This document shows positions 1 to 33,800 of a DNA stretch of 33,800 bases, in pieces. The notes below the pieces were generated by a model. That model was given only the letters and a program-made list of their open reading frames with translations, ran no database searches and was not told where the DNA came from. The translations under genes and the position numbers were made by a program. Position 1 is the stretch's first letter. Each line of letters starts with the position of its first letter. The stretch is from Verrucomicrobiia bacterium (lineage in GTDB: Bacteria > Verrucomicrobiota > Verrucomicrobiia > Verrucomicrobiales > DEV007), in contig JAGROY010000078.1 in NCBI GenBank assembly GCA_020439995.1, positions 1 to 33,800 on the forward strand. Direction: 5' to 3'.

Positions 1-95
1 ATGGGTAGTGTGTCGGGGGTTCCTTTGAATACCGGAACCACCCGTGTGTGGACCGCAGGAGCTGGGCTGAAAGCCCGCACGAACAGACAATAGGG

Positions 96-183
96 CTTCA
101 AGCACGACATCGGCCAAAAAAATGCGCCAACCGTTCTCGGGCTGAAAGCCCGCCAGCGCAGAGCTCAGGGCTTCAGCCCTGAG
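96..183 (+). repeat. Left 88-bp REP-type inverted arm of the RAYT unit
   Basis: This arm matches the reverse complement of 751-838 at about 83 of 88 positions. It contains two small palindromes, GGGCTGAAAGCCC and CTCAGGGCTTCAGCCCTGAG, which are typical of REP elements. Together the two arms bracket the transposase gene at 238-690. A further partial palindrome of the same kind lies at 61-80. Confidence 0.85.
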
Positions 184-237
184 AAACGAATGCATAAGTC
201 CCGCGGCCTGAAAGGTCGCCAGCGATCTCACTCAGCA

Positions 238-690
238 CTAGTCCCAGACGTACTGTTCGTCGTAGTCGACCTGATACTTCGTTAGAAATCGCCGGAACTC
301 ATCTTGGAAGGTGACTTCTTGGTGGTGCTGTTTCTGACTGCGAATATAGGCCTCGGCTGCGTCGACGCTTGCAGGGCTAACGCTGAACCAGCCATAGCCA
401 CCCTGCCACGAGAATCGTGGGCGTCCTGTAAAATTCCGGTTGATCCATTTTGACGAATCGCCTGTTAGCTGTCCCATGAAATCCTGATCTGAAACTGCTT
501 TTGATTCGCGAATGAGCAAGTGAACATGATTCGCCGTGCCGTTGATTTCGATGAGACTGGCCTTCAATCCGCGAACGATGCCTCCCATGTATTCGAATAA
601 TCTTGGCTCGAGCTCTGGAGTGATGGATGGCTCGCGGTTCTTCGTAGAGAAGATCAAATGGCCGTATTTGCAGTGAAGCGATTGAGGCAT
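238..690 (-). CDS. REP-associated tyrosine (IS200/Y1-type) transposase, RAYT
   Basis: This 150-residue single-strand HUH transposase is of the Y1_Tnp family, which is associated with mobilising REP palindromes. The protein starts MPQSLHCKYGHLIFSTKNRE. Visible family marks are the metal-binding NHVHLLI motif (His55 and His57), then KWINR, a WQGGYGWFSVS segment, a YIRSQKQHH helix expected to hold the catalytic Tyr, and the terminal YDEQYVWD. The reading frame is open upstream to 909, but that extension only translates the flanking REP repeat, so the ATG at 690 is preferred; it also gives the usual size for the group. The gene looks intact. Its 88-bp inverted arms (96-183 and 751-838) are presumably its own substrates. 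Confidence 0.88.
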   Translation of the reverse strand: MPQSLHCKYGHLIFSTKNREPSITPELEPRLFEYMGGIVRGLKASLIEINGTANHVHLLIRESKAVSDQDFMGQLTGDSSKWINRNFTGRPRFSWQGGYGWFSVSPASVDAAEAYIRSQKQHHQEVTFQDEFRRFLTKYQVDYDEQYVWD

Positions 691-750
691 GTCCAGCGTT
701 TCAAGTTTGCGGGCGACCTTACAGGCCGCAGTACCTCGTGGAATCAAGAA

Positions 751-838
751 CTCAGGGCTGAAGCCCTGAGCTTTGCGCTGGCGGGCTTTCAGCCCGACAA
801 CAGTTGGCGCAATTTTTTGCCCGATGTCGTGCTTGAAG
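751..838 (-). repeat. Right 88-bp REP-type inverted arm of the RAYT unit
   Basis: This is the inverted partner of 96-183, with five mismatches over 88 positions. Both arms carry the same nested palindromes and an A-tract. The arm lies just upstream of the transposase start and would be translated if the longer frame were used, which it probably is not. Confidence 0.85.
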
Positions 839-1087
839 GCCTGAGCGCGCTGAAAGTCTGCGCTTCGCGCTGGCGACCCTTCGGCGCGATGTTTGCCCAT
901 CAGAATCATTCACACTCGAATGCCTCTTGTTGGAGGATGACTTGCGCATCTGTGCAACCGCGTCTTCCCCTTCAAAGTTCGTCGGCATTCACGGCGCTGA
1001 AGCGATCAGGCGGTTTCATCCCGGTACTACGGTAAATACGAGCCTCCTTGCACGCCGCGTTCAGCCACGGTAATTCTCTTCGAGCCC

Positions 1088-1163
1088 CATTCGGGCGAAG
1101 CCACAATCGGCCCTGGAGCAACTCTGCCAGCTGTATTGGCTGCCGGTCTATTGGTTCATCCGA
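1088..1163 (+). pseudogene. Fragment of an ECF-type sigma factor gene
   Basis: This stretch closely matches 2178-2254, the start of the sigma-like gene downstream. Shared blocks include GGCCCTGGAGCAACTCTGCC and TGTATTGGCTGCCGGTCTA. One extra base near 1107 breaks the frame, and similarity stops just before the vapC stop codon. It is a decayed copy of the N-terminus of a sigma gene of the same family, showing that the locus was duplicated and then truncated. Confidence 0.75.
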
Positions 1164-1177
1164 GTCTCAGACGCCTA

Positions 1178-1603
1178 TCACAACACCATCGGAATCACCG
1201 ACAAACCGGAGACTCGACGAAACTCGTCAACATTCGCCGTCACCACCGCATGACCATGGGCGATACCCGTCGCCGCAATCCAGGAATCGTGCGTGCCGAT
1301 GATCTGCCCCGCTGTCATCAGTTCAGCGGAAAGCAGCGCATGTCATCTGGCAACTCGCACGTCGATCGGTGCGACTCCAAATTGCTCAATGATCGCTTCG
1401 ACAAAAGCCCTCCGTCGCTCACGCCGCGCTTCAGTGTCTGCCCGATGCACACCGAGTGTAAGTTCGCTGACCGTGATCACCGAGATCAGGGCATCGCTCT
1501 CTTTCCACTCTGTGGGGATCTGAGCCAGCAACGCTGAAAGGTTCAGTGCCTGCCGCGCCCGTTCCGCCGCAATGAAGACGTTGGTGTCGATCAAGATCCC
1601 CAT
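1178..1603 (-). pseudogene. vapC: VapC-like PIN-domain toxin with an in-frame TGA
   Basis: Reading from ATG 1603, the frame gives MGILIDTNVFIAAERARQ (first catalytic Asp in DTN), then a SELTLG segment (second acidic residue). It stops at TGA 1343-1345 after 86 residues. The same frame then continues without a shift to TGA 1178-1180 as HALLSAELMTAGQIIG, THDSWIAATG and VTANVDEF, which supply the remaining PIN catalytic acidic residues. The full length of about 140 codons is normal for VapC ribonucleases. A single nonsense change therefore removes half the active site and the toxin is probably inactive unless the TGA is read through. It overlaps the antitoxin gene by 13 bp. Confidence 0.82.
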
Positions 1604-1863
1604 GCATCCCTCACCGGCTCATTCATTGCCTCCCGTGCTCCATCCAGATCCCGTGCAAAGGAATCAAGATCACTGGTATCGAGCGGCGGCAACGCCCCGA
1701 ATATCGCTGCCAGATCCCGCACTCGAGCACCCGCAGGAGCCGGTGTGATTTGAGCGACCGCCTTTCCGCTGCGCATGATGACGAATGTCTCGCCCCGGTA
1801 GCTCGCCCGGTTAATAAAATCCGAAAGTCCGCGAGAGAGCTCGGTGACTGTGATCTTTTTCAT
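1591..1863 (-). CDS. vapB: VapB/Phd-type antitoxin
   Basis: This 90-residue antitoxin starts MKKITVTELSRGLSDFINRA, the fold of the Phd/YefM DNA-binding N-terminus. GETFVIMRSGKAVAQITPAP follows, then an acidic, flexible C-terminal tail of the kind that wraps the toxin. ATG 1863 is chosen because it begins the family motif and sits exactly downstream of a good promoter; the frame itself extends to 1947. It overlaps the following vapC frame by 13 bp, so the two are translationally coupled. It would bind PIN toxin and repress its own promoter at 1861-1899. The antitoxin appears intact although the toxin is interrupted. Confidence 0.85.
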   Translation of the reverse strand: MKKITVTELSRGLSDFINRASYRGETFVIMRSGKAVAQITPAPAGARVRDLAAIFGALPPLDTSDLDSFARDLDGAREAMNEPVRDAWGS

Positions 1864-1899
1864 ACATTTGTATGATAATATGATTTTTGCATCCGTCAA
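1861..1899 (-). promoter_or_regulatory. vapBC promoter and candidate operator; probably leaderless
   Basis: On the minus strand a -35 TTGACG (1894-1899) and a -10 TATCAT (1872-1877) are 16 bp apart. Only 8 nt separate the -10 box from the ATG, so transcription should start at or within a base or two of the start codon, leaving no room for a ribosome binding site. The interrupted palindrome CATACATTTGTATG (1861-1874) covers the -10/start region and is a natural autoregulatory operator. Confidence 0.65.
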
Positions 1900-2151
1900 T
1901 GAAGTGAAGGAGCCACGCTCCGCTTCCCATGAGTCATGCGCCCCCATCAGATCGCGTTAACTGCGGAGATCAAGGGGCTAGCAGGTATTCCCTATTTTGG
2001 AAGATTGTGTCGATCGCCGGTTGGTTGCTATGCTCTGTGTGATTGATGTCCACACCTGACAGAACCACGCCTTCTCATCGTCCACTGGTCGAGCGTAAAG
2101 AAGAGTCTTCCGCCGCTGGCGGGGGGACGCGTTCCGGCGACCCGCTGGAGC

Positions 2152-3957
2152 ATGGTGCTTGCTGTGGGTGCGCAACATTCCGGCGAAGCTGCAGCGGCCC
2201 TGGAGCAACTCTGCCAGATGTATTGGCTGCCGGTCTACGTGTTCATTCGCAGCCGGGGCCGAGGAGTCGAGGAGGCGGAGGATCTGACCCAGAGTTTCTT
2301 CGCCACGCTGATCGCACGGCACAGCTTTGATGGCGTGTCTCCTAATCGGGGGGCCTTCCGCGCCTTTGTGCTTACCGCTCTGAAGCGATTTCTGGTGGAT
2401 GACTGGCGGAAGCAGAGCGCCCAGAAACCATACGTGAGTGGAGAAGAACGGGAAGTGACCTTGCGCGAAGCCGTGGATCGCGCTGCCGCCGTGGTGGACG
2501 AGCGCTTTGCCGACAAGCCGGAGGTCTTGACATCGCTGCATTACACCCTGGCAGATACCTACAAGGGGCTGTCACGCTATCAGGAGGCCGAGCACCATGC
2601 GCGGCGCATGGCGGCGGTGGCCGAGAAACACTATGGAGGTGAGCATCTGACGACGATCGCAGCCAACAGCATGCTGGCGCGCATTTTAGCTAATAGCTCT
2701 CAATTCGCGGCGGCTCTGGAGCTACACCAGAAAGTATTGGCACTGAAGCGAGGGGTGCTGGGTGAGGAGCATGCTTCGACACTGCGCACGCGAACGCGCA
2801 TCGCGAGGATTCAGGGTGATCTGGGAAACCGAGAGGAAGCCGAGCAGGAGATTCGCGAGGTTTTGGCAATTCAAGAACGGGTGCTCGAGAAGGATCATGA
2901 AGATACCTTGTCCACGCTCGGAACACTGGCCCAGTTTCTCTTCGATCAACGCTCGCCGGATAAGCGAGAAGAGGCATTGAAACTGGTGCGGGAAAGACTG
3001 GCGCGAAGCGAACAGAGATGGGGGACGGATCACCTGATTACCGATTCCTCCAAGAACACGCTGGCGGGGATGTTGGACGAGAGTGGCAAGCCAGAAGAAG
3101 CGGAGTCGTTGCTCCGGCAAGTGCTGGCGCGGCGGCGTGCAACCTTCGGCGAGAAGCATGATGCGACGCTTGATACCATGAACACGCTGGCGTCGGGACT
3201 CAAGAAACTCGGGCGATTGGACGAAGCCCTGACGATCTACCGAGATCTGGTAAGCCTGGATAAGGAATTGTTCGGAGTATCCAGCACGACGACGCTGGCC
3301 GCCATGAACAACTTTGGCACCGGCTTGCTTGCTGCGGGTGAACCTGCGGAGGCGCTGTTACAGTTGCAGGAGGTGCTCACGGTGGGGAGCGAGATCCTAG
3401 GTGAAAATCACCCCAACATGCTGGCGACACAAATGTTCCTGGGAGATTGCCACGATGAGTTAGGCAGCGTTGACGAAGCCATCCGGAATTACCAACACGT
3501 GGTGCCGGCCTCCCGAGAGGTGATGGGCGCCACACATCCCGAGGTGATCCTGCGGGGCAGCAACCTCGCGTGGTATTTTGGCAAGGCGGGCCGCCACGAG
3601 GAAGCGGAACCGGTTTGGCAAGCGGTCTGCGCAGCGGCCGAAGAGGCATTCGCCGACCAACCTGCACGTCTGGCTGAATATTTGTCCAGTTACGGATGGT
3701 GCTTGCGCGAACAGGAGAAGTTCGCGGAATCGATTCCCATTTTGAAGCGCGTGGAAACCATCTACCATGACACACTGGGTGCGGACGACCTGCGTACCAA
3801 AGAGGCGCGGAGAGACTGGCTCACCAGCAAGAAGCAGGCTGGCGAACCCATCACTGCGGAAGACGATCGGGAATTCTGGGCGCTGCAAAGGGAATTGCTT
3901 GAGGCCGAGAAAGCGATGGAAGATTCAGCGGATGGCCATTCTGCAAGCGGGGAGTAG
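2152..3957 (+). CDS. ECF-sigma region 2 fused to a kinase-type TPR tail (probable relic)
   Basis: Residues 1 to about 90 match ECF-type sigma factors of planctomycetes and verrucomicrobia: ALEQLCQMYWLPVYVFIRSR, AEDLTQSFFATLIARHSFDG and GAFRAFVLTALKRFLVDDWR. Without any sigma region 4, the chain passes directly into EREVTLREAVDRAAAVVDER and then about ten kinesin-light-chain-type TPR repeats of roughly 42 residues. That junction sequence is the one normally found after the membrane span of Ser/Thr kinases in these phyla, so a deletion has probably joined neighbouring sigma and kinase genes. The conserved TRWSMVLA motif starts before ATG 2152 in the same frame without a start codon. The better start is ATG 2046 in another frame, shifted by one base at the six-G run 2121-2126. 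Product function is unknown; a TPR scaffold is possible. Confidence 0.7.
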   Translation: MVLAVGAQHSGEAAAALEQLCQMYWLPVYVFIRSRGRGVEEAEDLTQSFFATLIARHSFDGVSPNRGAFRAFVLTALKRFLVDDWRKQSAQKPYVSGEEREVTLREAVDRAAAVVDERFADKPEVLTSLHYTLADTYKGLSRYQEAEHHARRMAAVAEKHYGGEHLTTIAANSMLARILANSSQFAAALELHQKVLALKRGVLGEEHASTLRTRTRIARIQGDLGNREEAEQEIREVLAIQERVLEKDHEDTLSTLGTLAQFLFDQRSPDKREEALKLVRERLARSEQRWGTDHLITDSSKNTLAGMLDESGKPEEAESLLRQVLARRRATFGEKHDATLDTMNTLASGLKKLGRLDEALTIYRDLVSLDKELFGVSSTTTLAAMNNFGTGLLAAGEPAEALLQLQEVLTVGSEILGENHPNMLATQMFLGDCHDELGSVDEAIRNYQHVVPASREVMGATHPEVILRGSNLAWYFGKAGRHEEAEPVWQAVCAAAEEAFADQPARLAEYLSSYGWCLREQEKFAESIPILKRVETIYHDTLGADDLRTKEARRDWLTSKKQAGEPITAEDDREFWALQRELLEAEKAMEDSADGHSASGE

Positions 3958-4028
3958 AGAGGAATGCTGCCTGTCCAATCAGGCCACTGGCTGCTTGCTG
4001 TTCCCGTTGGAAGCGGTAAAGGGTAGGC

Positions 4029-5927
4029 GTGTCTTTGTTCTGGTCATTGCAGTCAACGGTAACGCAGCACCGGCGGAGTGTTCTCCTGCTGGTCGCTGCT
4101 TTTCTGCCGGCGCTGTTCATGGCATTGCTCGTCAACAAGTTCGCGGTCAATGTTCCCGTGTGGGACGACTGGGAGCGTGTCTATTTGATTGAAAGCTTCG
4201 AGGAGGGTGAAATGACGGTGGCTGATCTCTACGCTTCACACATCGAGCACCGGATCGTCGTACCTCGGATCGTGACCCTGGCATTGAACAAGTGGTCCGG
4301 CGGAGATCTTCGAGTGGAGATGGCGTTCATCTTTGCCACCGTGCTCCTCACTGCGGTTGCGGTATTCCTGTTATTGCGGGATACCCTGGCACCGGGCGGC
4401 ACATTGCTCTATGGCACAACTTTTTGCATCAATCTGCTGCTGTTTTCACCTCTGCAATGGGAGAATTTTCTGTGGGCGGTGCAGGTGGCCTTCATGCTGC
4501 CGATGTGCTGTGTGTGCTGGGCGCTGGTGGTGCTGCGAGTGAAGCGGCACTGGTCGGCGTCATTGAAGTTTGCGGTTTGCTTTCTGCTCGCCCTGGTGGC
4601 GACTCACAGCTTCTCGCATGGTATGCTGGTCTGGCCTGTCGTGCTGATGGCGGTGTCGCTGCAGTCCGATTTTTCTGCTGTGCCGAAAACCAGGCTGTTA
4701 TTTCTCAGTGCCTGGGTCGGCGTGGCCGGGGTCGTGCTGGTGGCTTACTTCTCTGAATTCCAGAACGTTTCGCACAGTGGGCACGCCTACAATCAGATGC
4801 CCGGTGAGCCACCGCCAGGCATTGCGAATCTGTCCCAGACGCTGGCGAATCCAGACAAGGCCGTCCGCTTCTTTGGCAGCTTCCTCGGGAATCCGCTGGG
4901 GCGAATTACGCGATTGCCGGCGAGAGATGTTGCTCCGTGGATAGGGTGGATATTGACAGCGTGCTTCGTTCTGGCAGTGGGGCTATGGTTCAAGCGCTGG
5001 AACAAAAAGGAAGAGCGCGCGCGGGCGCTGCCGTGGCTGGCACTCGGCGGTACAGCCCTGAGCATTGCAGTGATGGTCGCTCTGGGCCGGGCCGAAATCG
5101 CGGGCGTGCGCAGTGCCCTTACACCTCGCTACAACAGTATGAGCCTCTATTTGCTTCTCTCTGTGGGCTTGTTAGGGATGCATTTTGTTGGCAGTCTCCT
5201 GAAGCATCCAGGCCGGCGTCAGGTGCTCTTTTCCGTTATGGCAGGGGCGTTTTTGATGGCTCAATTCCAATCATGGAGCTACGGAATTACCCGCATGCGG
5301 CAGTGGCAATCCAGTCGGCTTCATTCGCTCACCTCGCTGCTCTACATTAATCACTTCCTGCCGGAAGGCGACCGCAGGCTTGATGGAAATCTGGTCATGG
5401 TGCGGGACCTGGCGAATGTTCTCAACCGCTACGGCTATCTTGCTCGACCGCTTGCAGAAGAACCTACAACGGCACCTTTCGACGAATCGTCGAAGCCGCT
5501 CTCGAAAAGCCGCTGGGCGATTGACCGTGCGGAGATGAGTGCTGAAGGAGATGCTCTCGAGATCGCTGGCTGGACGCTGCTGCCGGACTCGGCTGGGGGA
5601 ACTGCTTCTCATGGGATTCTAGTCACCCGGTCCGCCGTCAATCCCTCAGACCCGGCAGAAGTCCTGCAAGTTGCCTCGATTCATGCGCTGCCTCCGATGT
5701 CATCCGAGGTTGCCGACAATGCGTTTAATTTCACCCGTGAGCTTGAGATACCGGACTTCTGCAGCTGGACCACCAGCCTGCCGCTGGCGGAATTGTTTGC
5801 GGATTCCAGTGAATCTATCGTGCTGACTCTGTTCGCCGTGGATGCGCGGAAAATGCGGATGCATCGACTGGCGAAAAAGATTACCGTCAGCGCCTCAGGA
5901 TCCGTTTTTGTCGAAGATACAGATTAA
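4029..5927 (+). CDS. Multi-span membrane protein, GT-C-like
   Basis: This protein of 632 residues uses GTG 4029. A first hydrophobic span (about 17-37) is followed by a loop with VPVWDDWERVYLIESFEEGE and HIEHRIVVPRIVTLALNKW. Roughly eight to ten more spans follow, to about residue 410, and then a soluble C-terminal domain of about 200 residues. An acidic pair just after the first span followed by an HNEHR-like loop resembles GT-C glycosyltransferases and related verrucomicrobial membrane proteins, but no catalytic assignment can be made. It starts 71 bp after the TPR gene, and the cytochrome gene starts 31 bp after it, so the last two may be co-transcribed. Specific family not recognised. Confidence 0.75.
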   Translation: MSLFWSLQSTVTQHRRSVLLLVAAFLPALFMALLVNKFAVNVPVWDDWERVYLIESFEEGEMTVADLYASHIEHRIVVPRIVTLALNKWSGGDLRVEMAFIFATVLLTAVAVFLLLRDTLAPGGTLLYGTTFCINLLLFSPLQWENFLWAVQVAFMLPMCCVCWALVVLRVKRHWSASLKFAVCFLLALVATHSFSHGMLVWPVVLMAVSLQSDFSAVPKTRLLFLSAWVGVAGVVLVAYFSEFQNVSHSGHAYNQMPGEPPPGIANLSQTLANPDKAVRFFGSFLGNPLGRITRLPARDVAPWIGWILTACFVLAVGLWFKRWNKKEERARALPWLALGGTALSIAVMVALGRAEIAGVRSALTPRYNSMSLYLLLSVGLLGMHFVGSLLKHPGRRQVLFSVMAGAFLMAQFQSWSYGITRMRQWQSSRLHSLTSLLYINHFLPEGDRRLDGNLVMVRDLANVLNRYGYLARPLAEEPTTAPFDESSKPLSKSRWAIDRAEMSAEGDALEIAGWTLLPDSAGGTASHGILVTRSAVNPSDPAEVLQVASIHALPPMSSEVADNAFNFTRELEIPDFCSWTTSLPLAELFADSSESIVLTLFAVDARKMRMHRLAKKITVSASGSVFVEDTD

Positions 5928-5958
5928 AAGTCAGCACCAGCCCGAATCTCCCCAGCCT

Positions 5959-7086
5959 ATGCAGAACATTTTTCGTATCCTTTTGGTGGCTTTGTTAGTT
6001 TGGATGCCAGTCTCGATTGCCCGGGGGCAGGATACCGCAGATACGTCGGCAAAGGACAAGCTCATCGTCGAGACGATCCTGCGAATGGAATCGTTCGACT
6101 ACCAGAAAGCATCGCCGAAGGTTACTGCCGCCGTCGGGCGCTATCTCAGCACCCAGGGTGCCTCCGATCAATACTTCGCGCTCGTTAATCGCTTTCTCAT
6201 CACCGACCAGTCTGCTACGTTGTTGGTGATCGCTCTCGCAGACACGAATGGCAAAGGCGCACGTGCCGTGCAATCTTTGCTGCTGCTCAAGGCTGAAGAA
6301 GCCATATTCAGCGCAATCACTGATCAAGACTCAGCCGACGATTCACGCGAGCGGTTGATGCGATCGCTTGCGCTTACTGAGCAACCGGCGGCTCTCGCGA
6401 TTCTTCACGATGTGGTAGTGGGAGACGAGCCCTTGTCTGTTCGCACTGCTGCGACGAAGGCACTGGGCGCGAGCAGGGCGGGGGAGTTGGCATTGCTGGC
6501 GATCGTTGTTGACGAAAAGTTGCCCGAAGATCTTTCAGCTACGGCAGCTGCAACGCTCGGCCTGTCTGCGAATGAGGCCATTCGGACAGAGGCATCGCGC
6601 CACCTCACTTTGTCAGGTTCCGGCGCCGCGGATGCTCCGCCACTTCCACCGGTCGCTGATCTGATCGCCCGCACCGGCGATGCGGCGAAGGGAAAGGAAA
6701 TCTACGCGCGGTTCTGTTTCATTTGTCACCAGATCGGTAGCGAAGGCATCGCCTTCGGCCCAGCGCTGACGGAAATCGGGGACAAGCTGCCGAAAGACGC
6801 CCTCTACTCAGCCATTCTCGAGCCCAGTGCGGCGATCAGTTTTGGCTTTGAAGGCTACCAGTTCACCCTCAAGGACGGCAGTCTGCGCATCGGAATCATC
6901 GCAAGTGAGACCGATTCCGAGGTCGTGATCCGCGTCCCCGGAGGTGTGACCAATTCGGTGGAAAAGTCGCAACTCGCAGAGAGGGACAAACTTAAGGAAT
7001 CTCTGATGCCTGCGAACTTGTACCAAGCGATGAGCGAGAACGAGCTGGTCGATCTCATCGCTTTCCTTAGCACTTTGCGGAAATAA
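5959..7086 (+). CDS. Secreted cytochrome c with PVC-type haem-binding domain
   Basis: ATG 5959 gives a 375-residue protein with a clear signal peptide (FRILLVALLVWMPVSIARGQ). It has a helical, HEAT-like middle (about 25-220) and a C-terminal domain with CFICH (Cys253, Cys256, His257) for covalent haem. The tail, with FGPALTEIGDKLPKDALYSA, ISFGFEGYQFTLKDGS and NELVDLIAFLSTLRK, is characteristic of the haem-binding domain family known mainly from Pirellula and Verrucomicrobium. It should act in the periplasm in electron transfer, usually beside dehydrogenase or sugar-oxidation modules; no such partner is adjacent here. The longer frame from 5842 overlaps the preceding gene and lacks a signal peptide at its start. 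Confidence 0.88.
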   Translation: MQNIFRILLVALLVWMPVSIARGQDTADTSAKDKLIVETILRMESFDYQKASPKVTAAVGRYLSTQGASDQYFALVNRFLITDQSATLLVIALADTNGKGARAVQSLLLLKAEEAIFSAITDQDSADDSRERLMRSLALTEQPAALAILHDVVVGDEPLSVRTAATKALGASRAGELALLAIVVDEKLPEDLSATAAATLGLSANEAIRTEASRHLTLSGSGAADAPPLPPVADLIARTGDAAKGKEIYARFCFICHQIGSEGIAFGPALTEIGDKLPKDALYSAILEPSAAISFGFEGYQFTLKDGSLRIGIIASETDSEVVIRVPGGVTNSVEKSQLAERDKLKESLMPANLYQAMSENELVDLIAFLSTLRK

Positions 7087-7150
7087 TCGCTCTGCTAATA
7101 TTGATAAATATAATAATTACAGTAAGATTAATTAATTAAGTTTACTGCCA

Positions 7151-7870
7151 ATGCTATTGTCATCTTTTTCTGATTGGGCGAAATCTGGATCTCCTCGCAT
7201 GGGAGGTTGGCTACTGGTGCTCACCGTTTCCTTGGGCGGTTTTGCCCCACCGGAGGCGTCTGCGGATTCCATTTCGTGGGGGACGAAACTGGCGGGAGAA
7301 ACCTTCTATCAGAGTGATGGCAGCGTGTTCGACAACACTTTCCAGTTCCAACTGGGTGTCTTTGAAGAGATTTCGCCTGGCTCGCCCTTCATCCCTACGG
7401 AGGGCAATATTTCTTTGTGGAACAGCCACTGGCGGGTGTTCAATGAAGCAACCGAGACGAATGGTGCGTACAATGTGGGTGCCAACGCTGTGCTCCTGAC
7501 GGAACCTCTTGATTCCAGTGGCACGAGCGCGCTCGGAGGAAGTTTCGTTTTCTTCGATGAACAGCCGTATGTCTGGGCGTTTAATAACAAAGTCGGTGAC
7601 GCCACCTCGGAGTGGGCACTTTACACCGATGCCAGCTGGGTATTTCCGTCCAGTTCGGCGGATACTAACCCGGTCACGCACTCCTTTTTCCTGGCAGACT
7701 CTGGAACGGTGGCCGTCTTTGGTGGAATCAATGACACCAGTTCAGATACAGGGAACCGCAGTTCGTTTCCAGAAAACTTCAGCATCCAGACCCACTCCGT
7801 TCCTGAGCCTTCCGTAGTGCTGTTTCTCGTTGTGGCCACTGGGGCCCTGTCGGTCGCCAGGCGACGGTGA
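7151..7870 (+). CDS. PEP-CTERM exported protein
   Basis: This 239-residue protein has an N-terminal hydrophobic signal (MGGWLLVLTVSLGGFAPPEA, residues 17-36). A beta-rich, Trp/Phe/Asn/Ser-rich body of unknown fold follows. It ends with the sorting signal VPEPS, a hydrophobic span and RRR. PEP-CTERM proteins are processed by exosortase and appear on the surface or in the exopolysaccharide matrix of Gram-negative biofilm formers. The start could be ATG 7151 or ATG 7199; the second gives a more usual signal peptide. The 64 bp upstream are very AT-rich and probably contain the promoter. Confidence 0.85.
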   Translation: MLLSSFSDWAKSGSPRMGGWLLVLTVSLGGFAPPEASADSISWGTKLAGETFYQSDGSVFDNTFQFQLGVFEEISPGSPFIPTEGNISLWNSHWRVFNEATETNGAYNVGANAVLLTEPLDSSGTSALGGSFVFFDEQPYVWAFNNKVGDATSEWALYTDASWVFPSSSADTNPVTHSFFLADSGTVAVFGGINDTSSDTGNRSSFPENFSIQTHSVPEPSVVLFLVVATGALSVARRR

Positions 7871-7893
7871 TGCAGGCCGGGAACGACAAATCG

Positions 7894-7909
7894 ATTACAG
7901 TTTTGTAAT
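7894..7909. promoter_or_regulatory. Perfect dyad upstream of the response regulator
   Basis: ATTACA-GTTT-TGTAAT is a perfect 6-bp inverted repeat with a 4-nt spacer. It lies about 50 bp before the GTG of the response regulator, in an 89-bp gap. Metal-responsive OmpR-type regulators often bind short dyads in their own promoters, so this is a candidate autoregulatory site. This is inference from position and symmetry only. Confidence 0.45.
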
Positions 7910-7959
7910 GAGCAGGATAACGACTTGGCCAGCCCTGCACTTGCCGCTATTCTAGACAG

Positions 7960-8637
7960 GTGCACGTTCTCGTTGTTGAAGATGAAAAGAAGACCGCAAA
8001 CTTCATAGCCAAGGGCTTGAAGGAGCAGGGATTTGTGGTCGATGTAGTGAATAACGGGGATGAGGGCTACCACCTTGCCACGACGGAGCCATTCGATGCC
8101 ATTATCCTCGATATCATGCTGCCAGGCAGGGATGGCTTGAGCATTGTCCGTAATCTGCGCGAAAGGCACAATCACGTGCCAGTCATTCTGCTCACCGCGC
8201 GCAGCGAACTCAATGAGCGCGTCGAAGGGCTCAATCTCGGAGCGGACGACTACCTTACCAAGCCGTTTTACATTGAAGAACTCACCGCCCGTTTGCACAG
8301 CCTGATCCGGCGCTCTGCGGGGGAATCTTCCAACCTGCTCCGTGCCGGTGACTTGCGCGTCGATCTCGTCACGCGGGAAATCAAGCGTGGCGATCGGGAG
8401 ATCACGCTCAGCCCGCGCGAATTCTCATTGCTCGAGTATCTCATGCGTTCACCCGGGCGCGTGCTGACCCGGACGCAAATCTGTGAGCACGTCTGGAACT
8501 ACCATTTTGACCCTGATACCAACGTCGTCGGCGTCTACATCCAGAGGCTGCGCGCTAAAATCGATGCCGATGAGGAAGTAAAGCTGATCGAAACCGTGCG
8601 CGGTGTGGGTTATCGCATTAAGGAGCCGAAAAGTTGA
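7960..8637 (+). CDS. OmpR/CusR-type response regulator
   Basis: The gene begins with GTG 7960, the only start that precedes the conserved HVLVVEDEKKTA strand. The receiver domain (1-115) shows the acidic pocket (Glu7, Asp8), phospho-acceptor Asp51 in IILDIMLP, Thr79 and Lys101 in YLTKPF. The winged-helix output domain (about 125-225) contains LSPREFSLLEYLM, RTQICEHVWNYHFDPDTNVV and VGVYIQRLRAKID, ending VRGVGYRIKEP. The sequence is closest to heavy-metal regulators of the CusR/CopR/IrlR group, but no metal transport gene is nearby, so the signal is unknown. The TGA overlaps the kinase start by 4 bp. Confidence 0.9.
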   Translation: MHVLVVEDEKKTANFIAKGLKEQGFVVDVVNNGDEGYHLATTEPFDAIILDIMLPGRDGLSIVRNLRERHNHVPVILLTARSELNERVEGLNLGADDYLTKPFYIEELTARLHSLIRRSAGESSNLLRAGDLRVDLVTREIKRGDREITLSPREFSLLEYLMRSPGRVLTRTQICEHVWNYHFDPDTNVVGVYIQRLRAKIDADEEVKLIETVRGVGYRIKEPKS

Positions 8638-10436
8638 AGATGTCCCTGTTCCGGTCATTCCGCCTGCGTATCGCCGCTTTGACGGCGGTGGTTGCCGGTA
8701 TCGTGTTCGGGCTATTCAGCATTGTGGCTTACTCCAGTATTCACAACGAGCTGGAGAAGAGCGTGGATACCCGGATCATGGTCGAAGCCCGCTCGGCGTT
8801 CGGGACAGGATTGATGATAGGGTGGTCCCGAATGACGAGACCGCGCGGTCGTGACGAGGGTGCCCGTCCGGAGCGGGAAGTGTCACCTGCTTCCGATCGG
8901 CAGACCGGCGAGTCGACACCCGACTTTCCCAGGTCTGATCGGCGAGACACGATTGCTGATGAAGGGGAAGACGACTCTGATCAGGCGAGAGAGGACTCAC
9001 AAGTTTTTGTGGGCTGCATGTTCGAGATCACCGATACCGGACGGAATGAAATCTATCGCACTAAGAACTGGCCAGTTGGCTTGCCTGCGCTGGCCTCCAA
9101 GTATGGCCAGGGAAAAAGCATGGAGCCAACTGAGATCAACGATCTGCTCCGAGGACTTCGCTCGCGTCCTCCAGGCGGCGCGCCGCTGGGGCCCCAGCGT
9201 GAGCCCCGCCGCAGTGCTTCCGGAGAGGAGGATACCACGGGAGAAGAAGCAAATTTTGATGCTCCGCCTGCACCAGACTCAGTCACTACCCCCAACCGGG
9301 AAGCCAGAGGGGAGCGCCGTCCAGGTGCGGGGGACCGCCCAGGCACCGGGCGTGGGCGGGGCCGATGGCGCGGTGGAATGGTATTGACCAAGGAACCTCA
9401 TTTCCACTACCAGACCGCTGGAGGTGAACGCTGGCGGGTAGGCGTTTTCGCTACCGATCGTCACGAAGTGATCGTCGCCGCATCACTCTCCAGTTTTACG
9501 GAAAACGTGCACAAGCTGCGCAGCGCCTTTGCCATTGCCGTTCCCTCGGCCGTCATCCTCATTGCCTTCGGAGCGTGGCTTGTTTCCGGCCAGGCGATCC
9601 GCCCCATCCGGCGCATCGCGGATACTGCGGAAAAAGTGACCGCATCCGGCCTCTCGCAGCGCATCGCCGAACCCGGCACCGGCGATGAACTCCATCGTCT
9701 GACCGTAGTGCTCAACCGCATGCTCGACCGGCTCGAAGACGGGTTCAAGCAGGCCACGCGATTTAGCGCGGATGCTTCCCACGAGTTAAAGACCCCGCTC
9801 ACCATCATGCAGGGCGAGCTTGAGGCTGCTCTGCGCGAAGCTCCCGCTTCCTCACCGCAGCAACGTGTCTACGTCAGCCAGCTGGAAGAAGTCACTCGCC
9901 TCAAGCGCATCGTTTCCAGCCTCCTTCTCCTGTCTCGGGCAGATGCCGGACAGCTGAACCTTACTCGTGAACGCATCGACGTCAGTAGCAACTTTGCCGC
10001 CATCTGCGAAGACGCAGAGATTCTCGCCGATGCGGCTAACATTACCCTCAAATCGGACATCGAGCCCGGCCTCACCATCATGGGGGATCGGGCTCTGCTG
10101 CAGCAAGTATTCCAGAATCTCATCAGCAACGCTGTCAAATACAACAAGCCCACCGGATCCATTATCTGTAGACTGAGCCGGGACGACTCCGCAGGCAATG
10201 CCGTATTCGATTTCGAGAACACAGGCGACAGCATTCCTGAAGAAGATAAGGAAAAAATCTTCCGCCGCTTTCATCGGGCCGATGCTGCCCGCGGCCGTGA
10301 CATCGACGGCTTCGGCCTAGGCCTCAATCTCGCGCTCGAGATCGCCCGTGCCCACAGTGGCACCCTTGTCCTCATGAAATCAGACGCCGAGTCCACTCAC
10401 TTCCGCCTCTCGATCCCCCTGGCTGAATCACTTTGA
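8634..10436 (+). CDS. Sensor histidine kinase with a long Pro/Arg/Gly-rich periplasmic insert
   Basis: TTG 8634 lies 8 nt after an AAGGAG ribosome binding site and overlaps the regulator stop (TTGA); an ATG at 8640 is possible but badly spaced. Span 1 (about 10-32) precedes a periplasmic region of about 260 residues. Part of this, about 65-240, is low-complexity and rich in Arg, Pro, Gly and Glu, including RPGTGRGRGRWRGG. After span 2 (about 297-320) come HAMP, the HisKA box FSADASHELK with His383, the N box NLISNAVKYN and the G box GFGLGLNLALEIARAHSG. It should phosphorylate the adjacent regulator. The cytoplasmic half resembles CusS-type metal sensors; the insert is unlike them and may be a disordered sensor or spacer. 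Confidence 0.88.
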   Translation: MKMSLFRSFRLRIAALTAVVAGIVFGLFSIVAYSSIHNELEKSVDTRIMVEARSAFGTGLMIGWSRMTRPRGRDEGARPEREVSPASDRQTGESTPDFPRSDRRDTIADEGEDDSDQAREDSQVFVGCMFEITDTGRNEIYRTKNWPVGLPALASKYGQGKSMEPTEINDLLRGLRSRPPGGAPLGPQREPRRSASGEEDTTGEEANFDAPPAPDSVTTPNREARGERRPGAGDRPGTGRGRGRWRGGMVLTKEPHFHYQTAGGERWRVGVFATDRHEVIVAASLSSFTENVHKLRSAFAIAVPSAVILIAFGAWLVSGQAIRPIRRIADTAEKVTASGLSQRIAEPGTGDELHRLTVVLNRMLDRLEDGFKQATRFSADASHELKTPLTIMQGELEAALREAPASSPQQRVYVSQLEEVTRLKRIVSSLLLLSRADAGQLNLTRERIDVSSNFAAICEDAEILADAANITLKSDIEPGLTIMGDRALLQQVFQNLISNAVKYNKPTGSIICRLSRDDSAGNAVFDFENTGDSIPEEDKEKIFRRFHRADAARGRDIDGFGLGLNLALEIARAHSGTLVLMKSDAESTHFRLSIPLAESL

Positions 10437-10563
10437 TCAGGCGGGGGACATAATCGGTGGTTGCGGCATTCCACCGGAGAGTCGGATAGAGCCACTCGCT
10501 CGATTCCTGGTCTATTTTTTGCACAGTTGGACTTGATGCCTCCCGGGGGAGGTGGGCCAACTG

Positions 10564-11364
10564 CTAGTTCTCGTCCACAACTCGTTTCTCAGTGAACATT
10601 TTTCCGTCTGCGGCGACATAGCTCAGGCTGGTGTCCGAGATTTCAGAAATGGTGACGGTGGTCAATGAGCCAACCAGTCTTTTGTCGTCGGCTGCCAGAA
10701 TGGTCGTGGTCAGTTGCTTGCCGGTAGCCAGCCAGTTTCCAGACAGTTCGGTCACTACAGGAGCAATTGTATTTTTGCGTCGATTGACTTTGAGGCTGTC
10801 GCGTAGATTCGACTGGTTGATGACTACGGCCGAGAATGTACCGTTCCCCTTGTAAGCGGTCACCACCGTCCAGTCACCGCCAGCTGAATCGGTGAACGCG
10901 TACTCCCACGTTCCCGCGATTGCTGCCGACTTTTGCTCTAAATACTTTTCAATGGGTGCGACTGCTGCTGCAGCTGGATGTTCAGTCAATTTGTCGCGGA
11001 TCCATCGCTTGCCCTTTTCAATTTCGGTGAGTGTAAGGATCTGAGAGATGTTGAGATTTGTCTCCCGAAGTTCGATGTCACCGCTGACAATTTCTGGGTA
11101 AACGACTTGATACCATGTCCCGCCGAGCCACTTCTGAATGAGGAATTCACGGAAATTTCTGTTAGAGGAATCGGTTTGGTTAACGACGAGCGCTCCCTCC
11201 GCGAGCGTGAAAAGATATTCGCCGCCGACTTTGGGGAATGCGGGTATCATCTCATCGGCTCGCCCGCTTTCAACATCGACCCCAAGTAATAGTGTGATGG
11301 CGATTGCAACATGCTTCAATCTTTGCCACGGCGAGCGCCCTGAACATTCACGTTTCTTATTCAT
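10564..11364 (-). CDS. Secreted protein of unknown function
   Basis: ATG 11364 follows a purine-rich GGAGGGGAGA site and gives MNKKRE, then a hydrophobic signal (KHVAIAITLLLGVDVESGRA). The mature protein is about 230 residues. Its middle is charged and helical; its C-terminal half is beta-rich with AGTWEYAFTDSAGGDWTVVT, GTFSAVVIN and ISEISDTSLSYVAADGKMF, a pattern seen in small beta-barrel or lipocalin-like repeats. Family not recognised. The open frame extends to 11442, but that extension lacks a signal at its start. The gene converges on the histidine kinase with a 127-bp gap that holds a CCTCCCGGGGGAGG palindrome but no clear terminator. Confidence 0.7.
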   Translation of the reverse strand: MNKKRECSGRSPWQRLKHVAIAITLLLGVDVESGRADEMIPAFPKVGGEYLFTLAEGALVVNQTDSSNRNFREFLIQKWLGGTWYQVVYPEIVSGDIELRETNLNISQILTLTEIEKGKRWIRDKLTEHPAAAAVAPIEKYLEQKSAAIAGTWEYAFTDSAGGDWTVVTAYKGNGTFSAVVINQSNLRDSLKVNRRKNTIAPVVTELSGNWLATGKQLTTTILAADDKRLVGSLTTVTISEISDTSLSYVAADGKMFTEKRVVDEN

Positions 11365-11566
11365 ACAACGTCTCCCCTCCCTTCGTCGGCTTCCTGTTTC
11401 CCAGTAAGGTGATTCCATTTCGACTGTATGGCGGATTCGCAACCAGTTGGCAAGGCTTTTCGGTCTATTAACAAATCACTTCCCGATATCGGAGATTTCC
11501 AAAAATCTGCCCGCCCCCTGTATCGGAAACCCTCGTCCGCAATGGGCGGAGGCTAAGGGGCTGGCG

Positions 11567-13252
11567 CTACGGTTGGGCACGTCCGGCCTGATACAGCTTC
11601 AGGCTGGTTTGAATTCCTTTCAGGAGGGCGGGTTGACGCTTTGTCAGGGATGCGGCTCGCTGGGCGGTGGTCACTGCTTTTTTGAAGTCTCCGGCCTGGG
11701 CGTAGGCGGCGGCGAGGGTGTCGAGGATCGACGGGTCTTTGTTGTCGGTAAGGGTCGCGGCTTTTTCCGCCCACTTCACGGCACGCTTGCCATCGCGCAC
11801 TTTTGGATTGGGATGGGCGGCGAGTTGCCAGGCGAGGTTGTTGAGAAGGGTGGTGTCGTTGTCGTTGATGGTTACGGCTTGTTCGTAGACGCTCAGTGCT
11901 TGTGCTGCATTGCCGCGTTTCATGAGTTCGTCGCCGATCCATGTCATGAGTTTGGCAAAATCCTTGTGCTGCTCGATTTTTGCTCCGGCGCGTTTGACGA
12001 ATATGAGGGCGTCGTCTGTCTGGCCTGCTTCCATCAAGGCGAGCGGAACTTCGATCAAGTTCAGGCCGCCGGGGCGCTTGAACCATTGCCCCTTGAATGG
12101 CAGTGCTGCTGAGTGCAATTCATCGCTGTCCAGGGGCAGCGTTTTGGCATCTGTCAGGATGCGGTCGGGTTGGACGGGGCCAAAGTAGACGGCTGCCAGT
12201 TCGCCTCTGGCGCTGATGAGAAAGCTGGCGGGCATGGGCAGTTGGAGTCTCTGGCCGTAGGCAGCCTGGGTGGCTTTTTCCAGTTGTTGCACGACTTCAG
12301 CGGTGGCCTTTTTTCCTGGAAAGGGGACGCCGAGCTTGCGCAGGAATACTGAGGGATCGGCCGTCGTTTCAGGATCGGCAAGGTGATCCATCGCCAGAGG
12401 GACGATTTGCACTCCAGCCTTTTTTAACTGGGGCGCAGCTGCGGCGAAAGCCTTTAGCTCTGCGGTACAAGGGGCGCACCACGTTGCCCAGAGATTGATC
12501 AGTGTTGCCCCATTGTCGCTGACGTCCACGCCATCAATGCGCAATGGCGGCAGTGGCATGCGCAGTCCGAGCACGGCTTGTGTTGCGTCGCTTTGCTCGG
12601 GTATGGTGAGGGGCGAGGGGGTGTCTGCGATGATGGTTTTTGCTGAGCGCTTCGGGGCTCGTTGCGGCGCTTTGCCTTGAACGACGGTGTAGCGCTGGTT
12701 GGTTGCAAGGCTGGTAAGTTTTTGCTCTTTCCCGTCCGGCCAGCGGATTGTGATTGAATCAATGTTAGTGGTATCGCCAAGGCCGAAGTGCAGCCACTTG
12801 CTCGATTGAGAAAGGAAGCCCTCGCCAGCCTTCAATGTTTTCACAATTGGTTTGGCATCGCCCTTTGGCATGACTGTTACCCGCGCTCCTACGGCATCGC
12901 GATTGCACGTGGAACCCGTCAGCTGCAGTGCCAGCCAGTGATTGTCCCCGATGCTGTCATTGCGCAGGAAGCGCAGCATCGGCGCCGTGCGATTCGATAT
13001 CCATAGGTCGAGATCGCCATCGTGATCCCAGTCGACTGCGGCAGGTGCGCGTCCGTCATCTGCAAAATCGATGCCCGCCACCGCGCTGATGGTTGCAAAG
13101 CGCTCGCTGCCTGTGTTCAGGAACATGCAATTGCGTTCGTGACCGCTGAGTGAGTTGCCTGCATCGATGAGGCGGTCCAGCTCGCGGATCTTTTCCTGGA
13201 AGGGGAGGGGAGTGTTCTGCTTTTTCGGGGCATCCAGTGGCGATGACGACAC
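11567..13252 (-). CDS. UnbV/TlpA/TPR protein, C-terminal part after an in-frame TGA
   Basis: This 561-codon segment begins with GTG 13252 and is in the same frame as 13274-15025. The two are separated only by TGA 13274-13276 and seven sense codons (SFYWRQV). In order it holds the end of an FG-GAP repeat (VDWDHDGDLDLWISNR), an ASPIC/UnbV domain (GSTCNRDAVGARVTVMPKG, IDSITIRWPDGKEQKL) and a thioredoxin/TlpA-like domain with NLWATWCAPCTAEL (the CxxC redox pair). It ends in TPR repeats (about 430-560). On its own it would lack a signal peptide, so export and redox function depend on readthrough or repair of the stop. Confidence 0.75.
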   Translation of the reverse strand: MSSSPLDAPKKQNTPLPFQEKIRELDRLIDAGNSLSGHERNCMFLNTGSERFATISAVAGIDFADDGRAPAAVDWDHDGDLDLWISNRTAPMLRFLRNDSIGDNHWLALQLTGSTCNRDAVGARVTVMPKGDAKPIVKTLKAGEGFLSQSSKWLHFGLGDTTNIDSITIRWPDGKEQKLTSLATNQRYTVVQGKAPQRAPKRSAKTIIADTPSPLTIPEQSDATQAVLGLRMPLPPLRIDGVDVSDNGATLINLWATWCAPCTAELKAFAAAAPQLKKAGVQIVPLAMDHLADPETTADPSVFLRKLGVPFPGKKATAEVVQQLEKATQAAYGQRLQLPMPASFLISARGELAAVYFGPVQPDRILTDAKTLPLDSDELHSAALPFKGQWFKRPGGLNLIEVPLALMEAGQTDDALIFVKRAGAKIEQHKDFAKLMTWIGDELMKRGNAAQALSVYEQAVTINDNDTTLLNNLAWQLAAHPNPKVRDGKRAVKWAEKAATLTDNKDPSILDTLAAAYAQAGDFKKAVTTAQRAASLTKRQPALLKGIQTSLKLYQAGRAQP

Positions 13253-13273
13253 GACCTGTCGCCAGTAGAAACT

Positions 13274-15025
13274 TCACAAGTCGTCCGGTTCGCGACCAGT
13301 CACAAAGCCGTTGGCCACGAATACATCCTCCCAGCCGTCGTTGTTGACGTCCATGAAGATCGAGCCCCAACTCCATCGGCCCAATGTTACTCCTGCCTCG
13401 ACACTAACATCCTCATAAGCCAGCTGCCCACCATCGAGCCGTGCACGAAACATGCTGTTGCCCCGCGCTAGTCGCTGGAACACTGGGCGGAATGTGGCAT
13501 CGCGGCCGCCACGGAACTGTGCCTGCTGCGTCACCCGATTTCCCGCCGATGAGAACATGTTGCCAACGTAAAGGTCGGTGATCCCATCGCGGTTGATGTC
13601 AGCGGTCGCTGCCGACATTCCGAAGGCGCTGTCTTCCAGGCCAGTCTTGGCTGTGGCATCGCTGAATTTTCCTCTGGTATTCAGATACAGGTTGTTCTTG
13701 CCAAAGTCATTGGCGACGTAGAGATCCGAATCACCATCGTTGTCAAAGTCATCCCACACTGCGGCGAAGCTGAATCGGCGATTGTTCACGTCCAGGCCAG
13801 CCGTGGCGGTGGCGTCGGAAAACGTGAGCCAGCCACTGGCTTTGTCCAAGCCCTCATTGTGGAGCAGGAAATTTGCGCCGCCGTTGTTCGCATCGAAGTA
13901 GGGCACTGGTGCGGCAAGGTCGGCTCCGTCTTCCTGCTCGGCGTAGTAGCGGCAGACGTAAAGGTCCAGCAGGCCGTCCTGATCGTAGTCGGCAGCCGCC
14001 AGGCTGAACGCGTTCATGACCGTGGGAAATCGAACACGTGGCGCGAATTTTCCTCCGCCGTCGTTCTGCAGAATCATGAGTGCCCCATTGAGCCCCAGCG
14101 CCAGATCCTGATCGCCGTCATTGTCAAAGTCTGCAAACAATGCGCCGCGTGTGCTGTCCAGAAAATCGACGCCTGCACTCGCTGCCCCATCGCGAGCGCT
14201 GCCATCCGCCTGCTGCAGGAAGAGCCGATTTGGCAGCCCGCCGGTCTGGCAGCTGTAGACATCGTCCAGTCCGTCGCCGTTGACATCTGCCACTGCGATG
14301 CCGTTGTGGCCGAACTTGAAGAACCTGTTGAATGCATCAATGCGCGCCCGCCAATGTGAGTTGCCGAACAGGTACTGCCCGTTGAACGCATCATCACCTC
14401 CCAGCACTGCGGCGGTTGCATCAGTGAAAATCGTCGGCGCAGCTGAGGTGACTTCTTCGAATCCGGCAGCAGCCACTGATTTGATCCGCAGCTCTGAACC
14501 GGTGCCCGGTTTCTCCCAGTTGATCTTCCAGTTGGCGTGTTGCTCGATGCGTCCTCCGTCCGCCGCTGCACCACTGACTTCTATGTAGGCTTCACAGGCC
14601 TGCGGGGCAACCATGACGTTGTGCACTTTGAACTTTACTCTCTCTGGACGTCCACCCTTGAAAGGATTGAGCATGGAAGTCAAAGCCGTTGCGAAGGGTT
14701 GCGTAGCGGACTTTGCCCCGCCGCGCTGCACGGTCAGGCCATTCGCGTTGAAAGCGGTGGTCAAATGTGGGCGCAGCGCGTTCGATGTCGCTTTTTCAGA
14801 AATGATATCTGCTGCGTTTCCTGGCGTCTTTGCGGTGATCACGATCGCGGCAAAGGCATTCAACCGAGCGTTGACTGTGTCATTGAAGGCTTCGCTCTCC
14901 CAGCCGTCGTTGTTTGGATCCGGCACCTGAGCGGACAGGTGGAAAAAGTCCGGCATTCCTGCAAGGAGCAGAGCAATGATGATGAGGCATTTTCGGGAAG
15001 CGATCACCTGGCCAGAGTATTTCAA
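13274..15025 (-). CDS. FG-GAP/VCBS repeat protein, N-terminal part ending at an in-frame TGA
   Basis: This protein of 583 residues uses TTG 15025 (GTG 15007 is an alternative). A hydrophobic signal (CLIIIALLLAGMPDFFHLSA) is followed by a beta-rich leader. At least four calcium-type FG-GAP repeats of the form D-x-[DN]-x-DG-x-x-D follow, for example VADVNGDGLDDVYS, FADFDNDGDQDLAL, AADYDQDGLLDLYV and WDDFDNDGDSDLYV. It ends NGFVTGREPDDL at TGA 13274-13276. In this family the chain normally runs on through a FYWRQVV segment into UnbV, which is what follows the stop here in the same frame. Both parts are therefore one gene of about 1150 codons with a nonsense codon, perhaps a former GGA (Gly). Confidence 0.75.
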   Translation of the reverse strand: MKYSGQVIASRKCLIIIALLLAGMPDFFHLSAQVPDPNNDGWESEAFNDTVNARLNAFAAIVITAKTPGNAADIISEKATSNALRPHLTTAFNANGLTVQRGGAKSATQPFATALTSMLNPFKGGRPERVKFKVHNVMVAPQACEAYIEVSGAAADGGRIEQHANWKINWEKPGTGSELRIKSVAAAGFEEVTSAAPTIFTDATAAVLGGDDAFNGQYLFGNSHWRARIDAFNRFFKFGHNGIAVADVNGDGLDDVYSCQTGGLPNRLFLQQADGSARDGAASAGVDFLDSTRGALFADFDNDGDQDLALGLNGALMILQNDGGGKFAPRVRFPTVMNAFSLAAADYDQDGLLDLYVCRYYAEQEDGADLAAPVPYFDANNGGANFLLHNEGLDKASGWLTFSDATATAGLDVNNRRFSFAAVWDDFDNDGDSDLYVANDFGKNNLYLNTRGKFSDATAKTGLEDSAFGMSAATADINRDGITDLYVGNMFSSAGNRVTQQAQFRGGRDATFRPVFQRLARGNSMFRARLDGGQLAYEDVSVEAGVTLGRWSWGSIFMDVNNDGWEDVFVANGFVTGREPDDL

Positions 15026-15063
15026 CGGGATCGATCGATCAAGCCATACGACTGTGTAATCCC

Positions 15064-15102
15064 AATGTGAAAAGGCGAAGTGGTTACTCCGCCTTTCACA
15101 TT
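15064..15102 (-). terminator. Long stem-loop between two minus-strand genes
   Basis: AATGTGAAAAGGCG pairs with CGCCTTTCACATT across a 12-nt loop. It follows the isomerase-like gene in transcription order and precedes the UnbV gene. There is no U-run directly after the stem on the minus strand, so it is either a weak terminator or an mRNA-end stabiliser. Confidence 0.5.
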
Positions 15103-15130
15103 TCTAAAAAACTGAGCCGCAGGGTCTTGG

Positions 15131-15979
15131 CTATTTCCCGTGGTTCTTGATGAAGTCGATGTTCGCCTTGACCTGAGGGACGCTGTCATCCCAGTCGGCT
15201 TCGTGCTCGATCGAGATATGGCCGTTGAAGTCCTGCTTTTTCAATTCATCGAGGCAGGCTGCGACATCGACGACGCCTTTTCCAGCGACAACGACTGGAG
15301 CATTGCCCACATCGGCTTTGTCCTTCAAGTGAACGCTGACGACACGGCCTGAAAGGATCCGCAGGCACTCGACCGGAACGAGTTTGGATGTGCACCAGTG
15401 GCCGAGGTCGGCGCAGGCACCGACGCGGTGATCGCGGCTCTCAATCACGCCAAGGATATAAAGCGGATTCCACACTTTATACTTCGGGTTGCTCATTGAG
15501 CCGCCGTGCTCGTGAAACGCGACCTTGATGTCGAATTCCTTGGCGGCAGCCTCCCAGGCCGCGATCTGCTCGGTCGACTCCGTGCAGACTGCGTAAAGTT
15601 CCATCTTCTTGGCCCATTTCATGATGGCCTGCACGTCTTCCGGGCTGTTGGCTCCCACGACGCCGTAGTTCACCGGGCGGATTCCCTGGCGCACGCACTC
15701 GGCTTTCAGTTCTGCCGTGGCGGCCTCGGACATCGTGTGTCCCACTTTTTCTTCGGAGCCGGGTTTGAGAATCTGGCCGGGGTAAAATTCGATCATGTTG
15801 CCGCCAGCTTCCTTGGTCTTGGCGATTGCTTCAAAAGCAGAGAATCGATTGAAAGTGTATGCCTGGCAGCCGATGAACCAGCCGTCCTGTTTGAGCGATT
15901 CGGGAATCGGATCAGCGTTTACGGTCGCGGCGAGCGCGAGACTGAGAGAGGCAATGTGGAGAAGTCGGATGGTTTTCAT
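15131..15979 (-). CDS. Secreted sugar phosphate isomerase/epimerase-like TIM barrel
   Basis: This 282-residue protein has a signal peptide (MKTIRLLHIASLSLALAATV-NA). The rest is a xylose-isomerase-like TIM barrel: GCQAYTFNRFSAFEAIAKTK, NMIEFYPGQ, VAFHEHGG with metal-type His, VGACADLGHW, VVSVHLKDK and GHISIEHEADW with a Glu/His pair. Verrucomicrobia and planctomycetes carry many exported members of this family, believed to act on sugar derivatives; the substrate here is unknown. It is the first gene of a minus-strand pair with the UnbV gene, separated by a stem-loop. Confidence 0.85.
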   Translation of the reverse strand: MKTIRLLHIASLSLALAATVNADPIPESLKQDGWFIGCQAYTFNRFSAFEAIAKTKEAGGNMIEFYPGQILKPGSEEKVGHTMSEAATAELKAECVRQGIRPVNYGVVGANSPEDVQAIMKWAKKMELYAVCTESTEQIAAWEAAAKEFDIKVAFHEHGGSMSNPKYKVWNPLYILGVIESRDHRVGACADLGHWCTSKLVPVECLRILSGRVVSVHLKDKADVGNAPVVVAGKGVVDVAACLDELKKQDFNGHISIEHEADWDDSVPQVKANIDFIKNHGK

Positions 15980-16322
15980 GAATTGGAACTGATCGACCGG
16001 AAGTCCGGGGATTGGGCTAATGTGAATTCGATTAACGATGGTTCGGCCAAGGCCGTCACCTGTCGATTGGTGCTCTACGGGAGTGTGCTCTACCCTGTCA
16101 ATGCTTAAGGGGGGGCAGAAACTTTCGGGCCTCTTTTGCGCCGCTTATCTGCAATCCAGAGAGGGCGCACATGCTTCGCGCTACAGATTTTCTCACCCCG
16201 CAGCGGTGGTCAACGTTGTGCAGGGGCGGTAAACATTGCCTAAAGTTTCCTTACTACCATGGGTTGACCTCTGCAAAACAAGTGCTAAATAAACATATCA
16301 ACATATCATAATTTGTAAATAT
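15980..16322. other. Divergent intergenic region upstream of metK
   Basis: This 343-bp stretch holds no credible gene. It contains a nine-base direct repeat GTGCTCTAC at 16070-16078 and 16085-16093. Near the metK end there is a candidate -35 TTGACC (16264-16269) with a poor -10 TAAATA (16286-16291). A tandem ACATATCA-ACATATCA run occurs around 16293-16308, in a very AT-rich 40 nt leader. There is no Shine-Dalgarno sequence before the metK ATG. I could not fold a recognisable SAM riboswitch. Confidence 0.5.
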
Positions 16323-17528
16323 ATGGCAAACAGCTTCATTTTCTCCTCCGAGTCCGTTACTGAGGGACATCCTGACAAAGTATGTGACACCATCTCCGAT
16401 TCCGTTCTGGATGCGTGCCTTACCAATGATCCGGCAAGCCGCGTGGCCTGCGAAACGATGGTAAAAGACAACGCTGTCATTCTGGGTGGCGAGATCACCA
16501 CATCGTCGGAATTCGATTACCGTGAGATAGTTAAGAAGGCTCTGATCGAGATTAACTACGACAGCAAGTACGCTGAAGGCACCGATTACAGCTACACCTG
16601 TAAATTCGATGCTCAGAACTTCTTCTTTATGAACCTGTTGGGCCAGCAGTCCCCAGACATCGCTCAGGGTGTTGACGCAGCGGCAGCCGCTGACAAGGAA
16701 ACTGCCGAGCAGGGCGCTGGTGACCAGGGAATCATGTTCGGTTACGCCTGCGATGACACTCCAGAGTTGATGCCGTCGCCCATCGCGTATTCTCACCGCC
16801 TCGGTGAAGCGATTACGAAGCTGCGCAAAGATCGCACCCACACCTGGCTGCGTCCCGACTCGAAGACCCAGGTTTCCATGGAATACGTCGATGGAAAGCC
16901 GACCCGCGTTACCGCGATTGTGGTTTCCACGATGCACGCGGCAGAGATCACGACCCAGGAAATCCGCGAGATTCTGAAGCGTGACCTGATCGATAAAGTG
17001 ATTCCTTCCGAGCTGCTCACTGAGGAGACGGCCTACCACATTAACCCAACCGGCTTGTTCATCATTGGCGGCCCCGAGGGTGACTGCGGACTTACCGGGC
17101 GCAAGATCATCGTTGATACCTACGGCGGAATGGGACGCCACGGCGGCGGCGCATTTTCCGGGAAGGATCCATCAAAGGTAGACCGCTCGGCTGCTTACAT
17201 GTGCCGCTACGTGGCAAAGAACATTGTGGCTGCAGGACTGGCGACAAGGTGCGAGTTACAAACAGCGTACGCCATTGGATTTCCAGAGCCTGTCAGTCTG
17301 ACGGTTGAAACCTTCGGCACCAACACCGTCGACGAAGCGAAAATTGAAAAAGCTGTCGCTGAAGTCTTCAGCTTTAAGCCCGCAGACATCATCAGCCAGC
17401 TCAACCTGCTGCGCCCAATCTATCGCGAGTCCACGAACTACGGTCACTTTGGACGCGAAGCGAACACGGATGCTCTTACCTGGGAGCGTACTGACAAAGC
17501 TGAGGCGCTTAAGAGTGCAGTTTCCTAA
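16323..17528 (+). CDS. metK: S-adenosylmethionine synthetase
   Basis: This 401-residue enzyme makes S-adenosylmethionine from methionine and ATP. Clear signatures are [20 protein letters not shown] near the N-terminus, [20 protein letters not shown] (methionine and ATP binding), [20 protein letters not shown], and the glycine-rich loop [19 protein letters not shown]. The length and domain order are those of bacterial MetK. It is followed after 11 bp by ahcY, so synthesis of the methyl donor and removal of its product form one operon that ends at the terminator at 19021. No ribosome binding site is visible. Confidence 0.98.
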
Positions 17529-17539
17529 TTTTTTAACTT

Positions 17540-18970
17540 ATGAATACCACAGCAACTGAGGACTACAAAGTAGCCGATATCACGCTTGCCGACTTTGGTC
17601 GCAAGGAAATCTCAATCGCCGAGCACGAGATGCCAGGACTGGTATCGGTGCGCGAAAAGTATGCCGCTGGCCAGCCATTGAAAGGGGTGCGTATCATGGG
17701 CTCCTTGCACATGACGATCCAGACAGCAGTTTTGATCGAAACGCTCGCCGCTCTGGGTGCAAATGTTCGCTGGTGTTCGTGTAATATTTTTTCGACTCAA
17801 GACCACGCTGCTGCAGCGATTGCAGCGGGTGGCCATCCGGTATTTGCCTGGAAAGGGGAAACCCTTGAGCAATACTGGGACTGCACGCTCAGTGCTCTGA
17901 CCTGGCCAGACGGATCCGGACCTGAGCTGATCGTTGACGATGGCGGTGATGCCACACTCCTGATCCACAAAGGCTACGAGCTCGAAGAGGGCAGCGACTG
18001 GGTGAATACCCCGTCCGGCAGCCACGAAGAGAAGGTCATCAAAGATCTCCTCAAGAAAGTTCATGCCGAAGATCCTGAGAAGTGGCACCGCTACATGAAG
18101 GACTGGAAAGGTGTGAGTGAAGAAACCACGACTGGTGTCCATCGTCTCTATCAGATGGCCGAAGCGCAGACTCTCCGCATTCCTGCGATCAACGTCAACG
18201 ACTCCGTTACGAAGTCTAAGTTTGATAACCTTTACGGCTGCCGCGAGTCACTTATCGACGGAATCAAGCGGGCGACCGACGTGATGATTGCCGGTAAAGT
18301 CGCCGTGATCTGCGGCTACGGTGATGTAGGTAAAGGCTGTGCCCAGGCAATGCGTGGAATGGGTGCCCGCGTAGTCGTTACTGAAATCGATCCGATCTGC
18401 GCACTTCAGGCTGCGATGGAAGGATTCACTGTTACCACGATCGAAGACACGCTTGGCTGGGGCGATATCTATGTTACCACTACTGGAAACAAAGATATCA
18501 TCCGGTATGATCATATGCTGAAGATGAAGGATCAGGCGATCGTCTGCAACATCGGCCACTTTGACAACGAGATCGAGGTCGACAAGCTCAATGCTGCGGA
18601 AGGGGTTACTTGCGAAGAGATCAAGCCGGAGGCTGTTGGAGCGGTCGACCGCTACACGTTCCCCGATGGTCACTGTATCTTCATGCTGGCAAAAGGCCGT
18701 CTCGTGAACCTTGGTTGCGCCACTGGCCACCCGAGCTTCGTAATGTCGAACAGCTTTGCTAACCAGGTGCTCGCGCAGATGGATCTGTGGGAGAACAAAG
18801 AGAAATACGTTCCTGGCGTTTACATTCTTCCTAAGCACCTGGACGAGGAAGTGGCCCGCCTGCACCTCGAGAAGATTGGTGTCAAGTTGACCAAGCTAAG
18901 CGATGACCAGGCTGCTTATCTGGGGATTCCTGCATCCGGCCCTTACAAGCCAGATCACTACCGCTACTAA
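17540..18970 (+). CDS. ahcY: Adenosylhomocysteinase
   Basis: This 476-residue NAD-dependent enzyme hydrolyses S-adenosylhomocysteine to adenosine and homocysteine, relieving product inhibition of methyltransferases. Visible marks are [56 protein letters not shown], the Rossmann motif [29 protein letters not shown], and the C-terminal KPDHYRY needed for tetramer NAD contacts. It has the longer form common in Gram-negative bacteria. It is the second gene of the metK-ahcY operon and has no visible Shine-Dalgarno sequence. Confidence 0.98.
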
Positions 18971-19020
18971 GCAGAGAGAGCCCCTCGTTCCGGTATTGGA
19001 ACGCTGGTGCATTCTTTTTC

Positions 19021-19055
19021 CGCCCGCTCCAGCTTCTGGAGCGGGCGTTTTGTTT
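19021..19055 (+). terminator. Intrinsic terminator after metK-ahcY
   Basis: CGCCCGCTCCAG and CTGGAGCGGGCG form a 12-bp perfect stem with a CTT loop, followed by TTTTGTTT. This is a textbook Rho-independent terminator 50 bp after the ahcY stop. Confidence 0.93.
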
Positions 19056-19116
19056 GGATCATGCGATCACTCTCACTGGTTTCCAAAACCCATCCCTGCA
19101 CTACAGGTAAGTGAAC

Positions 19117-20334
19117 ATGACGACTTGGGATCTCATCACGATTGGCGGCGGTGCGGCCGGGTTTTTCGGTGCGATTACGCATACTGAGGCCGGTGGCGGG
19201 GCGACTTTGATTCTTGAAAAAACGGCAAATGTGCTCGGCAAGGTTAAGATCTCGGGCGGTGGGCGGTGCAATGTCACCCACAAGTGCTTCGATCCAAGGG
19301 AGCTTAGCAAGCATTACCCGCGCGGCGAGAAGTCTCTCATTGGCCCACTGCACCGCTGGGGAGTCGAGGACACAATCGCCTGGTTCAAGTCTCATGGGGT
19401 TGAGCTCAAGGTCGAGGCGGACGGGCGCATGTTTCCAGTCACCGACAGTTCGCAGACGATCGTCGATTGCCTGAGCCGCGCGGCGAAGCAGGCGGGCGTT
19501 GTGACTCGCACGGGTTGTGGCGTAAAGTCGATCGCGCCGAGTGACGATTTTGAAGTCCAAACCGACGATGGAGAACGGCTCCGTGCGCGGAAGATCCTGC
19601 TGGCGACGGGGGGCACGCGGCTGGCTGCCGGGGCGAGGCTTGCGGAACAGTTGGGCCATTCACTGGAGCCAGCAGTGCCGTCACTTTTTACTTTCAAGAT
19701 CCGCGACCCGCGCATCGACGGACTGGCTGGCGTGTCGGTGGCGCTGACCGAGTGCAGGATTGCGGGGAGCAAGTTGGCATCGTCCGGGCCACTGCTGATC
19801 ACCCACTGGGGCGTCAGCGGGCCTGGAATTCTGAGGCTCTCTGCCTGGGGCGCGCGCGACCTGGCTGCACTGGACTATCGGTTCACGCTGCGGGTGAACT
19901 GGCTTCCTGGAATCGATGTCCCTGCGCAACTCAATCAACTGCGCGAGAATTCAGGCAAGCGCCAGATCGGGGGACGTTCTCCCTTTCCAGAAATTCCGAA
20001 ACGGCTCTGGGCGCAATTGGTGGCCGGAGCAGGAATCGACTCCGCACAGACGTGGGCACGCTTGAGCAAAATCGAACAGCTTGCTCTGATCGGGCAACTA
20101 ACGAACGCGGAATTCGCCGTGGTCGGCAAAAGCACGAACAAAGAGGAGTTCGTGACCTGCGGTGGCGTGCGCTTGCGTGACATCAATTTGAAAACCATGC
20201 AGAGCAAGGTCTGCCCTGGCTTGTATTTCGCCGGCGAGGTGATCGACGTGGATGGGATCACCGGCGGTTTCAACTTTCAGAATGCCTGGACCACCGGGCA
20301 CATCGCGGGCAAGGAGATGGCTGGCGTCCAGTAG
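19117..20334 (+). CDS. NAD(P)/FAD-dependent oxidoreductase, HI0933/YhiN family
   Basis: This 405-residue flavoprotein starts at ATG 19117, 9 nt after an AGG; GTG 19111 is an alternative two codons upstream. It has the dinucleotide motif ITIGGGAAGFFGAI at the N-terminus, the family signature KISGGGRCNVTHK around residue 46, a LLATGGTRL strand, and the C-terminal FAGEVIDVDGITGGFNFQNA-type flavin loop. This family (HI0933, YhiN, BaiN-like) has conserved FAD binding but mostly unknown physiological substrates. It stands alone after the metK-ahcY terminator and converges on the SMP-30 gene with a 17-bp gap. Confidence 0.88.
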   Translation: MTTWDLITIGGGAAGFFGAITHTEAGGGATLILEKTANVLGKVKISGGGRCNVTHKCFDPRELSKHYPRGEKSLIGPLHRWGVEDTIAWFKSHGVELKVEADGRMFPVTDSSQTIVDCLSRAAKQAGVVTRTGCGVKSIAPSDDFEVQTDDGERLRARKILLATGGTRLAAGARLAEQLGHSLEPAVPSLFTFKIRDPRIDGLAGVSVALTECRIAGSKLASSGPLLITHWGVSGPGILRLSAWGARDLAALDYRFTLRVNWLPGIDVPAQLNQLRENSGKRQIGGRSPFPEIPKRLWAQLVAGAGIDSAQTWARLSKIEQLALIGQLTNAEFAVVGKSTNKEEFVTCGGVRLRDINLKTMQSKVCPGLYFAGEVIDVDGITGGFNFQNAWTTGHIAGKEMAGVQ

Positions 20335-20351
20335 AAGCCCATCCAAAACCC

Positions 20352-21281
20352 TTACTTCGTGCCGGCCACTTTCATTGGAAGCACATAGAGGGAATCCATC
20401 GCTGTGATGAAGAGGGATTTTCGATCCTTGCCCCCGAACGTCACATTTGCCGTCCAGCTCTCCGGAACGGGTATGTGTTCGATCTTCGCTCCCTCTGGAC
20501 TGACGACCGTTACGCCTTTCCCGGTAAGGTAGAGATTGCCTGCGGAATCGAGCGTCATTCCGTCGGAGCCGAGTGGGAAATGGAGTTTCTTGTTTACCAG
20601 CTTGCCGTCTTCTTCACGGATGTCGAACCGATAGGTCTTGCTGTCCTGGATGTCGGCGACATAGAGCGTCTTTCCATCGGGAGTGCCGATGATTCCATTG
20701 GGTTGGAAGAGATCGTCCGTCACGCGGATTGGCTCTTTTACTCCCTTCGCCAGATAGTAAACGTGCTGGCCGTCCTGTTCGCGATCGCCACGTTTCCAAT
20801 ACCCACGTTTGTAGAACGGGTCTGTGAAGTAGATCCCGCCTGTGGGCGTGACCCACGCGTCATTCGGGCCATTGAGGAGCCTGGTGTCAAAATTCGCCAC
20901 TAGAATTTCCCGCTCTTTTGTCTTTACGTCGATGCGCCAGAGTTCGTTCTTCTCATCGGCGCAGGCGATCAGCTTGCCATCCTGATCGAAGTAAAGTCCA
21001 TTCGAGCGCCCAGCGGGTTTCATGAATGTGAGAAGTGATTGATCCACCGACCAGACGAGGATTCGATCGTTCGGCTGGTCGGTGAAATAAACGTTTCCGT
21101 CAGCATCTGCGGCTGGGCCTTCGGTAAAGTCGAACACATCCGCCAAAACCCGGAGTTTTGCATTTTCCTCGATCACTGGAGAGTTCGAAAATGACGGCGG
21201 AGTTGCCGGTTCCTGTCCCGATAGAGGCAGGAGCGAAAAGCTGAAGATCAGGGCCAAGTAAGCTGAAGAGTGCGCATGCAT
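20352..21281 (-). CDS. Secreted SMP-30/gluconolactonase-like beta-propeller
   Basis: This 309-residue protein has a signal peptide (YLALIFSFSLLPLSGQ). The six-bladed SMP-30/gluconolaconase/LRE pattern follows: DFTEGPAADADGNVYFTDQP, SNGLYFDQDGKLIACADEKN, LNGPNDAWVTPTGGIYFTDP with the metal-binding Asn/Asp, and QPNGIIGTPDGKTLYVADI. These are calcium- or zinc-dependent lactone hydrolases. Exported members are common in Verrucomicrobia and planctomycetes and are thought to act on sugar lactones. Monocistronic in appearance. Confidence 0.88.
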   Translation of the reverse strand: MHAHSSAYLALIFSFSLLPLSGQEPATPPSFSNSPVIEENAKLRVLADVFDFTEGPAADADGNVYFTDQPNDRILVWSVDQSLLTFMKPAGRSNGLYFDQDGKLIACADEKNELWRIDVKTKEREILVANFDTRLLNGPNDAWVTPTGGIYFTDPFYKRGYWKRGDREQDGQHVYYLAKGVKEPIRVTDDLFQPNGIIGTPDGKTLYVADIQDSKTYRFDIREEDGKLVNKKLHFPLGSDGMTLDSAGNLYLTGKGVTVVSPEGAKIEHIPVPESWTANVTFGGKDRKSLFITAMDSLYVLPMKVAGTK

Positions 21282-21427
21282 GAAGTGATGCTAGCAGAAT
21301 CCGGCTGTTTCGACAACCAGCAGTTCTGGGTGGGGCTAGATCAGGGAAATACTGTGTTTACCGCTGATTGAGATAGGTGTCAATGTTAGTAATGTCGGGC
21401 GATGCCGTATTTCCTGGTAACAATCGC

Positions 21428-21456
21428 TTGACTTATTAAAGGATGTGTGTTATAAG
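21428..21456 (+). promoter_or_regulatory. Strong sigma-70-type promoter at the head of the tRNA island
   Basis: TTGACT (-35) and TATAAG (-10) are separated by exactly 17 bp. This is the best promoter I see in the window. Transcription should begin near 21463 and run toward the hairpin at 21781. No comparably good promoter is visible between that hairpin and the TROVE gene. Confidence 0.8.
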
Positions 21457-21476
21457 TCGCGCAGCAAAAAAATCGA

Positions 21477-21743
21477 ATGACAACACCAGTTTCCATATCA
21501 GCAACCCATTCCCTGCTCCTCGGGCAGGCCGCTGCCGATTGTTCGGTAGGTGGCTCACTGAGACTGGCAGCGGGCGCGCTGATGAGCGGAGTTGCTGTAA
21601 CTTCTGGATGGAATTCGGGTAGCCATTTTGAAAAGTATTTCATCAATAGCGGTGACAGCCTGCGTTGTGAGCAGCCCGTGGATTTGTGGATGAACAAGGT
21701 TACGAAAAGCAGTGAAAAGACAGGGAGGGTGCGGTTCATGTAG
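21477..21743 (+). CDS. Possible small protein or non-coding leader, unknown
   Basis: An 88-codon frame opens about 14 nt after the expected transcription start (MTTPVSISATHSLLLGQAAA at the N-terminus). There is no ribosome binding site, no recognisable domain and no membrane span. It lies wholly within the roughly 350-nt unit bounded by the promoter (21428) and a terminator hairpin (21781). The unit may be a small RNA with a chance frame. A coding function is unproven. Confidence 0.3.
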   Translation: MTTPVSISATHSLLLGQAAADCSVGGSLRLAAGALMSGVAVTSGWNSGSHFEKYFINSGDSLRCEQPVDLWMNKVTKSSEKTGRVRFM

Positions 21744-21780
21744 AACAAAATCGACAGTAGTCAGATTTTTTAAGCATGAG

Positions 21781-21811
21781 CCCTGCATTCCAACCGGAAG
21801 CAGGGTTTTTT
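21781..21811 (+). terminator. Intrinsic terminator or attenuator before the array
   Basis: CCCTGC-A-TTCC-AACC-GGAA-GCAGGG forms a 10-bp stem with one bulged A and a 4-nt loop, followed by TTTTTTATTG. It would end a transcript of about 350 nt begun at 21463. If partly read through, it would act as an attenuator for the array. Confidence 0.85.
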
Positions 21812-22425
21812 ATTGTCCTCTTCCACTCGAGAATCACCTGAACCATATCCCTGATCCTGAATTACATAGATAGAATCAATTTTTAGACATAGCCGGAAAC
21901 CAAAACGTCCGCAACCAGCTGGAACTGGAAGCGGACGATGAGGGGTAAATTCCGAACCAGGTTCGAAGCTTACGTTTGCTCTTAGACGGTCAGACCATAG
22001 CGGTTGAACTGCCACCGGTCAACCGGAACCCGTTTATCAAACGGGCAATGGTTCACTGCGGGAAGCGTTCGTCCATTTACCTCTCAGATCCGAGCGACCT
22101 GAGAGGGCCTATTATTGGGAGGTGTGCCTGTAAACACCGAAACGTCCGTCGAGAAATCCTGCGGCTACCCTTCGAGAGAAGCGGCAACGGTGTTCGTCTT
22201 TTATTAGCAGATACAATAGACAATAAGGCGTTCTCGAAACGTTTACTGATAGCTCGATCCAAGCAGTGATACTCCCGGACGGTTCAACCCGGAACTAATA
22301 AACCAGGACAGCGTTAACGCTGATCCACCCTATGCCATCGCGCATCCCGAGGTGATGAACCGCTCTAACGGAGCAACTACCATTGGTTGAAAAGTCAGTG
22401 ACCCATTCGAAATGAACGCCGATGC
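21812..22425 (+). ncRNA. Hairpin-dense non-coding region upstream of the tRNA array
   Basis: About 610 nt with no credible gene but many helices. CGTCCGC/GCGGACG (21906-21937) encloses CCAG/CTGG. CGAACCAGGTTCG (21953-21965) is a perfect palindrome. GGTAAAT (21944-21950) can pair with ATTTACC (22075-22081) around CGGTTGA/TCAACCG (22001-22025) and CCCGTTT/AAACGGG (22029-22045). CTCTCAG/CTGAGAG (22081-22105) and a GAGA-tetraloop CTTC/GAAG stem follow, then CAGCGTTAACGCTG (22309-22322). A large ornate RNA, of the sort known beside phage tRNA clusters (GOLLD), is one possibility; degenerate tRNA units are another. Confidence 0.4.
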
Positions 22426-22495
22426 ACACCGCGCACCAGCCGTGCAGCTGGGATTCCAAATCCCGGCCTGCCTGGGGCAGCACCAGGGCGGTGTG
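22426..22495 (+). tRNA. tRNA-Trp (CCA)
   Basis: Acceptor ACACCGC/GCGGTGT, discriminator G, encoded CCA (22496-22498). Anticodon arm TGGGA-TTCCAAA-TCCCG, five-nt variable loop, T-arm CCTGG-GGCAGCA-CCAGG. The T-loop has G54-G55-C56 instead of TTC and the short D-loop has AG in place of GG. The anticodon stem can be extended to 7 bp. First unit of the array. Confidence 0.75.
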
Positions 22496-22503
22496 CCATT
22501 TTT

Positions 22504-22885
22504 CAATTTAGGATTGATGATTTAGGATTCATCATGGGATCCTTATTCATGGATTAAAAAGAGATGCAGGATCGGACGAAGCAGTTCGCGTTAAAGCAAT
22601 GAAACTAGTCGCTTCCATGCCAAACACAATTGAGGGAAAGGTTGTTGCGAATCAGATTATGCGAAGTGCGACGTTGGTCGGAGCAAACTACCGGGCGGCT
22701 TGCCGAGCACGTTCAAGTGCAGAGTTCGTCGCCAAGATTAGCGTAGTTCTCGAATAAACTGACGAATCGGCACTCTGGCTCGAATTGATCATGGAAAGTG
22801 GATTGATGCCGCGTGAGCGCATTGAATCCCTCCACCGTGAGGCCACGCGAAAAATCGTAAATCATAAATCTCAAATCCTAAATTT
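22504..22885. mobile_element. IVS-like element inserted in the tRNA array
   Basis: AATTTAGGATT at 22505-22515 is repeated inverted as AATCCTAAATT at 22874-22884, and looser AT-rich similarity extends each arm to about 25 nt. Between the arms lies a decayed S23-type four-helix-bundle gene. This is the organisation of the intervening sequences known from 23S rRNA genes, here sitting between tRNA-Trp and tRNA-Pro. Confidence 0.55.
22564..22860 (+). pseudogene. Four-helix-bundle (S23/IVP) protein, frameshifted and with a stop
   Basis: ATG 22564 gives MQDRTKQFAL. A one-base loss near 22592 then shifts the frame to KAMKLVASMPNTIEGKVVAN, followed by QIMRSATLVGANYRAACRAR, the hallmark of the 23S rRNA intervening-sequence four-helix-bundle family, and SSAEFVAKISVVLE. 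An in-frame TAA (22755-22757, expected GAA) is followed by TDESALWLELIMESGLMPRE in the same frame. The gene is clearly dead but recently so. The family's function is unknown; homologues are common as free-standing genes in diverse bacteria. Confidence 0.85.
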
Positions 22886-22888
22886 CTA

Positions 22889-22961
22889 CGCGGCGAGATC
22901 GAAGAGTGGAGAGCAGTGCCTTGGAAGCACTGAGAAGCAGGTGCGACTCCTGCCGCCGCGA
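22889..22961 (+). tRNA. tRNA-Pro (TGG)
   Basis: Perfect acceptor CGCGGCG/CGCCGCG, discriminator A, encoded CCA (22962-22964). Anticodon arm AGTGC-CTTGGAA-GCACT, variable GAGAA, T-arm GCAGG-TGCGACT-CCTGC. T-loop has G55-C56. The D-arm is poorly formed and its GG/AG status is ambiguous. Confidence 0.85.
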
Positions 22962-22989
22962 CCACTTTCATGATAACAAGCGGTCAAAC

Positions 22990-23041
22990 TCCCCATCCTG
23001 CAGCGCCCGGTTTTGGGCCGGGTTGCTGTGGTGGAGGAGAG
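22990..23041 (+). other. Rod-like hairpin with a TTG-type anticodon loop
   Basis: CCCGG-TTTTGGG-CCGGG would be an acceptable Gln (TTG) anticodon arm, but the flanks continue as one long imperfect stem (CAGC/GCTG, CTCC..GGAG). No D-arm, T-arm or acceptor can be drawn. It is probably a degenerate unit of the array. Confidence 0.35.
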
Positions 23042-23049
23042 ATCAAAAT

Positions 23050-23117
23050 CGCAAGCCAGGAAGTCCTGACCTGGGGCTCATAACCCCGGTGACCTGGAGC
23101 ATTACCAGGGCTTGCCA
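23050..23117 (+). tRNA. Initiator-like tRNA-Met (CAT)
   Basis: Acceptor CGCAAGC/GCTTGCC has a C1-C72 mismatch, discriminator A and encoded CCA (23118-23120). Anticodon arm TGGGG-CTCATAA-CCCCG carries the run of G:C pairs typical of initiators. Only 68 nt long: the D-arm is CAGG-AAGT-CCTG with a 4-nt loop. T-arm CCTGG-AGCATTA-CCAGG. Unpaired 1-72 and GGG:CCC are both initiator hallmarks. Confidence 0.75.
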
Positions 23118-23140
23118 CCAATTTTCATCGTATGCGCAAT

Positions 23141-23223
23141 AGGTGTGCGTCGGAGTGAGAGAGCCGAGCCGGGCTGTAACCCCGGTGCCTTGTGCTGAGT
23201 GGGTGCAAATCCCTCCACACCTA
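23141..23223 (+). tRNA. tRNA-Tyr (GTA)
   Basis: Acceptor AGGTGTG/CACACCT, discriminator A, no CCA. D-stem TCGG/CCGA with an AG-containing loop, anticodon arm CCGGG-CTGTAAC-CCCGG. A 13-nt variable region is as expected for bacterial tRNA-Tyr. T-arm GTGGG-TGCAAAT-CCCTC with one mismatch; T-loop G55-C56. Confidence 0.8.
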
Positions 23224-23232
23224 CGAATTTCA

Positions 23233-23323
23233 GGGGCGTGAACCAGACAAGCGAGCTGGAACCGTTTCGAAAGCGGATTGAGCCTCGACGAGAGCGCTTG
23301 GGGAGCATGTCCTCCGCGCCCCG
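23233..23323 (+). tRNA. tRNA-Ser (CGA)
   Basis: Acceptor GGGGCGT/GCGCCCC, discriminator G as usual for Ser, no CCA. D-arm CCAG-ACAAGCGAG-CTGG. Anticodon CGA in loop TTCGAAA. Long variable arm of about 20 nt; T-stem GGGG/CCTC with loop AGCATGT (G55-C56). Confidence 0.82.
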
Positions 23324-23377
23324 CGATTTCTTTCGTCGGAAAGAGAGTAGCTGGGACTTCAGTCCCAATTCCCTGAT

Positions 23378-23467
23378 GGATCGTGAACCGGACAAGCGTG
23401 CCGGGTTCGGTTGGAAGCCGACACGTCCGGGATCATTCCGGATGGGGTGCAAGTCCTCCGCGTTCCG
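23378..23467 (+). tRNA. tRNA-Ser (GGA)
   Basis: Acceptor GGATCGT/GCGTTCC with a T4-T69 mismatch, discriminator G, encoded CCA (23468-23470). D-arm CCGG-ACAAGCGTG-CCGG, anticodon loop TTGGAAG, long variable arm with TCCGG/CCGGA pairing. T-loop TGCAAGT. Confidence 0.82.
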
Positions 23468-23482
23468 CCAGATTTTTCCTAT

Positions 23483-23570
23483 GGGATGTGAACCAGACAA
23501 GCGTGCTGGAGCCGTTTTGAAAGCGGACGGAGCCCGATCAGGGCTTGGGGAGCATGCCCTCCGCATCCCG
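23483..23570 (+). tRNA. tRNA-Ser (TGA)
   Basis: Acceptor GGGATGT/GCATCCC, discriminator G, no CCA. D-arm CCAG-ACAAGCGTG-CTGG, anticodon loop TTTGAAA, variable arm AGCCC/GGGCT, T-loop AGCATGC. Strongly similar to the other two Ser units upstream. Confidence 0.82.
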
Positions 23571-23577
23571 CTCATCT

Positions 23578-23650
23578 GTCCTTGTAGTGTAGTGGCCTAT
23601 CACATCTGACTTTCTATCAGAAAACCGGAGTTCGATTCTCCGCAGGGACG
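23578..23650 (+). tRNA. tRNA-Glu (TTC), standard elbow
   Basis: Acceptor GTCCTTG/CAGGGAC, discriminator G, no CCA. D-stem GTG/CAC with a GG-containing loop (TAGTGGCCTAT). Anticodon arm TCTGA-CTTTCTA-TCAGA (T37 is unusual). T-arm CGGAG-TTCGATT-CTCCG is fully canonical. One of the few units with both G18-G19 and T55. Confidence 0.9.
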
Positions 23651-23660
23651 CGACTTTCAT

Positions 23661-23731
23661 TGTCCTGTAGCTCAAAAGCAGAGCATTCGGCCGATAACCG
23701 ACAGACCTCGGAGCGTTACCGAGCAGGACGA
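23661..23731 (+). tRNA. tRNA-Ile (GAT)
   Basis: Acceptor TGTCCTG/CAGGACG, discriminator A, no CCA. D-arm GCTC-AAAAGCA-GAGC with A18-G19. Anticodon loop CCGATAA has C at position 33. T-arm CTCGG-AGCGTTA-CCGAG with G55-C56. Confidence 0.82.
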
Positions 23732-23746
23732 TTTCATTGTTAAAAA

Positions 23747-23817
23747 GGCTGAATAGCTCACGCAGGAGAGCACACGCCTGAAGAGCGTGAGGGAAGGGTG
23801 CAACTCCCTGTCAGCCA
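23747..23817 (+). tRNA. tRNA-Phe (GAA)
   Basis: Acceptor GGCTGA/TCAGCC, discriminator A, encoded CCA (23818-23820). D-arm GCTC-ACGCAGGA-GAGC, where AG aligns with G18-G19. Anticodon arm CACGC-CTGAAGA-GCGTG; T-stem AGGG/CCCT with loop TGCAACT (G55-C56). Confidence 0.85.
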
Positions 23818-23828
23818 CCAATTTTAAC

Positions 23829-23899
23829 GGCCCATTGTTGTAATAGTAGCATGACTGTCTGTCGAACAGTTCGAGTCGGAGCGTAACCGGCATGGGCCG
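23829..23899 (+). tRNA. tRNA-Asp (GTC)
   Basis: Perfect acceptor GGCCCAT/ATGGGCC, discriminator G as usual for Asp, no CCA. Anticodon arm ACTGT-CTGTCGA-ACAGT. T-arm GTCGG-AGCGTAA-CCGGC (G55-C56). The D-arm is weak with AATAGTAGC where AATGGTAGC is usual. Confidence 0.83.
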
Positions 23900-23911
23900 C
23901 CTATAGTTTCA

Positions 23912-23934
23912 GTAGTGGTGACTTTTAGTCGCCA
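23912..23934 (+). repeat. Half copy of the 24-bp REP palindrome arm
   Basis: This 23-nt stretch matches the left arm of the perfect palindrome at 26132-26155 with one mismatch. It lies between tRNA-Asp and tRNA-Met in the array. No inverted partner is adjacent. Confidence 0.75.
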
Positions 23935-24010
23935 GAATATCGCGCGAAAGGAACGGGGTTGCCGCTTGCACCGCCCAGGGGATACCGCCAAATTCGATCT
24001 TCTACAAAAT

Positions 24011-24086
24011 AGCGGTGTGGACAAGTCTGGTCGAAGTCGCGTGTCTCATAAGCACGTCATCGAGGGGTCGAATCCCTCCGCCGCAA
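24011..24086 (+). tRNA. tRNA-Met (CAT), elongator-like
   Basis: Acceptor AGCGGTG/CGCCGCA with A1-A72 unpaired, discriminator A. D-arm GAC/GTC with a long loop containing TCTGGTCG (G18-G19 kept). Anticodon arm CGTGT-CTCATAA-GCACG. T-arm GAGGG-GTCGAAT-CCCTC keeps T55-C56. It could also be an Ile2-type tRNA; the CAT anticodon does not decide this. Confidence 0.8.
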
Positions 24087-24096
24087 CCCTTTCAAT

Positions 24097-24167
24097 GTTC
24101 TCGTAGTGTAACAGATGCATACCTCTCTGCGAAGGAGGAGGATCAGGTGCAAATCCTGGCGGGAACG
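24097..24167 (+). tRNA. tRNA-Arg (GCG)
   Basis: Acceptor GTTCTCG/CGGGAAC, discriminator G, no CCA. Anticodon arm CCTCT-CTGCGAA-GGAGG, T-arm TCAGG-TGCAAAT-CCTGG. D-loop TAACAGATG has AG where GG is expected. Confidence 0.85.
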
Positions 24168-24182
24168 CTCAGCCTTTCAAAT

Positions 24183-24253
24183 TCCCTTGAAGCATTAAAG
24201 TGATGCAATGGCCTTTTAAGCCATTGAAGTGGGAGCGTTACCCACCGGGGGAA
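24183..24253 (+). tRNA. tRNA-Lys (TTT)
   Basis: Acceptor TCCCTTG/CGGGGGA, discriminator A, no CCA. D-arm GCAT-TAAAGTG-ATGC with A18-G19. Anticodon arm ATGGC-CTTTTAA-GCCAT, T-arm GTGGG-AGCGTTA-CCCAC. Confidence 0.88.
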
Positions 24254-24266
24254 CTGTTCCTTTTGT

Positions 24267-24340
24267 GCCCACGTAGCCCAACCAGTAGAGGCAATCGATT
24301 TAAGCTCGATTCAGTGCGGGTGCGAATCCTGCCGTGGGCA
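24267..24340 (+). tRNA. tRNA with Leu (TAA) anticodon, short variable loop
   Basis: Perfect acceptor GCCCACG/CGTGGGC, discriminator A, encoded CCA (24341-24343). D-arm GCC/GGC with loop CAACCAGTAGA. Anticodon arm ATCGA-TTTAAGC-TCGAT. The variable loop is only TCAGT, whereas bacterial Leu tRNAs have a long arm. T-arm GCGGG-TGCGAAT-CCTGC. Confidence 0.85.
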
Positions 24341-24352
24341 CCAGTTTTCTAT

Positions 24353-24455
24353 GCGAGGCGATCCTGCAAGGTGCTTCTAACGCCTCGACGTAAAACAGCG
24401 GGAAGGCGTAAAACAGCGGGAAGGATGTCGAGGGGTTCAATTCCTCCGTCTCGTG
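24353..24455 (+). tRNA. tRNA-Arg-like (TCT), D-arm missing, expanded variable region
   Basis: Acceptor GCGAGGC/GTCTCGT and anticodon arm AGGTG-CTTCTAA-CGCCT are good, but only nine bases lie between them, so there is no D-arm. The region after the anticodon arm is swollen to about 43 nt by two perfect 18-bp tandem copies (24389-24406 and 24407-24424). T-loop TTCAATT is of standard type. Probably non-functional or specialised. Confidence 0.6.
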
Positions 24456-24460
24456 CTGCT

Positions 24461-24532
24461 GCTTTCGTAGCTCAATGGAAGAGCAACGGCCTTCGAAGCC
24501 GTAGGATGCTGGTTCGAATCCAACCGGGCGCC
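24461..24532 (+). tRNA. tRNA-Arg (TCG), standard elbow
   Basis: D-arm GCTC-AATGGAA-GAGC, anticodon arm ACGGC-CTTCGAA-GCCGT and T-loop TTCGAAT are canonical. Acceptor GCTTTCG/CGGGCGC has a T3-C70 mismatch and the T-stem GCTGG/CCAAC one mismatch. Encoded CCA (24533-24535). Confidence 0.85.
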
Positions 24533-24688
24533 CCATTTGATTGATGAAATGGGGCGAGCTTTGGATGAGAACGCAGTTCGACTGCTCGGTCGCGAAGGGA
24601 TCCTAGTTTCCGCAGCGCAGCGGAGGCAAATCGCAGAGCCGAGTGCAACGAGGATAATCCAACCGGGAGCATCAATTCAATTCTTCAA
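24530..24688 (+). other. Unassigned stretch of the array with hairpins
   Basis: GCCCCATTT (24530-24538) pairs perfectly with AAATGGGGC (24547-24555), and TCCGC-AGCGCA-GCGGA follows further on. The string ATCCAACCGGG near 24657 repeats the 3' end of the preceding tRNA-Arg, suggesting a partial duplication. No complete cloverleaf can be drawn. Confidence 0.4.
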
Positions 24689-24778
24689 GGAGCTTTAACC
24701 GAACAAGCGTATCGGGTTCGCCTGCTAAGCGATGCGTTCCACTGTCCGTGGGATGAGGTGCAAGTCCTCAAGGCTCCG
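24689..24778 (+). tRNA. tRNA-Ser (GCT)
   Basis: Acceptor GGAGCTT/AGGCTCC, discriminator G, encoded CCA (24779-24781). D-arm CCGA-ACAAGCGTA-TCGG, anticodon loop CTGCTAA, variable arm TCCAC/GTGGGA, T-arm TGAGG-TGCAAGT-CCTCA. Fourth Ser isoacceptor of the array. Confidence 0.85.
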
Positions 24779-24784
24779 CCATTT

Positions 24785-24860
24785 TCATTCGGTTCGGCGC
24801 TCAACGACTAGATTGTTGGGCGAGGTATCTGTGCTTCCGTAGAAGCAGGCTGCGACCAAT
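24785..24860 (+). other. Structured remnant between Ser and Leu tRNAs
   Basis: CGCTCAAC pairs with GTTGGGCG around a 9-nt loop, and TGCTTC pairs with GAAGCA around CGTA, ending in CGACCA. The pieces resemble arms of a tRNA but no acceptor partner is present. Possibly a degraded unit. Confidence 0.3.
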
Positions 24861-24873
24861 TTCTGAACTCAAC

Positions 24874-24947
24874 GCTCACGTAGCCCAATTAGCAGAGGCG
24901 CCGGTCTTAGAAACCGGAGGTTGAGGGTGCAAATCCCTCCGTGAGTA
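24874..24947 (+). tRNA. tRNA with Leu (TAG) anticodon, short variable loop
   Basis: Acceptor GCTCACG/CGTGAGT, discriminator A, no CCA. D-loop CAATTAGCAGA is the standard CAATTGGCAGA with one G changed to A. Anticodon arm CCGGT-CTTAGAA-ACCGG, variable loop AGGTT only, T-arm GAGGG-TGCAAAT-CCCTC. Confidence 0.88.
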
Positions 24948-24996
24948 TTTTTCATTTCTCAGATCTCATCCCATCGACGGGATCTTCTCGATCGTG

Positions 24997-25079
24997 TGGA
25001 GTGCTCCGGCTTCCATGAGCTTTTTCTGTTCGAGCGATGGATGTCCGGAAAAAAAGCGCTGTCGAGACCAGCCACTCCA
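24997..25079 (+). repeat. REP-2 copy inserted in the tRNA array
   Basis: This 83-bp element begins TGGAGTGCTC and ends CACTCCA, with a GAGCTTTTT block and an AAAAAGCGCTGTCGAGACCA block inside. It is a diverged sister of the two copies that flank the second RAYT gene (31767-31848, 32468-32550), in the same orientation. Confidence 0.85.
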
Positions 25080-25093
25080 GATTCATGCAGGTG

Positions 25094-25143
25094 TTTCTCG
25101 AGTCCTCGATATTGCGGAACGGGTGTGAGTCCCGTCGGGAGAG
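25094..25143 (+). tRNA. 50-nt mini-tRNA: acceptor and T-arm only
   Basis: TTTCTCG pairs with CGGGAGA at all seven positions (two G-T), and ACGGG-TGTGAGT-CCCGT is a perfect T-arm directly inside. Only 18 nt, with a possible TCC/GGA stem, replace the D- and anticodon arms. Either an internal deletion or a deliberate minihelix. Confidence 0.45.
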
Positions 25144-25156
25144 TCTTTACCCATAT

Positions 25157-25229
25157 GTTGGCCGTAGTGTAAGAGTTAGCATTCATCCCTGTGAAGGATG
25201 CGGTGCGGGTGCGAATCCCGTCGGTCAAC
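25157..25229 (+). tRNA. tRNA-His (GTG)
   Basis: Acceptor TTGGCCG/CGGTCAA plus the His-specific G(-1) (25157) opposite discriminator C73 (25229). Anticodon arm CATCC-CTGTGAA-GGATG, T-arm GCGGG-TGCGAAT-CCCGT. D-loop has AG for GG. The retained identity element argues that this is a charged tRNA. Confidence 0.9.
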
Positions 25230-25239
25230 CTTATTCAAT

Positions 25240-25311
25240 ACACATGTAGCATAACGGTAATGCACCTCCCTGTTAAGGAGCCCCATCATGGTTCAAATCC
25301 ATGCGTGTGTG
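25240..25311 (+). tRNA. tRNA-Asn (GTT), standard elbow
   Basis: Acceptor ACACATG/CGTGTGT, discriminator G, encoded CCA (25312-25314). D-arm GCAT-AACGGTA-ATGC with G18-G19. Anticodon loop CTGTTAA, T-arm CATGG-TTCAAAT-CCATG fully canonical. Confidence 0.92.
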
Positions 25312-25322
25312 CCAATTTGTAT

Positions 25323-25393
25323 TACGCTGTGGCCGAGCAGTGAGGCACGCGATTGCAACCCGCGCCACGAGGGTGCAAATCCCTCCAGCGTAT
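25323..25393 (+). tRNA. tRNA-Cys (GCA)
   Basis: Perfect acceptor TACGCTG/CAGCGTA with discriminator T, the Cys identity base. Anticodon loop TTGCAAC on a 4-bp stem. D-arm GCC-GAGCAGTGA-GGC (AG for GG), T-arm GAGGG-TGCAAAT-CCCTC. No CCA. Confidence 0.85.
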
Positions 25394-25480
25394 CTTTTTC
25401 ATTTAGCATGGACGATTTAGGATTCTGCACATTTTGAATTCGAAAAGTTCGAGGCCCAGCGATCCTGGTTCCATGCCCAT

Positions 25481-25551
25481 GTGCCATTGGTCTAGGAGCA
25501 TGATGGCTGTCTTCCAAACAGCAGAAGCCGGAGCGTTACCGGCATGGCACA
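25481..25551 (+). tRNA. tRNA-Gly (TCC)
   Basis: Perfect acceptor GTGCCAT/ATGGCAC, discriminator A, no CCA. Anticodon arm GCTGT-CTTCCAA-ACAGC. D-loop TAGGAGCATG against the usual TAGTGGCATG gives A18. T-arm GCCGG-AGCGTTA-CCGGC. Confidence 0.88.
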
Positions 25552-25565
25552 CTTCTTATCTTTAT

Positions 25566-25634
25566 GCCAGCGTGGCAGACAATTGCGCCGATCTTGTAAA
25601 TCGGACTATGCGGGTGAAAGCCCTGTCGCTGGCT
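25566..25634 (+). tRNA. tRNA-Thr (TGT)
   Basis: Perfect acceptor GCCAGCG/CGCTGGC, discriminator T, encoded CCA (25635-25637). Anticodon arm CCGAT-CTTGTAA-ATCGG. T-loop TGAAAGC keeps G55 but loses C56, and the D-loop GACAAT is short, so this is an outlier of the elbow pattern. Confidence 0.8.
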
Positions 25635-25652
25635 CCATTTTTCTTCCAAAGG

Positions 25653-25723
25653 GGGGGCTTAGTTCAAAAGTAGAACGCCTGTTTTACATGCAGGATACGG
25701 TGGAGCGTTACCATCAGCCCTTA
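25653..25723 (+). tRNA. tRNA-Val (TAC)
   Basis: Acceptor GGGGGCT/AGCCCTT (two G-T pairs), discriminator A, no CCA. D-arm GTTC-AAAAGTA-GAAC, anticodon arm CCTGT-TTTACAT-GCAGG, T-arm GGTGG-AGCGTTA-CCATC. A18-G19 with G55-C56. Confidence 0.86.
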
Positions 25724-25734
25724 CTATTCATTTT

Positions 25735-25805
25735 GCCGGATTCGTTCAATAGCAGGACACCGGATCGCCATTCCGGGGACGTCGGGGCAGTATCGGCATT
25801 CGGCA
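25735..25805 (+). tRNA. tRNA-Gly (GCC)
   Basis: Acceptor GCCGGAT/ATTCGGC, discriminator A, encoded CCA (25806-25808). D-arm GTTC-AATAGCA-GGAC. Anticodon arm CCGGA-TCGCCAT-TCCGG has C33. T-arm GTCGG-GGCAGTA-TCGGC, the same rare T-loop type as tRNA-Trp. Confidence 0.83.
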
Positions 25806-25859
25806 CCATTTTCGAAATCGGCACTTGCAGGGCGTAGCGGAGCAGTCCACGATTGCGCC

Positions 25860-26111
25860 ATGAAAGCCCGGTTCCTTCTCCGTCTCGTGACCCTGATCCT
25901 GTTCGCCAGTGCTCCATGCCTAACCGGGTGCGGAACGGCTAGCGGGCTGGGGAATGCTGCCCGGGGCTTGGGGGGCACTGCCTGGAACTTGCCGAGGAAT
26001 CTTTTCCGAATGGGAAATCAGATCACCAGGGGCGTCACTCAGGGAGTGATCAGCAATTCGCGCGGAGCGATGGGCATGGGGCCTAGAGTGCTGAGCGTTC
26101 CAGCCAGGTAG
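25860..26111 (+). CDS. Small lipoprotein encoded inside the tRNA array
   Basis: This 83-residue protein starts at ATG 25860. The N-terminus MKARFLLRLVTLILFASAP, followed by CLTGC, is a lipoprotein signal with lipobox LTGC (Cys24). The mature part is Gly/Ala/Asn/Arg-rich (GTASGLGNAARGLGGTAWNL) without a known domain, similar in composition to small entericidin-like or phage-lysis-type lipoproteins, though no relationship is claimed. No Shine-Dalgarno sequence is visible. It is the only plausible intact protein gene between 22426 and 26532, and lies on the same strand as the tRNAs. Confidence 0.6.
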   Translation: MKARFLLRLVTLILFASAPCLTGCGTASGLGNAARGLGGTAWNLPRNLFRMGNQITRGVTQGVISNSRGAMGMGPRVLSVPAR

Positions 26112-26131
26112 CGTGTGAATCTGCTGTTGTG

Positions 26132-26190
26132 GTAGTGGTGACTTTCAGTCGCCATCGGTGCTGACGATGGCGACTGAAAGTCACCACTAC
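26132..26190. repeat. Perfect 24-bp REP-type palindrome
   Basis: 26132-26155 and 26167-26190 are exact inverted copies of 24 bp around an 11-nt loop; each arm contains GACTTTCAGTCGCC. A single diverged arm occurs at 23912. The hairpin abuts the 5' end of tRNA-Gln and may have damaged its acceptor strand. Confidence 0.9.
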
Positions 26191-26199
26191 TGGCACTGT

Positions 26200-26274
26200 T
26201 CGTGAAAGACCAGTCTAACAGTAAGGCACGGGCCTTTGAAGCCTGGAATCGTGGTGCGAGTCCACGCTCCCGAG
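26200..26274 (+). tRNA. tRNA-Gln (TTG)
   Basis: Anticodon arm CGGGC-CTTTGAA-GCCTG, T-arm CGTGG-TGCGAGT-CCACG, discriminator G and encoded CCA (26275-26277) are clear. The 5' acceptor strand TCGTGAA pairs poorly with CTCCCGA (two mismatches), perhaps because the adjacent REP replaced it. D-loop has TAACAGTAA (AG for GG). Confidence 0.75.
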
Positions 26275-26328
26275 CCAATTTTCATTTTCTCATACGATTC
26301 AATGATCTGGTAGTAAGGGCGGGGCTAC

Positions 26329-26409
26329 TTCGGTTAGTATCCGGGTGGTCGCCGGTTCGAATCCGGCTTGGGGCTTTGTCTTATGCCCCAGTAGCTCAGT
26401 GGTAGAGCA
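26329..26409 (+). tRNA. Possible circularly permuted tRNA-Thr (AGT)
   Basis: In genomic order: anticodon arm TTCGG-TTAGTAT-CCGGG, variable TGGTC, T-arm GCCGG-TTCGAAT-CCGGC, 3' acceptor TTGGGGC, T, then a 9-nt linker, then 5' acceptor GCCCCAG, TA, D-arm GCTC-AGTGGTA-GAGC, A. Rejoined, these make a canonical cloverleaf with a 7-bp acceptor, G18-G19 and T55. No other acceptor partner exists upstream of the first half. Alternatively these are halves of two broken tRNAs. Confidence 0.5.
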
Positions 26410-26460
26410 CGTCAGCTCCCCGTCCACTTTTCTCCAGATCTCCATTTTTCGAATCAACAT

Positions 26461-26532
26461 TCCCGGGTGGTCCAATAGTCAGGATGCCTGACTCTGAATC
26501 AGGAGGTCACGGTGCAATTCCGTGCCCGGGTG
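26461..26532 (+). tRNA. tRNA-Gln (CTG)
   Basis: Acceptor TCCCGGG/CCCGGGT with U1-U72 unpaired (Gln tRNAs have a weak first pair), discriminator G, encoded CCA (26533-26535). D-arm GTCC-AATAGTCA-GGAT, anticodon arm CCTGA-CTCTGAA-TCAGG, T-arm CACGG-TGCAATT-CCGTG. Confidence 0.88.
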
Positions 26533-26557
26533 CCATTTTCTTGTGAATTTTGGAGCA

Positions 26558-26697
26558 GCGAAGGCTGGGCTACTTCGCCCGCGATATGGGACAGCAGCCG
26601 TAAAACAGGATGCCACTGGCAAGGCATCAAAGTGAGGAACCCGGCAGTGCGAGAGCATCGTCGAGGAGCGGATTCGACTTCCGCCGCACGCCCAGCC
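26558..26697 (+). ncRNA. tRNA-like structured RNA, candidate Y RNA
   Basis: GGCTGGGC (26563-26570) pairs with GCCCAGCC (26690-26697) in a perfect 8-bp terminal helix. Just inside, GTGCG/CGCAC (26647-26651, 26685-26689) holds a canonical T-arm GCGGA-TTCGACT-TCCGC, and GATGCC/GGCATC makes an anticodon-like hairpin. A local GCGAAG/CTTCGC stem competes at the 5' end. At 135-140 nt it is too long for a tRNA. Bacterial Y RNAs that bind Ro60 combine a terminal helix with a tRNA-like T-arm module, and this unit lies about 160 nt before the TROVE gene. A split or intron-bearing tRNA-Ala (GGC) is an alternative. Confidence 0.5.
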
Positions 26698-26734
26698 TGG
26701 TTTTCTCTCCAAACAACTTCTGGGGCAGTAAGGA

Positions 26735-26789
26735 CAGAGTTACTTCGTACAAAAACGAATCCACCCTATCAAGGTGATTACCTACTCTG
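26735..26789 (+). other. T-armless tRNA-like leader before the TROVE gene
   Basis: CAGAGT/ACTCTG closes two hairpins, TTCGT/ACGAA and CACC-CTATCAA-GGTG, the second with a 7-nt anticodon-like loop; there is no T-arm. It may be the last array unit or a structured 5' leader of the TROVE mRNA. Confidence 0.35.
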
Positions 26790-26839
26790 CACATTTTTCT
26801 CCCCAGTCTCTTTCAATACGCAAACACAAATACATCAGA

Positions 26840-26850
26840 AAGGAGGTAAC
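26840..26850 (+). promoter_or_regulatory. Strong ribosome binding site of the TROVE gene
   Basis: AAGGAGGTAAC is nearly the full anti-16S sequence, ending 5 nt before ATG 26856. Most other genes in the window lack such a site. Confidence 0.9.
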
Positions 26851-26855
26851 GAATC

Positions 26856-28286
26856 ATGAAGTTCAACAAACTACTACAACGTAAATCGAAGCGCACGACG
26901 GTGAACCTTGCCGGGGGCGAGGCCTACGCCGAGTCTCCGAAGCTCAAGCTGATCTCGATGCTCTTGACGAGCTTTCTCGAAGACAAGTTCTACCGATCGG
27001 GGAATGATACGGTGGCCTGCCTGCGCAAGCTTGCGAACGAAGTAGGCGACGACCGATTCGTTGCCAAGGCGGCGCTCTATGCACGCCACGAGGCCGGTAT
27101 GCGATCCGTTTCACACCTGATCGCGGGCGATCTTGCTGCGCGCGTGAAAGGTGCGGAGTGGACGAAGCGTTTCTTTGATCGTATCGTCCGCCGCCCGGAC
27201 GATGCGCTGGAAATCCTGGCTTACTCGATGGCGGTTCATGGTAAGCCATTACCGAATGCCCTTAAGAAAGGCATCGGTGCTGCGCTTGCTCGATTCGACC
27301 ACTACCAGCTGGAGAAATACTGCGGTGGCAGTGCGGAGCTGAAGTTGGTGGATGCGGTGAACCTTGTTCACCCGCCGCACACGGAAGCTCTGCGCGCGCT
27401 GATGAATGGGACACTGGCACCAGCGGCGACCTGGGAAACCGGGCTCACGCAGGCTGGCCAGAATGCGCATTCGGAGTCTGACAAAGTGGTGCGAAAAGCT
27501 GCTGCGTGGACTGAGCTCATGCGTTCCCGCAAGATCGGCTATTTTGCCCTTCTGCGTAACCGTCGCAACATCCTCGAGCAGGCGCCAGAGGCTACGGACG
27601 ATGTGATCAAGCTGTTGACCGACCGAGCGTTGATCAAGCGATCGCTGGTTCTGCCGTTTCGCTTCCGCACGGCGCTCGATGCGCTGGCATCCGTCCCGGG
27701 CGCTCGCAATCAGATGGTGATCGCTGCTCTCAGCGATGCTGTGGATCTGCCGTTGCACAACGTGCCTCGTTTCGATGGCCGTACGTTGATCGCGATGGAT
27801 TGCTCAGGATCGATGATTGGTCGTCCAATGAAGATAGGCTCGCTATTTGCTGCCGTTCTTTTCAAGGCGAGTGATGCTGACATGATGCTCTTCAGTGGAA
27901 GTGCGCGCTACGTGGCGTTGAATAAGAATGACTCGACGCTCACGATCGCCTCGCGGATTGAAGAAAAGGCGGAATGGAGTGGAACGAACTTCCACGCTGT
28001 CTTCGATCAGGCGAAAGGTGCATACGACAGGGTAATCATCCTGTCCGACATGCAGGCGTGGATCGGTCGGCATACGCCGAAGTCCGCGTTCGACGCCTAT
28101 GTGGCGAGATCGGGCAAACGGCCACGCATCTACAGCTTCGACCTCGCTGGTCACGGAACATTGCAGTTCCCTGAGCGCGAAGTCTACGCTCTGGCGGGAT
28201 GGTCAGACAAGGTGCTGGATACACTCAAATTCCTCGAGCAGGACAAGCATGCGCTAGTCCGAGAAATCGAGAACATCGAACTGTAG
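26856..28286 (+). CDS. rsr: Ro60/TROVE-domain RNA-binding protein (Rsr-like)
   Basis: This 476-residue protein has an N-terminal TROVE domain (about 15-300) built of helical repeats (for example ATVACLRKLANEVGDDRFVA-type helices from residue 48, and AALYARHEAGMRSVSHL). A vWA domain (about 305-475) follows, with MIDAS motif MDCSGSMIG (Asp315), SGTNFH and LSDMQ supplying metal ligands. Ro60 proteins form a ring that holds misfolded RNA ends in the cavity and Y RNA on the outside; bacterial homologues work with exonucleases and tRNA-like Y RNAs in rRNA and tRNA turnover. It follows a 28-member tRNA array on the same strand with no visible terminator between, so co-expression is likely. Its own terminator is at 28300. 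Confidence 0.93.
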   Translation: MKFNKLLQRKSKRTTVNLAGGEAYAESPKLKLISMLLTSFLEDKFYRSGNDTVACLRKLANEVGDDRFVAKAALYARHEAGMRSVSHLIAGDLAARVKGAEWTKRFFDRIVRRPDDALEILAYSMAVHGKPLPNALKKGIGAALARFDHYQLEKYCGGSAELKLVDAVNLVHPPHTEALRALMNGTLAPAATWETGLTQAGQNAHSESDKVVRKAAAWTELMRSRKIGYFALLRNRRNILEQAPEATDDVIKLLTDRALIKRSLVLPFRFRTALDALASVPGARNQMVIAALSDAVDLPLHNVPRFDGRTLIAMDCSGSMIGRPMKIGSLFAAVLFKASDADMMLFSGSARYVALNKNDSTLTIASRIEEKAEWSGTNFHAVFDQAKGAYDRVIILSDMQAWIGRHTPKSAFDAYVARSGKRPRIYSFDLAGHGTLQFPEREVYALAGWSDKVLDTLKFLEQDKHALVREIENIEL

Positions 28287-28299
28287 ACAGCTCATCACT

Positions 28300-28343
28300 G
28301 GGCGGCGCGGTACATTGCTTCTGCCGCGCCGCCCTTGTTTTTT
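28300..28343 (+). terminator. Strong intrinsic terminator after the TROVE gene
   Basis: GGGCGGCGCGG pairs perfectly with CCGCGCCGCCC (11 bp, 13-nt loop), followed by TTGTTTTTT. This marks the downstream end of the tRNA/TROVE unit. Confidence 0.95.
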
Positions 28344-28388
28344 ACTGCCCTCGATGGGTATACAACTTGATTCTGGTTACTTTGACTT

Positions 28389-28913
28389 ATGAAAACATTT
28401 TCACTCCGAACATGCACGCTGCGAGCTCTCGATGCTGGAGATGCGGAAAGCATTGCTCGGTATGCCAATAATCCGAACATCGCGAGAAACCTGCGCGATC
28501 ATTTTCCCAGCCCTTATTCGTTGGCCGATGCCAGGGAATTCCTGAAGCTGGTATCCGAATCCGATCGTGCAGTCCACTTCGCCATTGAGGTCTCAGGCGA
28601 GGCGATTGGTGTGATGGGTGTGCACCGTCGTGACGATGTGCACAGGCTCACTGCGGAGATCGGATATTGGATCGGCGAACCTTTCTGGGGCAGGGGAATC
28701 GCTACCGAAGCCGTGATTGCCGTTACCGATGATCTATTCGAAACCACGGATTTGGTTAGGCTCGACGCCATCGTCTACTCGTGGAATCCTGCATCCTCCA
28801 GAGTCCTTGAGAAGGCTGGATATACTCGTGAAGCGCTCTTGAGCTCGTATGTGATCAAGAACGACCAGGTGCTGGACGGGCGGCTTTACGCTCGGACAAA
28901 GGGCATTTTCTAG
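28389..28913 (+). CDS. GNAT N-acetyltransferase, RimJ/RimL-like
   Basis: This 174-residue acetyltransferase starts MKTFSLRTCTLRALDAGDAE. It shows the RimJ/RimL pattern: NPNIARNLRDHFPSPYS, DAREFLKL, FAIEVSGEAIGVMGVH and a GYWIGEPFWGRGIATEAVIA acetyl-CoA loop. NPASSRVLEKAGYTREA follows, the usual C-terminal element. Such enzymes transfer acetyl from acetyl-CoA to protein N-termini or small amines; the substrate cannot be told. It starts 46 bp after the TROVE terminator's T-run, so it is a separate unit. Confidence 0.92.
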   Translation: MKTFSLRTCTLRALDAGDAESIARYANNPNIARNLRDHFPSPYSLADAREFLKLVSESDRAVHFAIEVSGEAIGVMGVHRRDDVHRLTAEIGYWIGEPFWGRGIATEAVIAVTDDLFETTDLVRLDAIVYSWNPASSRVLEKAGYTREALLSSYVIKNDQVLDGRLYARTKGIF

Positions 28914-28943
28914 CCAAGGAGAGGCGCTGTCCCAAGCGTCGGG

Positions 28944-31745
28944 ATGAGGAACGCGGCGGACGGAGCCCTTAGGATCGAAACGTTGTTCCAGCTGGACAAA
29001 GTTGGACGCCGTGTCCAAAAGTCCTGCATGCCAGTAGCCAAGCCATCATCGAAACTGACACTGAAAGACCGATTGTCCCGCCTGACGCTTGTTCAGGCGG
29101 AGAAACTGTTGGGAACTGCTGGGAAGCACCTGATCACTGAAGGTGGCAAGATTGAGGTGGATCCTGTGGAGAATGTTTTCATCGACGATGACTACTTCAT
29201 GATTCGATGGGGCGGGGCGAGTGACACGGCGACGATCAAGCTTGATCCCGCGCGGAGAGGACACTTGGTGCTGCAATGTTCGCAGTGTTATCCAGACATG
29301 TGTGTGCATCTGGGACTGGCGCTGTCCTTTGTGCTCGAAGAGAAGACGTTTCTGGGGCTCGCTACGGCACCAGTGGAGCGCGTTCCAGTTGAGAGTCTGT
29401 CCGAGAAAGAACTGGTGGAGTTGGCGCTGGCCGATCGTGCCAAGCGAGCGGAGGAGGAAAGCATGCGCGTCGTCTCGCAGGATCGATCGACTCCCTGGAC
29501 TGACTATGTTGTCACCAGTGCCGCGTCGGGAAGAACCTATCGAGTAGCCTTACGCGGCACGGAACCGGGCGATTCCTTTTGCACCTGCCCGGACTTTCGC
29601 AAGAACACGCTCGGCACCTGCAAGCATGTGTTGCATGCATTGGGCAAGGTGCGGAAAAAATTCACCCGGCGCAAACTGGCGAAGCCTTGGCAACCGGATG
29701 GCTTTTACGTTTCTGTCCGCTACGGAGTGGATCTTGGATTACGTCTGGAAACGCCCGCAGATATCGAGCCCGCCCAAAGGAAAGTGGTGCGCGAATTTCT
29801 CGACAAGTCGTTCACTGATGCCGCAACGATCCAGCGTCTGTTGAATGCGATTCGGCAGCTGGAGCGCACGGGGACCACCGTGACCATCTATCCCGATGCC
29901 GAAGAGATGATCTCTCGCATTCTACACGAATTTCGTGTGGAGAAGAAGATGCAGGAAATTCGCCAGGATCCGGCAAAGCACGGTCTGCGCAACAAACTCC
30001 TGAAGACCGAGCTGCTGCCGTATCAACTCGATGGCATCGCCTTCGCTACCGTTGCGGGTCGTGCCATTCTGGCGGACGACATGGGACTTGGAAAAACGAT
30101 TCAGGGCATTGGGGTTGCGGAAATGCTGGCCCGCGAAGCCGGAATCAAGCGTGTGCTCATCGTTTGCCCGGCATCGCTCAAGTCGCAATGGGCGCTGGAA
30201 ATTGAGAAGTTTTCCTGGCGGGATTCACAGCTTGTGGTCGGGCCATATGCCGAGCGTGGGCAGCAGTACCGGGAGGGCGCATTTTTCACCATCTGTAACT
30301 ACGAGCAGGTGCGGCGCGATCATTTGGAAATCGATGATGTGCCCTGGGACTTGATCATTCTCGATGAAGCGCAGCGCATCAAGAACTGGGAAGCGAAGAC
30401 CACCACGGTGATCAAATCGCTGCGTTCAAAGTACGCGCTGGTGCTCACCGGAACGCCGATCGAGAACCGCATCGATGACTTGTATTCGGTGATCGAGTTT
30501 ATCGATGACCGGCGCCTCGGGCCAGCGTTCCGTTTTTACAATAAGCACCGTGTGGTCGACGATCGGGGCAAGGTGATTGGCTACAAGAACCTGGCGGCGT
30601 TGCGCAAGGCGCTCGCGCCAGTTTTGCTGCGTCGCACGCGCAAGTCAGTGCTGCAGGATCTGCCGCCGCGGACGACCGAGGTGGTCAGGATTAACCCGAC
30701 GGATGAGCAGAAAGCGCTCAATGATTCTCACATGTCGCTGGTGGCCATGATTATTAGCAAGCCGTATCTGACTGAGATGGATCTGCTGCGGTTACAGCGG
30801 GCACTGTTGATGGCGAGGATGTCGGCCAACAGCAGCTATCTGGTCAACAAGGAGGAGCCCGGGTATTCCTCTAAGTTGGAGCGCTTGCGGGAATTGTTGC
30901 AGTCATTGCTCGCGGAGGAAGATCGGAAGATCGTGTTGTTTTCCGAGTGGACGACGATGCTGGATCTGATCGAGAAACACCTGCACGAACTGGGAGCTAG
31001 CTTTGTCAGGCTCGACGGTTCGGTGCCGCAGAAAAAGCGGCAGGCGATCGTCGCGGAATTTCGCAAAGACCCCCAGTGTAAGCTTTTCATCACAACGAAT
31101 GCGGGATCTACGGGCCTGAATCTTCAGGCGGCGAATACGGTGATCAATGTCGACCTGCCGTGGAATCCAGCGCTGCTTGAGCAACGCATCGCGCGTGCAC
31201 ACCGGATGGGGCAGAAGCGCCCGGTGCAGGTCTACATCCTGGTCACCGAGGGGACGATCGAAGAGGGGATGTTGAACACGCTGTCGATGAAGCACGAGCT
31301 GGCGCAGGCAGCGCTCGATCCGGATTCGGACGTCGATCAGCTGTCGTTCGGCAGTGGTATCGAGGAGTTGAAGAAGCGGATGGAGGTTCTGTTAGGGGCT
31401 GTGCCCGAAGGGGGGATCGATGAGAGCCGAAAAGCAGAGACTGAGGTAGAAATCGCTGCGCGGGCGGAGAGAAAAGCTCGCGTGGCCGAGGCTGGTGGGC
31501 AAATGCTCAGCGCTGCCTTTACCATGCTGCAGCAGATGCTCCCCGCCGGAGCTGCCGCGCATACGCCTGCGCCTCAGGTGGAGGCTGCCGCAAAAGCCAT
31601 CCGCAATAATTTGAGCGAATGCCTGGAGACCAGCGAAGATGGAAAGCCCCGGCTTACCGTGACGCTACCCAGTGCCGAGGCGCTGGAAGGACTGGCACAG
31701 GCGCTTGCGGTGCTGGCAAGCATGGGAGGGCAGACTGAGAAGTAG
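28944..31745 (+). CDS. SWIM-domain SNF2-family helicase
   Basis: This protein of up to 933 residues has a SWIM zinc finger near 212-232 (CTCPDFRKNTLGTCKHVLHA; C-x-C and C-x-H). The SNF2 ATPase follows: Walker A DDMGLGKTIQGIG (Lys384), DEAQ box LIILDEAQRIKNW, LTGTPIENRIDDLYS, then GSTGLNLQAANTVINVDLPW and the arginine finger motif EQRIARAHRMGQKRPVQVYI. A charged helical tail of about 120 residues ends the protein. These are DNA translocases that remodel protein-DNA complexes; SWIM domains bind nucleic acid or protein. ATG 28944 lacks a ribosome binding site; ATG 29028 (MPVAKPSSK) is a plausible alternative start. Confidence 0.9.
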   Translation: MRNAADGALRIETLFQLDKVGRRVQKSCMPVAKPSSKLTLKDRLSRLTLVQAEKLLGTAGKHLITEGGKIEVDPVENVFIDDDYFMIRWGGASDTATIKLDPARRGHLVLQCSQCYPDMCVHLGLALSFVLEEKTFLGLATAPVERVPVESLSEKELVELALADRAKRAEEESMRVVSQDRSTPWTDYVVTSAASGRTYRVALRGTEPGDSFCTCPDFRKNTLGTCKHVLHALGKVRKKFTRRKLAKPWQPDGFYVSVRYGVDLGLRLETPADIEPAQRKVVREFLDKSFTDAATIQRLLNAIRQLERTGTTVTIYPDAEEMISRILHEFRVEKKMQEIRQDPAKHGLRNKLLKTELLPYQLDGIAFATVAGRAILADDMGLGKTIQGIGVAEMLAREAGIKRVLIVCPASLKSQWALEIEKFSWRDSQLVVGPYAERGQQYREGAFFTICNYEQVRRDHLEIDDVPWDLIILDEAQRIKNWEAKTTTVIKSLRSKYALVLTGTPIENRIDDLYSVIEFIDDRRLGPAFRFYNKHRVVDDRGKVIGYKNLAALRKALAPVLLRRTRKSVLQDLPPRTTEVVRINPTDEQKALNDSHMSLVAMIISKPYLTEMDLLRLQRALLMARMSANSSYLVNKEEPGYSSKLERLRELLQSLLAEEDRKIVLFSEWTTMLDLIEKHLHELGASFVRLDGSVPQKKRQAIVAEFRKDPQCKLFITTNAGSTGLNLQAANTVINVDLPWNPALLEQRIARAHRMGQKRPVQVYILVTEGTIEEGMLNTLSMKHELAQAALDPDSDVDQLSFGSGIEELKKRMEVLLGAVPEGGIDESRKAETEVEIAARAERKARVAEAGGQMLSAAFTMLQQMLPAGAAAHTPAPQVEAAAKAIRNNLSECLETSEDGKPRLTVTLPSAEALEGLAQALAVLASMGGQTEK

Positions 31746-31766
31746 GCAATTTGGCTCTGGAGTGTT

Positions 31767-31848
31767 TGGAGTGCTCAGGCTTGACTGAGCTTTTTGTGTA
31801 GAGAACGTGTTTCGTGGTGAAAAAGCGCTGTCGAGCCAGCGCACTCCA
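31767..31848 (+). repeat. REP-2 copy upstream of the second RAYT
   Basis: This 82-bp element begins TGGAGTGCTCAGGCTTGA and ends GCGCACTCCA, with terminal inverted TGGAGTGC/GCACTCCA and an internal GAGCTTTTT/AAAAAGCGCT pairing. It is near identical to 32468-32550 and similar to 24997-25079, all in the same orientation. Confidence 0.9.
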
Positions 31849-31891
31849 GATCGTGGTTGCAACTAGAGGCGCTTGTCGTCAAGTTTAGACC

Positions 31892-32485
31892 ATGTCGAAT
31901 TCTGAGCCCCATAACTTCTGGCCTCATGCACCTGAGCATCGACTGGGAGATGGCGGCGCTTACTTTGTGACGGCAGGCACCTATCAGAAACACCACATTT
32001 TCCGAACGAACGATGATCTCAAGGCATTGCACGGTGGGCTGTTGAAATACGCGGCGCAATACGAGTGGCAACTTGAGGCATGGGCAGTTTTCTCAAATCA
32101 CTATCACTTTATTGCTCAATCGCCCGTGGCGGAAGCAGAGGCGGGCGATGGAGCCCGAAGCTTGCGCAAATTCTTAGCGCATTTCCATTCACGAAGTGCG
32201 GCATGGATCAATGATCGTCACGAAATGAAGGGGAGAAAAGTGTGGCAGAACTTTTGGGATACGCAACTGACTCACCAGTCGAGTTATCTGGCAAGGCTTC
32301 ACTACGTGCATGCGAACCCAGTGAAGCATGGACTAGTGCCGGTCGCTCGAGATTATCCGTGGTGTTCGGCTGGATGGTTCGAGCGAACAGCATCCGCACC
32401 GAAGGTTAAAACGATTTACGGTTTCAAGACCGATCGCGTGAATGTTCCAGATGAATTCGAGCCAATTTGGAGTGCTCAGGCTTGA
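31892..32485 (+). CDS. REP-associated tyrosine transposase (second RAYT)
   Basis: This 197-residue Y1/HUH transposase belongs to a different subgroup from the one at 238-690. Marks are GGAYFVTAGTYQKHHIFR, the WAVFSNHYHFIAQSP metal-binding HxH motif, KVWQNFWDTQLTHQSSYLAR with a candidate catalytic Tyr region, and LHYVHANPVKHGLV, DYPWCS. The gene sits between two direct copies of REP-2, and its last four codons and TGA lie inside the downstream copy, so gene and repeat are physically fused. It is intact. The third copy at 24997 suggests past activity. Confidence 0.92.
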   Translation: MSNSEPHNFWPHAPEHRLGDGGAYFVTAGTYQKHHIFRTNDDLKALHGGLLKYAAQYEWQLEAWAVFSNHYHFIAQSPVAEAEAGDGARSLRKFLAHFHSRSAAWINDRHEMKGRKVWQNFWDTQLTHQSSYLARLHYVHANPVKHGLVPVARDYPWCSAGWFERTASAPKVKTIYGFKTDRVNVPDEFEPIWSAQA

Positions 32486-32550
32486 CTGAGCTTTTTGTGT
32501 AGGGAACGCGTTTCGTGGTGAAAAAGCTCTGTCAAGACCAGCGCACTCCA
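32468..32550 (+). repeat. REP-2 copy overlapping the RAYT stop codon
   Basis: This 83-bp direct repeat of 31767-31848 contains the 3' end of the transposase gene; the TGA is supplied by the repeat (CAGGCTTGA). Terminal TGGAGTGC and GCACTCCA are intact. Confidence 0.9.
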
Positions 32551-32576
32551 AATACTAGTAGGCGACTTCACTTCTC

Positions 32577-33446
32577 ATGAAAATACTTCACTTTGGCGAT
32601 ATCCATGTCTGGCGGCTGCGGCTGGCGCCGGACTTCTGGTACTTTAAGCGACTGCTCGGAACGGTGAATCTGACCGCGCGTCGACGGATGCGTTTTCCGG
32701 GCCACTATCCCGCGATCGTCGCGGCAGAGGTAGTGAAGAGTGGTGCCGAGGTGGTCATTTTTTCAGGTGACATGTCGACGATGTCTCTGGTGCCGGAATT
32801 CGAAGAAGCGGCGCGACTGTTTGCTCCGATTCGCGAAAAGTGGGGGGATCGATTCTTTTGCATTCCTGGGAACCATGATCGCTATTCGCCGGGAAGCATG
32901 AAGTCCGGGCTCTATGAACGTTACTTTCCGTATGGAGCGTTTGAGGAGGACAAGCTCGTGCGGCGGCAGCTAATCGATGATGGTCTGGTGATCGTTGGGT
33001 TCGACTGTTCGCATCCGTGTCGGATTCGTTCGAATGGAACGATCAGCGACAAACTTGAAAAGGAACTTCGTGCTGCGCTGGAATACGAGCAATCTGAGGG
33101 CAACCGCGTATTGCTCACCGGGCACTACCCGCTTGCCTATCCCGCGGATGTGCATGCAGCCTGGGAGCACAAGCTTCTCAAAGCGGAGCGGCTGGCGCAG
33201 TTGGTCAATGAGTTCGAGCCCATCGCATACTTTCATGGCCACAAGCACCAGCGCTGGATCGAGCGAGTGGGCAAGACCTTGTGTGTGAACTGTGGCGCGG
33301 CTGGGATGGTGTCCTCTGATATTCGAAAGCAGGCAGGATTCGTGACTGTCGAGCTTGATCGCGAAACTCTCACGAACCCGGTGGCGCACTATCTTGATCG
33401 AGCGACCGAGGAATTCGCCACCTGCGATATGGAGATTCCTGGATGA
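32577..33446 (+). CDS. Metallophosphoesterase of the calcineurin-like superfamily
   Basis: This 289-residue protein carries all metal-binding blocks: FGDIHV at the N-terminus, FSGDMS, IPGNHDRY, LLTGHYPLAY and FHGHKHQRW. The long basic insertion after block I (LTARRRMRFPGHYP) is like that of related cytosolic phosphodiesterases. The substrate is unknown; homologues hydrolyse phosphodiesters or nucleotides. It overlaps the following truncated GNAT frame by 4 bp (ATGA), so they were once an operon. Confidence 0.9.
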   Translation: MKILHFGDIHVWRLRLAPDFWYFKRLLGTVNLTARRRMRFPGHYPAIVAAEVVKSGAEVVIFSGDMSTMSLVPEFEEAARLFAPIREKWGDRFFCIPGNHDRYSPGSMKSGLYERYFPYGAFEEDKLVRRQLIDDGLVIVGFDCSHPCRIRSNGTISDKLEKELRAALEYEQSEGNRVLLTGHYPLAYPADVHAAWEHKLLKAERLAQLVNEFEPIAYFHGHKHQRWIERVGKTLCVNCGAAGMVSSDIRKQAGFVTVELDRETLTNPVAHYLDRATEEFATCDMEIPG

Positions 33447-33600
33447 GCAGTCATTCGGTTCTCTGTGGAGCGTTCGAATTGAGCGATGATCCGCAAAGAA
33501 TCGATTGTCCTCAAGTGCACGGCTGGCTCGCATACTCCAGCTGGGCTAAGGATATTCCACAAGATCGGCTCAGACGTGGCATCGGAAATTCGTCGCTGGT
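33443..33600 (+). pseudogene. N-terminal fragment of a GNAT acetyltransferase
   Basis: ATG 33443 overlaps the phosphoesterase stop. Residues 11-48, FELSDDPQRIDCPQVHGWLA and YSSWAKDIPQDRLRRGIG, are the typical first two helices of a GNAT enzyme. Homology ends near 33595 in a CGCTGGT triplet repeat, followed by a terminator and the tuf promoter region; the acetyl-CoA loop is absent. A frame continues to 33691 but reads non-homologous sequence. Confidence 0.75.
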
Positions 33601-33620
33601 CGCTGGTCGCTGGCGTATAG

Positions 33621-33646
33621 GACGGAGTGGCGCTCCGTCTTTTCTC
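33621..33646 (+). terminator. Intrinsic terminator upstream of tuf
   Basis: GACGGAG-TGGCG-CTCCGTC forms a perfect 7-bp stem followed by TTTTCTCC. Confidence 0.85.
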
Positions 33647-33745
33647 CTCGCTGCCGAATCTCCTGAAAATTTCGCGGCGCATCCGGTTTGATGCGTCGTG
33701 CTGACCCGCTACGGGCAACAACACAAACAAGAAAGGAGATTCGAA

Positions 33746-33800
33746 ATGGCAACATCTAACAAAGCCGCATTCGAACGCAACAAGCCGCATGTGAACATCG
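33746..33800 (+). CDS. tuf: Elongation factor Tu, 5' end only
   Basis: The 18 complete codons give MATSNKAAFERNKPHVNI, the start of EF-Tu (FERxKPHVN before the GTP-binding loop). A strong GAAAGGAGAT site ends 5 nt before the ATG. The gene continues past the window. EF-Tu carries aminoacyl-tRNA to the ribosome and contacts the tRNA acceptor and T-stem, which is relevant to the unusual tRNAs 7 kb upstream, although closeness may be chance. Confidence 0.9.
   Translation, partial: MATSNKAAFERNKPHVNI

Follow-up and report, generated by a model that had tools for sequence, protein, structure and literature searches.

Upstream of a gene for a Ro60-like protein, the genome of a Verrucomicrobiia bacterium (contig JAGROY010000078.1) holds a second set of tRNA genes, 28 tRNA-like units, most of which depart from the canonical G18-U55 elbow: 22 of the 28 have A18 with G55 in its place. 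In the elbow of a tRNA, positions 18 and 55 lie opposite one another, and few letters of tRNA are as conserved as G18 and pseudouridine-55. Their replacement in most of a set, each change matched by one in the partner letter, shows the elbow to be open to rewriting and gives a natural test of which enzymes read it. The units span 19 amino acids, no Ala unit being found among the 28. The window is the whole stretch of 33,800 nucleotides that was analysed; its coordinates are used throughout, and all features given below lie on its plus strand.

A structure-only scan, devoid of sequence preference and with a top score of 37.5 over 20 shuffles, recovered T-loops TGCRANN, AGCRTTA/AGCRTAA or GGCAGTA with AG in the D-loop, the window units satisfying a cloverleaf with stems of 7/4/5/5 bp. 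The Rfam tRNA model reached its gathering score for 15 window stretches. The original prediction had counted G55 in 23 of the 28 units and AG in about 21 of these 23. A unit-by-unit recount, with the T-arm set by eye in four units (Ser-TGA, Phe, Arg-TCT, Arg-TCG) and the D-arm in a few (e.g. Gln-TTG), again gave 23 of 28, with A18G19 in 22 of the 23. D-loop and T-loop combine as follows in Ile-GAT (23661..23731, AAAAGCA/AGCGTTA), Phe-GAA (23747..23818, ACGCAGGA/TGCAACT, the T-loop by eye), Asp-GTC (23829..23899, AATAGTA/AGCGTAA), Arg-GCG (24097..24167, AACAGAT/TGCAAAT), Lys-TTT (24183..24253, TAAAGTG/AGCGTTA), Leu-TAA (24267..24340, short variable loop, AACCAGTAG/TGCGAAT), Leu-TAG (24874..24947, AATTAGCAG/TGCAAAT), His-GTG (25158..25229, AAGAGTTA/TGCGAAT), Cys-GCA (25323..25393, AGCAGTG/TGCAAAT), Gly-TCC (25481..25551, AGGAGCA/AGCGTTA, with A73), Val-TAC (25653..25723, AAAAGTA/AGCGTTA), Gly-GCC (25735..25805, AATAGCA/GGCAGTA), Gln-TTG (26200..26274, AACAGTA by eye/TGCGAGT, weak acceptor stem) and Gln-CTG (26461..26532, AATAGTCA/TGCAATT). 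G55 is likewise found in Pro-TGG (22889..22961, D-loop AAGAGTGG, below the Rfam tRNA gathering score), Tyr-GTA (23141..23223, D-loop AGTGAGAGAG) and the serine units Ser-CGA (23233..23323, long variable arm, ACAAGCGAG, T-loop AGCATGT), Ser-GGA (23378..23467, ACAAGCGTG, TGCAAGT), Ser-TGA (23483..23570, also ACAAGCGTG, AGCATGC by eye) and Ser-GCT (24689..24778, TGCAAGT). Trp-CCA (22424..22498, T-loop GGCAGCA, D-loop CAGCC) and the first Met-CAT unit (23050..23119, AGCATTA) have D-loops so short that the assignment of AG is weak in both. The sole G55 unit without A18G19 is Thr-TGT (25566..25635, T-loop TGAAAGC), in which A56 stands opposite a D-loop, AGACAATTG, that offers a possible T19. T55 persists in five units, four of them with canonical GG: Glu-TTC (23578..23650), the second Met-CAT (24011..24086, T-loop GTCGAAT), Arg-TCG (24461..24532) and Asn-GTT (25240..25311). 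The fifth, Arg-TCT (24353..24455, T55 by eye), has an internal duplication and no normal D-arm.

The swap is restricted to the array and does not extend to the organism's tRNAs at large. Among the 36 tRNA matches of this genome outside the array, the 28 that were aligned have GG without exception, 27 with T55 and one with C55; together with 30 ordinary tRNAs of Chthoniobacter flavus, GG is found in 58 of 58 and T55 in 57 of 58. A trait of the lineage, the reading under which the original prediction would have fallen, is thereby rejected.

The same letters were followed in relatives, mostly metagenome assemblies, where removal of units lacking the G53-C61 pair or having A/G33 brought the Verrucomicrobiota collection from 774 to 760. 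There, letters change in pairs at 18-55 and at 54-58, and a few units show this at 19-56 too. Among 735 distinct units, A18/G55 occurs in 601, G18/T55 in 63 and a mixed pair in three; the remaining 68 comprise one A18/A55 and 67 in which the purine-G rule used to place position 18 left it unassigned. When D-loops are seven letters long (260 distinct units), position 18 is taken as the fourth letter and leaves nothing to choose: 213 combine AG with G55-C56, 20 combine GG with T55-C56, and 27 have other combinations. Of the 0.405 bits at position 55, 0.255 are shared with that fourth letter, against at most 0.057 in 2000 shuffles; letters 2 and 6 slightly exceed their own shuffle maxima (0.067 against 0.046, and 0.051 against 0.047), which indicates that relatedness is not accounted for by the shuffles. 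Both elbow types further coexist within single anticodon groups, each with its own partner letter: Glu-TTC (n=30) has GG/T55 in 13, AG/G55 in 13 and G55 with CG or TG in four, Met-CAT (n=22) has nine GG/T55 and 11 AG/G55, and Arg-TCT (n=10) has four and six. An isotype-specific cause was rejected, nearly all isotypes being affected without pattern. A control set with T55-C56 in 261 of 268 units came from loci chosen for having shown T55 units, and was not used as a test. To be sure, several units of the window (Arg-TCT, Met(1), Trp and Gln-TTG) show degeneration, as drift of redundant tRNA genes would have it. Decay is nevertheless a very improbable account of the array: the tertiary contacts change in pairs, and the cloverleaf stems are kept in distant relatives, in a scan that retains well-paired units (score 42-45 or more) and is thus biased upward for stem pairing. 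The co-occurrence at 18-55 bears out the earlier claim of a compensated double change.

Inside the T-loop, the 54-58 pair is TA in 466 of the 735 distinct units, AT in 102, GG in 79, CA in 53 and otherwise in 35, with a mutual information of 0.95 bits (shuffle maximum 0.028, the shuffles ignoring kinship). Some units in which 56 is other than C show the 19-56 alternatives C-G, T-A or A-T; in others of that kind the complement at 19 is absent. The TGCRA class matches the letters of the U-GNR-A T-loops, with a U-A pair around GNR, that the available text of PMC2258182 describes in FMN and AdoCbl riboswitches, which are not tRNAs. Among distinct G55 units, 557 of 667 encode CCA and 581 of 667 have A14. 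The identity elements of synthetases are often kept in the relatives' units, counted with duplicates: G3:U70 in Ala (21/21), G73 in Asp (32/32), Asn (28/28) and Trp (10/10), U73 in Cys (29/29), A73 in Ile (39/39) and Leu (73/74). The glycine units have A73 in 47 of 50, U73 being the letter in the three Gly tRNAs of this genome's ordinary complement, and C73 is present in just 15 of 36 His units, so that some units may be charged poorly.

The staphylococcal tRNA-Gly species of cell wall synthesis have an altered GG and a GUGC T-loop, and reportedly do not bind EF-Tu. The swap might let the units escape modification enzymes (those making pseudouridine-55, m5U54 and Gm18) or, by analogy with these species, direct them to some use outside the ribosome. 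As had been predicted, the letters themselves entail the loss of the U55 target of the pseudouridine-55 enzyme, U55 being lost in all swapped units; U54 is lost in the AT, GG and CA classes, and A73 in most Gly units would fit as well. We hold this to be rather unlikely, however: the swap extends to nearly every isotype, and the recurrent neighbours that could be identified include no recognised enzyme that uses aminoacyl-tRNA. The array letters differ from the staphylococcal ones (A18G19, with UGC, AGC or GGC), and a set covering 19 amino acids, in which relatives keep many identity elements, makes the parallel a poor fit.

The array is shared across Verrucomicrobiota, and its elbow recurs in tRNAs of many viral contigs. 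Three of the seven genomes of the phylum with the marker pattern (G379, G438 and G444) appear on inspection to be chance matches without a tRNA fold. At least 106 of at least 122 viral loci hold G55 units with a tRNA fold, a count that shows existence, not frequency, since the search patterns themselves include it. Among the matches listed, AG accompanies G55 in 215 of 220 viral units; the rule also calls AG in 42 T55 units, 39 of which hold GG in the D-loop too. In viral contigs the swap is mostly limited to one to three tRNAs, and phage structural genes lie near three A18/G55 arrays. No description of A18/G55 tRNAs or of such Verrucomicrobiota arrays was recognised among the papers listed by searches of the openly licensed literature of PubMed Central. 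Of the original prediction, specificity to the array and presence in most of its units are borne out; the idea of one odd set is too narrow, with arrays spread over the phylum and single swapped tRNAs in viral contigs.

The gene downstream of the array (26856..28286) codes for a TROVE-domain (Ro60/Rsr-like) protein of 476 aa (PF05731, E 1.1e-16), 60-73% identical in alignment to its relatives and 50% to that of one phage. The array, with TROVE and often RtcB, RlaP and other genes, forms an RNA-repair island, a setting absent from the original prediction: in 59 loci with units, the neighbours include the TROVE family in 44, HNH in 30, RtcB in 17, RlaP in 15 and Band_7 in 12. Neither RtcB nor RlaP was recognised near the window array; both are present elsewhere in this genome. 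A recurrent cluster of minus-strand frames also stands beside arrays in 20 loci. The TROVE gene of the window is preceded by a Y-RNA-like element (26305..26442, fold z -3.69) that scores 40.9 bits against the YrlA Y RNA model RF02553 (E 1.1e-6, below the gathering score of 69). It is a permuted tRNA with a normal elbow (module 26351-26408, TTCGAAT/AGTGGTA), and the ARAGORN call of a tRNA-Thr(AGT) at 26304-26375 is part of it instead. The permuted module was found in 34 of 42 TROVE loci and in none of the single shuffles made of each. GOLLD RNA was not found in the window, a blastn comparison with the L056 stretch giving weak matches only (best E 0.47).

That the array adjoins TROVE in 38 of the 45 Verrucomicrobiota TROVE loci might suggest that its units partner the protein much as additional Y RNAs would. 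This seems quite improbable: TROVE is absent from the fetched stretch around six arrays (one, on a contig of 5.96 Mb, belongs to genome G173, which gave no TROVE match), so that the Ro link is not obligatory, and none of 34 TROVE loci from other groups holds an A18/G55 unit, though 13 have at least three canonical units, which also disposes of a swapped elbow in all TROVE-linked arrays. Nor did an A18/G55 unit turn up in three Verrucomicrobiota TROVE loci (L112, L119 and L120) that had space for an array. Alternatively, the array RNAs could be tRNA-shaped baits soaking up tRNA-cleaving enzymes or toxins, with no need for use in translation. The wide isoacceptor set adjoining RNA-repair genes would suit decoys, as would C33, unusual for decoding, in 100 of 670 G55-C56 units. 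Yet a canonical elbow would be expected of a bait; the Y-RNA-like module has it (TC/GG in 34 of 39 matches) and most array units do not, and identity elements are retained for many isotypes; we regard this as unlikely, if less so than the other alternatives.

The explanation we prefer, tentatively and at somewhat less than an even chance, is that the array provides a replacement tRNA supply escaping a hypothetical factor that reads the canonical elbow. Its units would be transcribed and processed into tRNAs, which would be charged and enter translation; contact between A18 and G55 in the folded molecule would leave the outer 19-56 face fit for RNase P, RNase Z and the ribosome. Under stress (phage defence, toxins, RNA damage), an agent reading the D- and T-loops would destroy the normal tRNAs and be blind to the array set, RtcB and RlaP would meanwhile repair cleaved tRNAs, and damaged ones would fall to the Ro-Y RNP, with its Y RNA copying the canonical elbow. 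In the available text of PMC12409363, cleavage by the PARIS nuclease AriB is impaired by a D-loop change. The 68 of 760 Verrucomicrobiota units that keep canonical T55-C56 are not explained by escape from a universal elbow reader. A broader proposal, to which we give slightly less credence, is that cells and phages possess a second, elbow-recoded class of working tRNAs: elbow letters would be a mark of self, and the recoded set, invisible to enzymes reading the canonical elbow, would let translation continue as the normal set is destroyed. If escape is true, conflict over tRNAs is fought at the elbow as well as at the anticodon loop, and viral A18/G55 tRNAs become predictable as resistant to particular defences.

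Several known systems share parts of this organization. Archaeal tRNA clusters include a TROVE gene in 20 of 29 cases, as here, with many units annotated as pseudogenes; the available part of that report mentions no elbow change (Morgado and Vicente, 2019; PMC6333295). Unlike the window array, two arrays next to TROVE on haloarchaeal plasmids have canonical T55 in 33 of 33 scanned units. Bacterial RNA-repair operons rsr-yrlBA-rtcBA share, in the text available, the Ro60-like protein, Y RNA, RtcB and the theme of tRNA damage (Hughes et al., 2020; PMC7790460), to which the Verrucomicrobiota loci add a recoded tRNA set, with RlaP, HNH and Band_7 recurring. Phage tRNA arrays, in the portions available of PMC10264068 and PMC7824862, have been proposed to replace cleaved host tRNAs and resist host tRNA nucleases; they too hold many isoacceptors, in phages with RNA ligases and RlaP. 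Our set, by contrast, lies in a bacterial chromosome and its change is located in the elbow; 'T-loop', 'D-loop' and 'elbow' are absent from the main text of PMC10264068. Halovirus HGTV-1 (KC292026) has TROVE and RtcB genes and many tRNAs, as in these loci, but it is an archaeal virus with A18/G55 in only part of its set (three of 22 scanned tRNAs). Cultured carriers of the array, which make the replacement-set idea testable, include Chthoniobacter flavus and Brevifollis gellanilyticus.

For the window, ARAGORN predicts 15 tRNA genes; Rfam likewise returns 15 tRNA stretches at or above the gathering score. A scan based on cloverleaf pairing only places units between about 22.9 and 26.5 kb, against a background where the top score among 20 shuffled sequences is 37.5. 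The array of 28 tRNA-like units covers 19 amino acids, with no Ala unit found among the 28. In a unit-by-unit listing, with corrections made by eye, position 55 is G in 23 of the 28, the very count originally noted, and 22 of these 23 carry A18G19, where about 21 had first been reported. The canonical GG with T55 is kept by the Glu, Met(2), Arg-TCG and Asn units, and Arg-TCT retains T55 without a normal D-arm, again as first described.

The co-occurrence of A18 with G55 extends well beyond the window. Among 735 distinct units, 601 combine A18 with G55 and 63 G18 with U55, while only 3 are mixed (one further unit is A18/A55 and 67 are unassigned). Single anticodons (Glu-TTC, Met-CAT, Arg-TCT) include both elbow types, each with its own partner. 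In the same 735 units, positions 54/58 are U-A in 466, A-U in 102, G-G in 79, C-A in 53 and other combinations in 35. Position 56 is other than C in 23 of 691 G55 units, and for these a D-loop complement (C19-G56 or U19-A56) is often, not always, available; A19-U56, together with T55, is also present in the phage contigs L173, L219 and L220. Judged from sequence, the elbow is rewired as a whole. In ordinary tRNA, the pair between G18 and pseudouridine 55 is described as having one hydrogen bond, and the exposed G19-C56 face as being read by RNase P, the ribosome and others (PMC4810234, PMC7912444). A fold of the swapped TGCRA-class T-loop is plausible by analogy, because it has the same letters as the U-GNR-A T-loops reported in riboswitches (PMC2258182), and we infer a contact between A18 and G55 in three dimensions. 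A third elbow solution, in which GG is combined with C55 (T-loops TCCGANN), is seen in phage tRNAs of L173.

The original prediction left room for a lineage trait, with the same elbow in the organism's ordinary tRNAs. This is not what is found. In the window's genome, the 28 ordinary tRNAs aligned out of 36 matches outside the array contig all have GG, with T55 in 27 and C55 in one; in Chthoniobacter flavus, the 30 taken from 46 matches off the array contig all have GG and T55. Since ordinary tRNAs of both genomes have GG (28/28 and 30/30), the lineage alternative fails: the swapped elbow is a trait of the array.

The gene downstream of the window array codes for a TROVE-domain protein. A TROVE match is present in 20 of 74 genomes of the same family, two of the 20 being distant only. 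Stretches from the other 19 genomes hold at least one unit in 14 cases and at least four in 12; the five without units are three contigs of at most 4.3 kb and two with distant TROVE proteins. The window and the 14 family loci provide 219 units: 169 AG/G55, 40 GG/T55, no AG/T55, six others and four GG/G55, all four of which contain AGG, leaving their register open. One family array (locus L056) has in its 5' part, with a tRNA within, a GOLLD RNA match at 1537-2027 (142.4 bits for a gathering score of 150, E 8e-38); GOLLD is reported close to phage tRNA islands (PMC12286853). An alignment of nine TROVE proteins, used to search GTDB contigs, gave 140 loci, of which the best 80 were kept. Going by title, Verrucomicrobiota account for 45 of these 80 (L110, titled Nanoarchaeia and without an A18/G55 unit, is excluded from them), with at least one A18/G55 unit in 38 and at least three in 32. 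The seven Verrucomicrobiota loci lacking such units comprise L083, L124, L127 and L141, on short or cut contigs, and L112, L119 and L120, whose contigs are neither. None of the 34 other TROVE loci among the best 80 (Saprospiraceae, an Acidobacterium, others) has an A18/G55 unit, and 13 of them have at least three canonical units.

Viruses share the trait. HGTV-1, which carries TROVE and RtcB genes, has A18/G55 in 3 of 22 scanned tRNAs. Among the best 80 of 149 TROVE-carrying viral contigs, seven contain A18/G55 units (up to 29 units), three of them near phage structural genes. An A18/G55 marker pattern matches at least 120 viral stretches; in a set of 122 viral loci (these matches and two more), G55 units with a tRNA fold occur in 106, mostly one to three among canonical tRNAs, and 215 of the 220 viral G55 units have AG. 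In two of three phage contigs searched for RNA families, the array contains a match to bacterial RNase P RNA, at L173:6111-6379 (136 bits, above the gathering score) and L220:7476-7689 (46.9 bits, below it), possibly reflecting co-adapted processing. L220 also has a tmRNA at 1194-1548.

Are the units working tRNAs? Identity elements are retained for many isotypes, including Ala G3:U70 in 21/21, and CCA is encoded in 557 of 667 units. Several departures count against such a role. Gly array units have A73 in 47 of 50 (e.g. window 25481-25551), while three aligned ordinary Gly tRNAs of the window's genome have U73; just 15 of 36 His units have C73; and C33 replaces U33 in 100 of 670 G55 units of Verrucomicrobiota arrays, most often in Ile-GAT (window 23661-23731), against 2 of the 68 units with T55 and, for arrays elsewhere, 11 of 261.

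The neighbourhood of the arrays is one of RNA repair. Reading frames within 9 kb of units were clustered for 59 loci, 51 from Verrucomicrobiota, window included (L114 and L278, one contig, are counted twice), and eight viral. Recurrent neighbours are TROVE (44), HNH endonuclease (30), RtcB (17), RlaP (15), Band_7 (12), a LysR regulator (12) and a sigma factor (7), besides families without assigned identity: minus-strand frames (20), a 248-residue family (12) and another (8). A recurrent island protein family without a Pfam match is found at L087:4199-4945 and in 11 other loci. Locus L111 has the order LysR, array, TROVE, HNH, sigma, unknown, RtcB, Band_7, RlaP. TROVE is absent from the fetched stretch at arrays L271, L272, L274, L275, L276 (just three G55 units) and L277, and also from L273, which stops at the array, and L280, whose genome has TROVE on another contig. 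In the window, TROVE is followed by GNAT and SNF2 genes; two RtcB genes and RlaP sit on other contigs of the genome, RlaP adjoining HNH and Band_7. This HNH, Band_7, RlaP block lies at L285:4666-7027 (contig C120), and a tRNA-like stretch of canonical appearance precedes it upstream.

It has been proposed that phage tRNAs stand in for those of the host once defences have cut them (PMC7824862, PMC10264068), and a recoded elbow beside repair genes fits, by analogy, the same logic. AriB cleavage is reported to be impaired by a D-loop change (PMC12409363), and Cas12a3 to touch the T-arm backbone (PMC12851939). The reading we favour, at somewhat less than even weight, is that the array is a replacement tRNA set, its elbow escaping a putative reader of the canonical one.

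A permuted tRNA module, made up of a T-arm, a closed acceptor stem and a D-arm, lies between array and TROVE gene in 34 of 42 TROVE loci (score at least 37, reached by none in one shuffle per locus). The elbow is canonical in 34 of 39 modules, so that a single locus has two tRNA-shaped RNAs with different elbows. The window's Y-RNA-like element (26305-26442) has a YrlA match that falls short of the family's gathering score; L056, L064, L068, L113 and L123 likewise have YrlA matches under this score, weaker or partial. The GCTACTTCG/GTTACTTCG motif of the window element is seen by eye in two further stretches (window 26550-26800), possibly more Y RNAs. Palindromic repeats (TAGTGGTGACTTTTAGTCGCCA and near copies) lie within the array at 23911-23935 and 26131-26190 and, by eye, also on contig C120; with a Y1-type transposase gene at 31892-32485 (PF01797 at its cut-off), they resemble a REP and RAYT pair. 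Finally, Acido-Lenti-1 RNA has two matches above the gathering score, at window 138-183 (minus strand) and 751-796 (plus strand).
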